Assembly (NCBI GenBank): GCA_002786715.1
Contig: PCTW01000064.1
Location: 58,047 to 122,046, forward strand
Source: Bdellovibrio sp. CG22_combo_CG10-13_8_21_14_all_39_27
Lineage (GTDB): Bacteria > Bdellovibrionota > Bacteriovoracia > Bacteriovoracales > Bacteriovoracaceae
DNA length: 64,000 bases
Reading direction: 5' to 3'
In this document: in pieces, positions 1-64,000 of the stretch
Numbering within the stretch: the first letter of the stretch is position 1
How the letters are laid out: each line of letters opens with the position of its first letter
Notes under the pieces: generated by a model
Databases searched by the model: none
Told to the model about the DNA's origin: nothing
The model's input: only the letters and a program-made list of their open reading frames with translations
Translations under genes and position numbers: made by a program

Positions 1-1
1 C

Positions 2-1144
2 TGTATCTTGCCGTTTATAAGTACTTCCATAGGCACAAATGGACTGGTTCGTCCCTGTTGTGAATATCCCACAGAAAAAGCCTTTGGTAGCATGCATGAA
101 AATTCATTGAATGAAATTTTAAATGGTGAAAAAGCCCAGCAGCTCAAAGCTGAAATGAACTCGGGACTCGGTTCAGCCAATTGTCAGTATTGCTATGATA
201 TTGAAGCCACTGGAAATGAAAGTAAAAGAACCCTTAATCTTAAAAAATATTCACTTCCTAAAAATGCCGATGAGACAATTATTAAGTATCTTGATATACG
301 CTTTTCGAATCAGTGCAACTTTGCTTGTCGAACTTGTATGCCTTCAGCAAGTACCTCTTGGTATCAAGATGCTACAATTTTAAGTCGAGGCAAGTTCATT
401 GACCCTGGAGTCGTAAAACCGACAAAAGTTGATCAAGAACTCTTTGATCAACTTGATCAGCATGTTCACACACTTGAAGAAGTTTACTTTGCAGGAGGAG
501 AGCCTCTTCAAGAATCTAATCATTATGAATTTTTGGATAAGCTCCTAGAAAAAGAGCGTACCGATATTAGACTCCTCTATACGACAAACTTTTCATCTCT
601 GCGTTTTAAGACAAAAAAAGTCACAGACTATTGGAACCAGTTTAAAACTGTTAATGTCAATTTAAGCTTAGATGATTTTGGAATTCGGGGTGAGTACATT
701 CGAAAAGGATTGAAATACAAAACTTTTGTCGAAAATTTAAAGACATTAAGAAAAGAGTCTCCTCATGTGAAAGTATCTATAGCCACTGCAGTTAGTTTAT
801 TGAATGTTTTCTCTCTTCCTGATTTTTTACTTCACTTGAGTGAGGAGCTCCAATTCAAAAGTAATCAAGTCACGCTCGATTTTGTCTTTGATCCTGATTT
901 GTATTCAATTAGAGTGCTGCCAGCAGCACTTAAAGATCAGTTAAAAGCTAAATATCAAACGGCCGTAATACCTGAAAATTTCCGCTATCATTTGGATAAA
1001 GTTATAAGTTATCTCGATCTTGAGGATCATTCATTCCTTTGGAATAAATTCATTTCTTATACCAAGGCACTCGACCAAATTCGAAGTGAAAGTATTCTAG
1101 ATTTTATTCCGGACTACAAAGAGGCTTTTAGTGAAAAAAAGTGA
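2..1144 (+). CDS. Radical SAM protein, first of three in tandem (5' end outside window)
   Basis: A radical SAM enzyme whose substrate I cannot name. The canonical CxxxCxxC iron-sulfur/SAM motif is visible as CNFACRTC near residue 100, followed by a GGEPL motif. The frame is open to the left edge. The codon at 2-4 is Cys and the residues after it (CILPF) align with the CPLPW and CPYPW starts of the next two genes, so the real start is upstream and a TTG at 8 is unlikely to be used. Like its neighbours it carries a second set of cysteines near the N terminus (a CC pair and a CxxC). It overlaps the next gene by 14 bases, which suggests translational coupling. Confidence 0.88.
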   Translation, partial: CILPFISTSIGTNGLVRPCCEYPTEKAFGSMHENSLNEILNGEKAQQLKAEMNSGLGSANCQYCYDIEATGNESKRTLNLKKYSLPKNADETIIKYLDIRFSNQCNFACRTCMPSASTSWYQDATILSRGKFIDPGVVKPTKVDQELFDQLDQHVHTLEEVYFAGGEPLQESNHYEFLDKLLEKERTDIRLLYTTNFSSLRFKTKKVTDYWNQFKTVNVNLSLDDFGIRGEYIRKGLKYKTFVENLKTLRKESPHVKVSIATAVSLLNVFSLPDFLLHLSEELQFKSNQVTLDFVFDPDLYSIRVLPAALKDQLKAKYQTAVIPENFRYHLDKVISYLDLEDHSFLWNKFISYTKALDQIRSESILDFIPDYKEAFSEKK

Positions 1145-2387
1145 AAGTCTTTGTCCTCTTCCTTGGATTCATCTAAGTGTTCATTTCGATGAGTCTTTGA
1201 GAGTTTGTTGTAATGGATCAAAGGGCAGAGAAGTTGTTGATGATCAGGGCAAGGTTATCTACTTTCCTGATGTCACCGAGTATAAGGATGTCATCAATAA
1301 CCAATTTTATCGCCAAGTGCGATCAACGATGTTGAAGGGAAAACTTCCGGGGTTTTGCGACTATTGTAAAAAGATCGATGAATCAGGCGGTTCTTCACCT
1401 CGGGCCCATTTTCTTCATCAGTACCAAGATCAAATGGATCGATTGATAGATGACACGCAAGAAGATGGAACTCTCAATGATCCTTCTGAGGGACCTCTCT
1501 TCTTAGACTTTAGTCTCTCAAATCATTGCAATCTTAGATGTCGAATGTGTTCGCCAGAATTTTCTGCGGGATTAAAGACAGTCTTTAATCAGCTGGAACT
1601 TGAATATCCGGTGGATGCTGTTGATAGAGCAATTAAAGGATGGCACTTTTCAGAAGATCAAAAAGTCATGTTTAAGAGCTGGTTTTCAGGAATGGATAAG
1701 ATTCTTCTTCAAGGTGGAGAACCATTGCTTACAAAAGAGGCGAAAGACTTTTTAAAATTGGCGGTGGAGTGTGGCGAGGCTCATCATATCAATTTGAAAA
1801 TCACAACCAATCTGACACATCTCGACCAAGATTGGCTTAAACTTATTCCTAAGTTTAAGGCAGTGGCCCTTCATGTGAGCTTAGAAGGAACTAAGGACGT
1901 CAATCAATATATACGACAGGGGAGTGAGCAAGAACTTATATATCTGAACATCAAAAAATTAAGAAAAGTACAGCCACTCATGCCATTATATTTTGATATC
2001 TATGCCGTTTTCCAAATTTATAATGTTCATAACATCGTCCCTTTCATTAGAGAATGCATCCTCGAATTTAATACCGTGCCTTTTTTTGGATTCCTGCGTT
2101 TTCCGCATTATCTCTCACCCAATATTCTGCCTCAAAACCTCAAGAAGAAAGTTCGATATGAAATAGAGAATTTTTTGCAGGAAATTGATCGTACACAAAT
2201 TGATCCTATGGGAATTAAAAATTTAGATACTTTAAAGGCCCATCTTGATCTGATGGATCATGAACCCGAAGATCGACTCTTGCAATGGGAGAAATTTAAG
2301 AAATATACAAGAGGACTTGATCAACATTATAAAACGAATCTTCACGAAATTTTTCCTGAGTTAGGTAAGGAGGTTTATGAAGATTAA
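1131..2387 (+). CDS. Radical SAM protein, second of three in tandem
   Basis: A 418-residue paralogue of the genes on both sides. The radical SAM cysteines are C133, C137 and C140 (CNLRCRMC), followed by the GGEPLL motif. An N-terminal cluster of C8, the C26-C27 pair and C76/C79 could hold an auxiliary iron-sulfur cluster, placed before the radical SAM barrel rather than after it as in usual SPASM/twitch enzymes. The start is GTG at 1131 with AGAGG six bases upstream, inside the end of the preceding gene. No short precursor-peptide gene is visible beside it, so a RiPP role is not supported. Sugar, lipid or cofactor modification remains open. Confidence 0.9.
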   Translation: MKKSESLCPLPWIHLSVHFDESLRVCCNGSKGREVVDDQGKVIYFPDVTEYKDVINNQFYRQVRSTMLKGKLPGFCDYCKKIDESGGSSPRAHFLHQYQDQMDRLIDDTQEDGTLNDPSEGPLFLDFSLSNHCNLRCRMCSPEFSAGLKTVFNQLELEYPVDAVDRAIKGWHFSEDQKVMFKSWFSGMDKILLQGGEPLLTKEAKDFLKLAVECGEAHHINLKITTNLTHLDQDWLKLIPKFKAVALHVSLEGTKDVNQYIRQGSEQELIYLNIKKLRKVQPLMPLYFDIYAVFQIYNVHNIVPFIRECILEFNTVPFFGFLRFPHYLSPNILPQNLKKKVRYEIENFLQEIDRTQIDPMGIKNLDTLKAHLDLMDHEPEDRLLQWEKFKKYTRGLDQHYKTNLHEIFPELGKEVYED

Positions 2388-3600
2388 TAAGCTTTGTCCT
2401 TACCCATGGCTGCAATTAAGCGTGGAACCAAATGGTAATTTAAGATTTTGTTGCTATGGGGAGTCGGGAAAGGATTTGCTAAATGAAGAGGGGAAGTTGA
2501 TTTCGATTAATGATGTCAATTCAGTTCAGGAAGTTTTGAATCATCCTACCTATAAATCAATTCGTCTTGCGATGCTCAAGCAAGAGTATCCCGATTTTTG
2601 TAAGACTTGTTTAAAGATCGAGCAAAAAGGCGGAGAGTCTCCAAGAACTGCACAAATTCCACTGTATCAAAATGAGTTTACTCAGCAAGTTGAATCGATG
2701 CAAGTCGATGGATCGGTTGAATTGCGACTCCATACTTTAGAGCTGACCCTTGGAAATATTTGTAATCTCAAATGCCGAATGTGCAGTCCTTTTTTTTCGA
2801 CCCTCTTAAAAAGTGATTTTGATCAGATGAACTTTGACTATAATAGAGAAGAAGTGTCTCAAATTGAGAACTTTTGGCAGATGAATGAAGAGCTCAATCC
2901 TTTTTTACGGGATGCTTTATTAAAAATTAAGAAAGTGAATTTTCTTGGAGGCGAGCCTTTGCTGGCCCCAGTTCATGCAAAGATTTTGAAATTTTTGATA
3001 GAGCGGAAGCGAGCGAGTGAAGTAACGCTTTTTTATAATACAAATTTGACTATTGCATCGAAAACCACACTTGATTTATGGAGTCAGTTTAAACATATTC
3101 ACTTAGATGTTTCTCTGGAAGGGACAGCGGAAATTAATGATTATATCCGCAAGGGGAGTGATTTTAAGAAAATTGATCGTAATATTGAACTTGTAAAATC
3201 ATCGCTCGGAGATAAAGTCGACTTTAATATCTGCACAGTGTTGCAAGCTCTTAACTTTGAGCATATTCCCCAATGGCTAGATTTCCTAATGACTTGGAAA
3301 TCTTATATTCCAAAGCTTCCCAATTTTATCTACCTCGATTTTCCTTCCTATCTTTCGGCAAAAGTTCTTGCTCCAAAACTACGTGGACCTATTATACAGA
3401 TGTTAAGAAGCAAAATTGCAAAGTATCAGACTCTCGAGCTTTCAGATGTTGAAAAAATGAGTCTTCGTGGTTTGATTGGATTTATCGAGGATCTTGAATC
3501 ATCACAGTGGGACGAGAAAGGTTATCTCGATTTTGTCGTCTTTAATAAAAAACTAGACAAGCTTCGTCAGGAGCAGGCTCCTAAAGCGAAGAACAATTAA
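2377..3600 (+). CDS. Radical SAM protein, third of three in tandem
   Basis: A 407-residue radical SAM enzyme with C129, C133 and C136 as the CxxxCxxC motif, a GGEPLL motif, and the same extra N-terminal cysteines (C7, C25-C26, C75/C78). It starts with ATG behind a strong AAGGAGG and overlaps the previous gene by 11 bases, so all three are probably one transcript. Its 3' end overlaps the convergent lipoprotein gene by 20 bases. The three proteins are diverged rather than recent copies, which suggests successive or parallel reactions on related substrates (inference). Confidence 0.9.
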   Translation: MKINKLCPYPWLQLSVEPNGNLRFCCYGESGKDLLNEEGKLISINDVNSVQEVLNHPTYKSIRLAMLKQEYPDFCKTCLKIEQKGGESPRTAQIPLYQNEFTQQVESMQVDGSVELRLHTLELTLGNICNLKCRMCSPFFSTLLKSDFDQMNFDYNREEVSQIENFWQMNEELNPFLRDALLKIKKVNFLGGEPLLAPVHAKILKFLIERKRASEVTLFYNTNLTIASKTTLDLWSQFKHIHLDVSLEGTAEINDYIRKGSDFKKIDRNIELVKSSLGDKVDFNICTVLQALNFEHIPQWLDFLMTWKSYIPKLPNFIYLDFPSYLSAKVLAPKLRGPIIQMLRSKIAKYQTLELSDVEKMSLRGLIGFIEDLESSQWDEKGYLDFVVFNKKLDKLRQEQAPKAKNN

Positions 3601-4855
3601 AGCTTGCCCTTGCTGTTGCATCACATGCCATTTTAAAGAAACCACTAGTTGTTTGGGCACAAGCTTCTAGTGCTGATTTTTGTTTAATACATTCAATCGT
3701 AGAATTTCCATCATCATTTTTGACGGCCTGAGCACTTACTTGTTGCTGCGACTTTTCTATCAACTCTTTTATTTGCTTCATTATGGCTTCATCTTTTTGT
3801 GCTCGTTTCATTTCATCTTGCGCTTTTGTATTTGAATTAATCATGGCCTCAATGACTTGGGAGCCAATTCCCATCTTTTGTAGGAAACGTATTTCATCAG
3901 AAGAGAAATCTTTGTACATGCCTGCTGAGGCTAGTACTTTTGCAGAGACAATTCCGGGCGGTAATTTTTCTTTACTCAGTAATGCAGATATTTTTTCGAT
4001 TTTCATTTCTTCAGGTCCTATGTTCATGAGCTCGAATTCCATTCTATAGTGGGTAGGCATAAGAGGAATGGACTCAGGAAATAGGGTGGCCAGTTTTTTC
4101 ATCGCCTTTGAAGAGTTACTTCTTTTGATGGCCTCTTTTAGGGCCTCTTCTTTATTATGCGCTTGTGGATACTTCGTTACAAAGGCTATTAAAGGAGCAG
4201 CGCCTGCTTTTTTTCGCGCGTTGGCCAACTCTAGGTTTTCATTTTTAATCAACATCTCCTTGCGATTTTTAGCATCTTTTGAATAAGGACTATAGGGGTA
4301 GAGATAGATAAAATTATCCATGGCAACGACCGAATTTTTATTTATGAAACTGCTCCATAATTCACGATCTTCATTGGTAATATTAAGAGTTGCGACCACT
4401 TTTTGAGGTGCATCTTGATAATTAAATGGCTGAAGTTTCGTCTGAACTTGAGCAAGCTCAAGCGGTACTATTTTTTTAGTTTCTCCAAAGTAATCTGACA
4501 TTAACAGCCAGGTTTTGTCTGCAGTAATTTCGCCATTAAAAGGGATCTCTTGTGCCATATAATCGTCTTCATAAAATTTTAATTTGAAATGATGCTTACC
4601 AGGTTTGATGTACAGCTTTGTATAAGATCCATTTCCCAATTCTATAATTTTTTCTTGATCAATGAGAACTCTCATAACTCCAAAAGCTGTGGCAGCTCTT
4701 TCTTCACGATAGACAAATAAAGTTGCATAACCTTCGGGTGCATTTTGATTGCTAAAGACTTCAGCAAGTTTATTGCCTTCCACTTTTTCTCCAATACTGC
4801 CAGAACCACAGGACAAAAGTGTAATTAACATGATGAAAAGAGTTATCGTTTTCAT
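3581..4855 (-). CDS. Lipoprotein with DUF2846-like domain
   Basis: A 424-residue probable lipoprotein. The signal peptide ends in a lipobox with LLSC at Cys16. Residues about 40-120 resemble DUF2846-type small-ligand or structural domains: a FVYRE start, a short strand with a VLID turn, then a GSYTKLYIKPGKH segment. The rest is helical and polar with no recognised catalytic motif. The C terminus has four spaced cysteines (CIKQK, LEACAQ, KMACDA, FNCSS) that could form disulfides in the periplasm. It is convergent with the radical SAM genes and lies just downstream of the GT2 gene on the same strand (20-base gap), so it may be co-transcribed with it. Function unknown. Confidence 0.8.
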   Translation of the reverse strand: MKTITLFIMLITLLSCGSGSIGEKVEGNKLAEVFSNQNAPEGYATLFVYREERAATAFGVMRVLIDQEKIIELGNGSYTKLYIKPGKHHFKLKFYEDDYMAQEIPFNGEITADKTWLLMSDYFGETKKIVPLELAQVQTKLQPFNYQDAPQKVVATLNITNEDRELWSSFINKNSVVAMDNFIYLYPYSPYSKDAKNRKEMLIKNENLELANARKKAGAAPLIAFVTKYPQAHNKEEALKEAIKRSNSSKAMKKLATLFPESIPLMPTHYRMEFELMNIGPEEMKIEKISALLSKEKLPPGIVSAKVLASAGMYKDFSSDEIRFLQKMGIGSQVIEAMINSNTKAQDEMKRAQKDEAIMKQIKELIEKSQQQVSAQAVKNDDGNSTIECIKQKSALEACAQTTSGFFKMACDATARASFNCSSL

Positions 4856-4875
4856 AGGAACTCCAAAAATTCTAA

Positions 4876-5691
4876 TTACAATAATTCTAACATCTCCAAG
4901 AGTTTTTGATGAGCCTCAATTTGGTTATGTTTTAACAAATTTTTTTGGAGTAGGAGTGCTTTTTGGTCAATCACTTCTCTAATGAGATGACCATGAGGCT
5001 TCTTATTCTTGAGATAGAGATTGATAAGGGATCGTATTCGCCACATATCCATCGAATGATGCTTCGTAGATAGCTGATCTTGATGACCGCCATATTTGTT
5101 GGTGAGTGATTCTTCGATAAAACCAATATCTTCTTGAATTAAAATTTTTAACCAAAGATCATAATCCTCGCAAATTTCAAAATGGCAATCAAAGAGACCG
5201 TGTTCTTTTATAAGTTCTTTTTTGATAAGAACAGTTGATGGCGAAATAAGACAGGTTTGCAATGAACGTTCAAAAATATTTTTGGAGCTTTTATCAAATT
5301 TTTTGGGAATATTGACTTTTTGCCCATGGCGAATCCAGTTTTCATTACTATGGATAAAACGTAGCTTCGGATTTTTTTTGGCAAACTCAATTTGAGTAGT
5401 TAGTTTTTGAGGTAACCATTCATCATCAGAATCGAGCAGAGCTATCCATTCATTTTTACTTTTTGTAATTCCTAAATTGCGAGCAGCACTCACACCATTA
5501 TTTTTTTGTTTCAAAAAGATGAGTCTCGAGTCCGAATATTTGGACTTGATAAGTTCTTCGGTATCATCAGTTGAACCATCATCTATAATGAGCAGCTCAA
5601 AGTCTTGATGTGATTGATTAAGAACTGAATCAATCGCTCTTAAAAGCAGTGAGGCTCGATTATACGTGGGGATGATGACGCTAATTCTCAT
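4876..5691 (-). CDS. Family 2 glycosyltransferase
   Basis: A 271-residue GT-A fold glycosyltransferase that probably transfers a sugar from a nucleotide donor onto a surface glycan or lipid. The N terminus has the typical ISVIIPTYNRA strand, then LLIIDDGSTDDT for nucleotide binding and a metal-binding DSDDEW motif near residue 90. ED and W motifs follow in the acceptor half, near FEICEDYDLW. No membrane segment is seen, so the enzyme is likely cytoplasmic or peripheral. The radical SAM and lipoprotein neighbours hint at a surface-polymer locus, but the acceptor cannot be told from the sequence. Confidence 0.9.
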   Translation of the reverse strand: MRISVIIPTYNRASLLLRAIDSVLNQSHQDFELLIIDDGSTDDTEELIKSKYSDSRLIFLKQKNNGVSAARNLGITKSKNEWIALLDSDDEWLPQKLTTQIEFAKKNPKLRFIHSNENWIRHGQKVNIPKKFDKSSKNIFERSLQTCLISPSTVLIKKELIKEHGLFDCHFEICEDYDLWLKILIQEDIGFIEESLTNKYGGHQDQLSTKHHSMDMWRIRSLINLYLKNKKPHGHLIREVIDQKALLLQKNLLKHNQIEAHQKLLEMLELL

Positions 5692-5846
5692 GACTTCATT
5701 GTATGATAAAGCGAAGGGAAATGGGAATAACTTATTGAAACTACAACGAGTATGCTGTCAGATTGCTAACACCTCTATGAAAAAAATTTAGACTTAGTCT
5801 TGTCAACACTATTTCGTGTAACAATACGGGCTCTTGGAGGTGCAAG

Positions 5847-6419
5847 ATGAAAGCTATGAGTCTATTAGGTCTATTTTTAATTAGTTTTGGCGCGATGGCC
5901 GAAGGTAATGTTTTAAGTCAAAAGGTCATCGACCTTGGTAATATTTCTGATGCTGAGGCCAATGTTGCAGTAAAGCGCAGCTTTGAATTTACTCGCACGG
6001 CGAAGTCGCCAGAGAAAGTAACTCTCAAGTATAAACTCAACTTTTTGAAGAAAGATTGCGTTGCATACGAAGTTATTCAAGAAGAAGTTCCTGAATTCAA
6101 GAAAATCGTCTGTGCTGGTGATAATACTGGTCATCATTGTGAAGAAAAAGTTTTTTCTGGCCTCTTCAATGCCAAGACCGTTTGTATGGAACAAGGTCTC
6201 GTTCGAGTCGTTAATGAAGGCTCAGTGACACTGAACTTCAAAAAGGCCGTAGCGCTTTCTCCTACGGCAACTGAGAGAATTGCTGTTACTTTAAAACAAA
6301 ATGATATGAAGAATGATCAAGCTGATTCAACGGGTTCAGTTCTTGAAAGTGCCTCATTGTACGAAGTTAAAAAGTCTATGCTCGGATTAGGTAGTCAAAT
6401 CGTTTTTAAAGCTAAATAA
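5847..6419 (+). CDS. Exported protein of unknown function
   Basis: A 190-residue protein with a clear signal peptide (MKAMSLLGLFLISFGAMA, cleavage before EG). The mature part is rich in beta-strand patterns and has four closely spaced cysteines around residues 70-110 that could form two disulfides. The start ATG follows GGAGG with good spacing. It stands alone, followed by a strong terminator, so it is probably monocistronic. I do not recognise the family. Confidence 0.75.
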   Translation: MKAMSLLGLFLISFGAMAEGNVLSQKVIDLGNISDAEANVAVKRSFEFTRTAKSPEKVTLKYKLNFLKKDCVAYEVIQEEVPEFKKIVCAGDNTGHHCEEKVFSGLFNAKTVCMEQGLVRVVNEGSVTLNFKKAVALSPTATERIAVTLKQNDMKNDQADSTGSVLESASLYEVKKSMLGLGSQIVFKAK

Positions 6420-6429
6420 CAAATCTTTT

Positions 6430-6473
6430 GAATCTCCAAGTTGATGCTATACAACTTGGAGATTCCTTTTTTT
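6430..6473 (+). terminator. Rho-independent terminator
   Basis: A perfect 14-base stem (GAATCTCCAAGTTG paired with CAACTTGGAGATTC) with an 8-base loop is followed by C and a run of T. It closes the transcript of the exported protein gene at 5847-6419. Confidence 0.93.
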
Positions 6474-6511
6474 CCGTTTGCCGATTCAGCACAAGTAACC
6501 TAATTTAAATC

Positions 6512-7747
6512 ATGCCAAATGATTTCAAAAAACTCATGCTCGCAAGGTTGCTCTTTACCTTTGCTGTCCAAATGCAGGCGGTGGTGCTTGGTTGGAAAAT
6601 GTACGATCTTTTAGGTGATCCTCTGGCACTAGGCTTAGTGGGGTTAACTGAAGCGATTCCGGCCATTGGATTGGCCCTCTACGCCGGGCATATCGTTGAT
6701 CGTTCACGCCCTTTGATCGTTTATCGCCGCGTTCTTTTAGTCAGCTTAACTTCAGCTTTGATGATTCTGCTTTCTCAATTTTATTTAAGTGATTTAGGAA
6801 CAATGGGGCAAGTCTATGCTCTTTATGCCTCCTCTTTTTTAACTGGGGTTGCTCGATCGTTTTCTCAGCCTTCGATGTTTTCAGCTGTTCCAAGAATAAT
6901 TCCTCGCCATCAAATTCCTATTTCATCCGCTTGGATGAGTTCTGCCGTTCAGACGGGGAGGATCGTTGGACCTGCTCTCGGTGGAATCATGTTTGGCTTC
7001 GCTGGGCTAAAAATGACTGCACTGGCGATTTGTCTTTTATTGGTAAGCTCAATAATTGCGATGAGCCTCATTTCAGTTCTTAAAATGGAACCCCAAAAAC
7101 GTGATCCCTCAACGATTCAAGTTAAAGATCATTTCTTATCGGGAGCAAAGTTTGTCTTTCGCCATCCTTTGTTGCTGCCAGCTCTTTCACTCGACATGTT
7201 CTCAGTGCTCTTTGGCGGGGTTGTGGCCCTTTTGCCTATCTATTGCAAGGAAATCCTCTTGGTTGGCCCAAAGGGTTTAGGCTTGCTGAGAGCTGCACCC
7301 TCAATTGGAGCCATTTCAATGAGCTTATTTCTGACTCGCTGGCGTTACCAGCATAAAGCGGGAAGTTATTTGCTAAAGGCCGTGACCGGTTTTGGACTTT
7401 GTATTCTGGTTTTTTCAGTAAGCCAGAATTTCATTCTATCGTTTGTAGCACTTGCCTTGAGTGGAGCCTTTGATTCTGTCAGTATGGTGGTGAGGACTTC
7501 CATTGTTCAAATGTTCTCTCCTGATGATATGAGAGGCCGCATCTCTTCGGTGAATTCTATGTTTATTGGTTCGAGTAATGAAATAGGTGAGTTTGAAAGT
7601 GGAGTCACTGCTAAATTGATGGGAGTAGTGCCCGCCGCAGTCTTTGGCAGCGTCATGTGTTTAGTAACTGTTGGAATTGTTGCCGTTCTTAGCCCTACAT
7701 TACGTAAGATGAATCTCGCTGAAGTGGCCGCTTCACAAAGTTCTTAA
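6512..7747 (+). CDS. MFS transporter (EntS/MFS_3-like)
   Basis: A 411-residue major facilitator protein with about 12 hydrophobic segments. Recognisable features are the loop 2-3 motif GHIVDRSRP, the conserved SVNSMFIGSSNEIGEFESG stretch, and a DDMRGRISS cytoplasmic motif typical of the EntS/MFS_3 group of exporters. The substrate is unknown. The ATG at 6512 has no clear Shine-Dalgarno sequence. TTGCCG and TAATTT with a 17-base gap lie directly upstream, so a very short or absent leader is possible. Its stop overlaps the convergent L,D-transpeptidase gene by 4 bases. Confidence 0.9.
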   Translation: MPNDFKKLMLARLLFTFAVQMQAVVLGWKMYDLLGDPLALGLVGLTEAIPAIGLALYAGHIVDRSRPLIVYRRVLLVSLTSALMILLSQFYLSDLGTMGQVYALYASSFLTGVARSFSQPSMFSAVPRIIPRHQIPISSAWMSSAVQTGRIVGPALGGIMFGFAGLKMTALAICLLLVSSIIAMSLISVLKMEPQKRDPSTIQVKDHFLSGAKFVFRHPLLLPALSLDMFSVLFGGVVALLPIYCKEILLVGPKGLGLLRAAPSIGAISMSLFLTRWRYQHKAGSYLLKAVTGFGLCILVFSVSQNFILSFVALALSGAFDSVSMVVRTSIVQMFSPDDMRGRISSVNSMFIGSSNEIGEFESGVTAKLMGVVPAAVFGSVMCLVTVGIVAVLSPTLRKMNLAEVAASQSS

Positions 7748-8526
7748 AGCGAAAAATTTCCGTCACAAGTACCAGCTTGCCATTCTTTTTCTCTCGGAGA
7801 GTAGATAAAAACAAGTGAACCAGCTCCTTCAAAAGCGATGTCATCACCAGTTTTCCCTCTCAAAAGTGTCACTATATGATCAAGGATTTTTGGCGAAACC
7901 ATCGGACATCCGCTCGAGAGAACGTAAGCTTTATTGCGTGAAACCAGCATATGTTTATGAATAACAACAGCGCGATCGCAAGCATTGTCATTGATGTCTC
8001 TTTCTAAACCGTGAAGAATAAGACTGCGTCCAAATTTACCTTCGTACTCTTGACCAGCAAGAAAAAATCCTGAAGAGGGAGCATTTGAGCCTACTTCATT
8101 ACTAAAATATTTAGCAGTTCGAACTGTGTTGTGATTTTCTTTGAGCGTGCGATTGAAAAAACCCGACTCAAATCTTCCATGGGCGGCAGCTGTTGCTGAA
8201 ATGGCCCCAGTGAGACGGTCTATAAGAAATAAGCGTCTCATGTTTGAAGGCTTGTTATAGTCAATGATGGCGACAATGCGATCATTGCCTAAAGTGAGTG
8301 GGCGATTAAGAGTACAACGGCCGATATACTCAGGAGTAAAGACTTGTCCGGGAGTAAATTCGGTCTTTTTATATTTGTCGTAAAAGCACTTCACATGAGA
8401 CAAGGCCTTTGAATCCCCACCAGCTTCTTCCAAATTTTTTGAAAGCTGATCCCAGCTCAAATAATTTTGAGCTTGAGCAAGTGAACATAGAAACCATGCG
8501 AGCCAGAAGATTTTTTTCATTTTCAT
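7744..8526 (-). CDS. Murein L,D-transpeptidase catalytic domain protein (YkuD_2 type)
   Basis: A 260-residue secreted protein with a signal peptide (cleavage near SLAQA-QN). The body matches the YkuD_2 family: a HGRFESG motif, ILHGLE, AVVIH and the catalytic SSGCPMV with the reactive Cys. Such enzymes act in the periplasm on peptidoglycan tetrapeptides, either forming 3-3 cross-links or exchanging the terminal residue. Predatory Bdellovibrio use relatives on their own and on prey murein, so either target is possible. It is convergent with the MFS gene (4-base overlap). Confidence 0.88.
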   Translation of the reverse strand: MKMKKIFWLAWFLCSLAQAQNYLSWDQLSKNLEEAGGDSKALSHVKCFYDKYKKTEFTPGQVFTPEYIGRCTLNRPLTLGNDRIVAIIDYNKPSNMRRLFLIDRLTGAISATAAAHGRFESGFFNRTLKENHNTVRTAKYFSNEVGSNAPSSGFFLAGQEYEGKFGRSLILHGLERDINDNACDRAVVIHKHMLVSRNKAYVLSSGCPMVSPKILDHIVTLLRGKTGDDIAFEGAGSLVFIYSPREKEWQAGTCDGNFSL

Positions 8527-8695
8527 AGTTCCAATTATAAAGGTTTTGAGGACTTATGCCACATTTGACGCTGGGAGGCAATGTTCACCCATGGGAAACG
8601 TAAGATTTACAGACATGAAGTGAATTGATCGAGCTTTATCAACATTTACGGACTGTTAAGTCCCATGAAACAATAGGATTTCAAGGGAGTTAGCG

Positions 8696-9175
8696 ATGAA
8701 AAAATTGACCTTATTTCTAGGACTAATGATTGGCTTGAATTTGGCCGCTTCTGAAATCGGTAACATTATTGATCAACAAAGGCCGTTTTATTTGTATCCC
8801 AATGAGAGCAATGGACTACTCACTTATGTAAAGTGGAATCAGCAAGATTGTGACTTTGCTTTTCGTGATGGCGTGAAAATGCGCAAGAGTAACGGACACT
8901 TTCAAACCTATTGGTCGACTAAATTTTTTAATTTTAAGCAAATACATTATTTTGAATTGGAAAAATCTCATGCTCCAGAATATTTCACGGTCATTATTGG
9001 TGCCTATCAAGCGGGTGCAGTGATGTGGGTGGAGAATCAATATGAAGATGAGGACACGGGGTGGAGAGACTCAGATGATTGGGCCCATACTGAAGCCTAC
9101 TTGCGTTTTGATAATGAAGAATTGGCCGAGCAAGCGCATGTTCAATTAAAAAAGGAATGGCAAAGATGTCAGTAG
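8696..9175 (+). CDS. Small exported protein upstream of a polysaccharide deacetylase
   Basis: A 159-residue protein with a signal peptide (MKKLTLFLGLMIGLNLAAS). The mature domain is rich in aromatic and acidic residues and has two cysteines (QQDCDF and the terminal WQRCQ). The start ATG lies behind GGGAG. Its 3' end overlaps the deacetylase gene, whose Shine-Dalgarno sequence (AAAAAGGA) sits inside it, so the two are translated from one mRNA. I do not recognise the family. A role as partner of the deacetylase is inferred from the coupling alone. Confidence 0.75.
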   Translation: MKKLTLFLGLMIGLNLAASEIGNIIDQQRPFYLYPNESNGLLTYVKWNQQDCDFAFRDGVKMRKSNGHFQTYWSTKFFNFKQIHYFELEKSHAPEYFTVIIGAYQAGAVMWVENQYEDEDTGWRDSDDWAHTEAYLRFDNEELAEQAHVQLKKEWQRCQ

Positions 9176-10068
9176 TTTTCTCATTGCTAGTCTCAGCGGC
9201 TTTTGCTTGTGGTGTTCATGACCCAAGTGTATTGGGTGAACTTTATCCAGACAAACAGTTTCCCGATGATCATATTCAATATACTCCGAGCAATCCCCAC
9301 CATCGAGGTTGGCTTCAGTATTTAACGAAGTCTCTCTATGGCACTCGCACTTTGGCACTTACCTTTGACGATGGGCCACATCCAATAAACACATTGAAGC
9401 TGCTGGACATCCTTGACAAGTATCATGTGAAGGCAACTTTTTTCGAAGTTACCGAAATCTCTGAAAGATTTCCCCAAATCTCTGCAGAGGTGGTGAGGAG
9501 AGGACATGTTTTGGCCTCGCATGATTGGCGACACGACAATAGCAACTCTGAAACGGAATCAGAATTTGAACAAGGCTTAGAAAAAAGTTTATTAGTCATT
9601 CGTCATATTTATCAAAAACGTGAAGCTTATTATCGCTTTCCTTACGGAGCTTATGCTCGTGGCTCAGGTGGTTATCACCATTTCAATGTCATGAAAAAAG
9701 TTTCGCAAAAACTTTTTGGCGAAAATTGCATCAACTTCGCTTTTTGGGATATTGATACATCTGATTGGGTAGGGGATATGACCTCGGACAATATTGTCGA
9801 AACCTTGACGAGCAATCTCGAAGGTGGCCGCGCTTGGCAATTCAAAACGGTCACTCGTGGTGGTAGAACGACCTATGAAAAAGAACAGTACCAAATTGAT
9901 GATCCGAGCGACGGTGGTGTTGTGCTGATGCATGACATTCATTCAAGAACGATTGAAGCTGTTGAAAAATTTCTCGCAACTTCAATCGCAAGAGGTACTA
10001 AATTCGTGACTTTGCCCGAAATAGAAGAGTTTGCTTACAATGATCTCGTCTGTCAGCTTTTACCGTAA
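9166..10068 (+). CDS. Secreted polysaccharide deacetylase (NodB fold)
   Basis: A 300-residue carbohydrate esterase 4 enzyme expected to remove N-acetyl groups from chitin-like glycans or peptidoglycan. All NodB motifs are present: TFDDGPH (metal and base), the zinc histidines in ASHDWRH, YRFPYGAY, DTSDW, and the late LMHDIH. A short signal peptide (SVVFSLLVSAAFAC) precedes them. I chose the ATG at 9166 because AAAAAGGA is 9 bases upstream; the in-frame ATG at 9157 abuts that site. In Bdellovibrio, secreted CE4 enzymes deacetylate prey murein. It is convergent with mltA (9-base overlap). Confidence 0.92.
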   Translation: MSVVFSLLVSAAFACGVHDPSVLGELYPDKQFPDDHIQYTPSNPHHRGWLQYLTKSLYGTRTLALTFDDGPHPINTLKLLDILDKYHVKATFFEVTEISERFPQISAEVVRRGHVLASHDWRHDNSNSETESEFEQGLEKSLLVIRHIYQKREAYYRFPYGAYARGSGGYHHFNVMKKVSQKLFGENCINFAFWDIDTSDWVGDMTSDNIVETLTSNLEGGRAWQFKTVTRGGRTTYEKEQYQIDDPSDGGVVLMHDIHSRTIEAVEKFLATSIARGTKFVTLPEIEEFAYNDLVCQLLP

Positions 10069-11211
10069 AAGGAAGAAGAACAGATCGCCTTGCTCACTTA
10101 AATTTTCAGCTAAGAATTGAGCTTCAGGGCCATATCCAAAATAAAGATCGGCACGAGCTTCACCTCGAATGGCACCACCAGTATCTTGATCGATAAAGAA
10201 TCTCGTCAATGGAACTTTTGGCTTTTGATTTTTAGCCGTAGGCATAACTGGTTTTTGGGTCGCTACGAACCCCATAATTCCTTTGCGCCAAAAAATACTC
10301 TTGTCTTGTGCTTTTGATCTACCTGGAGTCAGGGGGATACTTTCCATTCCTAGGGGTTCTGATTTAGTAATTTGAAAGTAAATAAAGTTAGGGCATTGAG
10401 CATAAATCTCTGACCACTTGTGAGGATTCTTTTTCAAGAAAGCTCTCTGTGATTGAATTGAAAGATCTTTAATATAGCCTTGAGATTTCATATAAGGGCC
10501 GATGAATTTAAAAGATTGAGAATTGGTGCCATCATAAGAAATATAAGCTTGCTTCTTTACTCCTTGTTCTAGGTATTCAACTACTCCGCCACCTTCGATA
10601 TGGAGAAGATAGAGTTCAAACGGATCAGTGAGATAAAAGAGCTCAAGATTTTGTCCTTCTAAACGATCCTGAAAAAGAATTTGATTGCGAGTCGCCGTTC
10701 GCAATGTTTCATCTGTAGGTTTTTTATAGACACCATACATATGGGATTGAGTTCTCGCTTGAGTCGCGTCGAAAGTTGGTGAGTAATATCCTGTAAAATG
10801 GGCCTTTGATTGATGATCTATATCTGGTCGATACCAACGGAAATAAGTTTTCATATCATCTTCAAAGTTTTGCTGACAAATCTGATGACTTTGAGTTTGG
10901 CGACAATCCTCAAGTTTTACCACGAGTAATTTAAAAGCTTCGACAGTGCGCTTTAAAATAGACATCGAAAATCTTTGGCCACCTATGACTAAATCACCGG
11001 TTAAAGGCTTGCGCTTAAAGGCGCTTTCTTGGCGATTAATGGCCTTTAACAATAGTTGAATATCTCCATCATCATTTAATCTTGGAACTTCATCGGCGTG
11101 AATTTCTTTTGCAGGAACGAACATGTCTTTTATTTGAGGATCGCTCTGATCAACCTGAGCAAAAAGAGAAAATGAAGCGAGTAGCAAAGATCCGGATAGA
11201 ATCATCTTCAT
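10060..11211 (-). CDS. mltA: Membrane-bound lytic murein transglycosylase A
   Basis: A 383-residue MltA homologue. It cleaves the glycan strand of peptidoglycan, forming 1,6-anhydro-MurNAc ends. The family signatures are the FTGYYSP motif in the MltA domain and the C-terminal 3D domain with FIDQDTGGAIRGEARADLYF, including the conserved aspartates. The signal peptide is MKMILSGSLLLASFSLFAQ without a lipobox Cys, unlike the E. coli lipoprotein, so it may be free in the periplasm. The start is the ATG at 11211 with GGAGG 8 bases upstream. A TTG further upstream would place the Shine-Dalgarno sequence inside the gene. Confidence 0.93.
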   Translation of the reverse strand: MKMILSGSLLLASFSLFAQVDQSDPQIKDMFVPAKEIHADEVPRLNDDGDIQLLLKAINRQESAFKRKPLTGDLVIGGQRFSMSILKRTVEAFKLLVVKLEDCRQTQSHQICQQNFEDDMKTYFRWYRPDIDHQSKAHFTGYYSPTFDATQARTQSHMYGVYKKPTDETLRTATRNQILFQDRLEGQNLELFYLTDPFELYLLHIEGGGVVEYLEQGVKKQAYISYDGTNSQSFKFIGPYMKSQGYIKDLSIQSQRAFLKKNPHKWSEIYAQCPNFIYFQITKSEPLGMESIPLTPGRSKAQDKSIFWRKGIMGFVATQKPVMPTAKNQKPKVPLTRFFIDQDTGGAIRGEARADLYFGYGPEAQFLAENLSEQGDLFFFLLR

Positions 11212-11404
11212 GATGAATGCCTCCAACAAATATAATCTTAATCATAGAGTATCAGGATTTTGTGAGGACTCTTAACCCACAGGGCCAAAGCAAAATTTCT
11301 TCAGTCTTTTTTTACTGCAAGTTATTGAAAATGGGATTGCATTGACTGTTTTGCTCAAGAATTGTGTTTATTTGACCGAAAAGTGAAGAGCTAAGGAGGC
11401 ATCA

Positions 11405-13339
11405 TTGTCAGCGAAACCAGTTCCTAAAAAGGGCGCAACGGCGAATAAAACCGGCACAGCTAAGGTAATCAAGTCAGAGCCTGTAGAGCTCGATAGTGAA
11501 GGTTTATCTTCTGATGGGCTAAGTCTGGATACGCCAGGTTTCAATCCGATGTCACAAGTTTCAGCTTCTGAAAGATTATTCGTGCGCAAAGGTTCAAAGA
11601 TAGAAGAAGAAAAGTTAGCGGCTGAAGCTTTAAAAGCAGAAAGAACCGCAGCAGGTATTGATTCCACGGATGAATTTGAGATTATTCATGAAGAAGCTCG
11701 CGACCCCATTGTCGATGATCCTATCTTTACCAATAAAGGAAATAAGTATCCTCAAATTCACGGTAATTACTTTCTTCTCGACCACTTGGTTGATGGTGGT
11801 ATGGCAAAAATATGTCGTGCTCGCTATTTAGGTGAGGGTGATCAAGTTGATAAAATGGTTGTTATTAAAATGGATCAAGAGAAGTTCTCCAGTGATCCAG
11901 ATTTTACCGCCATGTTCATTGATGAGATTAAAGTTTCTTTTGGTCTTCAGCATCCGAATATTTCGACGACCTATGACTATGGTAAGATTGGTAAAAATCT
12001 CTTTGTTGCCATGGAATATATTCATGGAAAAGATTTAAACAAAATTATTCAAACATTCAAAAGTCAGAAAAAAGCGATGCCGATTCCAATGGCGATTTGG
12101 ATTGCTTCGAAAATGTGCGAAGGTCTTCACTATGCTCACAATTTCACCAATAAATTAACAGGCGAAAATTATAATATTGTTCATAGAGATATTTCTCCAC
12201 ACAACGTGATGATTAGTTATGAAGGATATATTAAGGTTATTGACTTTGGTATTGCAAAAGCTTCGACCAATCAGCAAGAGGAACAACAAGGGACAATAAA
12301 AGGGAAAATCAATTATTTCGCTCCTGAATATCTTGAAGGGAAGCCGATTAATCACACTTACGATCAATTTGCAGTTGGGCTTACTCTCTGGGAAATGTTG
12401 ACTGGAAAGAGAACCTTTAGTGGTGAGAATCAGATTAATACTTTAAAACTCATTCTGGCTTGCGTTCCCGAAAATGCTTCAAAATATAATAAAGCTGTTA
12501 AGAAAGAGCTCGACGTTATTGTTAACAAAGCTTTGTCTCGCGATCCTAAAGATCGCTATGAAAACCTCATGGCAATGAACAAGGATCTGCTTAAATTACT
12601 CTATTCTCAGTTCTCTGATTTTCATGAAACCGACATCGTAGAAATGATGAAAGAGATGTTTTCTGAAGATTTGCAAGAAGACGAGAACAAATTTAGGGAA
12701 TGGGGACAAATTTCGATTGGCGATATCGTTGAAAAAATTAAGAAGTTTAAAGAATTCTTAAGCCAAGTAAAAGAGAAGCGAAAAGATGAACCGCAACGAA
12801 AAGAAGAGCTCATTTTTGATTTCGATGATGAAAATCAAGTCTCTGTTTTGAGCAAAGGCGATGTTAGTGGCGAGTTAGGAGCAAGCACAGAAAGCACTGG
12901 CGTTCGTCGGGCAAAATCACAAGGTAATGATGCTTTTCAAAAACAATTGATGAGCCAATTAGCAATAGAGGCTCCCTCTGGCAAGAAAAGAGGAGCGACT
13001 CAAACACGAACCAACGTATCTTTAAAGAAAAAAGCGGCCAACGGAAAGAGAAGAGTTCCCCGCAAAAAGAAAAAGTCTTCAATCAAATCATGGCTTGTTT
13101 TTGCAGCAACCCTGGCAGCAGCTTACGTCTATCGTGGGCCATTAGCTGAAACAGCTAAGAGTATATTGCATGAACATCTACCAGTTGTAAAAAATTCAGT
13201 TCAAGAGATTGATCCAGAAGATAGGAAAGATATACCATCAAATGCTGAAACTAAGCATATCATGCGCAAAGCAGATGCCTTACTCGAGAAATTAAAGAAG
13301 CAGGAAGAAGAAAAGAAAAGAGCACCTTCTCAAGAATAA
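11405..13339 (+). CDS. Membrane-anchored Ser/Thr protein kinase
   Basis: A 644-residue Hanks-type kinase. The first 115 residues are polar and probably disordered. The kinase domain (about 120-390) shows a glycine loop, the ATP lysine K155, the catalytic loop HRDISPHN with D262, and DFGIAKA with D280. An FAPEYLEG APE motif follows. A basic linker leads to one membrane helix (about 561-580) and a short periplasmic tail with no PASTA or other sensor domain. The start is TTG at 11405, chosen because AAGGAGG lies 5 bases upstream. Substrates are unknown. The divergent neighbour is mltA. Confidence 0.92.
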   Translation: MSAKPVPKKGATANKTGTAKVIKSEPVELDSEGLSSDGLSLDTPGFNPMSQVSASERLFVRKGSKIEEEKLAAEALKAERTAAGIDSTDEFEIIHEEARDPIVDDPIFTNKGNKYPQIHGNYFLLDHLVDGGMAKICRARYLGEGDQVDKMVVIKMDQEKFSSDPDFTAMFIDEIKVSFGLQHPNISTTYDYGKIGKNLFVAMEYIHGKDLNKIIQTFKSQKKAMPIPMAIWIASKMCEGLHYAHNFTNKLTGENYNIVHRDISPHNVMISYEGYIKVIDFGIAKASTNQQEEQQGTIKGKINYFAPEYLEGKPINHTYDQFAVGLTLWEMLTGKRTFSGENQINTLKLILACVPENASKYNKAVKKELDVIVNKALSRDPKDRYENLMAMNKDLLKLLYSQFSDFHETDIVEMMKEMFSEDLQEDENKFREWGQISIGDIVEKIKKFKEFLSQVKEKRKDEPQRKEELIFDFDDENQVSVLSKGDVSGELGASTESTGVRRAKSQGNDAFQKQLMSQLAIEAPSGKKRGATQTRTNVSLKKKAANGKRRVPRKKKKSSIKSWLVFAATLAAAYVYRGPLAETAKSILHEHLPVVKNSVQEIDPEDRKDIPSNAETKHIMRKADALLEKLKKQEEEKKRAPSQE

Positions 13340-13342
13340 AAT

Positions 13343-14539
13343 CTAAGCTCTCACCATATCTGCGGCAAAGAGAATGTCACCTTCATCATCAAGTGGTGAC
13401 CAAAGATATTTTTTAACAAGGCTAAATTCCGGATGGCATTTTAAAAACTCTTCAATTTGAAGATCATTCTCTTCAGGTAAGAAGCTGCAGGTACTATAAA
13501 TAAGATGACCATCTTTTTTTACAGTGAAGGCGTAATCTTCGAGGAGCTTTTTTTGAGTGGCCAGAAGTTCAGTCATAGCAGGTGAGGGAAGCAGCCATTT
13601 GCGTTCGGGGTGTCTTCTGATGATTCCTACTCCAGAGCAAGGAACGTCTAATAAGACTTTTTCAAATTGCCCCGTCCATTGAGTCATGGTGCTCGCTTCT
13701 GGAGATACTTGAGTTCTAATAATGCTGTGACCAGCTTTGCGTGCGCGATCATTGCATTGTTGAAGTTTTTGTTGGTCAATGTCGAGAGCGAGGATTGATC
13801 CTTTTCCTCGTAAAATATCGGCCATAAGAAGAGATTTACCTCCCCTTCCTGCGCATGCATCCAAAATATTGTCACCTCGTTGCGGGTCTACAACTTTGGC
13901 AATTTTTTGAGAGTTGATGTCTTGAATTTCAAACAATCCATAATATTTCAGTGCAAATTCTTTAAGGCCACGTCTTTCATCTAATGCTAAAGAATCGGCG
14001 ACGACGCGACTGTTGATGCCTTCCTTTTCGAGCATTGCTTGGAGCCGTTCAAGATTAGTTCTCATTAAATTAGGGCGAATAAAAACGGGTGCTACTTTAT
14101 TTGCGACGACTAAGACTTTATCTGTTTGTTCGCCAAAAGACTTCAAGGCCCGTTCAAAGAGAAAGTCAGTCATAGAAGCTTTATCGGCCGCAGAACTTTC
14201 TCCTGCATTCGATTCTAAGGGGCCCCATGCTTCGATCAAGGCTGGTGGGAGTTCCCCCCAATCTTTTTTCAGTTGAAGAATGAGAGCTTTTTTGACCAGA
14301 GCGCTATCTAGTTTCTGCTCGTCTTTCCATTGGTGGCCAGCCTTTGATAGATGTAATCTAAGCCATCTGGTGGTTTCAAAGACTAATTCGGAAACGTTTC
14401 TACGATCTCGTCCACCCCATTTTTTATGGGCCTTTACAGACTCTTCTAGCGCCATATCTAAGGCAACGCCTTGGACGAAAATTTTTTCTAAGACGAGGAG
14501 TACTGCTTCAGTTAAGTGGTGGTGATATTTTTTGGCCAT
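13343..14539 (-). CDS. rsmB: RsmB-family 16S rRNA m5C methyltransferase
   Basis: A 398-residue SAM-dependent RNA cytosine-5 methylase. After a NusB-like helical N terminus come the SAM motif DACAGRGGKS, an acidic ALDIDQQK strand, motif IV VLLDVPCSGVG with the release Cys, and motif VI YSTCSFLPEEN with the nucleophile Cys. The arrangement fits RsmB (16S C967), although the NusB-like part is short and another NOP2/Sun target is possible. It converges with the kinase gene (3-base gap). Upstream lies a separate transcription unit ending in a terminator, so the gene probably has its own promoter between 14540 and 14582. Confidence 0.85.
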   Translation of the reverse strand: MAKKYHHHLTEAVLLVLEKIFVQGVALDMALEESVKAHKKWGGRDRRNVSELVFETTRWLRLHLSKAGHQWKDEQKLDSALVKKALILQLKKDWGELPPALIEAWGPLESNAGESSAADKASMTDFLFERALKSFGEQTDKVLVVANKVAPVFIRPNLMRTNLERLQAMLEKEGINSRVVADSLALDERRGLKEFALKYYGLFEIQDINSQKIAKVVDPQRGDNILDACAGRGGKSLLMADILRGKGSILALDIDQQKLQQCNDRARKAGHSIIRTQVSPEASTMTQWTGQFEKVLLDVPCSGVGIIRRHPERKWLLPSPAMTELLATQKKLLEDYAFTVKKDGHLIYSTCSFLPEENDLQIEEFLKCHPEFSLVKKYLWSPLDDEGDILFAADMVRA

Positions 14540-14582
14540 AATGGGCGCACTATAGAGGCTTTGACTGTATGTGTGAAGGAAT

Positions 14583-14606
14583 AAAAAAAGGGAACAAAAA
14601 GTTCCC
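14583..14606 (-). terminator. Rho-independent terminator of the small RNA
   Basis: Read on the minus strand, GGGAAC and GTTCCC form a 6-base stem around a TTTTT loop, followed directly by seven T. There is no protein gene upstream on this strand before 15714, so it ends the candidate small RNA rather than a coding transcript. Confidence 0.75.
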
Positions 14607-14690
14607 TCATTTTAAAAAAATTCATGAAAATCGACGCTTTCAAAGTCCCTTTATCAAACGCCGATTAAGTGCGATCAAAATATCCCTGCG
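14583..14690 (-). ncRNA. Candidate small RNA, about 108 nt
   Basis: In a 556-base gap without a credible gene, the minus strand carries a complete small transcription unit. A -35/-10 pair lies at 14725-14697. The transcript would start near 14690, form a long hairpin, and end at an intrinsic terminator. The main hairpin pairs AATCGGCGTTT (14666-14656) with AAGCGTCGATT (14639-14629), 11 pairs including two G-U, with an inner AAAG/CTTT stem closing a GGA loop. No reading frame with a ribosome site was seen. I do not recognise it as 6S, tmRNA or another known family. The call rests on sequence pattern only. Confidence 0.6.
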
Positions 14691-14696
14691 CTTTCT

Positions 14697-14725
14697 ATTG
14701 TAATGGGTCATTGGACTGAAATCAA
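14697..14725 (-). promoter_or_regulatory. Sigma-70 type promoter for the small RNA
   Basis: On the minus strand, TTGATT (14725-14720) and TACAAT (14702-14697) are separated by exactly 17 bases. Both hexamers are close to consensus (4/6 and 5/6). Confidence 0.6.
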
Positions 14726-14979
14726 ACAAGAGTTTTTCTTACAAATGAATTCTTTTAAAAAAATTGCCCAAGCAACAGAGCTAAACCATTAATATGACAT
14801 CATACAAAAAAAGATATTTATTTACCGACTAAACTGCTCTTCACTTTTTCAGAGAAGAATTTGCAAAATTTTCTGCTAAAAATTTCTTTTTTAAATCTAA
14901 TTTCTCAAATCGATGTGAAAAAAATATATAGACGCATAGCAGCTTCATGATCCAACTCAGACTTTATTTCATGATTTTG

Positions 14980-15027
14980 AGCGAAGACTCCGTCTAAGCG
15001 AATTGAGACTTGCCAAGCCTCTTCGCT
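14980..15027. other. Inverted repeat upstream of the fatty-acid hydroxylase gene
   Basis: AGCGAAGA (14980-14987) and TCTTCGCT (15020-15027) are perfect 8-base arms, with a smaller GTCT/AGAC stem inside. It lies 70-115 bases before the ATG at 15096, so it could be a leader RNA fold or an operator. No U-tract follows. The rest of 14726-15095 is A/T rich and I see no gene in it. Confidence 0.4.
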
Positions 15028-15095
15028 ATGATTTACAAGATTTTATAGAGTATATTGTGTCGAACCAAGCACACACGTTTTAAAGGTTTCATCTC

Positions 15096-15710
15096 ATGAA
15101 TGCAAAGCAATCAGTTCGCTTATTTGAAAATCCTCTTTTAGAGGCGTTGACTCATGTTCATCCCATTATACCTCTGGTTATGTGGGCACCTTTTGTTATC
15201 GCTGCTTATTACTATGCTATCGTCGTTCAAAATATTTCGGCGCTTGAGTTTTCTGGAGTCTTTCTATTTGCACTCTTGGTTTGGACATTTACTGAATACT
15301 TTATTCACCGATTCCTCTTTCATTTTGAAACAAAGAGCAAGATTGGCGATCGTTTGATTTATCTTTTTCATGGCATCCACCATGATGAACCTGATGATGC
15401 TACAAGATTAGTTATGCCACCAGTTCCGGCTGTCTTGATAATGGGATTGTTGTATGTGATTTTTAGTGCTCTTTTGCCTGAAAAATACCTTTGGGTTTTT
15501 ATGGGCTCATTTACATTTGGCTATCTTTGCTATGATTATATTCACTATGCTACCCATCACTTTCCAATGACTTCAAAAGTAGGTCGTTATTTGCGCAAGT
15601 ACCATCTTCAACATCATCACTCAAAAGAGCATTCGAAGTATGGGGTAAGTAATCCCCTTTGGGATTATGTATTCCACACAGTAACGGGACCTAAGAAAGA
15701 TTATAAATAG
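15096..15710 (+). CDS. Fatty acid hydroxylase / sterol desaturase family membrane enzyme
   Basis: A 204-residue di-iron membrane oxygenase. The histidine motifs are FTEYFIHRFLFHF, HGIHHDEP, YDYIHYATHH and LQHHHSKEH, interleaved with about four membrane helices, the layout of fatty-acid 2-hydroxylases (FA2H/Scs7 type without the cytochrome b5 domain). It would hydroxylate an acyl chain using oxygen. It sits tail-to-tail (3-base gap) with the ceramide synthesis genes, which suggests the amide-linked fatty acid of a sphingolipid as substrate (inference). Carotenoid or sterol hydroxylation is less likely because no such genes are nearby. Confidence 0.88.
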   Translation: MNAKQSVRLFENPLLEALTHVHPIIPLVMWAPFVIAAYYYAIVVQNISALEFSGVFLFALLVWTFTEYFIHRFLFHFETKSKIGDRLIYLFHGIHHDEPDDATRLVMPPVPAVLIMGLLYVIFSALLPEKYLWVFMGSFTFGYLCYDYIHYATHHFPMTSKVGRYLRKYHLQHHHSKEHSKYGVSNPLWDYVFHTVTGPKKDYK

Positions 15711-15713
15711 TTT

Positions 15714-16706
15714 CTAGATCCAGCCACGCTTAAGATAATCTTCAACTGTAATTTTGATCGTCCGATCGAGATCCCACTGATAGTTCATGGAAAGAAGTTT
15801 TGAACTCTTCTCACCATTACACATCCAAGAGCTTGGAGAAAGTTCTCTGATTTTGTCTGGTGTAAGGCGAGCATCGAGCCCAGTGAGTTTGTTCAATGCC
15901 GCTAGTATGTAGGCGGTAGACTTAATTAATGGCATTGGTAAGGCCAAAATGAGAGCTTTCTTTTTCATATGCTTCTCAATGGTGGTGACCAGTTCAAGCG
16001 CCTTGATGACTTGAGGATTGCTAATAAAAAAGATTTCTTTTTGCAGATTGGTGCTCTCGATTGCCTTAATCATAGAGTCGACTAAATCGTAAACGCAGAC
16101 AAAGCTGTACTCTTTTTGAGGTCCATTTTTTCCAGGGAGAACAACCACTCTGCTTTTAACCATTTTAAAGAAATCCAGCACGGCCGGATCTCGAGGACCG
16201 ATAATCATAGGTGGGCGAATGACAATTTTCTGCCAGTTCTCTGGAGCAAGATTGAACAAGTGCATCTCCGCTTCGAGTTTACTCAGACCATAATGGCTGG
16301 TTGGTTCGCTTTGAAACTCTTCTTGGCGTTGGATCCCATTGAGACTAGGGCCCGAAGCCGCAAGAGAAGACACCAACATAAACTTCATTCGAGGAAATTT
16401 ATCTTTTACGTAGTGAATAAACTTGGCCGTGGCCTTCGAATTGACATCAAAAAAATGCTCAGTCTGAAATGAATGAACAATACCAGCTGTGTGAATGATG
16501 GCATCAAGATCACTGGGGATTTCATCAATCCATTGCCAATCTTGTTCAAGGTTGAGATCACCTTTTATGACAATCCCTTGAAAATTAAAATCTTTAAGTT
16601 TTTTTGGGTTTCTTACCAATCCGTAAACTTGATGACCTTTTCGAGAAAGCTCTTCACATAGGTGTGAACCTACAAAACCAGTGGCACCAGTGACAAGAAT
16701 TTTCAT
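15714..16706 (-). CDS. NAD-dependent epimerase/reductase, CerR-like (ceramide reductase candidate)
   Basis: A 330-residue extended short-chain dehydrogenase. The Rossmann motif is TGATGFVGSH at the N terminus, then a DAIIHTAG strand, LVSSLAASGP, and the catalytic YGLSK (Tyr/Lys). Two weakly hydrophobic stretches near residues 245-270 could attach it to the membrane. It is the last gene of a minus-strand operon with the SPT and GNAT genes (2-base gap to the GNAT gene). In Caulobacter an epimerase-like reductase, CerR, reduces the 3-keto group after acylation, and the same trio of families occurs here. The assignment is by family and context. Confidence 0.82.
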   Translation of the reverse strand: MKILVTGATGFVGSHLCEELSRKGHQVYGLVRNPKKLKDFNFQGIVIKGDLNLEQDWQWIDEIPSDLDAIIHTAGIVHSFQTEHFFDVNSKATAKFIHYVKDKFPRMKFMLVSSLAASGPSLNGIQRQEEFQSEPTSHYGLSKLEAEMHLFNLAPENWQKIVIRPPMIIGPRDPAVLDFFKMVKSRVVVLPGKNGPQKEYSFVCVYDLVDSMIKAIESTNLQKEIFFISNPQVIKALELVTTIEKHMKKKALILALPMPLIKSTAYILAALNKLTGLDARLTPDKIRELSPSSWMCNGEKSSKLLSMNYQWDLDRTIKITVEDYLKRGWI

Positions 16707-16708
16707 TT

Positions 16709-17827
16709 TTATATGGCCTTAGAATAAATTCGGTATGTTTTGTAGAGCTTAGAACCCATGCGCTCAATGGGCTTATTCATCGGAAGATTATCTTCCAGAA
16801 TCCAGCTCATCTCAACTTCTTTATATCCATTCTTTATTCCAGCTTCAAAAGACTTAACATAGAGAATGGTTTCAAATCCTGACTTTCGAAATTTTTCTTT
16901 CATTCCGAGAGTGATCGTTCTCATGCGATTAACATGTTTCTTGCGGTTAAGAATTTTTAAAATGGCAGGGAGTAATTTTCCCGTAGGATTTTTATGGAGG
17001 ATTTGATTGAGGTCCGGGAGAGTCACGATAAAACCGGCTGTCTCACCATCAACTTCAATAAATTGAACGAGATCCTGATCAACGACACCCTTTAAATCTT
17101 TGGCGGTATGAAAGAATTCATCTTTGCTCATCGGGACGAAGCCCCAATTCTTTTCCCAGGCACTATTGTAAACGTCATGCATGCGTTGAACTTCGTTCGT
17201 CCAATCCTTCTTATTCACATGGCGGAAGGTTATTTTATTTCGGGCCATCGCTCTTTCCGCAATTTTCGTCATGATCTCTGGCAAACCTTTGACCTTATCC
17301 AATTGCAAAAGCCAAGCATACAGATCTTTCGTTTTTCTAAGACCACTCTTTTGCAAAAGTTGGTCATGGTAAGGAGGATTATAAGTCATCATGATTTGGG
17401 GAGGATCATCAAAGCCATCCACAAGCGTTCCGCACTCATAATTAGTAGAAGGATTCACAGGACCTTCCATTTCATTGAGTCCATGTTGCTTTAACCAATT
17501 CTGAGCTGTCTCAAGCAACTTATTTGAAACCTCCATATCATTCACAGATTCATAGAATCCAAAGAAGCCTTTTTTGTCGTCGTGAAATTCGTTCCAAGCG
17601 CGATTATGGATGGCCATGATTCGACCAGCAGGTACGCCATTTTTATAGGCTACCCATAATTCTGTTTCAGAGGTTTGATAGAAAGGATGTTTTTTCTTAT
17701 TGAGAAGATCATTCACTGCCATTTTTAGAGGTGGCACCCACATCGGATCGCCTTCATAGAGGAGCCATGGCAGGTCTACGAATACTTTCTGATCCTTCTT
17801 AGAAGATACGACTTTGATTTCTAACAT
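16709..17827 (-). CDS. GNAT-family acyltransferase, bacterial ceramide synthase-like (bCerS)
   Basis: A 372-residue GNAT-fold protein of the long family with DPMWVPPL near the N terminus, GRIMAIHNR, KGFFGFYE, the MEGPVNPSTNYECG motif and MMTYNPPYH. In Caulobacter a GNAT-type bacterial ceramide synthase acylates the amine of 3-ketosphinganine. Its position between spt and a CerR-like reductase makes this the best reading. It lacks membrane helices, unlike eukaryotic ceramide synthases. It starts 29 bases after the spt stop. The alternative is another N-acyltransferase acting on an unknown amine. Confidence 0.78.
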   Translation of the reverse strand: MLEIKVVSSKKDQKVFVDLPWLLYEGDPMWVPPLKMAVNDLLNKKKHPFYQTSETELWVAYKNGVPAGRIMAIHNRAWNEFHDDKKGFFGFYESVNDMEVSNKLLETAQNWLKQHGLNEMEGPVNPSTNYECGTLVDGFDDPPQIMMTYNPPYHDQLLQKSGLRKTKDLYAWLLQLDKVKGLPEIMTKIAERAMARNKITFRHVNKKDWTNEVQRMHDVYNSAWEKNWGFVPMSKDEFFHTAKDLKGVVDQDLVQFIEVDGETAGFIVTLPDLNQILHKNPTGKLLPAILKILNRKKHVNRMRTITLGMKEKFRKSGFETILYVKSFEAGIKNGYKEVEMSWILEDNLPMNKPIERMGSKLYKTYRIYSKAI

Positions 17828-17856
17828 GATTCACCTCAACAAAATGTGAGTGAATA

Positions 17857-19059
17857 CTAGTGCAAGGTAGATGGAATTTCAAATTTCTCTTTGGCGTCCT
17901 TGAAGACTTCGAGAACTTTAGACAGCTGCTCTTTTGAATGAGTCGCCATATAACTTGTTCTAATCAGTGCTTCTCCCTTAGGAACTGCAGGAGAGATTAC
18001 TGGAGTACAGAAAATTCCACACTCTTTGAGGTAATTTGTGACTTGCATTGCTTTCATATCATCGCCGATGAAAACCGGGATAATAGGTGTCTTAGAATTG
18101 TAAGTATAAAAGCCAATTTCTTTAAAGCCTTTCACCATGAAATCAACATTGCTCCACAAGCGCTGATGAATCGTTTCATCAGAGAGGATAACGTCAATAC
18201 AAGCTGAAACTGTGGCCACAGAAGACGGCGCCATTGCCGCTGAAAACATAAATGAGCGAGCAGTATGCTTAACGTAATCGATAACGTCTGCATTTCCAGA
18301 GAGCACGCCACCAATTGATGCGAATGATTTAGAGAATGTCCCCATATTGAGGTCGACATCTTTTGTGAGCCCAAAATGGTTCATGGTTCCACGTCCACGG
18401 TCACCCATAACGCCAATTCCGTGAGCATCATCAACATAAATAGAGGCGCCATATTTTTTTGCTAATCTAACAACATCGGGAAGATTGAGGATATCGCCAG
18501 TCATTGAAAAAACACCGTCAGCAACAACCATGGTGTTTTGGAAACGACTCACATTTTCAGAAAGGACCTCTTCAAGAGATTCCATATCATTGTGTTTATA
18601 CTTAAGTGTTGTTCCGAGGGCCAAACGGCTCGAATCGATAATGGAAGCATGGTTTTCAGAATCGAAAATCATTAAATCTTTTGGACCACAAACGGCAGAG
18701 AGGGCACCAAGATTGGTTTGCATCCCCGTTGCAAAGATCATCGCTTTCTCATGTCCTAAATAACTAGCGAGCTTATCTTCAAGTTCTTCGTGAATAGTTA
18801 AGTTACCATTTAAAAATCTAGAACCAGTACATCCCGTTCCAAATACTTCAATCGCCTTGATGGCAGCTTCTTTAACATAAGGATGATGTGTGAGACCTAA
18901 ATAATTATTTGAACCAATCATGATCATTGGCTGACCATCTACGATCACATCTGTTCCTTCTGATTGCTCAATCTTTCTGAAAAAAGGGTAGAGATTATGT
19001 TCCTTCAAAAGCTTGGCCTTCTGGATCATTTTGTAACCGCGCAACGACTCAATCTGCAT
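17857..19059 (-). CDS. spt: Serine palmitoyltransferase (alpha-oxoamine synthase)
   Basis: A 400-residue PLP enzyme that condenses L-serine with a fatty acyl-CoA or acyl-ACP to 3-ketosphinganine, the first step of sphingolipid synthesis. SPT-type residues include MIGSNNYLGLTHHP, the FGTGCTGSRFLNG stretch, the stacking His in SENHAS, DDAHGIG, and the PLP lysine in GTFSKSFAS. BioF and Kbl share the fold, but the GSNNYLGL region and the two following ceramide genes favour SPT. No membrane segment is present, as in soluble bacterial SPTs including the one known from Bdellovibrio (Bacteriovorax) stolpii. The ATG at 19059 has GAGAG 7 bases upstream. Confidence 0.88.
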   Translation of the reverse strand: MQIESLRGYKMIQKAKLLKEHNLYPFFRKIEQSEGTDVIVDGQPMIMIGSNNYLGLTHHPYVKEAAIKAIEVFGTGCTGSRFLNGNLTIHEELEDKLASYLGHEKAMIFATGMQTNLGALSAVCGPKDLMIFDSENHASIIDSSRLALGTTLKYKHNDMESLEEVLSENVSRFQNTMVVADGVFSMTGDILNLPDVVRLAKKYGASIYVDDAHGIGVMGDRGRGTMNHFGLTKDVDLNMGTFSKSFASIGGVLSGNADVIDYVKHTARSFMFSAAMAPSSVATVSACIDVILSDETIHQRLWSNVDFMVKGFKEIGFYTYNSKTPIIPVFIGDDMKAMQVTNYLKECGIFCTPVISPAVPKGEALIRTSYMATHSKEQLSKVLEVFKDAKEKFEIPSTLH

Positions 19060-19087
19060 AGCTAGTCTCTCTTTAAAGTATTGGAAA

Positions 19088-19142
19088 GTGGGACTTTTTA
19101 GTCCTAAGTTCCCACGGTGTCAACGAATCTGAAGACACCGTG
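19088..19142 (-). promoter_or_regulatory. Structured leader upstream of spt (overlapping hairpins)
   Basis: Two stems share bases. CACGGTGTC (19113-19121) pairs perfectly with GACACCGTG (19134-19142). GTGGGA (19088-19093) pairs with TCCCAC (19110-19115), which uses three bases of the first stem. A small GGACT/AGTCC stem (19091-19095 with 19100-19104) is a third option. On the minus strand this is the 5' region of spt, about 30-85 bases before its ATG. No U-tract follows, so it is not a plain terminator. Confidence 0.5.
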
Positions 19143-19165
19143 AAAAAATGGTCTAACCTAAGTGC

Positions 19166-21163
19166 TTAAAATTGATAATTTAGTGTCGCCCTTGTTCTTT
19201 TTTCTGTACCAGATTTTGCATAATTTTTATTGATTTGGCCTTTGCGAGTAATGAATTCCTGGGCCAATTCAAAAGTTAGGCTTTTGGTAAGTTTGAACTT
19301 TACGTAGAACTTATCAATCGCCAGTTCATCATGAAAATTATCTTTTTGAGTCACTTGATCTTGAAATCTACCGCGACCATGAATGATTGTCGCTTGCGAT
19401 CTTTGACCTTCATATCCAACTTTCCAGCGGCCATGTTCAGCTGAGATTCCTGCAAGGGCAGTGGATCCCGCGCCCCAATAATAACCGCGTTTCTGAATAA
19501 CAGTTGGTTGACCTTCGAGTCCTTCGGCCGCGATTTTTCCATCAAGGGCATAGGACTTCACCATGGTGAAATCGCCGTAGAAGCCAAATTCTGCGCGAAT
19601 CTTCGTGCCTTTGTAATAAACATCAGCAAAAGCAGTAGCGCCTAAAATATTAATCGTTCCGTAGAAGTCTTCTCTAGTATCCGGTCCGTCAGAGTCTTTA
19701 TCTATTCCACCTCGGTCATTCCACGTACTCGCGGAACCTATTCCAACGGCCATTTCATAGCCACGTAACTGACCTTTTTCATCGCGAGAAATTTTTCGAT
19801 CGTAATAAGCGGCGGCAACCACTTCTGCAACAATGCGAAGATCAGTCAGCCCTTGATTTCCATTGAGTTCGATTAAAAACTTGCTCATGGCCGTATCGTA
19901 GACAAGACCTTGGGCCTTACCCACTTTTCCATAGCCTGGAATATTAATAACAGTTGATTCGAGGGCCGCAAAATACTCTTGATTTGAGGATGGTTCATAT
20001 GCTTTTTGTCCGCGCTCTAAACCAATTTTGAGACTGATATCTGAAAAACGAGGTTTCTTGCAATCTGGTTGGGCACGAGTCTTGTCTTTGTTTCCTGACA
20101 AGCGGTCCATGGCATGATTGCCTGCTAGCATTGGAGAGAGGGTATAGCCTAGGGCCTTTGCTCCGAGAGTGCCTTTTGAAATGAGAGCACATGATGTTTG
20201 ATACATGGCCTCTCCGATGATGTAACCACCAACAGGAGTTACAATCATATCGTTGATTGAAAAGACCTCATGATACTCCATGGTTTCCCAAACGGCAGAA
20301 GAGGCGAGTGAAATCAAGAACGATTCCATAGCGCTAGCACCATTGGCCCTGGCCACTTGGTGATAAATAACTCCTGCAAAAGCATGCCCGTAGTTGGCAA
20401 ATTTATCGTTATCATCAAAGAGAATAGCTTCACCAGTAATCCATTTTTTCTTGAGCCCATCTCTAAAACCATAATCAAAATCGACGGCATTATAGACAAG
20501 GTTCTTATAATAGATCGCCATACCAGATGATAAGAGAACTCCTAGTTCAATCCCTGTTCGAAGATAATTAATTTTTCTTCCACTTTCTTTTGAAAATAAT
20601 TTGTAAGCACGATTGGAATCGATAACTTCATTGGTTAATGTTTCGTGGAACTGACCGCTTTTTTCATCATAACTAACAGCAGATGATTCTGAGATGGCAT
20701 TCATCATTAAACCAATTTTGAAGGCTTGTTCATTATCGATATAAAAGATGAAGTTGGCGATCGCATGGGCCATTGCTTGTTCTTTAGAGACTTGAGATTT
20801 TTCAGCATCTTTAAAAATCCAGCCTAAATTTTTAAAATCTTCTTCACCTTGCGCTGACCAGTTGCGTGCTTCCAGATCAATATGACCTTCGCGAGTACGA
20901 AGCACATTGAGAAAGTAGTCATTTTTATTTCTCTGTTCAGAAATATACGGATCCACAAAGCTTTCTGTGTTTGAACGATGACAATTAATTGTCACGCCTT
21001 GAGGAGAAACTTGATTGGCCACAATATAAATCTGCTCGCAGGTTTTTCGCAGCCACTCGGAATCATTTTTTTGCAAATCTCCAACTGAAATGAGAAGAGA
21101 TTTCCCATAAAGTGAGTTTGAAATGAGAAGTGCAAAGAAGGTTAACCAGCTAATCATTTTCAT
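19166..21163 (-). CDS. Outer-membrane-type exported protein with DUF3943-like region
   Basis: A 665-residue protein with a signal peptide (MKMISWLTFFALLISNSLYG). Residues about 205-330 resemble DUF3943: several hydrophobic stretches, NYGHAFAGVIYHQ, and SSAVWETMEYHEVFSINDMIVTP broken over that region. The last 250 residues alternate as in a beta-barrel and end in the outer-membrane C-terminal signature with final Phe (LNYQF). An N-terminal periplasmic domain has two cysteines (RKTCEQ and INCHR). Function is not known. It follows a small exported-protein gene by 9 bases, probably as one transcript. Confidence 0.8.
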   Translation of the reverse strand: MKMISWLTFFALLISNSLYGKSLLISVGDLQKNDSEWLRKTCEQIYIVANQVSPQGVTINCHRSNTESFVDPYISEQRNKNDYFLNVLRTREGHIDLEARNWSAQGEEDFKNLGWIFKDAEKSQVSKEQAMAHAIANFIFYIDNEQAFKIGLMMNAISESSAVSYDEKSGQFHETLTNEVIDSNRAYKLFSKESGRKINYLRTGIELGVLLSSGMAIYYKNLVYNAVDFDYGFRDGLKKKWITGEAILFDDNDKFANYGHAFAGVIYHQVARANGASAMESFLISLASSAVWETMEYHEVFSINDMIVTPVGGYIIGEAMYQTSCALISKGTLGAKALGYTLSPMLAGNHAMDRLSGNKDKTRAQPDCKKPRFSDISLKIGLERGQKAYEPSSNQEYFAALESTVINIPGYGKVGKAQGLVYDTAMSKFLIELNGNQGLTDLRIVAEVVAAAYYDRKISRDEKGQLRGYEMAVGIGSASTWNDRGGIDKDSDGPDTREDFYGTINILGATAFADVYYKGTKIRAEFGFYGDFTMVKSYALDGKIAAEGLEGQPTVIQKRGYYWGAGSTALAGISAEHGRWKVGYEGQRSQATIIHGRGRFQDQVTQKDNFHDELAIDKFYVKFKLTKSLTFELAQEFITRKGQINKNYAKSGTEKRTRATLNYQF

Positions 21164-21172
21164 CGTTAATCC

Positions 21173-21442
21173 TTATTTATTTTCTGCAAGATGATGACAT
21201 TTTTTAGATTTCACAGGAGTACCGTAGCCATAAATCGAAGACATGAGCTTCCACTTCTCAAGCGTGATCATGAGTCCACTTACATCATCGATACACTCTT
21301 TTGAAAATTTCTTAAGCTTTGGACTTTCGTGTCCATCTTTTAAAATAATGGTGCTAATTTCTTCTGAATATTGGGAACAATCTTCGGCTGCATATGAGTT
21401 CAAAAATAAAAGAGAAGCTCCAAGCAAAAGTACCTTTTTCAT
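21173..21442 (-). CDS. Small exported cysteine-containing protein
   Basis: An 89-residue protein with a signal peptide (MKKVLLLGASLLFLNSYA) and three cysteines in the short mature part (EDCSQY, KECIDD, KKCHH). GGGGG precedes the ATG at good distance. It lies 9 bases before the DUF3943-like gene and is probably co-expressed with it, perhaps as a periplasmic partner. No family recognised. Confidence 0.7.
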   Translation of the reverse strand: MKKVLLLGASLLFLNSYAAEDCSQYSEEISTIILKDGHESPKLKKFSKECIDDVSGLMITLEKWKLMSSIYGYGTPVKSKKCHHLAENK

Positions 21443-21744
21443 AATTCCCCCAAATACGTTTTGAGTTTATTTAAGCAAGATTGGGGCCAGGATTAACCTT
21501 GTAATAGTTCGATTTTAAAGGGTTTTGACGATAGTCCTCTGTCGTCATTCCTGACATGTCCGTATTTTAGACAGTTTTTGAAGAGACATGTCGTTAATAA
21601 TAGCTATGGCTTAGGTGCTTTAATTGATGGGGGAGAGAGATTGAGGCATATGTGCTGATGTGTGTGTTACCTCAGTCTCATCAGTTGATCCTGACAGGCT
21701 TTCTTCATTAACACCTCTCTATGAAAAGCTTGTTGGGATCGGCT
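21443..21744. other. 302-base intergenic region with clustered palindromes
   Basis: No credible gene. It holds an inverted repeat TGACGA (21526-21531) / TCGTCA (21542-21547) and two copies of the palindrome GACATGTC (21553-21560 and 21585-21592), 32 bases apart, or about three helical turns. These lie 84-150 bases before the small exported gene at 21442 and could be its regulatory region. A 13-codon minus-strand frame starting near 21708 has a plausible AGAGG site but no other support. Confidence 0.4.
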
Positions 21745-22521
21745 TTATTTTTTATGTTTTTTAGCAGCGGCCCTTTCAGCAAGTTGCTTCCGCATTTCTT
21801 CGGCCCGAGCTTCGCCATTGATATGTTTAAAAAGGGCTTCTTCGTCAGCATCATTGAGCTTATCAAAGGCCACGCTCACTTTCACGTGTTTTTGGTCTTC
21901 TTTCGTTCTTACCTTGTGATCCCATTGACCAGCAATTCGAGAGCTAGGGATTTCAAATTTCTTTTTATTAAATAGTAATTGGCAACCTTCAAACACTTTG
22001 TCCTTGGGAAATTTATCTTTCATTTCTTCAGTGATGACGAAACTCGTTCCTCCCGCAGAGATATCCAGACCATCAAAAATGTCATCACCAATTTTGAATT
22101 GAATCACAATCGTAGAAGAGGCTTGGAGACGGTAATTGCTTCTCTGTTGACTGCGATAAACTTCGTCGTTGAATTGAACATAATAGAGTTTAGATTCTTT
22201 ATTGTACTTAAGATTACTGACCGAAAACCATTGAAATTTCTCTTTTCCAACTTTAATGAAAATATCTTTATCGATAAGTTTTGAATTTGATATTAGTGAC
22301 ATCAAGCCACCACTTTTGCTTTTCAAAAAAAGAACTTTTTTATCCTTCTCATATGAAGTGACTTCATATTCTTCAGCTTCTTTATCTTTTCCTTGGGCCC
22401 AAATTTTTACAGGTAGTTTTTCTTTCAAGGCCATGTCGGCCATAAAGGACAAATCATTTTCCTCGACACTACTGAAGTAATGCTTTTTGTTGGGGTCAAT
22501 GTTTTTACCAAGAATCGCCAT
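21745..22521 (-). CDS. PilZ-domain protein, cyclic-di-GMP binding
   Basis: A 258-residue YcgR-like protein. The N-terminal half is a beta-rich domain. The C-terminal PilZ domain carries the ligand motif RxxxR (R127-R131) and DxSxxG (D153, S155, G158). The tail is basic with KKHKK at the end. Binding of c-di-GMP is expected from both motifs being intact. The output could be motility, gliding or predation control, which the sequence does not specify. It is a single gene on the minus strand, divergent from the DUF2797 gene. Confidence 0.88.
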   Translation of the reverse strand: MAILGKNIDPNKKHYFSSVEENDLSFMADMALKEKLPVKIWAQGKDKEAEEYEVTSYEKDKKVLFLKSKSGGLMSLISNSKLIDKDIFIKVGKEKFQWFSVSNLKYNKESKLYYVQFNDEVYRSQQRSNYRLQASSTIVIQFKIGDDIFDGLDISAGGTSFVITEEMKDKFPKDKVFEGCQLLFNKKKFEIPSSRIAGQWDHKVRTKEDQKHVKVSVAFDKLNDADEEALFKHINGEARAEEMRKQLAERAAAKKHKK

Positions 22522-22615
22522 AGTCTTTTTAAGTTATTGATATTGTTATTACTCATTCCATAATAACCGATTCAATAAGCTGTGCAACAATAGGCAACAA
22601 AAATACCTAAAAAGA

Positions 22616-22644
22616 CTGACTTTGGAGGGGGAATTACCTATAAT
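22616..22644 (+). promoter_or_regulatory. Promoter with perfect -10, ending 7 bases before the start codon
   Basis: CTGACT (22616-22621), a 17-base spacer and TATAAT (22639-22644). Initiation 7-8 bases after the -10 would fall on the ATG at 22652, so the mRNA would have almost no leader. No Shine-Dalgarno sequence is present between the -10 and the ATG. Confidence 0.55.
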
Positions 22645-22651
22645 CCCGAGC

Positions 22652-23467
22652 ATGTTAAGCGGACTTTTAGACAAAATGGCGACCTCGTACGAGTCTCCAG
22701 TGGAATACCAACTGGTACTTGGGGACGAACGTCTTCCCCTCAACCCATACTTGGGTAAAAAACTCACTTTAAAATTTAGTGGCAAAATCTTGTGTGGACA
22801 TTGTGGCAAAGAAACTAAAAAAAGCTACGGAGATGGCTATTGCTTTCCTTGTACTCAGAAACTTGCTCAATGTGATATTTGTATTATGAAGCCAGAACTT
22901 TGCCATTATGATAAAGGGACCTGTCGCGAACCAGAGTGGGGATTATCTCACTGCATGATTCCTCATTTCGTTTATCTCGCGAATTCGAGTGGCTTAAAAG
23001 TGGGAATAACCAGACATACTCAGATCCCAACACGCTGGATTGATCAAGGTGCGATTCAAGCTATGCCTGTTTTTGAAGTGAAGACTCGCTATCATTCAGG
23101 CTTAATCGAAAAAATATTGTCAGAGCACGTTAGCGATAAAACCAACTGGCGCAATATGCTTAAAGGCAATAACGAAAAAATTGATTTAAAAAGCGAGCGA
23201 GATCATTTGATGAATATCGCCGGCGAGCAAATTGAAATGCTCGAAGATGAATTAGGGCTTGGTGCTTTTAATTATTTAGAAAATGCTGAAGTAACAGAAA
23301 TTGAATATCCAGTTCTAGAGTATCCTACCAAAGTAAGTTCAATGTCCTTTGATAAAAAGGCAGTCATCGAAGGAACTTTAATGGGTATAAAAGGGCAGTA
23401 TCTGATTTTCGAAGATGGCGTAATCAATATACGCCGGCATAGTGGTTACGTCATAGAAGTAGAATAA
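22652..23467 (+). CDS. DUF2797 family protein
   Basis: A 271-residue protein clearly of the DUF2797 family: a MLSGLLDKM start, LNPYLGKKLTL, a cysteine-rich segment (CGHCGKE, YCFPC, CDICI, CHYDKGTCREP), then HFVYLANSSGLKVGITR, TRWIDQGA and a DKTNWRNMLKG motif. Cysteine spacing suggests zinc binding. Function is not established for the family. The middle resembles GIY-YIG-type folds (VYLAN...KVGITR), which is inference. I chose the ATG at 22652 over a TTG at 22622 because the residues match the family start and a -10 box lies between. pepN follows after 17 bases. Confidence 0.9.
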   Translation: MLSGLLDKMATSYESPVEYQLVLGDERLPLNPYLGKKLTLKFSGKILCGHCGKETKKSYGDGYCFPCTQKLAQCDICIMKPELCHYDKGTCREPEWGLSHCMIPHFVYLANSSGLKVGITRHTQIPTRWIDQGAIQAMPVFEVKTRYHSGLIEKILSEHVSDKTNWRNMLKGNNEKIDLKSERDHLMNIAGEQIEMLEDELGLGAFNYLENAEVTEIEYPVLEYPTKVSSMSFDKKAVIEGTLMGIKGQYLIFEDGVINIRRHSGYVIEVE

Positions 23468-23484
23468 AAATAGAGGAGATAAAG

Positions 23485-26136
23485 ATGAAAGAAGGAACAC
23501 CGCAAACTGTATTTTTGAAGGACTATTCAGTTCCTCCCTATCTCGTTGATTCAATCGATCTCGATTTTAGACTTCATTTAACCGAAACGGTAGTAACCGC
23601 AGAAACGAAACTTTCCTTGCATCCAGATCTAAAAGGGCAAAAACCAGCACTCTTCTTAAATGGAGAAGGTTTAAAGCTCAATTCGATTTCCATTGATAGA
23701 GAAGAGCTTAGAGAAGGCGAGTATCAATTAACTGAAGATGGGATTGTTATTCCTAACGTTCCAGATTCGTTCACCTTAAAAATTGTTAATACGATCAATC
23801 CTGAAGCTAATACTGCTTTGGATGGTCTATATAAATCTGGAAATATTCTTTGTACTCAAAATGAGCCACAAGGATTTCGCCACATTACTTATTACACAGA
23901 TCGTCCCGATGTCATGACTAAGTTCACGACCACCATCCATGGGAATAAAAAAGATTTTCCAATTCTCCTCTCTAATGGGAATTGCGTAGGCACAGGTGAT
24001 CATGGTGATGGAACACATTGGGCCAAGTGGGAAGATCCCTTTCGTAAACCATGCTATCTCTACGCTCTCGTTGCTGGTGACTTAGGAGAAATCAAGGATC
24101 ATTTCACAACAAAAAGTGGGCGAAAGGTTGACCTTCGAATTTATTGTGACAAAGGCAATGAAGAGAAGTGTTGGCATGCCATGGAAAGTTTAAAACAATC
24201 AATGAAATGGGATGAAGACCGTTTTGGTTTAGAATATGATCTCGATATTTTCATGATTGTTTCGGTAGATTCTTTTAATTTCGGAGCCATGGAAAATAAA
24301 GGGTTAAATATTTTTAACTCTTCACTTGTTTTAGCAAAGCCAGAGACAGCAACTGATGGTGATTATATTGCGATTCAATCAGTCGTTGGTCACGAATATT
24401 TTCACAATTGGACAGGTAACAGAGTCACTTGTCGCGATTGGTTTCAACTTACCTTGAAAGAAGGATTAACTGTATTTAGAGATCAAGAATTCACGGCCGA
24501 TATGAACTCTCGCACCGTTCATCGCATCAGTGATGTTGACCGCTTAAGAAGTTCACAATTTGTAGAAGACGCCGGACCTACTTCTCACCCTATTAAACCT
24601 TCTAGCTATATTGAGATAAATAACTTCTACACCGCAACCGTTTACGAAAAAGGAGCGGAGGTCATTCGCATGATCGCTACTCTGTTAGGACCAGATGGTT
24701 TTAGAAGAGGAATGGATAAATACTTTGAGTTAAATGATGGTAAGGCCGTCACAACTGAAGATTTTATTCACGCCATGAGTGTGGCCAACGATAATTACAA
24801 TTTTGACCAATTCAAGCGTTGGTATTTCCAAGCTGGGACGCCAGAAGTTGAAGTCCGTTGGGATTATGACAAACTTAATAAAACGCTTTCCCTTCATATT
24901 GAGCAAAGCTGTCCACCCACGCCGGAACAGGATCGCAAATCGCCATTCTTTTTTCCATTCAAGATTGGCCTTGTTGACGCCCATGGAAAAGATATTGCAT
25001 TAAAGCTTAAAGATTCATCTACTCCGCAACCTCAAATAGGTGAAGGTATCCTGCATATTTCAGAGTCAGAATCGACTTTCGTCTTTAGCCATGTTGATTC
25101 TGAACCAGTTATCTCTCTCAATAGAAATTTTACTGCTCCTGTGAAAGTCCATGCGCCTTACCAAAATAAAGATCTCGCTTATCTTTTGGCCAATGACAGC
25201 GACGAGTTTAATCGTTATGAGTCAGGACAAGTTCTTGCCGAGCGCTTGATGTTTAAAATGGTCGAAGACTTGCATGATGGTAAGAAACCTGAATTGGATA
25301 AAACCTATATTGAGTCTTGGGGAATTCTTCTTGCCAATGACAAGCTCGATCCAGCGATCAAAGCTGAATGTTTAAGCATTCCTGCGCAGGCCATTTTGAA
25401 TCAAGGATATAGTCCCATTGATTATCAAGCCATTCATAGTGTTCGATTACAAACGCTAGTGACATTGGCCCAAGCTCATACCAAGAAGATTCATGAAATT
25501 TATGAGAAACATTGTGATACAGGTTCATTTAAAACTGACCACCTCGCAATGGGAAGAAGAGCTCTCAAAAATTGGGCCTTAGGCATGCTTGCTCTTGCCA
25601 ATGCCGATGACTTTAAACTTCTCGCGCATCAACAATTTACAAAAGCTGGAAATATGACCGATGAGCTTTCAGCATTGAAAGTTCTTTCGAATATCGATTG
25701 CGAACATAGAAGTGAATCGATTGTGAGTTTTTATAACAAGTGGAAACATGAAACACTCGTTATGCAAAAATGGTTAGCTGTTCAAGCCTCGTCAATTCTC
25801 CCATGTACTTATGACGATGTTATTCGACTTGAGAAAGATCCTGTCTATAACAAGGCCGTTCCTAATCTCTTCCGTAATCTTTGGATGAATTTTGCCATGA
25901 ACTACACCCATTTTCATCATGAAGCAGGTCGTGGCTATCATCTGGTAGCTGACAAGATTATTGATCTTGATTCAGTAAATCCTCAAATGGCCTCGCGAGT
26001 TTCAACGGCCTTCCGCGATTATAAAAAAGTGAAGCCAGAATTGAGACCATTGATGAAAACTGAGCTTGAGAGAATTGTGGCCCATAAGAATTTATCGAAG
26101 AATACTTACGAAATCATTTCTAAGATATTACACTAA
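23485..26136 (+). CDS. pepN: Aminopeptidase N (M1 family)
   Basis: An 883-residue zinc metallo-aminopeptidase that removes N-terminal residues from peptides in the cytoplasm (no signal peptide). The substrate-binding GAMENKG motif lies near residue 265, and zinc motif HEYFHNWTGNR starts at H303 with H307 and the distant Glu in TLKEGLTVF. The full-length C-terminal DUF3458/PepN helical region shows the E. coli PepN subfamily rather than the eukaryotic type. An AGAGGAG site precedes the ATG. It is in line with the DUF2797 gene upstream and an exported unknown 2 bases downstream. Confidence 0.96.
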   Translation: MKEGTPQTVFLKDYSVPPYLVDSIDLDFRLHLTETVVTAETKLSLHPDLKGQKPALFLNGEGLKLNSISIDREELREGEYQLTEDGIVIPNVPDSFTLKIVNTINPEANTALDGLYKSGNILCTQNEPQGFRHITYYTDRPDVMTKFTTTIHGNKKDFPILLSNGNCVGTGDHGDGTHWAKWEDPFRKPCYLYALVAGDLGEIKDHFTTKSGRKVDLRIYCDKGNEEKCWHAMESLKQSMKWDEDRFGLEYDLDIFMIVSVDSFNFGAMENKGLNIFNSSLVLAKPETATDGDYIAIQSVVGHEYFHNWTGNRVTCRDWFQLTLKEGLTVFRDQEFTADMNSRTVHRISDVDRLRSSQFVEDAGPTSHPIKPSSYIEINNFYTATVYEKGAEVIRMIATLLGPDGFRRGMDKYFELNDGKAVTTEDFIHAMSVANDNYNFDQFKRWYFQAGTPEVEVRWDYDKLNKTLSLHIEQSCPPTPEQDRKSPFFFPFKIGLVDAHGKDIALKLKDSSTPQPQIGEGILHISESESTFVFSHVDSEPVISLNRNFTAPVKVHAPYQNKDLAYLLANDSDEFNRYESGQVLAERLMFKMVEDLHDGKKPELDKTYIESWGILLANDKLDPAIKAECLSIPAQAILNQGYSPIDYQAIHSVRLQTLVTLAQAHTKKIHEIYEKHCDTGSFKTDHLAMGRRALKNWALGMLALANADDFKLLAHQQFTKAGNMTDELSALKVLSNIDCEHRSESIVSFYNKWKHETLVMQKWLAVQASSILPCTYDDVIRLEKDPVYNKAVPNLFRNLWMNFAMNYTHFHHEAGRGYHLVADKIIDLDSVNPQMASRVSTAFRDYKKVKPELRPLMKTELERIVAHKNLSKNTYEIISKILH

Positions 26137-26138
26137 TT

Positions 26139-27200
26139 ATGAGGATTTTATTTCTCGCTTTTTTATTTTTATGTTTTGATGGCGCATGGGCTGAAGAGCC
26201 GATGTGCTGTCCAAATACTAAAATTCATCATTATTTAGAAAGAGAGGATGGGGGCACAGAGATTGCCTGTGTGATAGAAAGAGCAGGTATATCAATTCGC
26301 CATGGAAATAGTTTTGTTTATTCTCATATAAGAGGGGAACCTCCCGTAGAGAAAAATATTTATCGTAATGGAAAGCTTTTTAGAAAAGATTCATCAATGT
26401 CTGATTGTTCAGCAGATTTCGATAAGAAAAATGTAATCGAACCAACATTATTAAAAGTAAATCAATATCCAAATAAGAGTATTCGCCAAAATAAATTTAC
26501 AACTGAATTTGGAACCCGTTTTCTTATTGGAAATACATTATGGAATATTAATAAAGAAGGCAGAGTTTTTAGTAAAAAATTGTCAGATAGCGAAAAGATA
26601 CAAGCTGAACAGTATAATGTCGAAGATCCGAAATGTATTCCCAAAAACGAAGAAGCTAAAAAGCAAATCTCCGAGATCTTGAGTTTGCCTGAAGTTGCCA
26701 ATCGTGAATTTAATATATCTACCGCCTGTCCTAAGATGAGACCAGAGTATCGACTAGTTCTTGAAAGAGAGATGTATTTCGAAAATGAAGTCCATGAATT
26801 ATCTCTCAAAATGGAAAAATGCCATTGTGTTGCTGAAGAGCTGCTCGTTTCAAAGATACTGGCCAACTTACGAGTGGAAAGGCTTTCTTATGCCTTTTGC
26901 TTCCAATCAATGCATAAAGATAAGAAAATGATTGTTGCTAAAAATAGCGAAGTTTGGCGTTATAGTTTTTTTCAAATTACATTTATAGATCTCTTTAAAG
27001 CTGAAATTGAGTCTGAATATCCTCTTTATGCCAAAACTCGAGAATTGGAGAGAAAACTGAGCTCTTTTATTAGTCGAGTCGGAAATGAAAGTTTAGTGGG
27101 AGTATGTCACATTAAAGGTTCAGAAGCGCTAGAAGCAGACAAATCTAAGTACAATAAGATCAAGTCTTATGATCATTCGATCAAATCGTATCTCAAATAA
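26139..27200 (+). CDS. Exported cysteine-containing protein of unknown function
   Basis: A 353-residue protein with a signal peptide (MRILFLAFLFLCFDGAWA). The mature part starts with a CC pair (EEPMCCPNTK) and has further cysteines near residues 48, 86, 159, 186, 224 and 226, so several disulfides are likely in the periplasm. The body is charged and helical with no motif I recognise. It begins 2 bases after the pepN stop and is probably translated from the same mRNA. Its end is 13 bases from the convergent UbiB-like gene. Confidence 0.75.
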   Translation: MRILFLAFLFLCFDGAWAEEPMCCPNTKIHHYLEREDGGTEIACVIERAGISIRHGNSFVYSHIRGEPPVEKNIYRNGKLFRKDSSMSDCSADFDKKNVIEPTLLKVNQYPNKSIRQNKFTTEFGTRFLIGNTLWNINKEGRVFSKKLSDSEKIQAEQYNVEDPKCIPKNEEAKKQISEILSLPEVANREFNISTACPKMRPEYRLVLEREMYFENEVHELSLKMEKCHCVAEELLVSKILANLRVERLSYAFCFQSMHKDKKMIVAKNSEVWRYSFFQITFIDLFKAEIESEYPLYAKTRELERKLSSFISRVGNESLVGVCHIKGSEALEADKSKYNKIKSYDHSIKSYLK

Positions 27201-27213
27201 CTTTTAGAATAAG

Positions 27214-28521
27214 TTAGAAATTTATTGTATATTTTCTTTTACGAGTCAGCCAATCAATGTGAGAGTTCCAGGTTTTAAGCTTACTATAAAGACCAAGATT
27301 GGCGCGATCTAAGAGCAGAAAATCTTCTCGAGGGGCTTTGCGACCTTTTAAGCTGACTCCCTTCATAAAGTCCTGAACCATTTCAAAAGGATTGATCTTT
27401 TCAATGCTGTAGATACCTTGTCTCGTGTAGGGGAGATATAGCTTCTTCACCATTTCAAAGTGCTTGTGGAAAAGATCAATTTCATCTGATTCTTCGAAGA
27501 AGCCAAGATCGAGCATTGCTCTTCTATATTCTTCGAGTTGATCTCTCTCAATCGCGCTTAGTAGGTGGTGATACTTCTTAATGAAATCGAGGTCGAACTC
27601 TTTTACGCTCCCGAAATCCATTAAAATAATCTTTCCAGGTCGAAAGAGATAATTTCCATTTTGAGGATCAGTATGGAGAAAGCGAGCATTGTAAATTCCG
27701 AACATATGCGAATCAAAAAGAATTTGTCCTAGCTCATCACGTTCCGTTTGAGAATAACTCAAGCTTTCTCCAAAAGTGTCACCAGTCATATACTCGAGGG
27801 TCAAAATATTCTCTGAACATAGTTCGGGGAATACTTTAGGTACGAGAATTTGAGGAAACTCAGAACTGTAGATTTCACGATAGCGCTCGAGATGCTCTCT
27901 CTCTTTCAAATAGTTACATTCTTCAATGAGAGATCGTCTTAATTCTTCCACATAATGCTCAATATCGGGCTTATTAGGAAACAGCAGATTGATGAGTTGA
28001 TTGATGCGATCGATATTTTTAAAGTCGTTCTTTATGGCATCGACAATTTGCGGGTATTGAACTTTGACAGCAACTTGCTCTCCTGAAAAAGTTTTTGCCA
28101 AGTGTACTTGACCGATACTGGCCGCTGCAATTGGAGTTTCATCGAATTCAGCGTAAAGCTCAAGTGGTCTTTTATTAAAGCTCTTATAGAATACTGAATG
28201 GAGATCTTTGTGACTCATCGGGGGGGACGTTTTTTGCAGCTCGCGAAAAAGGGCCGAAATTTCAGGAGGGAGAACCATGTCCTCAGTAATAGAAATCATT
28301 TGACCTAATTTCATTAGCGCGCCTTTGAGCTCGCCCATTGATTGGACAATCTCTTTAGTAGCTGAAATCTTGCGAGTAAGTTCTTGTGCCCGATCGCTTT
28401 TGTCGATGAGATCTTGAGTTTTATTCTTAACTGCATCTATCGCCAAATGACCAGTCGCCACCACTAAGGATTTTCCTAGTTTTGTTAGGCGACTGAGTTG
28501 TGATGACTTAAATTTTTTCAT
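27214..28521 (-). CDS. ABC1/ADCK/UbiB-type protein kinase-like protein
   Basis: A 435-residue atypical kinase. It has the family KxGQ motif (LMKLGQMIS), the alanine-rich loop (AAASIGQVH) that replaces the glycine loop, the VAVKVQYP lysine, a catalytic-loop region with HTDPQNGNYLF, and MDFGSVKEF as the DFG. Relatives support ubiquinone synthesis or lipid homeostasis as ATPases. There is no C-terminal membrane pair as in E. coli UbiB, so it is not necessarily UbiB. The start overlaps the aldolase stop in TAATG, which implies translational coupling. Confidence 0.88.
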   Translation of the reverse strand: MKKFKSSQLSRLTKLGKSLVVATGHLAIDAVKNKTQDLIDKSDRAQELTRKISATKEIVQSMGELKGALMKLGQMISITEDMVLPPEISALFRELQKTSPPMSHKDLHSVFYKSFNKRPLELYAEFDETPIAAASIGQVHLAKTFSGEQVAVKVQYPQIVDAIKNDFKNIDRINQLINLLFPNKPDIEHYVEELRRSLIEECNYLKEREHLERYREIYSSEFPQILVPKVFPELCSENILTLEYMTGDTFGESLSYSQTERDELGQILFDSHMFGIYNARFLHTDPQNGNYLFRPGKIILMDFGSVKEFDLDFIKKYHHLLSAIERDQLEEYRRAMLDLGFFEESDEIDLFHKHFEMVKKLYLPYTRQGIYSIEKINPFEMVQDFMKGVSLKGRKAPREDFLLLDRANLGLYSKLKTWNSHIDWLTRKRKYTINF

Positions 28522-29549
28522 TAGTTGTGAAGTAGCGATTTTCCTTCACATTTAAGATCCTTAATCGCTTGAACGACTCTCGCCGACATACCTTTTTCGG
28601 CTTTCTTCATCCATTCTCTCGGATCGTAATGTTTCTTAGAACCAACCTCACCGTCAACTTTTAAAACTTTATCGTAGTTAGTGAACATGTGATCAATCAC
28701 AGGACGAGTATAAGTATATTGTGTGTCTGTATCGACGTTCATTTTAATCACACCATAATTGAGTGTTTCATGAATTTCATGGAGCTCAGATCCTGAACCA
28801 CCATGAAATACAAGAAGGTGACGTGCATCTTTGCCAAGCTCTTTCATAACAGCTTCTTGTCCTTTCTTGAGGATATCTGGACGAAGCTTAACGTTTCCGG
28901 GCTTATAAACGCCGTGAACGTTTCCAAAAGTTGCTGCATACATGAATTTACCAATGGGTCCGAGAACACGGGCCATCTCAACCATTTCTTCTGGTGTTGT
29001 ATAAAGTTTATCAGAAGGTGTGCCCTCATTATTTTTTCCGTCTTCTTCGCCGCCGACAACTCCTGATTCAACTTCAAGTATAATCTCACTCTTGGCACAA
29101 CGTTCGAGTAATTCCTTACTCTTTTTAACGTTCTCAGCAAATGGCATTTCTGATCCATCAAACATATGCGAATTGAAAAGATTTGGAAGACCTTTGGCAC
29201 GACGACGTTCAGTTTCGGCAATAAGAGGAAGCATGAAGGAATCAAGATATTCTGGGTGGCAATGATCAGTATGGAGTGCAACAACGATGTCGAGTTTTTC
29301 GGCCATTAGATGAACGTGTTGGGCCAGAGAGATTGCCCCTAAGGCCATGTCGCCAATAGCTTGGCCTGAACAAAACTTACCACCACCTGTTGATACTTGG
29401 ATGATACCGTCAGTTTTCATTTCCTTGAAGGCCATCAAGCAAGCGTTCGCCGTTGATGTTGAAGTGACGTTAATCGCTGGAAAAGCGTATCCACCAGTTG
29501 AGGCGCGGTCGAGCATTTTGCAATACTGTTCATAGGTTGCTACAGGCAT
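28521..29549 (-). CDS. fbaA: Class II fructose-1,6-bisphosphate aldolase
   Basis: A 342-residue zinc aldolase of glycolysis and gluconeogenesis (fructose-1,6-bisphosphate to DHAP plus glyceraldehyde-3-phosphate). Motifs are the zinc and catalytic HTDHCHPE, LEVESGVVGGEEDG, FGNVHGVYKPG, and the phosphate loop VFHGGSGS. NMNVDTDTQ-type residues (KMNVDTDTQY) place it in class IIA. I chose the ATG at 29549 because AGAGGAG lies 5 bases upstream and MPVATYEQ is a natural start; the longer frame begins before this ribosome site. The downstream UbiB-like gene is coupled. Confidence 0.95.
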   Translation of the reverse strand: MPVATYEQYCKMLDRASTGGYAFPAINVTSTSTANACLMAFKEMKTDGIIQVSTGGGKFCSGQAIGDMALGAISLAQHVHLMAEKLDIVVALHTDHCHPEYLDSFMLPLIAETERRRAKGLPNLFNSHMFDGSEMPFAENVKKSKELLERCAKSEIILEVESGVVGGEEDGKNNEGTPSDKLYTTPEEMVEMARVLGPIGKFMYAATFGNVHGVYKPGNVKLRPDILKKGQEAVMKELGKDARHLLVFHGGSGSELHEIHETLNYGVIKMNVDTDTQYTYTRPVIDHMFTNYDKVLKVDGEVGSKKHYDPREWMKKAEKGMSARVVQAIKDLKCEGKSLLHN

Positions 29550-29642
29550 AAATTCTCCTCTGAGATAGGGCAATAATGGGGGAGAATTTATCAAATTTTA
29601 AGTGTGTTTGGCCATGAAATGCTTGTCAGATTTATTGCGTCA

Positions 29643-30950
29643 TTAATGAGGGCGAATCATGAAGTCACGATTAAACAGCTTGTTGTAATGATTTTGAACA
29701 CGACGCACATCAACTTTGTTGAAAAAAGTAGAAAAACTCATCCAAACGGCAATGCCATTTATGTCTTGAAATTGAGGAGGAAGGTAGCGAGGAAAATCGA
29801 CAATTCCTTCTTGGTAAAGATGATACATGAGGGGAATATCTTCAACGTGAGTTTTGCCAACAAAGAGAAAGGGAATGAGATAAGGCTTATTCGCGCGAAT
29901 TGCAGATCGCATGAAATTAAAGTTTTCGACAAAACCGCGACAATACGAGATATCTTTTGTGAAAGCGGCACCACCGTTAAAATGGCAACCTCGAAAGAGT
30001 CGGAAGGAATTGTTGATACATTCCTCTTCGGGATATCCCTCAGTTCTAAAGTATTCGAAAATATCGAGGAGGTTTGCTCCCTCTTCGATTTTGTGAATGG
30101 CTATAATTCGATCATTGATTCGTTGAGCGCGTCTCACACTCGTTCTAAAAGTAAAAATTTCCATTAAAACGGCAAGACCTTCTTGGGTCGCGGCACATCG
30201 AGGCGGACCTACTGAAAGCCATTTTGCAACTGGTTGATGGCGTCCATTGAGAGTCGTTCCTACGTGAACCCATCCTTCATGAACTTCATAGATATCAACT
30301 TGACGAGGAGAAAACATGCGATTGGAATTTATTTTAATTTTATCTCCACCAGCTGCCGCATCTGCAACGATTCCATCGCTCAACACGGCCAACACTTCGT
30401 CGCTGTGAAAATAATCGTTCATCCTTCTGTTGAGTCTTTTTACCACTTCCTTCGCTTCTAAATCTTTTTCACCTCCAGGAATATCCATTGTATTTTTGAT
30501 TCCAGTGAGAATTGAGTAGAGCATTCTTCCTAAGTCAAAAATAGTATTGTGGTCGGAGAGGAATGGGTCTTTTGGCGATCCATAGAGCTCTTTACTTCTT
30601 TCGTAAAAAGTTTGTTGACCACGATGCTTTATCATATCGAGAACGAGGGTATACTCATCTACGATCTCAGTTAAAAGATTTCCAAGATCATTATCTTTTC
30701 CAAAAACTTTTTGAATATTTTGATTGATTGCTTTGAATTCTTTTATTTTTGCAGGAATGGAATAATCAAGTTTCGAATTAGCATAGTGATCTTTTGCTAA
30801 TTTTGGCATTTTTTTATATTTTGATTTTTTGAATTCTTCTATGAGTTGAGGATCATGCTTGATGGCGTCCATGATTCGAATGGGTTTTTGAACCGAAATA
30901 ATTTTCTCTGAAATTTGCTTTATCTGTTCTTTGTATGAGGTCCAAACCAT
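29643..30950 (-). CDS. DUF1704 protein with HExxxH and QEGLA motifs (MATCAP-like metallopeptidase)
   Basis: A 435-residue member of the family named for its QEGLA motif (here ATQEGLAVL). HEGWVHVG provides an HExxxH zinc site about 25 residues before it, and a late RGCHFNGGAAFTKD segment is also conserved. Human relatives (MATCAP) are tubulin C-terminal-tyrosine peptidases, so carboxypeptidase activity is likely from the active site, while the bacterial substrate is unknown. Some annotations describe an effect on flavohemoglobin expression. There is no signal peptide. It is a single gene with 53 bases to the downstream-oriented MFS gene. Confidence 0.85.
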   Translation of the reverse strand: MVWTSYKEQIKQISEKIISVQKPIRIMDAIKHDPQLIEEFKKSKYKKMPKLAKDHYANSKLDYSIPAKIKEFKAINQNIQKVFGKDNDLGNLLTEIVDEYTLVLDMIKHRGQQTFYERSKELYGSPKDPFLSDHNTIFDLGRMLYSILTGIKNTMDIPGGEKDLEAKEVVKRLNRRMNDYFHSDEVLAVLSDGIVADAAAGGDKIKINSNRMFSPRQVDIYEVHEGWVHVGTTLNGRHQPVAKWLSVGPPRCAATQEGLAVLMEIFTFRTSVRRAQRINDRIIAIHKIEEGANLLDIFEYFRTEGYPEEECINNSFRLFRGCHFNGGAAFTKDISYCRGFVENFNFMRSAIRANKPYLIPFLFVGKTHVEDIPLMYHLYQEGIVDFPRYLPPQFQDINGIAVWMSFSTFFNKVDVRRVQNHYNKLFNRDFMIRPH

Positions 30951-31003
30951 GCTTAATTATACGATATTGCAGAATCCCCATCAAAAGGGTCAAACTTGCC
31001 AGC

Positions 31004-32311
31004 TTAGCTTTTCTCTTCGGTAGAAGAGTCTTTTCTAGGCATTATAATGCGACCGATATTGGCCATCGAAGGGCGAAGTGAAAGTACATAAAAGAGGTAG
31101 TTTTTGGCCGAGCGAGCATCGAGATGGGCTGCTTCGAGCTTGGTGACGTTGGCCATAAAGGCCACCGCTACCGCCAAACGAGCGGCAGTGGAGAGGTTAA
31201 AAAGGTCGGTATAAGTCGCACCATGGTTCGCGACGAGGTAGCCAGCGATACTTGCCCCGATAACCGAAAAGAAGGTCATGCCGGCCGAGTTGAGACCCAT
31301 TAGCTGACGGGATTTTCCGTAAGAGTGATTTTGTATCATGAGTAAATTAGTCATCTCCATTCCACCCCAGAAAATTCCTGACATAAATTGAATGGCACAA
31401 AGGTAGACAAAATCATGGGACAAGGTCCAAAGCCATGGAAGGAATGCAATGAAAAAACATGAGATTTGTATGCCCCAAAAAGGGCGAATGCCTTTACTTG
31501 CGCGACTCCAATTTTGCATAAAAAGAGCACGACCGACGAAGGGAATAGAATTTAAGAGAACAAAATCTTCGATCGAAAGATGGAGTACTTTAATCATGAA
31601 AGGAAGAAAAAAGGGTGAGCTAAAATTTACCGTTAAACGAAAAAGGGCATTCCACAAAAAGAATCTTTTCATGGTTTTTAAAATATTAAAACTTACAACT
31701 TGATCTTCTGGTTCACTTTCACTTGGAACAAAGGCCACAGGGATATTTTGAGTACGGCGATTGAGGGATGCCTGAAGAAAGAGGGATGCAAGTCTCGCAA
31801 AAAAACCAATCAGAAAAAGCCATTGAATGGGGAAGTATCCCTTTTTAACGGGGATACTGATGAGAATATAGCAAGTCATCGCTGCCCAAGTAATAATGGT
31901 ATTTCTTCTTGAGATAAAGAATCCATAATTTTCTTGTGTGGATAGCTTAGAGCTCCAATCCATCCATAGAGGAGCAGCCCCTTGACCCCCAATCCAATAG
32001 AGAATAAGTGAAATCAAAAGGGGATAAAAGGGAGTTTCGACAGTTGTGGTTAGAAAGATTCCGACAAGGCCTAGGAGCTGAAGAAATATAAATAAGAGGA
32101 TTCCTTTTTCCAGTTGATGGGATTTTATCAAACGAGGTATGAAAAGTTGTAAGATGGAGGCAAAGAGAAGAGGGACTGTTGCGACCAAACCTATTTGCCA
32201 ATCTGCAAGTCCTTTTCCAGTAAAATAAAAAAGAGCATACGACTCGGTGGTTGCAACCATGAGAGCGAAGAAAAGCCCTTCCCATTGTGTTCGTCTTAAA
32301 GTTTGTTTCAT
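31004..32311 (-). CDS. MFS-type membrane transporter
   Basis: A 435-residue protein with about 11-12 hydrophobic helices and charged loops typical of the major facilitator superfamily; the substrate is unknown. Loop motifs are poorly conserved, so the superfamily is clear but not the subfamily. The ATG at 32311 overlaps the exonuclease stop as ATGA, a coupling signal. The C-terminal tail is hydrophilic and basic (RPSMANIGRIIMPRKDS). Co-expression with a nuclease is unusual and gives no clear hint to its cargo. Confidence 0.82.
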   Translation of the reverse strand: MKQTLRRTQWEGLFFALMVATTESYALFYFTGKGLADWQIGLVATVPLLFASILQLFIPRLIKSHQLEKGILLFIFLQLLGLVGIFLTTTVETPFYPLLISLILYWIGGQGAAPLWMDWSSKLSTQENYGFFISRRNTIITWAAMTCYILISIPVKKGYFPIQWLFLIGFFARLASLFLQASLNRRTQNIPVAFVPSESEPEDQVVSFNILKTMKRFFLWNALFRLTVNFSSPFFLPFMIKVLHLSIEDFVLLNSIPFVGRALFMQNWSRASKGIRPFWGIQISCFFIAFLPWLWTLSHDFVYLCAIQFMSGIFWGGMEMTNLLMIQNHSYGKSRQLMGLNSAGMTFFSVIGASIAGYLVANHGATYTDLFNLSTAARLAVAVAFMANVTKLEAAHLDARSAKNYLFYVLSLRPSMANIGRIIMPRKDSSTEEKS

Positions 32312-33627
32312 GGACAATTCTCTTTTAGACGAATGAACTCAATTTCTTTTTGGTGGCGGTTTTTCTCTTGGAGAAGGAGATGAATCAATTGGTGTCTAAT
32401 TTGAGGAGTTTCATAAATTTTTCGATAATCTTCAGGCAGTTGCCTGAGCTGCGGAAAATCTTTTTGCTTAATATAGCGTTTACCACAAAGTTTACCTTGA
32501 TAAAAAAGGTAGGAAGGAGAATTATTTCCAAATCTTACGGCAAAATGGTTTTCAGGATAGTCAGCTACTTTTTTGGTAACCGATTGAATAAATTCTCGGT
32601 GCGCTTGTTGTTGCTCCTTCTTCCACTCTGTATCTTCTGGATCGCGATAATAGAGTTTAGGGCGATCAAGATTTTCTAAAAGAGCGTGGAGTTTCTCTTG
32701 AGCATCTTTACGATTTTTAGTCTGAAAAAGAATAGTCCCTTTCGCTTGGTTCCATTTGTTAAGGCGAAATCCCCAACCTAGTCTTTCCACCACCCAAAGT
32801 TTTGCTTCTTCTTTGACATTATGAAGAGGTTTAAGTTTTTTCAATCGAAAACGGAAACGAAGAAGAGCATCAATAGGATCAGTACAATCATGGATGACAA
32901 TCTTGTCGAAGCTATGACCTTCTTGGCGATGAAGTTGAACTAATAACTTGGGCCCTTCGTCATGAAGATTTCGAACCCAATCCATTGCCATCAATTGGCC
33001 ATTTTTAAAGCAATCAATAACCGCAGGTTGTCTTTTCCATTGTGAAAAGAGTTTTGGATTAAGCTTCGGATGACAGCGCATGGCCGTGACTTGAGGGTGC
33101 TCCTCTCGTTTTCTGATATGGGGCTCGTACAGTTTGCAAAAAAGTTCAGCTGTGGCCATGGCATCGTCAAGTGCTCGGTGATGATTATCGAGCTTGATAT
33201 TAAACCAATGGCAAAGATTTTTGAGTTCATAAGAGGGGAGTTCTGGGAGTGATGTCTTGGCCAAATCAAAAGTACAGGTTGATTTTCGACGAAAGTCTAA
33301 TCCAAGAACATCAAACTCTGATTGCAGCGCTTTAAAATCTTCTTTGATATTATGTCCGACAAGTGTTTGCTCGCGAGTAAGAAGTTCAATCATCTCAGCG
33401 ACTAGATCAAAGCGGGGCGCACTATCGAGTTCCAATTGAGTTATACCGGTTAACTTGAGCACATCTTTTGGACATGGGCGTCCTGGATTAATGAGTGTTT
33501 GGTACTGATCAATGAGTTCGAGATGACCAGATTGATCATTCATTAAAACAATTCCAATTTCTATAATTCTACGATCTGAAATTGAAAATTGAACATACTC
33601 ACAGTCGATAATTGCGAAATTGGCCAT
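32308..33627 (-). CDS. DEDDh exonuclease-domain protein with a long C-terminal extension
   Basis: A 439-residue protein. The first 180 residues are a DnaQ/epsilon-like 3'-5' exonuclease: IIDCEY (D8, E10), a GHNIKEDF ExoII motif with Asp, and HRALDDA (ExoIII, His and Asp). The remaining 260 residues are basic and aromatic and show no domain I know; they might bind DNA or RNA. I chose the ATG at 33627 because AAGGAG precedes it and the exonuclease strand begins there. It is divergent from the 2-oxoacid dehydrogenase gene and coupled to the MFS gene by ATGA. Confidence 0.85.
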   Translation of the reverse strand: MANFAIIDCEYVQFSISDRRIIEIGIVLMNDQSGHLELIDQYQTLINPGRPCPKDVLKLTGITQLELDSAPRFDLVAEMIELLTREQTLVGHNIKEDFKALQSEFDVLGLDFRRKSTCTFDLAKTSLPELPSYELKNLCHWFNIKLDNHHRALDDAMATAELFCKLYEPHIRKREEHPQVTAMRCHPKLNPKLFSQWKRQPAVIDCFKNGQLMAMDWVRNLHDEGPKLLVQLHRQEGHSFDKIVIHDCTDPIDALLRFRFRLKKLKPLHNVKEEAKLWVVERLGWGFRLNKWNQAKGTILFQTKNRKDAQEKLHALLENLDRPKLYYRDPEDTEWKKEQQQAHREFIQSVTKKVADYPENHFAVRFGNNSPSYLFYQGKLCGKRYIKQKDFPQLRQLPEDYRKIYETPQIRHQLIHLLLQEKNRHQKEIEFIRLKENCP

Positions 33628-33819
33628 GGACTCCTTCCATCTATTTATCAATTCTGACACTGAGAATCTGGGTTGCAAATGACAATAATGTAGATTCGCC
33701 ATGCGTTATCAATGTTTTTTCAACTGCTTGTCGAAGGTAGGCTAATGAAAGTCATGGCCACAAAGGGTGAAAATCGTTATAAATTCAGTCGCTTTAGACA
33801 TTTTTGGAAGGGGATCATA

Positions 33820-35865
33820 ATGCTTATGAAAGTAGCGAAGAAATTTACTATCAAAAATACGGACAAAGAAACTCTCAAGCAATGGTACACATTGATGACC
33901 ATTGGACGCTTGATCGATGAACGTGCTCCTAATTATTTGAAGCAAGCGATTGGTTGGAGTTATCACGCTCCTTATGCCGGTCACGATGGAATTCAATTGG
34001 CGATCGGCCAAGTTTTCACTATTGGCGAAGATCATCTTTTTCCCTATTACCGTGATATGTTGACGGCGATTTCAGCAGGTCTTTCAGCTGAAGAAATTAT
34101 TTTAAATGGAACTTCGAAAGCAACCGATATCGCCTCTGGTGGGCGACATATGAGTAACCATTTTGCAAAACCAGAATGGAATATTCATAACGTTTCTTCT
34201 TGTACTGGAAATCATACTCTTCATGCCGTTGGTGTTGGTCGTGCGATGAAGCGCTACAATCACAAAGGCGTTTCGATTTCTTCTCAAGGAGAGTCTTCAG
34301 TTTCTGAAGGTTATTGCTACGAAGCTATCAACGGAGCCAGCCGCGAAAAGCTTCCAGTTATTTTTGTATTTCAAGACAACGGCTATGGGATTTCAGTTCC
34401 TAAATGGGAACAAACCGCCAATGAACATATCTCTGATAACTTCAGAGGATTTGGTAATTTAAGAATCATTCAATGTGACGGGACAGATGTTTTCGACTCA
34501 ATGAATGCTATGTATGAAGCTAAAAAACACGCCATCGAAAAAGAAGAGCCAGTGATTGTCGATGCTCAATGTGTGCGTATACATTCTCACTCTAATTCGG
34601 ACAAACACGAACTCTATCGAGATGAAAAAGAATTGGCCGATGCTCTTGCTCGTGACCCGTACCCAAAATTTAAAAAAGAATTGCTTGAGAATAAAGTCTT
34701 TACCAAGAAAGAACTTGAAGCGATTGATGAGGAATGTAAAAAACACGTTCTTGAAGCCCACGCTGCTTGTATGAAAGCACCTCTTCCAGATCCAAATTCA
34801 ATTTTTGATCACGTTATCGGTGCCGCATACGAATCAACAAAATATCCAACAGGTGAGCATCAGCAAGAAGGTGAATCGACTCGTTTTATCGATGCACTTA
34901 ATGCCACGATGAAAGCTGAATTTCATCACAATCCTGATACTTTCCTTTGGGGACAAGACGTTGCCAACAAAGAGAAGGGCGGTATCTTTAACGTCTCTAA
35001 AGGGATGCAGCAGGAATTTGGTCGTGAACGCGTTTTCAACGCTCCAATCGCGGAAGATTTTATCGTGGGAACGGCCAATGGTTTCTCCCGCTTTAATAAG
35101 AATATTCGCGTTGTTGTTGAAGGGGCTGAATTCGCTGATTATTTTTGGCCAGCCATGGAACAATTGGTAGAAACATCTCATGACTATTGGAGAAGCAATG
35201 GTGCTTTCTCTCCTAATATCACAATACGTTTAGCCTCTGGTGGATATATTGGTGGAGGACTTTATCACTCTCAAAATATTGAAGCTTCATTAGCACCTTT
35301 TCCAGGCATTCGCATTGTTGTTCCAGCGTTTGCTGACGATGCAGCTGGATTACTTAGAACTTGTATGCGTTCAGAGGGCGTAAGCCTTTATCTAGAGCCG
35401 AAAGCTCTTTATACTGATAAGAGAGCAGCTACTGTTGTTCCTGAAGATTTTGAAGTTCCTTTCGGGAAAGCACGCCTTCGCCGTGTTGGAGAGCACATGT
35501 CGATGATCACTTACGGAAATGCGGTTCATTTCTGTTTAGAAGCAGCTGAGAAATTGGCCGAAGAAGGTATTTCTTGTGATGTTCTCGATCTACGCTCAAT
35601 CAAGCCACTTGATGTTGATGCCATCGTAGAGACAGTGGCAAAAACAAATCGTGCCCTTGTTGTTCACGAAGATAAGGTCTTTGCTGGATTTGGTGGTGAG
35701 ATCGTTGCAACAATTAATCAAAAGGCCTTTGAACATCTCGATGCTCCTGTTATGAGAGTTGGATCTGAAAACGTTCCAGTGGGATTCAATCGCATTCTTG
35801 AAAAAGCAACACTTCCTAATGCCGATAAGGTTATCGCAGCCGCTCGTCAATTGATGCAATATTGA
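33820..35865 (+). CDS. Branched-chain 2-oxoacid dehydrogenase E1, fused alpha and beta subunits
   Basis: A 681-residue thiamine-diphosphate enzyme that decarboxylates 2-oxo acids such as 2-oxoisovalerate and passes the acyl group to the E2 lipoyl arm. Residues about 1-345 are the alpha part (TPP region from SSQGESSVSEG to VFQDNGYG, in place of the usual GDG...NN). Residues about 355-681 are the beta part (FIDALN, GQDVA, GGYIGGG, DLRSIKPLD). The ATG at 33820 has AAGGGG upstream; earlier in-frame starts lack a site. E2 and E3 genes are not in the window. rlmC overlaps by 4 bases. Confidence 0.92.
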   Translation: MLMKVAKKFTIKNTDKETLKQWYTLMTIGRLIDERAPNYLKQAIGWSYHAPYAGHDGIQLAIGQVFTIGEDHLFPYYRDMLTAISAGLSAEEIILNGTSKATDIASGGRHMSNHFAKPEWNIHNVSSCTGNHTLHAVGVGRAMKRYNHKGVSISSQGESSVSEGYCYEAINGASREKLPVIFVFQDNGYGISVPKWEQTANEHISDNFRGFGNLRIIQCDGTDVFDSMNAMYEAKKHAIEKEEPVIVDAQCVRIHSHSNSDKHELYRDEKELADALARDPYPKFKKELLENKVFTKKELEAIDEECKKHVLEAHAACMKAPLPDPNSIFDHVIGAAYESTKYPTGEHQQEGESTRFIDALNATMKAEFHHNPDTFLWGQDVANKEKGGIFNVSKGMQQEFGRERVFNAPIAEDFIVGTANGFSRFNKNIRVVVEGAEFADYFWPAMEQLVETSHDYWRSNGAFSPNITIRLASGGYIGGGLYHSQNIEASLAPFPGIRIVVPAFADDAAGLLRTCMRSEGVSLYLEPKALYTDKRAATVVPEDFEVPFGKARLRRVGEHMSMITYGNAVHFCLEAAEKLAEEGISCDVLDLRSIKPLDVDAIVETVAKTNRALVVHEDKVFAGFGGEIVATINQKAFEHLDAPVMRVGSENVPVGFNRILEKATLPNADKVIAAARQLMQY

Positions 35866-37004
35866 TTGTTCAAAAAGTGAAGAGCTGTAATTACTTTTTA
35901 GCGCGAGAGTGTCGCTCTTGTCCTCATCTTGAACTCTCTCCTGAAAAGGAGAGAGAATTTAAATCAATTGCCGATGAAAAACTCTGGGGAGAAAAGGCCA
36001 AATGGCATTGGCTTGAAGCCCCTTTTTATCATCGCACCAAAGCTAAGTTTGCCGTGGGTGGGTCTTACGATGAACCGCTCCTTGGATATCCGGACATTCA
36101 TATCGGTGAAGTCATCGATATCAATGAATGTCCTCTGCATAAACCGATTATTCAGCGAATTGCTCACGAAATGCTGTCGCTGATCAAGCATCGTCAATTA
36201 ACGCCTTACGATCTTCGTAATTCTCGAGGTGAATTTAAGTATTTTCACATCATCACTAATCAAGAAGAAACAGAAGTCATCCTCCGCTTTGTGATGAGAT
36301 CACTTGAGGCGCGCGAGCGTATACAAAAAGCTGTGAATGATCTTCAGGCCCTTTTTCCTCAAATCGTTGTCGCAACAATTAATCTTCAACCCCAACATAA
36401 GGCCGTGCTTGAAGGTGAGAAGGAGATTTTTTTAACTGAGCGCAAGAGTATTTGTGAGAATTATAATGGAATGAACTTTCATATTGGACCTCGATCTTTT
36501 TTCCAGGTCACTCCTGAAATGGCCAATCCTCTTTATCTTACTGTTGAAAAGTTTATTAAAGAGAATAACATTAAATCATTTTTTGATCTTTATTGTGGGA
36601 TTGGAGGATTTGCCTTACACGCTGCTCGTGCCGGTGCGATGGTGTTAGGAGGAGAGATAAATCCTGAAGCTATTTCCTATGCCCAATTAAATGCTCAAGA
36701 GCTAGGTTTAAAAGAGCAAGCTACATTTATGGTGATGGACGCTGATAAGAATATTGAAGAGAAGTCTTTTGAAGCTATTTTAGTAAATCCTCCTCGCAGG
36801 GGGCTCTCTGATTCGACAATTGCTTATATTTTAAAACAAAAACCTGAATTCTTTCTCTATTCAAGCTGTTCTCCTGAGAAGCAATTACAGGACTGGAAAA
36901 AAATGGAAGGTTATTATCAATTAGTCTCAAGAGAAGCCTATGATATGTTTCCCCATACCCATCATTATGAGTCTTTGTTAATTGCCAAAAGAATTGAGAA
37001 ATAA
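35862..37004 (+). CDS. rlmC: 23S rRNA (uracil-C5)-methyltransferase, RlmC/RumB-like
   Basis: A 380-residue SAM-dependent RNA m5U methylase. The N terminus has an iron-sulfur cysteine set (SCNYFLARECRSCPHL). The SAM domain shows FFDLYCGIGGFALHAA, GGEINPEA, ILVNPPRRGL and the nucleophile Cys in LYSSCSPE. The absence of a TRAM domain and the short N terminus fit RlmC (U747) better than RlmD, though sequence alone does not settle the base. It starts at TTG 35862, overlapping the upstream stop as TTGA; GTG at 35877 is an alternative. Its last 27 bases overlap the convergent secreted-protein gene. Confidence 0.88.
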   Translation: MIVQKVKSCNYFLARECRSCPHLELSPEKEREFKSIADEKLWGEKAKWHWLEAPFYHRTKAKFAVGGSYDEPLLGYPDIHIGEVIDINECPLHKPIIQRIAHEMLSLIKHRQLTPYDLRNSRGEFKYFHIITNQEETEVILRFVMRSLEARERIQKAVNDLQALFPQIVVATINLQPQHKAVLEGEKEIFLTERKSICENYNGMNFHIGPRSFFQVTPEMANPLYLTVEKFIKENNIKSFFDLYCGIGGFALHAARAGAMVLGGEINPEAISYAQLNAQELGLKEQATFMVMDADKNIEEKSFEAILVNPPRRGLSDSTIAYILKQKPEFFLYSSCSPEKQLQDWKKMEGYYQLVSREAYDMFPHTHHYESLLIAKRIEK

Positions 37005-38180
37005 AAAAACATAAGATGAGCCCCAAGAAAAGGGAGATTCAGACTTATAAACTAAGTTTCTAAAGAGCTTGTAATCCTTGTGAGTTTTGTAGACTTCAGT
37101 AACCAATCCATCACGCTGAACTATTTTTTGAATTAAATTTTTGATTCGGTTAGCTTCAGCTAAATCTCCCATTTTAAGAGCAACAATTCCTTGAAGACCT
37201 ATCAACCAACTCCATGCTAATCGGTCGTGGTAATGTGAAAGACCCGCCATTTTGACATTGAGACTACGCCAGCTTCGAGGATAGTCGGGATAACTTGCCA
37301 TACCTGGATATTGGTGAAAAAGGCTCCTTTTGAAAGCTTGATAGAACTCTTGTCTTTTGGCCGATGAATCCCAAAAGTCAATTTCATTTAGGGCCAGAGC
37401 ATTTCCATCGAGAGAGATAACATTTATATTTTTATGTGTTTTATAGAGGCCTGAATCTTTGTCTTGAAACAGTGTTTGTAGTCGCTTTTTAAAAGCATAA
37501 ATTTCGGAGGGATCCCTATGAATGAGATTAAGTTGAGTCGCTTTTTTGAGAACCCACCAATAGTGAAAATTCGTCAAAAAAGTTATACCAGTTCTTTTCA
37601 CACTGTCTTGCCAATCACCAAAAGCTTCTTGAACAATAAAACCACTTTCAAATTTGTTATCATAAAAGGCCAAGAGTTCAGTAAAAATCTGTTCAAGTGA
37701 AAATGGAAAATCTTTATCATCAGTCTTTTCAATATAGAGGAGTAAACCTCTTAAGATGAGGATGTTGGAATCTATTGCTATGGTTTTGTGCTCACCTGTG
37801 TACTCAGCTTGAAATGGGGGCTCGAGCGGGGGAACTTTTCCCAGCCAGGGAAACATTCCTCTAAGAACTCTTCGTGCCGATGGAACATTATCAAGAAGGC
37901 GAGGAATTAAATTATCCGAAGGTCTTCGATTTTGAATAAAAGCGATGAGTTGATTTTTGACCACATCCTCACGTCCAAGATTGAGGAGACCTTCTATCGA
38001 ATAACAGAAGTCTCGAACCCATAGACCTGAGAATTGATGGGCACCAGCTCTTAAGAAAGGCCCTTCAACAGTCTCGACAATATTTGAATTGAATGAGCGC
38101 TCAACTATGTCGATTTCTTGGCCCCAAGAAAGATTTAGAAATGGGATTAGGCTCAAAATGATAAAGAATAGCTTTTTCAT
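36978..38180 (-). CDS. Secreted six-hairpin glycosidase-like protein
   Basis: A 400-residue protein with a signal peptide (MKKLFFIILSLIPFLNLSWG). The repeating helical layout and motifs such as GLWVRDFCYSIEGLL, IDSNILILRGLLLYI, EAFGDWQDS and HDRLAWSWLIGLQG resemble (alpha/alpha)6-barrel glycosidases of the GH15/GH63/debranching type. The acidic catalytic pair would be the Asp in WVRD or GDWQD and a later Glu, which I cannot fix. The substrate is probably an alpha-glucan or other extracellular oligosaccharide. The overlap with rlmC at the 3' end is 27 bases. Confidence 0.75.
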   Translation of the reverse strand: MKKLFFIILSLIPFLNLSWGQEIDIVERSFNSNIVETVEGPFLRAGAHQFSGLWVRDFCYSIEGLLNLGREDVVKNQLIAFIQNRRPSDNLIPRLLDNVPSARRVLRGMFPWLGKVPPLEPPFQAEYTGEHKTIAIDSNILILRGLLLYIEKTDDKDFPFSLEQIFTELLAFYDNKFESGFIVQEAFGDWQDSVKRTGITFLTNFHYWWVLKKATQLNLIHRDPSEIYAFKKRLQTLFQDKDSGLYKTHKNINVISLDGNALALNEIDFWDSSAKRQEFYQAFKRSLFHQYPGMASYPDYPRSWRSLNVKMAGLSHYHDRLAWSWLIGLQGIVALKMGDLAEANRIKNLIQKIVQRDGLVTEVYKTHKDYKLFRNLVYKSESPFSWGSSYVFLFLNSFGN

Positions 38181-38240
38181 TGCGAACTTTATGCCTGAGC
38201 TAGGCCCTATTGAGGAGCCCTTCGGTAAAAACTACACGTG

Positions 38241-39563
38241 CTAAGTATTTGGAAGTTTAAGAGTCATTCGAGAGTCTCCAGAACTGCGATCAACAATGAG
38301 TTGACCATGATGATCTTTGAGAATTTTATAAGAAATGGAAAGTCCAAGACCGGTACCTTTTCCAAATGGCTTGGTGGTGAAAAAAGGAAGAAAAATCTTT
38401 TTCTCAATTTCTTTTGGTATACCCAAACCACTATCAATAACAGAGATGTTATTCCAATTTTTCTCAGATTTAAGTTCTACTATAATAATTTTAGTATCAC
38501 ACTTTTCAAGAGCATCAATCGAGTTGTTTATCAAGTTTAAGAGAACTTGAAAAATTTGAACGCGCTTTGCTTTTATCTTCAAATCTTTCTGACCAATGAT
38601 CTCAAATGATATCTCATTCATCTTAAGTTTTTCGCGGACCAGTTCATGAATCTCTTCAATAACAAGTGATACTTGAAAAATTTCGGGTTCATCTCTACTA
38701 CCATCTCGCGAATAACCTCTCATCGTCGTGATGATTTTTGAAATTCTTAGCACTGTTTCATTGATTTTGTTTAAATGCTTTTCAGCTTTCTCTTTATCTA
38801 GAGTCTCGCGTTTGTATTCTTTTTGAAGAATTTGCACATTTCCCGCAATAACCTGAAGTGGATTATTGATTTCGTGGGCAATTCCCCCCGCGACTTCACC
38901 AAGTTCCGCTAATCGTGAATTATGAAACATGCTCTCTTGTTGTGACAATATTCGGTCATGCGCTTCTTGCAGTTCTCTTATTGATCTTTCTCGGTTTTTA
39001 AAAAATAATAGCAAAAGTACAAAACTAAAAAGAATGGCCGCTAATTGATTGATCATGAGGTTGTTCATGAAATCCTCTTCAAGCCAACCATCAGTAACTC
39101 TAAATCCACGAGAACGGAACATTGTATGCGAGTAGAGGATTACTCCTAAGTAGGAGAGAAGGATTAAGATAGAGTAGCGCAATTTTACAAAAATAAGACT
39201 AATGATGAGAGAAGGAATAAACCAGTAAAAAGAACCATGGAAAAAAGTATTTTGCAAAATACAAAAAGCGAGCATGCAAAAGAAAAGTGTATAACTAGAT
39301 AGTATTCCTAAAAATGAAATAGGCACTTTAGAATAGCGTAATAACAAGAGGTTTATTATCGCCATACTGATCAGAGTGATAAAAATATAGACAAAACCTT
39401 CATGTTTTGTTGCTTGAGTTATAAGCAAAAAAATGACGAAGGGGAGACCGAAAAAAGAAAAGCTTCCGATAAGATCGGCATCGAATTGATCTTCACGATT
39501 CTTTTCTGTACGTAAAAGTTTTCTTAATAAATTCAAATAAAAATTTAAGTTGAAAAGTTTCAT
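38241..39563 (-). CDS. Membrane sensor histidine kinase
   Basis: A 440-residue histidine kinase. Six hydrophobic segments (about residues 30-185) form a membrane sensor with almost no periplasmic domain. A coiled linker leads to the dimerisation domain with H-box [16 protein letters not shown], then the ATPase domain with N-box [11 protein letters not shown]1 DSGLGIP and G2 [10 protein letters not shown]. No receiver domain or partner regulator is adjacent. The ATG at 39563 shares its A with the upstream cyclase stop (TGATG), so translation is coupled. It probably monitors the membrane or a quinone, which is inference. Confidence 0.9.
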
Positions 39564-41797
39564 CACTTCTCGGTTAAAGTATAAGATCCATCCCAATCTG
39601 GTGGGGGAGGTAGCTCTTTATACTCTTCACATCTAGCTATATAAATCTCGGAAGGATTAGTCTTCTTGCCCTTGAGTTCTGGAAATCGTTGATATTCCAA
39701 TTCTAATGTTTCTTTGAACAAAGAAATGGCCGCATCCCAGTTTTGAGCTTTATACAGAGCTACTGCTTGAGTAAATTTATCGCCCATCTCTTTGAGAAAT
39801 TCGGGGCAACTTTCTTTAAAGGCCAATAGCTCAAAAGTTTGTACTGGAATCGATTTACCAACAACCCGAACAGTATCGAGTTCTCTCCATACAAATGTAT
39901 CTCCTGCGAGGTCTTTTGTTGTCACTGATACTTGCGTGAAAATACCATATTGTTTAGCTGATGCTTCGAGACGTGCTGACAGATTTACGGCATCACCCAT
40001 CATGGTGTAGTTCATGCGCGAACGAGAACCCATGTTACCTGTTACTATTTCTCCAGAATTGATACCAATTCTCATTCTCATATCGTGAACAAAGACGGGC
40101 CATTTATCGCCTTCCGCTGTCCACTTCTCTCTAAGTTCGAGTAGCTTTTCTTGCATTTTTTGTGCTGTCGTACAAGCTCTTGCGGCGTGATCCTCCATTG
40201 TCATGGGAGCTCCAAAGAAGGCAATAATCGCATCACCTTCGTACTTATCGAGTGTTCCACCTTCGGCCAATAAGATATCGGTCATGGCCGTTAAGTACTC
40301 GTTGAGAAGTTCTACCAGCTGAGTCGCAGTGAGCTTTTCAGAAAAAGTAGAAAAACCTTGGATATCAGTAAAAAAAGCAGTTCTAATTCCAGAGTCACCA
40401 CCGAGTTTTGGTGATTCTCCCGCTGTATACATAATATCAATGAGCTCTGGTGAAATATATGTACCAAAAGCTTCTTTGAGAAATTTTTTGTCTTTGCCGG
40501 CCAAGTAAAAATGGAGAAAGGTGTTCCAAGAATAACAGGCGGTAACTGAGAAGAGGCACCAGAAAAGTTTAATCTCATAGCCGTTTGGAATGAGGTATTT
40601 AATATCAGCAAAATACATTCCGAGACAAAGCGCTGCCACTGCGAACAGATCGAGAATGGCATTTCCAAAAAATTGAATTCCCCACATGGCGAGAGTTCCG
40701 AAAATCAGCAACCACCATGAGTACTTGGTGGACAGAGAAGGAGGAACAAAACTGCGTCCTTCAATTAACATGTGGGCTGCATTGATGTGAAAATAAACTC
40801 CAGGCATCATGGGATCAACTGGAGTATGGCGAATATCGTGGGCTCCGAATGCAGTTGAACCAATAAAGGCCACGTGTCCATCAAAGATCGCTTTCATTTC
40901 GGGATCATCATCGGGGCGAGTAATCACATCGTACAATGAAACTTTAGGGAACCCCTCTTGTCCTGCCACCCATCTAATTTTAATTTCACCATTATAATTT
41001 ACTGTGAATTTTCCCGTTTTTGTTTGAAGTTCGGCGTCACTCACTGATTGAACCAGGAGCTTGGATTTATCTCCTGTTAAGTTCTGATAAATACTTAAAG
41101 CAAATGAAGGAATATAAAGTCCTTCTGCTTGAGCAACTAGGGGATAGTGACGAAACACTCCATCAACATCATGTCGCGCTTCAATGTGGGCCACGCCCGG
41201 TTCAGCTTCAAGCAGGACATTGAGTGGAAAAACAGACCGGTCAACATAATTTTCTTTCAGCGATATGCCACCAGCTTCTTGCGTATCCATCATGAAATTA
41301 TAAAGATAATCAGGAAGCGCTTCAAAGGTATTATCTTGTTCGTAAACCATTTGAAAGGGGAGAATCACTTTGTTTCCGGGAACGGATTGGAAATCTCTAA
41401 TGGCCTCTCTCATATGAACTTCTGGAGGGACTTCATCACAAGAGTTACTCATGCTACTGAAAAACACGTCATACGCAATAATTTTAGTTCCATAAGCTTT
41501 AAGCTTATTCATCATTTTTACCCAAGTCATACGCGGCAGAGGCCATTGACCCAAGTTTTGAATTGAAATATCGTCGATCGCTACTAGGATCAGTCTTTCA
41601 TCTTTGAAGTTGGGATTGAGCGTTTGTTTCATACGATAATCATAGAAACGATCTTCAAAAATGGAGCTGTAGGAAATGAGTTTGGAAAATCTCGGCATGT
41701 CTACATAATCGCGACCACTGATGGCGAAGAAAATACTCGAAGCTGAGAATAGGAAAATGATAAACAAGCCTGTGTATTTTATAATTTTAGCAAACAT
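39563..41797 (-). CDS. CHASE2-domain adenylate/guanylate cyclase
   Basis: A 744-residue class III nucleotide cyclase. After an N-terminal membrane helix comes a periplasmic CHASE2 domain (about 45-345; LVAIDDISIQNLGQWPLPR and IAYDVFFS are typical), then three membrane helices, then the catalytic domain (about 465-640). FTDIQGFSTFS holds the first metal Asp, GDAIIAFFGAP the second, and NYTMMGDAVNLSARLE the transition-state region. A TPR-like tail follows. It would make cAMP (or cGMP) in response to an envelope signal. It sits between the TPR/barrel gene and the histidine kinase. Confidence 0.93.
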   Translation of the reverse strand: MFAKIIKYTGLFIIFLFSASSIFFAISGRDYVDMPRFSKLISYSSIFEDRFYDYRMKQTLNPNFKDERLILVAIDDISIQNLGQWPLPRMTWVKMMNKLKAYGTKIIAYDVFFSSMSNSCDEVPPEVHMREAIRDFQSVPGNKVILPFQMVYEQDNTFEALPDYLYNFMMDTQEAGGISLKENYVDRSVFPLNVLLEAEPGVAHIEARHDVDGVFRHYPLVAQAEGLYIPSFALSIYQNLTGDKSKLLVQSVSDAELQTKTGKFTVNYNGEIKIRWVAGQEGFPKVSLYDVITRPDDDPEMKAIFDGHVAFIGSTAFGAHDIRHTPVDPMMPGVYFHINAAHMLIEGRSFVPPSLSTKYSWWLLIFGTLAMWGIQFFGNAILDLFAVAALCLGMYFADIKYLIPNGYEIKLFWCLFSVTACYSWNTFLHFYLAGKDKKFLKEAFGTYISPELIDIMYTAGESPKLGGDSGIRTAFFTDIQGFSTFSEKLTATQLVELLNEYLTAMTDILLAEGGTLDKYEGDAIIAFFGAPMTMEDHAARACTTAQKMQEKLLELREKWTAEGDKWPVFVHDMRMRIGINSGEIVTGNMGSRSRMNYTMMGDAVNLSARLEASAKQYGIFTQVSVTTKDLAGDTFVWRELDTVRVVGKSIPVQTFELLAFKESCPEFLKEMGDKFTQAVALYKAQNWDAAISLFKETLELEYQRFPELKGKKTNPSEIYIARCEEYKELPPPPDWDGSYTLTEK

Positions 41798-41815
41798 AGA
41801 GAAACGACCTATCGG

Positions 41816-43393
41816 TTAAAACGAAACTTTCAATTCAAAACTTACGACATTTTTTGTGTAAGCATAATTGTTGGTGTCGAGAGAATCATTCTTTGTGTAC
41901 TCATAATTAAAAGATGTAGTGAGATTATCATTTATCTTCTTGGTCATCTTAATTCCTGGTGTATAGGTCTTTTCAGTACCTCTTGTCGCCTGTTGCTCCT
42001 TTGTGTCGAGCAAGGTTAGAGAAAATGAAAGGTTGAGCATCCAAGAAGGGTAGATTTCGGGGTAGATATAGTCGAATCTTAAGAGAGTGCTGTCTGTAGA
42101 GTCGCGAGTTGAATTATAGTTATCGATCATATCAAGAGATAAAAAGATAATGAGAAGTTTGCCTGATTTTAAAACTAACGATTGATCGGCTTGAAAAGTC
42201 ATAGTTTTATTATTTAAAGTTTGATCGACAGCTTGATAGTCTTTGGTTTTGATTTTAATGCCTGTGTCCCCATTGGGGAAAAATCGAAAACGATAACCAA
42301 AGGTATGAGTAGAAGAGTAAGCATATTTTAAAATTTCTTTTCTAGAGTATTTATCGCGAGCGATATAGTTGTAGTCATAGACGTAAATCCAACTCGCACG
42401 TTGACCAAATGCTGTCGTTTCATAGGAGTTTCTTAAAGTTCCAGTAAAATTATGCGAGTCATTTTTGTAGACATCAGAATTAGTGCGATCTGTATAATGT
42501 GTTTTCTTTAATCTGATCTCGGGAGTCATGAGCAATCGACCGGCCCAATTCATTTTTGTATTGGCCGTTACTTGAGTCTCTGAGATGAAAGATTCTTTTT
42601 GAGTCGCCGCACTTGAAGGAACATCAGTTGCCAACGTGATATTACTATCATGGCGAAGTTCCTCAGAAAAACTGACGCTCCAACGCTTAACGGGGAGTGG
42701 ACGACCATTTCTCATGATATTGGGATCGAGATTATATTGGCGCTCAAGCTCCTTAATTCGATCTTTAATATCTTTGGCCAAAGCTGATCTTGGAAGTTCT
42801 TCTAGGGCCTGTCTCATTTGTGGCAGAACAAACTTATCAACGATGCGTTCACGATCAACATCTTTTTCTTCCATTAAAGCAAGTAAAGTTTCTCCTAGTT
42901 GAAAGCGAGAGGCTTGAAGCATTGACTTGTCTTCAGTTTCATTTTTTAAAATCGTTTCGAAATACTTTTTAGCTTGTTTATGATCTTCTAAAAGCTGAGA
43001 AATATAGGCCATATAATAGAGCGATGAGTTGGCTTTAAAGTTTTGCTTGTACGAGTTGGCAAAGGCCGTGCCTGCTTTTCTGAGAGCATTATCTGCATAA
43101 AGGGCCTGTCCATATTCATAGTAGAGTTCGCCTGAGCCTGATTTAAATTTTAGAGATTGCGCAAAGTAATTACTGGCGAGATCAAACTCTTGGGTTCTGT
43201 TATAACATAGACCCAAAATCATTAAGCGCGTTCCTTCTCGCTCACCTGATAATTTTTGATTCTTAAGAAGTTCGATAGTGTTGACGTATTCACCAGAGGA
43301 AAATTTTTGGAGGGCGATTTCTAAAACATCTGAAGCGTAAACAGAGTTTAATGAGATCATTAAGCAGATTATAATTTTTTTTAATAAGGGCAT
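41816..43393 (-). CDS. Exported TPR protein with C-terminal outer-membrane barrel
   Basis: A 525-residue protein with a signal peptide (MPLLKKIIICLMISLNSVYA). Residues about 25-170 contain four or so TPR-like helix pairs. From about 230 the sequence is alternating and aromatic, in the style of a beta-barrel, ending FELKVSF with terminal Phe, an outer-membrane insertion signature. The layout recalls surface-lipoprotein-assembly modifier/DUF560 proteins, but the match is by shape only. Beside a FecR protein and a CHASE2 cyclase it may relay a surface signal or move a surface component. Confidence 0.8.
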   Translation of the reverse strand: MPLLKKIIICLMISLNSVYASDVLEIALQKFSSGEYVNTIELLKNQKLSGEREGTRLMILGLCYNRTQEFDLASNYFAQSLKFKSGSGELYYEYGQALYADNALRKAGTAFANSYKQNFKANSSLYYMAYISQLLEDHKQAKKYFETILKNETEDKSMLQASRFQLGETLLALMEEKDVDRERIVDKFVLPQMRQALEELPRSALAKDIKDRIKELERQYNLDPNIMRNGRPLPVKRWSVSFSEELRHDSNITLATDVPSSAATQKESFISETQVTANTKMNWAGRLLMTPEIRLKKTHYTDRTNSDVYKNDSHNFTGTLRNSYETTAFGQRASWIYVYDYNYIARDKYSRKEILKYAYSSTHTFGYRFRFFPNGDTGIKIKTKDYQAVDQTLNNKTMTFQADQSLVLKSGKLLIIFLSLDMIDNYNSTRDSTDSTLLRFDYIYPEIYPSWMLNLSFSLTLLDTKEQQATRGTEKTYTPGIKMTKKINDNLTTSFNYEYTKNDSLDTNNYAYTKNVVSFELKVSF

Positions 43394-43413
43394 CTCTCAT
43401 CCATAATAAATGA

Positions 43414-43447
43414 CTAAAAGTATCCCCCATTTTCTACATGGGGGATA
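43414..43447 (-). terminator. Intercistronic terminator-like hairpin between FecR and TPR/barrel genes
   Basis: On the minus strand TATCCCCCAT and ATGGGGGATA make a perfect 10-base stem with a 7-base loop, followed by CTTTTAG. The T-tract is only four long, so partial termination is likely. This would let the FecR gene be made in excess over the three downstream genes. Confidence 0.65.
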
Positions 43448-43492
43448 AAAAGTATCTTTAATCAATATTATAAGAGTTTCGAGAACTTGTGA

Positions 43493-44935
43493 CTACTGGG
43501 CATTAAAGTTAAATTGCACCCTCGAAGAATTTGTTTGAATCGGATTGTTGAGACTATCGTTCAAGCTTTGTTGGTTATCCAACAAAACCCCGTCAGTTAA
43601 AGTATCGGCCAAAGCTGGATCTATTGGAGGAGGAGGTAGTAAACCACTGCTTGTTTGGACAAAGACGCCGGTATTGGGATCAATGTATCCACTCGCCATT
43701 CCATCAGTAGAAATTGTGGGGGCTAAGCCAGCTACTGGAGGAGGTGGTGGTGGAAGAAGAGCATCTGTTGTACCAGGAACGCCTGGAGCCGTAGATGCTG
43801 GAGCTCTTCCGTCTGTGATATTTTCAACAGGAACAAACGTTCCGTTACTGGCCAATTTAAAATTGGGGTTAAAAAAGTCACCAGTTGTCGGGTCCACGCT
43901 ACCAACTGAAGTTGGAGGAATATATGTCTGAGTGTTTGCATCAAATGCTGAACCTGGTGGAGGTGGAATGTATTGGGCCGTTCCCACGTCGATAAAACCA
44001 CCTGCTGTTGGAGCAATCTTTCCTGTCGCCAAGTTGATTGAACCTTCTGGTGGAGGAGTATTACTTAGCTGTGCTTTACCATTTTGTAGTGGCGCTAGAT
44101 TTTTCTGAGAAAGTCCTGCTCCTGTCGCTACCTTGCTAGCGACATCTTTCGAGTCAGTTGAAACTGCTTTACCAGTGAGTCCAGGTGGAACCACATTTCT
44201 AAATGTTTTATTAGAAGCTTGATCCTTTGAAAGTCCCATTTCTTTAGCATCTTCTTTTGTCATTGGGACTTCTTGCTTTTGCATGGTCTCTAATTGAACT
44301 GGATTGATTTTAACTGGAACTGTTGCTTGTGATGTCGCACCACTGACTCCAGAGAACTGGCCTTTAGTGACCATCACCGCTTCAGGAGAAGAGACGAGGC
44401 GTTCAAGTGAGTTTTGAGAAACACTTTTTCTAATATCATCCATACGATCGAGTTGCGCCATGGCCACTCGGCCCTCAAATGTTACAAGCGCTGTTGCATT
44501 GTTTTCGGGGTTATAGTTAACCTGAAAGTCCGTACCACGAACACCCATGGCCGCTGATTTTGTTTTGATGAAGAGTTTTGACTTGTCCTTGCTATCCATA
44601 TCCATATAGTTCTTTGTTACTTTTGAACGAAGCTGACCTTTTATGAGTGTCACGATACCAGCATCATTTTTTGGAAAGGTATCAATTTTCATTTCAGAGT
44701 TCGGCCCTAAATTCATTGAGGACTTATCAACAAAGAGAAATTTTGCAAAACTTTTTGGTTGAGTCTTAACTTGAGCGCCTTCTTTGAGCCAATCTCCTTG
44801 CTTCACTTGAAATGTCTTACCCTGAAAGACCGCGGACACATCGCCTTTAAGCAAAATGGCCTTGGCAACTCCGTCCTCTGCGAAGGCAAAAGTGGAATGG
44901 GTCGTTAGCAACAAAAATAAGAATAAAGGCTTCAT
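43493..44935 (-). CDS. Exported FecR-domain protein with proline-rich repeat tail
   Basis: A 480-residue protein with a signal peptide (MKPLFLFLLLTTHSTFAFA). The FecR domain (about 25-180) has GDVSAVFQGKTF, a VKQGDWL turn, VRGTDFQV and TFEGRVA, typical of periplasmic FecR proteins acting in envelope signalling or polymer binding. The second half holds imperfect 16-20 residue repeats built on a G-x-x-D-x-x-T-x-x-Y-x-P-P pattern (for example GFIDVGTAQYIPPPP and GSAFDANTQTYIPP), ending with LPPPP runs. Such tails often reach across or bind murein. It begins the signalling operon; neither an adjacent sigma factor nor a FecA receptor is seen. Confidence 0.88.
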   Translation of the reverse strand: MKPLFLFLLLTTHSTFAFAEDGVAKAILLKGDVSAVFQGKTFQVKQGDWLKEGAQVKTQPKSFAKFLFVDKSSMNLGPNSEMKIDTFPKNDAGIVTLIKGQLRSKVTKNYMDMDSKDKSKLFIKTKSAAMGVRGTDFQVNYNPENNATALVTFEGRVAMAQLDRMDDIRKSVSQNSLERLVSSPEAVMVTKGQFSGVSGATSQATVPVKINPVQLETMQKQEVPMTKEDAKEMGLSKDQASNKTFRNVVPPGLTGKAVSTDSKDVASKVATGAGLSQKNLAPLQNGKAQLSNTPPPEGSINLATGKIAPTAGGFIDVGTAQYIPPPPGSAFDANTQTYIPPTSVGSVDPTTGDFFNPNFKLASNGTFVPVENITDGRAPASTAPGVPGTTDALLPPPPPPVAGLAPTISTDGMASGYIDPNTGVFVQTSSGLLPPPPIDPALADTLTDGVLLDNQQSLNDSLNNPIQTNSSRVQFNFNAQ

Positions 44936-45002
44936 AAGGCGATCTCCTCGATCTACTCTTTTCGACCATTATAGGCCCAAGCTTAAGTCTGAAATGCTTT
45001 GA

Positions 45003-45092
45003 GTTCTAAGCACTTGAAAGTGCTAAATGTCACAATTAGCCTACAAAAAATGTGGCATAAATTGGTGCTATTGATGTTCTAAGTGCTTGAAA
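45003..45092 (+). repeat. Two 17-base direct repeats between FecR and hemF genes
   Basis: GTTCTAAGCACTTGAAA (45003-45019) and GTTCTAAGTGCTTGAAA (45076-45092) match at 15 of 17 bases, 73 bases apart. The first also forms an inverted repeat AGCACTT-GA-AAGTGCT. They sit in the divergent region of the FecR operon and hemF and may bind a regulator. Confidence 0.45.
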
Positions 45093-45174
45093 TTCAAACA
45101 AAGAATCGTTTTCAATTCTCATTCTCTATGTTACCTGAATGACTTAGAAATATAGATCAACCATTGGAATCGCC

Positions 45175-46065
45175 ATGACTGAGACTTTAAAGCAAAAATT
45201 TATTCAACATGTTTTGCAGCTTCAAGACGAAATTACTCAGAAAATGCAGCAACTCGAGCCGACTGTTGAGCTCATTGAAGATCCTTGGCAGAGGGTTGAT
45301 CACGCTGGCCAAGCTGGTGGCGGAGGACGAACGCGAGCTTTTCGTGGAAAGCTTTTTGAAAATGCAGGTGTCAATACTTCAAATGTCTTTGGAGCAATCT
45401 CTCCTGAATTTGCCCAAAAAATGGGAAGCACTAGTGACCAAATGTGGGCGACAGGTATCTCGCTTATTATTCACCCTACTAATCCCAAAGTTCCGACCGT
45501 CCATGCCAATTTTAGAATGATTGAAATGGGTGACAAGATTTGGTTTGGTGGGGGAGCAGATCTTACGCCTTATTATCCTATCGAAGAAGATTTTCATTAC
45601 TTTCACCAAGTATGGAAAGAGGCTTGTGCTCCCTATGGGGTTTATCCTCAAATGAAAAAAACATGTGATGAGTATTTTGTGAATCATCATCGCAATGGAG
45701 AAATGAGAGGAATAGGAGGTCTCTTTTTTGATCATTGGAACAGTGGCGACTTGAATGCCGATTTTGAAATGGTGATAAATTTATCCAATCAATTTATTAA
45801 AAGTTATTTTCCTATCGTTGAGAAAAGACAACACGAAAATTACACCGAACGAGATGAGGAATTTCAACTCCATCGTCGGGGACGTTATGTTGAATTTAAT
45901 TTATTGCATGATCGTGGAACATTATTCGGTTTGAAAACGAATGGCAGAATTGAATCCATTCTTATCTCGCTTCCTGCGCGATGTCGCTTTACTTACAACT
46001 ATCAACCTCCCGTAGGTAGCCCTCAAGAAAAAATGATGAGCTATTATCGTCCACAAAACTGGTAA
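45175..46065 (+). CDS. hemF: Aerobic coproporphyrinogen III oxidase
   Basis: A 296-residue HemF. It oxidatively decarboxylates coproporphyrinogen III to protoporphyrinogen IX with oxygen in haem synthesis. Family signatures are visible: GGGGRTRAF, FGAISPEFA, MIEMGDKIWFGGGADLTPYYP, HHRNGEMRGIGGLFFDHW, RRGRYVEFNLLHDRGT and SLPARCRFTYNY. Length is normal for the family. It stands alone on the plus strand, divergent from the FecR gene. Presence of the oxygen-dependent form fits an aerobic organism. Confidence 0.96.
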   Translation: MTETLKQKFIQHVLQLQDEITQKMQQLEPTVELIEDPWQRVDHAGQAGGGGRTRAFRGKLFENAGVNTSNVFGAISPEFAQKMGSTSDQMWATGISLIIHPTNPKVPTVHANFRMIEMGDKIWFGGGADLTPYYPIEEDFHYFHQVWKEACAPYGVYPQMKKTCDEYFVNHHRNGEMRGIGGLFFDHWNSGDLNADFEMVINLSNQFIKSYFPIVEKRQHENYTERDEEFQLHRRGRYVEFNLLHDRGTLFGLKTNGRIESILISLPARCRFTYNYQPPVGSPQEKMMSYYRPQNW

Positions 46066-46120
46066 TTAACCTACTTAAAAAAAAGTTTGATAATTCAAAC
46101 CCTAGATTTTAATTTGAAAC

Positions 46121-46162
46121 CTGATGTGCATCAAGGAAACGAGTGATATCATCCTTTAAAGT
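46121..46162 (+). promoter_or_regulatory. FNR/CRP-family box and -10 for the HiPIP gene
   Basis: CTGATGTGCATCAA (46121-46134) matches the FNR consensus TTGATNNNNATCAA at 9 of 10 defined bases. A TAAAGT -10 candidate lies at 46157-46162, which puts the box centre at about -41.5 from the predicted start, the class II activator position. The site lies 64 bases before the HiPIP ATG. An oxygen- or NO-responsive FNR/DNR-type protein is the inferred regulator. Confidence 0.55.
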
Positions 46163-46197
46163 CGAATTAATAATGAACCTCATACAAAGGAAATCTT

Positions 46198-46557
46198 ATG
46201 AGTACTAAAACACGTCGTGATTTTTTCAAATCACTCGCATTGGGAGCAATCGCTATTCCTTTCGTCCGCTCAACTTCAGTTCTCGCAGCTGGTGCTTGTC
46301 CAGCAAAAGAGCCGGCCAAAGCTGGTTTGAAACTTGTTAAGGAAGGCGACAAGCAAATCAAAACTTTAGATTTTGTGTTCAATGCTCCAGATTCTAAAAA
46401 TGCAAAACACAAGGCAGGTAATAACTGTGCTAACTGTAAGTTCTACAACAACAAGAAATTGGAAAGTGATTGGGCTCCATGTTCAATGTTTGCCAATAAA
46501 TATGTACCAGGTTGTGGCTGGTGTAAGTCTTATTTAAATGATCCAAAGAAAGCTTAA
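46198..46557 (+). CDS. High-potential iron-sulfur protein (HiPIP), Tat-exported
   Basis: A 119-residue precursor. A twin-arginine signal (TRRDFFKSLALGAIAIP) is followed by a mature domain with cysteines C77, C80, C95 and C109, the CxxC-x14-C-x13-C ligand spacing of HiPIPs. C106 is an extra Cys. The protein would carry electrons in the periplasm between cytochrome complexes and a terminal oxidase or reductase. It has AAAGGA before the ATG, an FNR-like box upstream and a terminator after it, so it is a single-gene unit. Confidence 0.93.
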   Translation: MSTKTRRDFFKSLALGAIAIPFVRSTSVLAAGACPAKEPAKAGLKLVKEGDKQIKTLDFVFNAPDSKNAKHKAGNNCANCKFYNNKKLESDWAPCSMFANKYVPGCGWCKSYLNDPKKA

Positions 46558-46560
46558 TAA

Positions 46561-46585
46561 AAAAAGCCCTCGAAAGAGGGCTTTT
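46561..46585. terminator. Bidirectional rho-independent terminator
   Basis: AAAAAGCCCTC and GAGGGCTTTTT form a symmetrical 11-base stem around GAAA, with A and T tracts on opposite sides. It can stop both the HiPIP transcript and the convergent transcript of the exported protein at 46614-46967. Confidence 0.92.
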
Positions 46586-46613
46586 TCATACTAAGACAAA
46601 ACTATTTTTAAAA

Positions 46614-46967
46614 TTATAATTCTATGATGAGACGGTTAATCAAATTAATCTCTTTTAAAATTTGATCTACGAGGGCCCTATCTGATGTCATTCCAAAGTC
46701 ATTGATCATTCCATCAACTTGACCTAATTTGGCTTCAATCATGTTCATCATTGCCGCACGAATTTTACCCTCTGTAATATCTTGAGTGTCGTCCATTTTT
46801 GCCAGTTTTTGATTAAGGTTATCTCTTGATTCTTGGGCCAAAATATCGAGCTGAGCAACACTTGCTGAGCAAGCAATACAATCATTTCCTTCATAGTCTT
46901 GGGCATTGGCCGAAACTGAAGCAAGCGCTAATAATCCAATAAAAAGTGAAGCGAGGACGGCTTTCAT
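46614..46967 (-). CDS. Small exported helical protein
   Basis: A 117-residue protein with a signal peptide (cleavage near ASVSANA-QD). The mature part has a CxxC-like CIACSA near its start and then long amphipathic helices with leucine/isoleucine heptads. AAAGGA precedes the ATG. I do not recognise the family. The CIAC motif could form a disulfide or bind metal. It is a single-gene unit facing the HiPIP gene across the shared terminator. Confidence 0.75.
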   Translation of the reverse strand: MKAVLASLFIGLLALASVSANAQDYEGNDCIACSASVAQLDILAQESRDNLNQKLAKMDDTQDITEGKIRAAMMNMIEAKLGQVDGMINDFGMTSDRALVDQILKEINLINRLIIEL

Positions 46968-47142
46968 AATGTTCCTTTATTTCAGGTGTTTATGGCACAT
47001 CTTGACCTGATATCAGGTTTTGCGACAGCTCTTGAGTAAATTTGATAGGGGGTGTTTGAGAAATAGACACTGTAAAAAGCTCAATGAGCTTGAGAATTTT
47101 CCCATTTTTGCTATGTTACGGCCAATTTGTCGGGGGACTGTT

Positions 47143-48438
47143 ATGAAACGAATAATCTTTGCCATTTCACTATTGAGCGCAACTTCACTTTTTGCCCAAG
47201 ATTTTTGGGAGAAGTATAACCGCGATTTTAGTATCAACCCTAAAGATCACGCTCTTTGCTACCAAGTTGGGGATGGCCCTATTCAAGGCTCGAATGTCGA
47301 TCGCAAAGTGACTTTGGCCTCAGTTTCAAAGATGGTCACAACTTACTGGGCACTTAATCAAAAGGGATATGATTATCAATATGAGACGAAGTTTTTAGTT
47401 AAAGGTAAAAAGCTCCATATCACGGGCTCACTTGATCCTGTTTTCTCTTCAAGAAAGTTGTTCTATCTCGTTTCTCAATTTAATAAATTAGGAATTCATG
47501 AACTCGAAGAAATTACTTTTGATGAAAATTTGCGAGTCTTCACAAAAGCAGAGCAGTATGCCGGTACCACTATCAATGTAACTCCAGCACGTACGGCAGC
47601 TAATCTAAAAGATTTCCTTCATACTCCTGATTGGAATTTGCTAAAGGCTGCCTATAAAGACTTTATTGCGACAACTCCAAATTCTGTCATTGAAACATTG
47701 GGACTCGTTCGCGATCTGAAAGATCTTGATCTTAAAGTTGGAAAAGTATCATTCGTTGAGACAGCGCCATTTTCAGAATCAGATTCAGAGGTGCAGACAT
47801 ATACTCATCGTTCTCCAGAAATTGAAAAATACTTGAAGTATCAAAATATTGTTTCTAACAATTATTTTGCTGATCAAATTTTCAACAAACTTGGAGGCGA
47901 AGTCGCTTTTGATCAATTCTTTGATCAATGGATGAAAGATAATCTCCCTGATTATAAGGAACAAAGAGTTGGGTTTAGCGATAGCGATCCTTCTCTCAAG
48001 ATGTATACCGGGTCAGGGTTGGATAGTGTTCGCGATGGAAAAAGAGTCGATAATTATTCTTCATGCTCAGTGATAATGACCATAATGAAGAAAATGGATC
48101 AACAATTGATTGAACTAGAGCGCGAAATTCAAAAAAGTGTAGCAGTTCCAGGTGTTGACCAAGGAACATTTAGAGCACGTCTGAATTCTCCTCGTATTGC
48201 TCGAACTATGATCGCAAAGACTGGAACGCTTATGCATACATCTTCGTTGACAGGTATCCTCTCAACTGTGAAGGGCAAAGTTGCTTTCGGCATTTTTCAC
48301 CAAATGACAGGAGCGAAAGGCAATGCTAAGATCGTTCAAGACAAAGTCGTCGACAAACTCTTTGAACTTAATGATGGATCAGTAAAGTTCGATTACAAAC
48401 CAGAGTTTTTCTTTCCAGCTTATGAGGAGCTTAGATGA
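47143..48438 (+). CDS. dacB: PBP4-type D,D-carboxypeptidase/endopeptidase (peptidase S13)
   Basis: A 431-residue periplasmic enzyme of the DacB family that trims D-Ala and cuts 4-3 cross-links in peptidoglycan. The signal peptide is MKRIIFAISLLSATSLFA. The active site is S60-V-S-K63, then S238-N-N240, then K359-T-G. It is shorter than E. coli PBP4 (477 residues), as are predator versions. I chose the ATG at 47143 because it starts the signal peptide and has GGGGGA upstream; the frame extends further but without a site. It is coupled by ATGA to an ankyrin protein, the same order as Bd3459-Bd3460 in Bdellovibrio bacteriovorus. Confidence 0.92.
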   Translation: MKRIIFAISLLSATSLFAQDFWEKYNRDFSINPKDHALCYQVGDGPIQGSNVDRKVTLASVSKMVTTYWALNQKGYDYQYETKFLVKGKKLHITGSLDPVFSSRKLFYLVSQFNKLGIHELEEITFDENLRVFTKAEQYAGTTINVTPARTAANLKDFLHTPDWNLLKAAYKDFIATTPNSVIETLGLVRDLKDLDLKVGKVSFVETAPFSESDSEVQTYTHRSPEIEKYLKYQNIVSNNYFADQIFNKLGGEVAFDQFFDQWMKDNLPDYKEQRVGFSDSDPSLKMYTGSGLDSVRDGKRVDNYSSCSVIMTIMKKMDQQLIELEREIQKSVAVPGVDQGTFRARLNSPRIARTMIAKTGTLMHTSSLTGILSTVKGKVAFGIFHQMTGAKGNAKIVQDKVVDKLFELNDGSVKFDYKPEFFFPAYEELR

Positions 48439-49151
48439 TCAAGAGAGTAGCGATCGTATTTTTTTCAGTTGGTATTTTAGTGGCCTATTTTATGAATGCT
48501 CATAAAGGCTCAAAAAAAGATATTCAAAATATGAGCTCTAAGACTGAAGATGCCCTTCAAAAGATTGAAGAACCATCAAATGGACCAGAGAGTGAAGAGA
48601 GTGTTGAAGATGATGGGGCTGCTGCAATCGAAGAAGGTAATGAGCAATCATTAAATCAATGGATTCAAAGAGGAGGAGACTTCAATGCTTTGACAGCTGA
48701 CGGATCTTCACTTCTCATGCTTGCAATAGATCAAGATTGCGAAGCTTGCGTACAAACTCTTTTAAAAAGTGGCATTAATATTCATGTGGTCAATCAAAAT
48801 GGTCAAAGCGCTTTAAGTTCTGCAATTATTTCTGGAGACACAGAATTGGCAATCGAGCTTTTAAACCGTGGAGCAAGTCTCGAGTCTTATACAAACCCCG
48901 CTCGATATACATTACTGATGCAAGCAGCATCAACAGGTCAAGATAAATTAGTTAAGGTCATCAGTGAAAAACATCCTGAAATGGTTAATGCTCAAGATAA
49001 CGAAGGCATGACGGCCTTGATGTATTCTGCCAAAGAAGGTTTTCTTTCAACCGCTGAAATACTCCTTGAAAAGGGAGGTCGCAAAGACCTTGCTAATAAG
49101 AAGGGCGAGACGGCCTCTATTATTGCCAAGAAATTTGGCTTTTCTCTCTGA
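48435..49151 (+). CDS. Membrane-anchored or exported ankyrin-repeat protein, candidate DacB inhibitor
   Basis: A 238-residue protein with an N-terminal hydrophobic signal or anchor (VAIVFFSVGILVAYFM), a charged linker (about 25-65) and five to six ankyrin repeats (about 66-236; units with SLLMLAIDQD, ALSSAIISGD, TLLMQAASTG and TALMYSAKEG). The start overlaps the dacB stop in ATGA with GAGGAG upstream. In Bdellovibrio the ankyrin protein Bd3460 binds and blocks its neighbour endopeptidase Bd3459 to protect the predator from its own enzyme. Shared order and export signal suggest the same job here (inference). Confidence 0.88.
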   Translation: MIKRVAIVFFSVGILVAYFMNAHKGSKKDIQNMSSKTEDALQKIEEPSNGPESEESVEDDGAAAIEEGNEQSLNQWIQRGGDFNALTADGSSLLMLAIDQDCEACVQTLLKSGINIHVVNQNGQSALSSAIISGDTELAIELLNRGASLESYTNPARYTLLMQAASTGQDKLVKVISEKHPEMVNAQDNEGMTALMYSAKEGFLSTAEILLEKGGRKDLANKKGETASIIAKKFGFSL

Positions 49152-49239
49152 AAAATCTAAATGAATTTTAGATAATCACACAGGTTTACAATTACTTATT
49201 CAGCTCATCTCATATCAAAAAAGTCCGATAAGTAGATGC

Positions 49240-49695
49240 TTGAAATTACTAGTCCTTTTTCTATTGAGTAGCTTTTATTTTGTTGCAGATGCAAAGGGCA
49301 TCAGTGAGTGGTTGCTTTTAGAGAATAAGAATTCATCTTCGGTCTATTCACTTGATAAAAAGAGCGAAACACTTTTGGTGCTACAGAAATCACAAGACAA
49401 AAAAATTGAAGAATTGAATACCAAAATAGCTAGCGAGTATGAAGAATCAAAGCGTCAGGTTTTAAAGTTGGCGGGAATTGTCGACTGGAAAATTAATCAT
49501 CGTCAATTAACCACCACCCGAATGGAATGGACCGGGTCCTATACAAATGGTCGAAAAGAACTTATTTATTTTTTCGAAGTCCATATGATCACAACTCTAA
49601 AAAATGAAGTTCATTACTTATTAACAAGCCGTTCACCAATTACAGATAAAATGCTGACTGAAGTGAAAGGACAGGAAGGTGAGTTTATCAAATGA
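49240..49695 (+). CDS. Small exported protein coupled to a large exported protein
   Basis: A 151-residue protein with a signal peptide (MKLLVLFLLSSFYFVADA). The mature part is charged and has no cysteine or known motif. The start is TTG at 49240, since an ATG five bases earlier runs into a stop in another frame. No strong ribosome site is seen. Its stop overlaps the ATG of the next gene as ATGA, so the two form a unit. Function unknown. Confidence 0.65.
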   Translation: MKLLVLFLLSSFYFVADAKGISEWLLLENKNSSSVYSLDKKSETLLVLQKSQDKKIEELNTKIASEYEESKRQVLKLAGIVDWKINHRQLTTTRMEWTGSYTNGRKELIYFFEVHMITTLKNEVHYLLTSRSPITDKMLTEVKGQEGEFIK

Positions 49696-51959
49696 AAAAA
49701 CTCATTTCTCTTTTAATATTTAACCTCATCTTTATCCAAAATTTGAATGCAAGTTCATATTGCTCAACTCAACAAACTAATATTGATACACAGAATATTC
49801 ATCATCTATGCCAAGGGATTTTAGAAAACACTATTTGCAAAGAAGTACCAAAAAATAAAATGAAGAAATGTGATGAGCTCAATCAATCATTAGATAGCTC
49901 TTGGGATTATATTCAAGGGTGCGCAAAAGGAGCGCTTGAGTCGGTGGAAGACATATTAGATTTCATTGCCGAAGTGATGAAGTGGTCTTGGCAAGCCATA
50001 ACTGGGCAAAAAGACTGGGGAGCAATGTCAGACAAAGGGATGGCCTTTGGAGAGTCTTCTTTGATGTATCTCAAAACGGAATACTATCGAAGTTATGAGA
50101 GAGAAAGTGAGCCTTTTAGAGAAACAAAAGCGGTTGTTTCAATGGGTGAAAAGATTTCTCAGCTTATACTGACGAAAATAAACGATTACTTAGAAAAAGA
50201 ATATGAAGTCTTTGATCAATGCTTAAATAAAGAGGCCCGAGCTCAGTTGACTTGTAAATTTTTAGGGACTTTCTTTTTGCCGCCAGCTGCGGCCCTTGCG
50301 TTCTTAAAATATGGAAAAAGAGCATTTGCAGAGTATCGAGGACTTGAAAAAGGTGCCGAAGATATTAAGAATTTAATTCCTAATAAGGAATTAGAACTCA
50401 AAGGCAATCATCGCAATCTTGTCGATAGAGAATCATTAGATAAAAACTATATCCATTTTCAAGCAACAACAACAGCAGAGAATACTGCTTGGATTGAAAG
50501 AGCGAGGAAAAGCCATCCCGGTTCATTTATAGAAGTGGAGAATGGTGCTTTAAAAAGATTGAATGATCAACTCGGTGATAAGAATCTTGTCACTGGATTG
50601 ACCAATCTGCATAAAGAATTTTTATTCGAAAAAATTGGGCTCTTTATAAAAAAATATCCAGACCTAAAAATTTCGAAGTACTCTGATTTTAAGTCATCGA
50701 GATTCTCCTTTGAACCAAAGCTTAACGCTTCCCAATGGGATGAGTTAAAAAAACTTATCAACGAATCCAATTTGGAATTTGGTAAAAAAGTAAAAGATCT
50801 CAATCTTCATCCCAAACTTAAAAATGAAAAAAGCGAAACATGGTTTTCATCGGGCTTTGGAGAAACGGCCGATCAGGCAGGAGTGGCTGCACGAGAGTCT
50901 CGAAATGTTGCGCGGTTGAACAATGATCACCCCATTCCCACAATTGATTTTAAGCTGATTAAGGCCAAAGTTGCTGACCACGTTGCCAGTGTCGAAGACA
51001 AACGATTTCTTTTGGTTACTGAATTTAACAAAAGTGAGGCCGGCCGAAAGCTTCTCGAAACAATTCCAGGCACAGATCAAAAAGTTTTTTCTAGAGAAGT
51101 ATTTGAAGCTTTAAGAAAAGGGGATCAGCAGGCCATTTCGATCTTAGATAAAAAATATGGAATCACGTTAGATCAAAGACAACAAGAAACACTGCTCAGT
51201 TATTATCATGGGGTGGATAAATTGGCCCCGGGGATTTGGATTCCGGAGCGAGTTGTTGCTAATCTGGATGATGCAGTGGCTGGTGGATTTAGTGCCGATT
51301 TTGCGGGAATGGGGGCGGCCAATATTGAGCAAGTCGCAAAAGATCTCGCTACTCATAAAGGTAGTGTTGATGAGCTTATTGCGAGCATTAGAAAAGGCGA
51401 AGAGCAAGTTACGGGTGAATTTGAATCCAAAAAATCTCTTTTTAATAATCAAGTTCAAGCGACAATGGAAAAACTCGGTGAGAAATCGATTGTTAAATGC
51501 TCAGGTGACGATTGTGTCTCTTTGGTGAGAACATCACTTAATATCAAGAAGAAAAAGGAAATCATCGGCGATCTTATGATGAAGACGAGTCCTTCGAGTA
51601 TGCGACTCAGTTTTATTCCGCCAGGTATTCCAAAAGCTTTAAGAAGTAAAATTGCTGTCGCAGGCGAAATGATCGAGAAAGAATTAAGAAAAGCGGTGAC
51701 CAATTTGTCACCCAAAGGAATTGCTCCTGAAAAAATGAAAAATGTAATGCTGGCCCTTGATATGCCGAAAGGAGTGAAAGGCGATCAAGTGAATTTGGTC
51801 ATTGGCATCAAGGGCAAAGCGACTCTTACTTCTCAAGAAATTGAAATCCTAAAACAAAATTTTGCTGAATCAGTTAGAAAACTTAAAGGCGAGATCGACT
51901 ACGGTGATGGAGTCGTTCCCAATTACCAACCTGGTCAATTGATTATCGTGCGCAAGTAA
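49692..51959 (+). CDS. Large exported protein of unknown function
   Basis: A 755-residue protein with a signal peptide (MKKLISLLIFNLIFIQNLNA). About seven cysteines in the first 90 residues (CSTQQ, HLCQG, ICKEV, KKCDE, QGCAKG) suggest a disulfide-linked N-terminal domain, followed by amphipathic segments. A short hydrophobic stretch lies near residues 190-205 (CKFLGTFFLPPAAALAF). The remainder is helical, lysine-rich and without a family I recognise. The upstream coupled exported gene may be its partner. A hairpin follows the stop. Confidence 0.7.
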   Translation: MKKLISLLIFNLIFIQNLNASSYCSTQQTNIDTQNIHHLCQGILENTICKEVPKNKMKKCDELNQSLDSSWDYIQGCAKGALESVEDILDFIAEVMKWSWQAITGQKDWGAMSDKGMAFGESSLMYLKTEYYRSYERESEPFRETKAVVSMGEKISQLILTKINDYLEKEYEVFDQCLNKEARAQLTCKFLGTFFLPPAAALAFLKYGKRAFAEYRGLEKGAEDIKNLIPNKELELKGNHRNLVDRESLDKNYIHFQATTTAENTAWIERARKSHPGSFIEVENGALKRLNDQLGDKNLVTGLTNLHKEFLFEKIGLFIKKYPDLKISKYSDFKSSRFSFEPKLNASQWDELKKLINESNLEFGKKVKDLNLHPKLKNEKSETWFSSGFGETADQAGVAARESRNVARLNNDHPIPTIDFKLIKAKVADHVASVEDKRFLLVTEFNKSEAGRKLLETIPGTDQKVFSREVFEALRKGDQQAISILDKKYGITLDQRQQETLLSYYHGVDKLAPGIWIPERVVANLDDAVAGGFSADFAGMGAANIEQVAKDLATHKGSVDELIASIRKGEEQVTGEFESKKSLFNNQVQATMEKLGEKSIVKCSGDDCVSLVRTSLNIKKKKEIIGDLMMKTSPSSMRLSFIPPGIPKALRSKIAVAGEMIEKELRKAVTNLSPKGIAPEKMKNVMLALDMPKGVKGDQVNLVIGIKGKATLTSQEIEILKQNFAESVRKLKGEIDYGDGVVPNYQPGQLIIVRK

Positions 51960-51962
51960 GGA

Positions 51963-51987
51963 AGAGAGGAGGAAATACCTCCTCTCT
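51963..51987. terminator. Hairpin between convergent genes, weak terminator
   Basis: AGAGAGGAGG and CCTCCTCTCT form a perfect 10-base stem around AAATA, 3 bases after the stop of the large exported protein gene. Neither side has a good T-tract, so it may pause polymerase or protect mRNA ends rather than terminate strongly. Confidence 0.5.
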
Positions 51988-51996
51988 GAGAGTTCA

Positions 51997-52587
51997 CTAT
52001 TTATTGTATCTCAAACTAAAGAATCGAAAAGCTCCAAATTGTAAAAGTAAAAACAAACTGAGCATTCCTGTCGTGGAGAGAGGAAAGTCATAGAGCTTGT
52101 AGGAGTAAGCTTCATTGTTTTCCTGTGAGATACCTTCGACCGTTTTAACAGAATGAGGTCTCATATCAAAATGCCCGACGGTGAATTGGCCATGATACTT
52201 ATCGGCTTGGGCACTTGGGGTGTAGCCAAAACGAGTGGTTGAAACAAAGAATGAAACGAAAATAATTCCGGCCATCAAAAGAAAAGAGCTTTTGGCAGCA
52301 TGAGCGGTGATTGCTTCTTCACGCTCATCTCGCTCTTTAAAACGCATAAACCATGAAAAAATATTTTCACGTTGGTGCTTCGAAACAATAATAGTGATAA
52401 AAAAATAGACTCCCGCAAAAAGCCACCAAAAGAGACAGAACCCCAAGAAAGAGTTGACTGCACTAGCTCCTGAATAGTTTTTGGAGAATATAAAATCTCC
52501 TAAAAAAGACAGTAGAAAATAAAGAGGTATACCATTGATAAATGATTTCATAATGAAAGTATGGATCCATTTTAATTTGTTATTCAT
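51997..52587 (-). CDS. Membrane protein paired with an XRE regulator
   Basis: A 196-residue protein with four predicted membrane helices (about 12-32, 42-70, 95-112 and 172-190) and a charged loop with ERDEREEAITAHAAKSS. It resembles the small membrane proteins of the DUF2178 type that follow XRE regulators. The start overlaps the regulator stop by 8 bases. It probably belongs to a sensing or homeostasis module with the regulator, with no catalytic motif seen. Confidence 0.78.
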   Translation of the reverse strand: MNNKLKWIHTFIMKSFINGIPLYFLLSFLGDFIFSKNYSGASAVNSFLGFCLFWWLFAGVYFFITIIVSKHQRENIFSWFMRFKERDEREEAITAHAAKSSFLLMAGIIFVSFFVSTTRFGYTPSAQADKYHGQFTVGHFDMRPHSVKTVEGISQENNEAYSYKLYDFPLSTTGMLSLFLLLQFGAFRFFSLRYNK

Positions 52588-52813
52588 GACGTTCTCCTTC
52601 GACTTTAAAAATGTCGTTTAAGTTCAATTCAAAAAAGCGAGCAAGACGAAAGGCAAGTTCAAGTGAAGGATTATAATTTCCTCCCTCTAGCGCGTTGACC
52701 GTGGCGCGAGTGACACCAATGGCCTCGGCCAGTTGCTGCTGTGACAGCCTTTTTTCAGCTCGCAACACGTGGATGCTGTTACTAATGATCAATTTAGATT
52801 TAATATTTCCCAC
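52580..52813 (-). CDS. XRE-family transcriptional regulator
   Basis: A compact 77-residue helix-turn-helix protein. The Cro/CI domain reads HVLRAEKRLSQQQLAEAIG, VTRATVNALEGGNYNPSLEL and RLARFFELNLNDIF, the short single-domain type. I chose GTG at 52813 because GGGAG lies 5 bases upstream. The longer frame starts at TTG 52879 inside the promoter itself, which rules it out. It overlaps the membrane-protein gene by 8 bases and likely controls the pair through the repeats at 52847-52890. Confidence 0.85.
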   Translation of the reverse strand: MGNIKSKLIISNSIHVLRAEKRLSQQQLAEAIGVTRATVNALEGGNYNPSLELAFRLARFFELNLNDIFKVEGERHE

Positions 52814-52846
52814 TCTGACTCCCGTTAGTTTAGTTGTCATTATGTA

Positions 52847-52890
52847 AAGTAAACTATACCAATTTTGGAGTAGTGTCAAGTAAACTGTAC
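52847..52890 (-). promoter_or_regulatory. Promoter with two 13-base operator repeats for the XRE operon
   Basis: On the minus strand GTACAGTTTACTT (52890-52878) overlaps a consensus TTGACA -35 (52879-52874). GTATAGTTTACTT (52859-52847) overlaps a TATAGT -10 (52858-52853). The repeats differ at one base and lie 31 bases apart, three helical turns. The hexamer spacer is 15 bases, slightly short. The arrangement fits autorepression by the XRE protein. Confidence 0.6.
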
Positions 52891-53064
52891 ATTCGAAATT
52901 CTTTGAGTAACTATCTGAAAATATTGAATTTTCTTAGGTTGTTTCCTCATTTCTAGTCGCTGATTGGACATGTCCGACATATGAAAGCGCTTTTCTAGAA
53001 TCTCATTGCCATCAATTCATGATCTCTCTATTGATAATTGAAAACTTTAGCAGGAGACGTTCTT

Positions 53065-53406
53065 ATGAAATTTGTATGGTTGGGCCTATTTCTCATATTC
53101 TCCAAAGCTGCTTTTGCAGAAATCAAAATTTGGAATTCAGAAACTCCCTATGTCTTATTGATTTCTCAAATTCAAATTGAAAAGGATCACATCTTAGTGT
53201 TCGAGAAAAGTCCGCTTCGCAGGCAGTATAAATTTATGCTCAAACCTATTAATGAAAGGTTTAATTTATCTGCAAAAGATTTTGTAGACCTTTTGATAAA
53301 TCATAATGGACATTCTTATAATACATTAATTATGAGCTTTAACTTTGAATACGATGATTCCTTCGGTGAGAGTATAACCGTGACTCATCTAACGATTGAT
53401 TTCTAA
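53065..53406 (+). CDS. Small exported protein
   Basis: A 113-residue protein with a signal peptide (MKFVWLGLFLIFSKAAFA). The mature part is short with mixed strand and helix and no cysteine. I chose the ATG at 53065 because AGGAG lies 9 bases upstream; the frame begins earlier at 53038 without a site. Its end is 7 bases from the convergent coiled-coil gene. The family is not recognised. Confidence 0.7.
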   Translation: MKFVWLGLFLIFSKAAFAEIKIWNSETPYVLLISQIQIEKDHILVFEKSPLRRQYKFMLKPINERFNLSAKDFVDLLINHNGHSYNTLIMSFNFEYDDSFGESITVTHLTIDF

Positions 53407-53413
53407 GGCGACA

Positions 53414-54115
53414 TTAAAAGCCGTTGAGACGTTCCACTTCATGATTGAGCTTATAAAGTTCATTGCTCATTTTGAAATTGAGCTCTTTGAACTGGCGAGT
53501 AACAGCTTGGCTTTCTTTGTATTGAGATTTGAGCTCTGAAAGTTCACTTTCAAGACGCGATACTTGAGAAGCGAGAGCTTCTCTTTGATTGTTTAATTCA
53601 ATCAGTGTCTCATGAGAGATCGTCAGATTTTCTTCAAGCGCATATTGATCAGAATGTTGTTTTTGATCTTCAGCATCTTTCATTGCTAATGTCTTTTCCA
53701 TGACTGAAGCATAGGACTTCATTTTCTCTAATTCACTTTCTAAAAGAGAAATTTTGAGATCGCGAGCTTCGATTTCTTTTTCATCATAAGAGAGTTGATA
53801 AAGTAGTGATTCGCGGCGAACATTTAAAGCATTCACCTCAGCCTTGTGAGATTCAAGAGCAGCTTCAAAATTAGCTTTTTCAGATTCAATTTTTTTACTC
53901 ATCAAATTCATCATGGTGTTTTTTTCACCAATCTCGGCTTCTTGAAGTGAGCCTTTATCTTTTAAGAATTTGATTTGGTCTTTAAGGATGTCAATCTCAC
54001 CTTGGCGAGCTTCCCATATAGCTTTGAGCAATCCATTATTTTGAGATTTCCAAAAGAGCTTAAATAGTCCCTTGTTATTTTTTAATAGATCATCAAACGT
54101 CTTGTAATAGGCCAT
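53414..54115 (-). CDS. Coiled-coil protein
   Basis: A 233-residue cytoplasmic protein. After a short N-terminal segment (MAYYKTFDDLLKNNKG) nearly everything is heptad-patterned, with Glu, Lys, Leu and Gln dominating (about residues 30-230), so a long dimeric coiled coil is expected. There is no signal peptide, membrane helix or Cys motif. The ATG at 54115 was chosen for AAGGA upstream. It could be a scaffold or filament-related protein, but coiled coils alone do not tell function. Confidence 0.78.
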   Translation of the reverse strand: MAYYKTFDDLLKNNKGLFKLFWKSQNNGLLKAIWEARQGEIDILKDQIKFLKDKGSLQEAEIGEKNTMMNLMSKKIESEKANFEAALESHKAEVNALNVRRESLLYQLSYDEKEIEARDLKISLLESELEKMKSYASVMEKTLAMKDAEDQKQHSDQYALEENLTISHETLIELNNQREALASQVSRLESELSELKSQYKESQAVTRQFKELNFKMSNELYKLNHEVERLNGF

Positions 54116-54203
54116 GTCCCATCCTTTGAGCATGTGTTTCTATTAAAAGGATACATCGCATACCCTTCATGTGCCAACTATTGATAAGTACGCCTTGCGT
54201 TAT

Positions 54204-54767
54204 CTAGAATTCTGGAGCAATAAAGACGTCGATTTCTGGATCAAACTCGTCTCTCAAAATGGCCTTAATCGCTTCCAGTGTACCTGTTGCAGAACTAGGA
54301 CAGGTTCCACAGGCACCTTGATATTTTACGATCAGTATATGGTCCTCATAAGAGAGGGCCATGATGTCGCCCCCATCTCCTTGCAGGCCAGGGCGAATAG
54401 TGCGATCAAGAATCTCTTCGATCTTGAGCAACTCTGGTGAGAGTTTTTTACGGCGATCAGCTTCTGGATCGGGGTCGTGGTAATTGGCATCGTGGGCTTC
54501 GATATTTTCTTCTAAGCACTGCTTAATCTTATCTTCAATTTCTTCCCACTCTTCGTAATTGAATTTGGTTACAGTGATCATATTGTCGAAAAAATGCAGT
54601 TGATCAACACCGCGTATAGAGAATAGGTGAAGCGCTAATTTATTATCTCCACACTGGCTTGGTGTCGTATAAGTTGAATTACCATCCTTTTTCACGGGAC
54701 GATCAAGCACGAATTTTAGTGCGTTGGGGTTGGGAGTAGGTTGAATAAAAACTTCAATCGCACTCAT
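54204..54767 (-). CDS. Nfu-type iron-sulfur cluster carrier
   Basis: A 187-residue scaffold. The N-terminal Nfu_N domain (about 1-90; FIQPTPNPNALKF) and the C-terminal NifU-like domain (about 110-185) with GDGGDI and the cluster-binding CGTCPSS. It would receive clusters built by SufBCD and hand them to target enzymes. It is the last gene of the SUF operon, overlapping the sufS stop by 4 bases, and may stand in for a separate SufA carrier. Confidence 0.92.
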   Translation of the reverse strand: MSAIEVFIQPTPNPNALKFVLDRPVKKDGNSTYTTPSQCGDNKLALHLFSIRGVDQLHFFDNMITVTKFNYEEWEEIEDKIKQCLEENIEAHDANYHDPDPEADRRKKLSPELLKIEEILDRTIRPGLQGDGGDIMALSYEDHILIVKYQGACGTCPSSATGTLEAIKAILRDEFDPEIDVFIAPEF

Positions 54768-55975
54768 GACAAAAGCTCCTTGGCCTTATTGATGCCGTTA
54801 ACGAGAGAATCAATATCTGATTCATTATTGTAAATGGTGAATGAGGCACGGGCCGTAGCTGTCACTCCAAAACGCTTCATGAGCGGCTGAGTACAGTGAT
54901 GACCAGTTCGAATTGCAATGCCTTGCTGATCAAGCAGCATTCCTAAATCGTGAGGATGGACATCTTTGAGCTCAAAAGAAATAACGGAACATTTTTTCTT
55001 TGCTGTTCCAATAATTCTGAGACCTTCAATCTGGGAGAATTTTTCAGTCGCAAGATTGAGGAGATTCTCTTCATAATCATGAATGGCTTGAAAATTGAGA
55101 GATCCCATAAAGTCAAAAGCAGCTTTGCTGGCAATGACTCCTGCAATGTTTGGAGTTCCAGCTTCAAACTTCTCAGGCAATTCATTATAGGTTGTTTTCT
55201 CTATGGTCACTTCCTTAATCATTGCCCCTCCCCCCTGATAGGGAGGCATTTTTTCTAACAGCTCTTGCTTTCCGAACATGATTCCAACACCGGTTGGACC
55301 AAAGAGTTTATGCAAAGAGAAGCACAAAAAGTCGCAATCGAGTTTTTGTACATCAACTTTGGCGTGCGCCACAGATTGGGCTGCATCAATACAAACCACA
55401 GCCCCCTTTTGGTGACCGAGTTTAATAATCTCTTCAATTGGGTTAATTGTTCCTAATGTATTTGAAACATGGACGATTGAAATCATCTTCACATTTTCAG
55501 AGTCTAATAATTTTTTAAAAGTATTCATGTCTAACGATCCATCGTCGAGCACAGGAATTTCTTTTATGGTAAAGCCAGCTTTTTGAGCGGCCAACTGCCA
55601 AGGGACAATATTTGAATGGTGTTCCATGGTTGAAATCAAAAGCACATCACCCTGCTTTAAAAATTCAGCGGCGTAGCTATTGGCGATGAGGTTCAGGCCA
55701 TCGGTCGTGCCTTTAGTAAATATGACTTCTTTGTGAGTTTTGGCGTTGATAAATGATCGAGCGCTTTCACGAGTTTCTTCAAACTGTCGAGTAGCATCAC
55801 TTGATAAAAAGTGGATCCCGCGATGAACATTAGCTGTTCCAAAAGTATAATGTTTTGTGACTGCATCGATGACTGATTGAGGCTTCAACGTTGTTGCGGC
55901 AGAGTCCAGATAAACCAAATCACGGTCGTGAACTTTTTGCTTTAAACAAGGGAAAAGTGTTCGCCAATTATTCAT
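54764..55975 (-). CDS. sufS: Cysteine desulfurase SufS
   Basis: A 403-residue group II PLP enzyme that takes sulfur from cysteine for iron-sulfur assembly. It has YLDSAATTLKP at the N terminus, TMEHHSNIVPW with the cofactor His, CIDAAQS, SLHKLFGPTGVG with the PLP lysine, and RTGHHCTQP with the reactive Cys. No sufE or sufU sulfur acceptor is present in the operon, so that partner is elsewhere or not needed. It overlaps sufD by 8 bases. Confidence 0.95.
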   Translation of the reverse strand: MNNWRTLFPCLKQKVHDRDLVYLDSAATTLKPQSVIDAVTKHYTFGTANVHRGIHFLSSDATRQFEETRESARSFINAKTHKEVIFTKGTTDGLNLIANSYAAEFLKQGDVLLISTMEHHSNIVPWQLAAQKAGFTIKEIPVLDDGSLDMNTFKKLLDSENVKMISIVHVSNTLGTINPIEEIIKLGHQKGAVVCIDAAQSVAHAKVDVQKLDCDFLCFSLHKLFGPTGVGIMFGKQELLEKMPPYQGGGAMIKEVTIEKTTYNELPEKFEAGTPNIAGVIASKAAFDFMGSLNFQAIHDYEENLLNLATEKFSQIEGLRIIGTAKKKCSVISFELKDVHPHDLGMLLDQQGIAIRTGHHCTQPLMKRFGVTATARASFTIYNNESDIDSLVNGINKAKELLS

Positions 55976-57236
55976 TCGCTACTCCAGTTGTTGTAATTTC
56001 ATAACGACTAGAGAGCCAATCACTTAAAAGAGGAACGAGAGTGGAATGCCCTACCTTATCTATCGCTTCTTGAACAAAGGCATGAGCGAGAATGCGAGCC
56101 GCTTCGCTCCTCTCAATTCCGCGAGATTCAAGATAAAAAAGCTCATCAACTGAAAGCTGGCCAATGGTCGCTCCATGTGAGCATTTGACGTCATCAGCAT
56201 ATACTTCCAATTGAGGACGGGCATCAATATGTGCTGATTTCGTCAATATGAGATTGCGAGAGAGCTGTTGAGAATCGACTTTTTGAGCGTCTCTGTGAAC
56301 AACAATTTTACCGGTAAATATTCCATGAGAATGATCAGCAACCACTCCTTTGTAGAGCTGTTCTGAAAAAGTATGGGCTGCATTGTGATTAATAATTGAA
56401 TCCGTATCACAGTGCTCATGATCTTTAAGCGTGAAGAGTCCGTTTACATGGGCCGTTGCATTTTCATCATTGAGGTTAACTTTGATATCGCGACGATGAA
56501 GCTTGGCGTGTGCAGTTAAGGCAAATGAGTTGAGATAGCTATCGCGAGCAAGTTCCGCCTTAAGTGCAGAATAATGAACTCCCTCTTTTAATTCACTCGT
56601 GAGCTGAATATGACGGATGCGTGCACCTGTTGAGAGATGAAGTTCGGTTGCGTTAAAAGTTGAGAGCTCATGAGCATCTAGCCCCGTTGTTACCTCGAGA
56701 ATGGAGAGATCGCAAAGATCGGCTGCATGAATAACCACTCGATGACTAGATAGGCACTTGGAAGCTTTTTTAGTAAAGAGGTGATGAATGACAATCGGAT
56801 TTTCGAGCATAACATTTTTTTCAATTTGAATGGCAAGGACTTCTTGGAGGGTTGACCAATGCAACCATCCTGCACCATCGCGCTCTTCTTGGATCATTGG
56901 AATTGAGTCATGTGACTCATGAGGGTTCATCTTTCTTATATGAACACCGGGTATCTCTGGCATAGTAGTGAGAAAGCCATTAACAATTAAAATCTGATGA
57001 GCATCTTTTATTTCAAAGGTCGGTGAAGCTTGGTCTGCCTGGGGAGCTGCTAATTGCTCTGGCATTTCAGAGTTAATTGAAGTGTATTTCCAATGCTCCA
57101 ACTTTTTACCTGGTAATCCATGGCTTTTTAATTGAGTGAGTGAGTCTCTCATCATTTGAGACAAATGATTTTGACCTAAGTTTGCTTGGCGTGCTTCGAG
57201 ATCGGCTGAATATTGTTGAGCTAAAACTTCATTCAT
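55968..57236 (-). CDS. sufD: SufD, iron-sulfur assembly scaffold component
   Basis: A 422-residue SufD. It pairs with SufB to form the cluster-assembly scaffold moved by SufC ATPase. The C-terminal SufBD core is recognisable by [20 protein letters not shown] broken over that stretch, [13 protein letters not shown] and the following helix. N-terminal residues are variable as usual. It overlaps sufC by 4 bases and sufS by 8. Confidence 0.93.
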
Positions 57237-58015
57237 GGATGAAGCTCCATTCCTGATTCTTTTATGACCCAGTCATAACCTTTTTCCTCAAGAGTGAGCG
57301 CAAGTTCCTTGCCACCTGTCTTAATGATACGTCCTTGATAAAGTACGTGAATAAAGTCAGGCACGATATAATTGAGTAAGCGTTGGTAATGAGTCACTAA
57401 GACCACAGCATTATACTTACTCTTAAAACTATTGACGCCCTTTGAAACGATTTTTAGTGCATCAATATCTAGTCCCGAGTCCGTTTCGTCCAGCAGGGCA
57501 AGGCGAGGATTTAAAGTTAAGAGTTGAAGGATTTCGTTCTTCTTCTTTTCTCCTCCCGAGAACCCCGTATTGACTGAGCGGTCGAGAAAAGAATCATTCA
57601 TCTCGAGAAGCTCTAATTTCTTTTTTAAGAAAATTCTAAACTCTTCTTCTTCCATTATGGGCGCACCTTGGGCCTTACAAGCAGCATTGTAAGTTTCAAG
57701 CAGAAAATTTAGGTTTGAAACCCCCGGGATTTCTACGGGATATTGAAAGCCCAAAAAAATTCCCTGGCGCGAACGTTCATAAGGTTCAAGTTCTGAAAGG
57801 TCTTTGAGCTTACCGTTGATATTGTATTGAATCTCTCCTTCCGTGAGCTGGAACGAGGGATGGCCAGCAATGACTTTTGATAGAGTTGATTTACCCGAAC
57901 CATTAGGTCCCATGATGGCATGAACTTCACCAGTATTAATGGTGATATTGAGTCCTTTCAAAATTTCTTTTTCTTCGACTCGGGCATGGACATTCTTAAC
58001 TTCTAATAATTTCAT
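57233..58015 (-). CDS. sufC: SufC, ATPase of the SUF complex
   Basis: A 260-residue ABC-type ATPase that drives SufB2C2 or SufBC2D remodelling. Walker [10 protein letters not shown], signature [10 protein letters not shown], and Walker [13 protein letters not shown] are intact; the FSGGEKKRNE-like signature is SufC specific. I chose the ATG at 58015 because it starts the conserved LLEVKNVHA strand with AAGGA 10 bases upstream; an earlier TTG at 58039 lies inside the sufB end. It follows sufB by 16 bases. Confidence 0.95.
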
Positions 58016-58031
58016 TTTACAATTTTCCTTT

Positions 58032-59462
58032 TTATCCAATCGAATTTTCTAATTTCATTTCAATCAATTTAACCGCTTCCACTGCAAACTCGAGGGGCAG
58101 CGTTTTGAAAACATCTGCGCAAAATCCGTTGACGATCAAAGACACAGACTTTTCCATGTCGAGTCCGCGAGATTGGAGATAGAACATTTGGTCTTCACTG
58201 ATCTTAGTGGTTGAAGCTTCATGTTCAACCGTTGCCGTTGGGTTTTTCACATCAATATAGGGAAATGTATTGGCCGAACAAGATGAACCAACCAACATTG
58301 AATCACATTGGGAGTAGTTGCGAGCATTATGCGCACTTGGCATAATTTTAACCAGACCACGATAATTGTTTTCAGATTTATCTGCGCTAATTCCCTTGGA
58401 GATAATAGTTGATTTGGTATTCTTACCAATGTGAACCATCTTCGTTCCTGTATCAGCTTGCATAAGATTATTGGTTAAGGCGACTGAGTAAAAAGCCCCT
58501 TGAGAATTATCACCAATGAGATTGCAGCTTGGGTACTTCCAAGTAATAGCAGAACCGGCCTCTACTTGAGTCCATGAAATATATGAATTTCGGCCAAGGC
58601 AATTTCCTCTTTTAGTCACGAAATTATAGATTCCACCTTTGCCATTCTTGTCACCTGCGTACCAGTTTTGAACGGTGGAGTATTTAATTGTGGCATCATC
58701 ATGAGCGACTAATTCTACAATCGCAGCATGCAATTGGTTTTCGTCTCTTTGAGGAGCGGTACACCCTTCGAGGTAATTAACATACGAGCCTTCGTCAGCA
58801 ATAACTAACGTTCGCTCAAATTGACCTGTCTCTTTGGCGTTAATTCTAAAATAGGTTGATAGATCAAGCGGACACTTGACTCCCTTGGGAATATAGACAA
58901 AGGAACCATCAGAAAAGACCGCGCAGTTTAAGGCTGCATAATAATTATCAGAGTAGGGGACAACGGTTCCCAAATACTTCTTTACGAGCTCTGGATGATT
59001 TTTCACAGCTTCAGAGATTGAACAAAATATAACACCCACTTTTTCCAGTTCGTCTTTGTAAGTCGTACCGACCGAAACTGAATCAAAAACTGCATCAACG
59101 GCCACTCCCGAAATTCGTTTTTGTTCAGAGAGAGGGATGCCTAACTTTTCAAAAGTTGCGATAAGTTCTGGGTCTATTTCATCTAAACTTTCGAGCTTAG
59201 CGCTCTTTTTAGGTGCTGAATAATAATACAAGTCTTCAAAATCAATTTTAGGTAAATTAAGTTTCGCCCAGCTAGGGTGCTCAAGGGTTTTCCAATGGCG
59301 ATAGGCCTTGAGACGATAATCGAGAAGCCATTGTGGCTCATCTTTCTTTCTTGAAATCATTGCGACAATTTCTTCGTTTAATCCCTTTGGAAAGTCTTCA
59401 GTTTCAATATCTGTATAAAAACCATACTTATACTCAGTTTTGAGGAGATCTTCAGTACTCAT
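58032..59462 (-). CDS. sufB: SufB, iron-sulfur scaffold protein
   Basis: A 476-residue SufB, the main scaffold on which new clusters form. It shows [10 protein letters not shown] at the start, [31 protein letters not shown], and a C-terminal [13 protein letters not shown] and [16 protein letters not shown] segment. Length matches the family. It overlaps the regulator gene by 4 bases as second gene of the operon. Confidence 0.96.
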
Positions 59463-59896
59463 TTATGCACCTCCATGACTTCTGGAGCGGAATCGTTCAT
59501 TAACAGTTCTCCTAAATTGAGTTGGCTTAAATAATCCTGAACTTTGCGATTGAGGTTATCGATAGGAGAGACAATATTGCAGCTCTTATAGAGATCACAA
59601 ATGCCTTTATGATTTTGGCAAAAGGAATCGGCTTCTACACCTTCCACTATTTTCACCACGTCCATATATGAAATTTCTTCTAATTTTTTCTCAAGGACAT
59701 AACCACCTTTGAGACCTTTAACGGAAGTGAGCAGGCCTTGATTGTTCATGGTTTGTAAAACCTTGGCAGTTGTATCAAAAGGAATATGAAATTCTTCGCA
59801 AATTTCGCGCGCTGATGTCAGGGCCCCGTCGCTTTTCTTGGCCATAAATTTAAGCGCCATTAAAGCATATTCAACTTTTTTGGTAATCCTAAGCAT
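59459..59896 (-). CDS. Rrf2-family iron-sulfur regulator of the SUF operon
   Basis: A 145-residue winged-helix regulator. The DNA-binding part has [11 protein letters not shown] and a recognition helix around [12 protein letters not shown]. Cysteines C93, C100 and C106 match the three-Cys cluster site of IscR/SufR-type proteins, so it probably senses cluster supply and regulates the operon. AAAAGGACATTCTT precedes the ATG. It is the first gene of the SUF operon and faces a palindromic site at 59931-59980. Confidence 0.92.
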
Positions 59897-59930
59897 AAGA
59901 ATGTCCTTTTAAAGCGCCAACTTAGCGTAA

Positions 59931-59980
59931 ATTAGGTCAAAAAGAAACCTATTTAAAGCAAAGTCTAGCATGAAATAGGT
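59931..59980 (-). promoter_or_regulatory. Putative Rrf2 operator of the SUF operon
   Basis: ACCTATTT (59947-59954) and AAATAGGT (59973-59980) are perfect 8-base inverted arms 18 bases apart. A third related element, ATTAGGTC (59931-59938), lies nearer the gene. The sites are 35-85 bases before the regulator ATG and are the obvious target for autoregulation. The match to IscR consensus is only partial. Confidence 0.5.
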
Positions 59981-60056
59981 CTTTTTTTACCTTATTTATG
60001 ATTTGTCTCACTTTTAGGCACTTAGACATCTGGTCCAAGCCCCTTTAAAATGAGCA

Positions 60057-60944
60057 ATGCATTTATTCGGCGAGCTAAGAGATTTTTCCTTGGCACAAAA
60101 AATTCAGATGGAACTGCAGCAGAAAGGCATGCAAGTAGAGCTCGTTCGCGATGATGTCCATGGTGTTGCTCGGCTTTTTGTTCGCGATCAAAAGGATCAA
60201 GAGGCAGCTTTTCATTATTATCGAGTGAAATTAGGTTTGCCCGCACCACCTCCTAAGGTTGATGAAGACTGGCAAAAACTCATGAAAGTTCCTTTAGGTG
60301 AGATGACGCGAGGATTGATTATCCTTTCTTTGGCCATCACGATTGCTCTTTTTTTTGATGAGAAAATCGCAAATTGGTTTTACTTTAATCGTTTAGAAGA
60401 TGCTCCTTTTGAATCGATTATGAGAGGAGAGTTGTGGAGACTTTGGACTCCCATCTTTATGCATTTTGGAATTTTGCATATTCTTTTTAATCTTATGTGG
60501 CTAAAAGATCTTGGTTCGGTCTTTGAAAGTAAGTATGGCCCGCTTTTTCTTCTCACATTTGTTTCTATCGTGGGTGCTGCTTCCAATATCTCGCAATATT
60601 TGGTCGGTGGTCCTCGTTTTGGAGGAATGTCTGGTGTGGTTTACGGATTGCTTGGCCTGCTCTGGGTTTTGCCGAAAATGCGCGACGATTTTGAATACAA
60701 ACTTCCAAAGCGAGATACAACGCTAATGATCGCTTGGTTTTTTCTCTGCCTAACGGGTGTCTTTGGGCCGATTGCAAATATGGCCCATGCAGTTGGCGCC
60801 TCTGGTGGCATTCTCTTCGCCTTATTTTTGGGAATGGTTAAAAAGAAGCCCCCCCTCTCTCTCTTTATTCGCTTCTTCATCATGGCCACAGTTCTTCCGC
60901 CATTAACCTTTGTTTTAGAAGTTTTTGTCAAAAGTTTCAAATAG
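60057..60944 (+). CDS. Rhomboid-family intramembrane serine protease
   Basis: A 295-residue protease. Residues 1-80 form a cytoplasmic domain like that of GlpG. Six or so membrane helices follow. The catalytic serine is in GGMSGVVYG (S192) and the histidine in NMAHAVG (H244). WRLWTPIFMHFGILHILFN is the family signature around helices 1-2. It would cleave membrane-protein helices; the substrate is unknown. The ATG at 60057 has no clear ribosome site. It is divergent from the SUF operon and ends with a terminator. Confidence 0.92.
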   Translation: MHLFGELRDFSLAQKIQMELQQKGMQVELVRDDVHGVARLFVRDQKDQEAAFHYYRVKLGLPAPPPKVDEDWQKLMKVPLGEMTRGLIILSLAITIALFFDEKIANWFYFNRLEDAPFESIMRGELWRLWTPIFMHFGILHILFNLMWLKDLGSVFESKYGPLFLLTFVSIVGAASNISQYLVGGPRFGGMSGVVYGLLGLLWVLPKMRDDFEYKLPKRDTTLMIAWFFLCLTGVFGPIANMAHAVGASGGILFALFLGMVKKKPPLSLFIRFFIMATVLPPLTFVLEVFVKSFK

Positions 60945-60997
60945 TTACAAAATAGTAAATTAAAATGCTCAAGATTAAAATCAAGGTCACCGAAAAG

Positions 60998-61020
60998 CCA
61001 AAGGCACCCTTTTGGTTTTT
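60998..61020 (+). terminator. Rho-independent terminator after the rhomboid gene
   Basis: CCAAAGG and CCTTTTGG pair around CAC with one bulged T, followed by TTTTT. Confidence 0.7.
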
Positions 61021-61029
61021 GGGAGTAGT

Positions 61030-64000
61030 GTGTTTAATTTTCGATACCTATTATTAGGCCTCGCGTTTTTGTCTGTCGCAGTTCACGCACAGTCTCAGAG
61101 ATTCGTGCTGATTGAGCAACAAACAAACCAGTCTCGTGGGCAAATCACTGCGACTTATGTTGATCAATTTACCAAAGAAGTCATTGTTAAAAAATACTCG
61201 CTACCAGCAAGTGAAAAATCTTCAGTAGTTCAAATTTCACTGCCAAATCAAATCCCAAGTTTAAATGCTATTGATGTTTCATTTCGTAAAGAAAACCCAA
61301 AAGGTAATATCAATTCAAATGTCTATTCTTCGCAAACGATTTCCGATATTCAACACTGGCGAGATCAACTAGAGAGTAATGGGATTGGTCGGGCAAAAAT
61401 TGCGACAGTAACTGAAGTTCTCGGAAATGATCGTGCGCTTGAACTCATCGAGAAACGAGAAGGAACAAAGAATGATATTGCTGTCTATTTTGATAATAAT
61501 TTAAAACAGCTTGTCACCATTGAGTTACCTAAAGGCAGTAATGTTCGAACAAAACTGAGTTCGCCGAGTGATCTTCACTTAACAGATATTAAAATTGATC
61601 GTCTTGAAGCACAAACACCAGGCTTTTTTAATTCAAGCCTTCTTCAAATTTCCAAAAAGCTCGCAGGACAAGGTCTAAAAATGAAGCGAGACGTCTATCA
61701 ACCGGCCTTTCGCAAGGTCTCAAAAGATTTTGAAAAATTTGTCCCTTTTCTTGAAAAGAGTAAAGATAATTATTTGTATCGCATGAGTTACTCTCATGAA
61801 CTAAGAAAACTTCACATCGAGAAATTAAAGAAAAATGGATCAATCTATGAATTTGTAGATGAAAGCGTTTATGATCTAGCAACAGAGCAAGGGCATAGAG
61901 ACGGAATTCGCTATTTAAGAAGAAATGATCTTGAGGATGGGAGTTCAATAAATCAATTAGTGCAGTCCCATGCTGATGGTTGTCTTTGGCCTTCTCCAGG
62001 AACGAGCACTATTGTCTTGCCCGGTATGTCTGCGCTTATGGATCGCATGCATGAGAGCTATCTCGAAAAATCATTATCAAGTGAAGTTCTACCTACTGGT
62101 CAAAATAATTTTAGCTTTGAAATCTCTCTTCTCGAAGCCGATAAAAAAGCACGTCTTAATATTGAGTTAGATGGAAAAGGCGAAGTTAAAGATGTGACTT
62201 TTGCGAGCAAAATGCCAGAAGGATATCGAATCGTAAAAAGTGAAAATAAAGGGGCACACCCTGGTTATGTTATTGAGTATCTCAATGGCACAGAGTGGAA
62301 ACCGATGATGGGCTTTGTTGCCGAGAATATTGTTCGCTATCAAGGCGGGGCGGTAGATCTCGATCTTGCCATTTATGTAGTCGGTAAGAAAAACGCACCA
62401 CTTGAATATGATGAATTTGAAAAATCAATTTTCAAGCTTAATATAAGACCACAAAAACGGATGACGGCCAGTTCTCGCATTACTTTTAAAGGCAAAACGG
62501 CAGCAGTCTATCCTATGGGTGATCGTCCAGAAGATTCCGGTGGTCTTAAAAACTTTTTCATGCAAATTTTCTATTCTAAAAATGCGAGAAGAAAAGAAAT
62601 TCGAGATACTGTCGTAGAAGAAGTTCAAAAGGTTCTTAACGACCCAGAATTTAAAGATGTTTTAAGCCTCCAAGAGATCAAGGCTGCTGCAGATACTGTG
62701 GCGAATCGAGTGGGACAACGGACCAATAATTTTGATGCAAACTTGGCAAAACTAAAAGTTGTTGCCTATGAAGAAGCGATGAAAGAATACGTTCATCTCA
62801 TCATGCTTAAGTTGATGAAGCAAATGCTACCTGAAGAGAAAGAGTCGGACCTCTCCAAACTTCTATCAGGTTCTGAAACAGATTTTCATCGCTGTTTAGC
62901 CAAGGCCAGCGCCAATCGAAATATTAAACACGCAGAAGAATGTTTGGCCGTATTCAAGACTCAAGCCCCGATAGATCTGGGAATTGGCGTTCTTCAAGTT
63001 AAGCTTAAAAGTGCAGGAATTGATACCGCCAAAGAAATGTCGGAAAAAGAATATTATCGATGTATTGACCAGTACTACCGTCCCATGATGAGAAACCAGG
63101 GAGAGGCTGCGCCAGCTCAAGAAATGGTAAAAGCTTGTGTTATGAGTACGTCAATGGTCGTTCTAGATCAGCTCTTAAAATCTGAGGTTCAAAAACAAGC
63201 TCAATTGGTAGAGCTCTCACCTGGTAAAAAATTATCTCTTAGCGATGATGACTTAAATAAGCTTCATGGTGAAACCATTGCTTGCTTTGAAAAAGAGAAA
63301 TTATTAACTCGTGGTTTCCCGAAGATTCAAACAAATCCTAATGCACTCATGGGAGTCGATACCGACATGTTCACCAAAGTTCTAGATCATTGTATGGGAC
63401 ATTTGAAAGCGGATGTGGGAGAGCGCGCAGTCTATCAGGTTCTTTCGTTAAAAATAAATGAGTTAGCACCAATGAGTGAGGAGCAATCGAAAGAGCTCAT
63501 TTCAAAAGTGGTAGAAGACTCATATAAACCTTGTATCAGAGAAATGCTGGCTTCTAACTTACCAGTGAACCCTACATTGTGTACCAGTGAAGTGATGTCC
63601 TCTGCTGTAGAAAAAATATCCATTCAATTGGGAGCAAAAGAAGTTGGTGAAGCTGCTGTCACTAGTTTGATGTCAACTCCTCAAGGTCAAGACATTAAAA
63701 AGTGTTTCGCTGATAACAGAAAAGCACTTATTTCCAATCGGCGCCACCATGTTGGCGACAGTGATGCCAAGCTGGATAAATTTGTCAAAGAACAAGCTCC
63801 TAAAGATGAAGAAGCCATTGTGGGGTGCTTGAAGAAGCTTGTGGTTCTTGTTTCAACGAAGGCCCCAGAGCTCATGATTGAAGAGAGTATTAAAAAGAGC
63901 CCTGAGCTCTCAGTCATTGTCTTAACAGATGAAGATAAAAAATTTCTAGGAACGACTATTGCTCAATGTATGGAGAAAGAGCTTAAATCAGCTCAGAATT
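61030..64000 (+). CDS. Large exported protein with spaced cysteine pairs (3' end outside window)
   Basis: At least 990 residues, read straight through from 61030 to the window edge without a stop. The start is GTG at 61030 with GGGAG 4 bases upstream. A signal peptide follows (RYLLLGLAFLSVAVHA, cleavage before QSQ). Residues 1-600 have one cysteine (C318). From about 620 on the sequence is helical and cysteines appear in order at 622/638, 678/703, 752/788, 835/851, 892/933 and 980, mostly after aromatic or hydrophobic residues (FHRC, YYRC, YKPC, IKKC, IAQC). This suggests a repeated disulfide-bonded helical module. The family is not recognised. Confidence 0.8.
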   Translation, partial: MFNFRYLLLGLAFLSVAVHAQSQRFVLIEQQTNQSRGQITATYVDQFTKEVIVKKYSLPASEKSSVVQISLPNQIPSLNAIDVSFRKENPKGNINSNVYSSQTISDIQHWRDQLESNGIGRAKIATVTEVLGNDRALELIEKREGTKNDIAVYFDNNLKQLVTIELPKGSNVRTKLSSPSDLHLTDIKIDRLEAQTPGFFNSSLLQISKKLAGQGLKMKRDVYQPAFRKVSKDFEKFVPFLEKSKDNYLYRMSYSHELRKLHIEKLKKNGSIYEFVDESVYDLATEQGHRDGIRYLRRNDLEDGSSINQLVQSHADGCLWPSPGTSTIVLPGMSALMDRMHESYLEKSLSSEVLPTGQNNFSFEISLLEADKKARLNIELDGKGEVKDVTFASKMPEGYRIVKSENKGAHPGYVIEYLNGTEWKPMMGFVAENIVRYQGGAVDLDLAIYVVGKKNAPLEYDEFEKSIFKLNIRPQKRMTASSRITFKGKTAAVYPMGDRPEDSGGLKNFFMQIFYSKNARRKEIRDTVVEEVQKVLNDPEFKDVLSLQEIKAAADTVANRVGQRTNNFDANLAKLKVVAYEEAMKEYVHLIMLKLMKQMLPEEKESDLSKLLSGSETDFHRCLAKASANRNIKHAEECLAVFKTQAPIDLGIGVLQVKLKSAGIDTAKEMSEKEYYRCIDQYYRPMMRNQGEAAPAQEMVKACVMSTSMVVLDQLLKSEVQKQAQLVELSPGKKLSLSDDDLNKLHGETIACFEKEKLLTRGFPKIQTNPNALMGVDTDMFTKVLDHCMGHLKADVGERAVYQVLSLKINELAPMSEEQSKELISKVVEDSYKPCIREMLASNLPVNPTLCTSEVMSSAVEKISIQLGAKEVGEAAVTSLMSTPQGQDIKKCFADNRKALISNRRHHVGDSDAKLDKFVKEQAPKDEEAIVGCLKKLVVLVSTKAPELMIEESIKKSPELSVIVLTDEDKKFLGTTIAQCMEKELKSAQN

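Follow-up and report, generated by a model that had tools for sequence, protein, structure and literature searches.

Two adjacent genes in the window (the 64,000 nucleotides of contig PCTW01000064.1 analysed here) are highly likely to be a self-protection pair of the Bd3459/Bd3460 type in its Bacteriovoracaceae form, in which an exported S13 peptidase is accompanied by a membrane-anchored, periplasmic ankyrin guard. By analogy, the ankyrin protein very probably blocks the endopeptidase, protecting the producer's own wall. Wherever a defining feature gave a clear result, the pair agrees with the Bd3459/Bd3460 kind, and the localization of its guard appears distinct. The self-protection system itself is already known; the part that looks new is where the guard sits.

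The S13 enzyme would be exported via a cleavable signal peptide and would cut DD-crosslinks of prey peptidoglycan. The ankyrin protein, translated from the same mRNA, would sit in the inner membrane, held there by a signal anchor at its N-terminus, and a leash of roughly 40 residues would carry its ankyrin domain into the periplasm. There it would cover the active-site cleft for as long as the enzyme remains in the periplasm of the producer, and it would stay behind when the enzyme passes to prey. By analogy with Bdellovibrio, the guard in this organism would occlude the active site and protect the producer, and the enzyme would be used on prey; retention of the guard by its tether is inferred from sequence features.

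The endopeptidase and the ankyrin protein

Features of the S13-ankyrin pair, in positions of the window
Feature	Position	Strand	Details	Basis
S13 (DacB-like) DD-endopeptidase, predation type	47143..48438	+	431 aa, ATG start	Pfam, PDB, alignment, tree
SxxK motif	47320..47331	+	S60-V-S-K63	sequence
SxN motif	47854..47862	+	S238-N-N240	sequence
KTG motif	48217..48225	+	K359-T-G361	sequence
ATGA start/stop overlap	48435..48438	+	S13 and ankyrin ORFs	sequence
Bd3460-type ankyrin-repeat protein, putative inhibitor of the endopeptidase	48435..49151	+	238 aa	Pfam, profile, alignment
Hydrophobic segment	48447..48500	+	V5-A22; read as N-in signal anchor, not cleaved signal peptide	heuristics
Charged low-complexity linker	48501..48608	+	Lys/Glu/Ser-rich, residues 23 to about 58-60	sequence
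Ankyrin domain	48609..49148	+	five full repeats and a shortened sixth; extended AR3:AR4 loop GASLESYTNPARYTLLM	Pfam, alignments
CxxC	48738..48749	+	C102-E-A-C105, second ankyrin repeat	alignments

The upstream gene encodes a predation-type S13 enzyme, as opposed to a housekeeping PBP4/DacB. The sequence-only reading had called it an S13 protease with intact SxxK, SxN and KTG motifs, and this holds: the Peptidase_S13 match has an E-value of 7e-22, and SVSK, SNN and KTG are invariant in an alignment with 26 relatives. The N-terminus is an ordinary signal peptide of the cleavable type, MKRIIFAISLLSATSLFA-Q. The PF02113 match falls into two separated pieces (profile positions 35-122 and 262-427), in agreement with the reduced middle region of predatory S13 enzymes (PMC3276566). 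Searched by sequence against the PDB, the enzyme matches Bd3459 and Bd0816 and nothing else (E 1e-30 to 6e-26), at 25% pairwise identity to the proven Bdellovibrio S13. A fold search with a model of an orthologous pair places eight Bd3459/Bd0816 chains on top (E 1e-28 to 6e-26, TMt 0.80-0.84), versus E ~1e-13 and TMt ~0.5-0.6 for ordinary enzymes of the PBP4 type.

The second gene begins at an ATGA overlap, as had been read from the letters, and is likely translationally coupled to the first through it. Its product has an Ank_2 match (E=3e-23) and opens with MIKR followed by ~16-18 hydrophobic residues (5-22). In alignments its AR3:AR4 loop is long and its sixth repeat is truncated C-terminally.

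Ankyrin repeats all resemble one another, so specificity was tested by profile comparison. On a profile of the paired ankyrins of Bdellovibrionaceae, the window ankyrin reaches 91.0 bits (89.9 for its best single domain), compared with 57.9 (best domain 24.8) and 47.3 for other ankyrins of its own genome. Against a profile built from the remaining paired ankyrins of Bacteriovoracaceae, the window protein scores 152.5, Bd3460 116 and the best other ankyrin of the window genome 74. A generic consensus ankyrin query reverses the ranking, with 64-65 bits for an own-genome ankyrin and 52.8 for the window protein. The window ankyrin is 30% identical to Bd3460 over 171 residues, and the two share an equally long AR4:AR5 crossover as well as the long AR3:AR4 loop, which are two of the three features in which Bd3460 was described to deviate from consensus ankyrins (PMC4686830). 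Judged by profiles and alignments, the window protein is a member of the Bd3460 family and not a generic ankyrin. Given the low identity to the proven pair (25% for S13, 30% for the ankyrin), interface residues could differ.

A CxxC in the second repeat occurs in five of the 19 clade proteins (the window ankyrin, L044, L048, L050 and L052) and is absent from the other clade ankyrins. Its bearers are the window's own subclade plus L052. A disulfide or a metal site is possible at this position.

Conservation of the pair

The gene-order survey covered 129 genomes of the window's family. All 20 of the closest S13 relatives have an ankyrin gene downstream on the same strand, mostly less than 20 bases away. 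Only 8 Ank_2 stretches occur in the 4.08 Mb of the window's own genome, and together with the 20/20 relatives this argues that the adjacency is not due to chance. In a tree of 136 S13 proteins, a branch with support 100 divides 30 housekeeping from 106 predation-type rows. The window enzyme sits in an 18-row clade of its own family (support 99), and the ankyrin is downstream in 18/18 of these rows, compared with 0/30 of the housekeeping loci. The sole break in adjacency within the clade is at L054 (G130), where a gene of 192 residues lies between S13 and ankyrin. At L056 (G100), a TAG interrupts the S13 frame upstream of an intact ankyrin gene, reflecting either an assembly error or decay.

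Outside the clade the pairing is patchier. The main group of Bdellovibrionaceae has the ankyrin downstream in 20 of 32 rows. The Bd0816 paralog group (L112, L115, L117, L119) has no ankyrin neighbour, in line with published data, and neither do the sister group from genus g5 (19 rows, at most two paralogs per genome) or the large g12 group. Mapped on the S13 tree, the ankyrin-neighbour label changes 9 times, with 5 changes forced by well-supported branches, versus 37 in shuffles. A single origin of the pair with repeated loss is one possible history. Used as a query, a six-row alignment returned nine records from Bacteriovorax, Halobacteriovorax, Bacteriovoracaceae or Bacteriovoracales and one distant acidobacterial match.

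The kinship with Bd3459/Bd3460 proposed at the outset is upheld by sequence, tree and gene order alike. The suggestion of a conserved module stands insofar as the pairing is kept throughout the clade; as a new module it falls away, since Bd3459/Bd3460 synteny in other periplasmic predators is already published (PMC4686830).

In genus g5, an ankyrin-less predation-type S13 paralog is followed by a conserved exported 3D-domain protein (PF06725; L066, L067, L072 and L074). We considered this protein as an alternative guard, and it rather looks like another wall enzyme; when it was modelled with its S13, the second domain was not confident. Upstream of the window pair are genes for a HiPIP and a coproporphyrinogen oxidase. 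Starting 88 bases past the ankyrin gene, two overlapping genes (49240-51959; 151 and 755 aa) both have apparent signal peptides. They match no family, and relatives show no clear equivalent of them after their own pairs. The flanking genes leave our reading of the pair unchanged.

Localization of the putative guard and its predicted contact with the enzyme

The sequence-only reading had pointed to a charged linker after a hydrophobic segment and guessed at a membrane tether. By sequence, this architecture is common to the whole clade and is not a peculiarity of the window ankyrin. The ankyrin domain starts at residue 34-122 in the window's clade (mostly at 60 or later), compared with 10-49 in Bdellovibrionaceae. 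A signal-peptide cleavage site is called in 3 of 19 clade ankyrins, in 16 of their 19 S13 partners and, for Bdellovibrionaceae, in 19 of 20 ankyrins; the contrasts with the clade ankyrins have Fisher p-values of 5e-5 and 4e-7, calculated ignoring shared ancestry and with a rule settled after the sequences had been viewed. The sites in the three clade ankyrins all lie within the hydrophobic stretch, and the window protein is among them, with a weak site. Median 19-residue hydropathy is 2.16 for the clade ankyrins versus 1.35 for their S13 partners. In 16/19 clade ankyrins, positive charge is higher in the N-flank than in the C-flank, which favours an N-in orientation with the ankyrin domain on the periplasmic side. 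By these simple heuristics, the clade ankyrins appear to have an uncleaved signal anchor and a long linker.

The S13-linked ankyrins of L148-L150 (genera g35 and g9) are only distantly related (19-27 bits) and start with a lipobox-like LISC or LFSC. These proteins are probably lipoproteins, to judge from this motif. The N-termini suggest that an anchor retains the guard in two lineages and that a third lineage exports it in soluble form. We tentatively propose, at somewhat less than even likelihood, that lineages differ in how they handle the guard, the window's clade using a membrane anchor with a flexible leash, g9 and g35 a lipid anchor, and Bdellovibrionaceae exporting it in soluble form, and that the CxxC of repeat 2 in the window's subclade is a possible redox- or metal-dependent latch timing release of the enzyme. 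The Bdellovibrio work itself suggested that the guard is retained in the producer (PMC4686830).

Structure prediction of the complex had been proposed as a check. The ATGA overlap shifts the frame between the window genes; therefore an orthologous pair with both genes in one frame (L042) was modelled instead. Several relatives share this arrangement, in which the two genes translate as one natural chain once the stop is taken as a residue. AlphaFold2 was run on the single L042 chain with a 38-row alignment that included the window S13 and ankyrin domain as separate rows. The model has a mean pLDDT of 88.8 and a pTM of 0.85, and the linker (469-518) is its only disordered part. A comparison chain, L066, in which S13 is followed by an unrelated in-frame neighbour, reached a pTM of 0.60. 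The neighbour did not fold, so this value is a baseline for S13 placed alone and not a matched negative. We infer by our own arithmetic that, for a chain of such length, S13 alone would give a pTM of ~0.6 and S13 and ankyrin placed together ~0.8. The prediction, run on the orthologue, speaks to whether the two proteins of that pair touch, and suggests that they do.

The idea that an ankyrin loop enters the active site does not survive comparison with the solved complexes. In these, no ankyrin loop lies in the active site: a helix-turn-helix face covers the cleft, the serine is still reactive, and repeats 4-6 pack on the last helix (PMC4686830). The loop check that had been proposed therefore looks for the wrong thing.

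Comparison with known systems and alternative explanations

The Bd3459/Bd3460 complex is solved and its inhibition shown (PDB 5CEC, 5CER, 5CEA; PMC4686830). The window pair resembles it in its predation-type S13, the ankyrin directly downstream, the repeat register, the extended AR3:AR4 loop and the contact, here predicted for the orthologous pair only. Unlike the window ankyrin with its anchor and linker, Bd3460 has a cleavable signal peptide, after which the repeats begin at once. We take genome G063 to be that of B. bacteriovorus HD100, and its ankyrin agrees with the mature Bd3460 N-terminus that the primers of PMC4686830 imply. Bd0816 is likewise a predation-type S13 of similar fold; unlike the window S13, it has no ankyrin neighbour (L119, L115, L117) and is guarded in trans by Bd3460, which thus guards two enzymes in B. 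bacteriovorus (PMC4686830). This double guarding, cited in the sequence-only reading, is correct for B. bacteriovorus and does not carry over as a parallel, as the window genome has only one S13: it has neither a trans-guarded second S13 nor a separate housekeeping one. Expression of bd3459 is confined to prey contact. Another close counterpart is Bms2102 of Bacteriovorax/Halobacteriovorax marinus SJ, an orthologous S13 (L047, 50% identity) with an ankyrin behind it that also looks tethered. We presume that G008 is this strain; it has one predatory and one housekeeping S13, as does B. marinus. A single predatory S13 plus one housekeeping S13 has been reported for Bacteriovorax marinus (PMC3276566), and the latter (Bms2612; L167) sets H. 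marinus apart from the window genome.

The main rival explanation arises from this difference. The window genome (G000, 99.8% complete) encodes one S13, the paired enzyme. A search with the H. marinus-type housekeeping S13 returned no match but the paired gene (E 7.6e-4), no S11 peptidase scored above threshold, and G150 and G038 likewise have the paired S13 alone. This leaves room for the S13 to do housekeeping, with the ankyrin regulating remodelling of the cell's own wall rather than protecting it from a weapon. However, the enzyme is of the predation type by tree and fold, and kin within the same clade keep the paired S13 beside a separate housekeeping S13; moreover, the search for wall peptidases covered the S13 and S11 classes only. 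We consider the housekeeping role unlikely. HMG-CoA reductase, tried as a marker of predation, is present in nearly the whole family and is uninformative.

An anchor and a long linker would also suit a membrane scaffold that places the endopeptidase at a secretion site or delivers it there, and predicted contact cannot separate an inhibitor from a scaffold. We regard a scaffold in place of an inhibitor as very unlikely, given the complete in vitro inhibition that the related Bd3460 exerts on its partner, and the rounding up of predators that lack Bd3460 (PMC4686830). Spurious similarity is a concern for generic repeats (138 PDB sequences are listed for the window ankyrin), and an unrelated, perhaps cytoplasmic, ankyrin could lie beside an S13 gene by accident. 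The probability of such chance neighbours is minimal in view of the order kept in all 20 closest relatives, the ATGA overlap, the family-specific profile scores and the N-in charge pattern. The sequence-only interpretation is partly supported, and self-protection by a tethered ankyrin guard is the reading we prefer.

Two predator families have kept the S13-ankyrin pair, and particular S13 paralogs lack the ankyrin. A guard fixed in the inner membrane across the sister family makes the retention model concrete and testable; swapping the anchor for a cleavable signal peptide should alter who is protected. A tethered guard would bear on the question of how predators free their enzymes from the guard on passage to prey.
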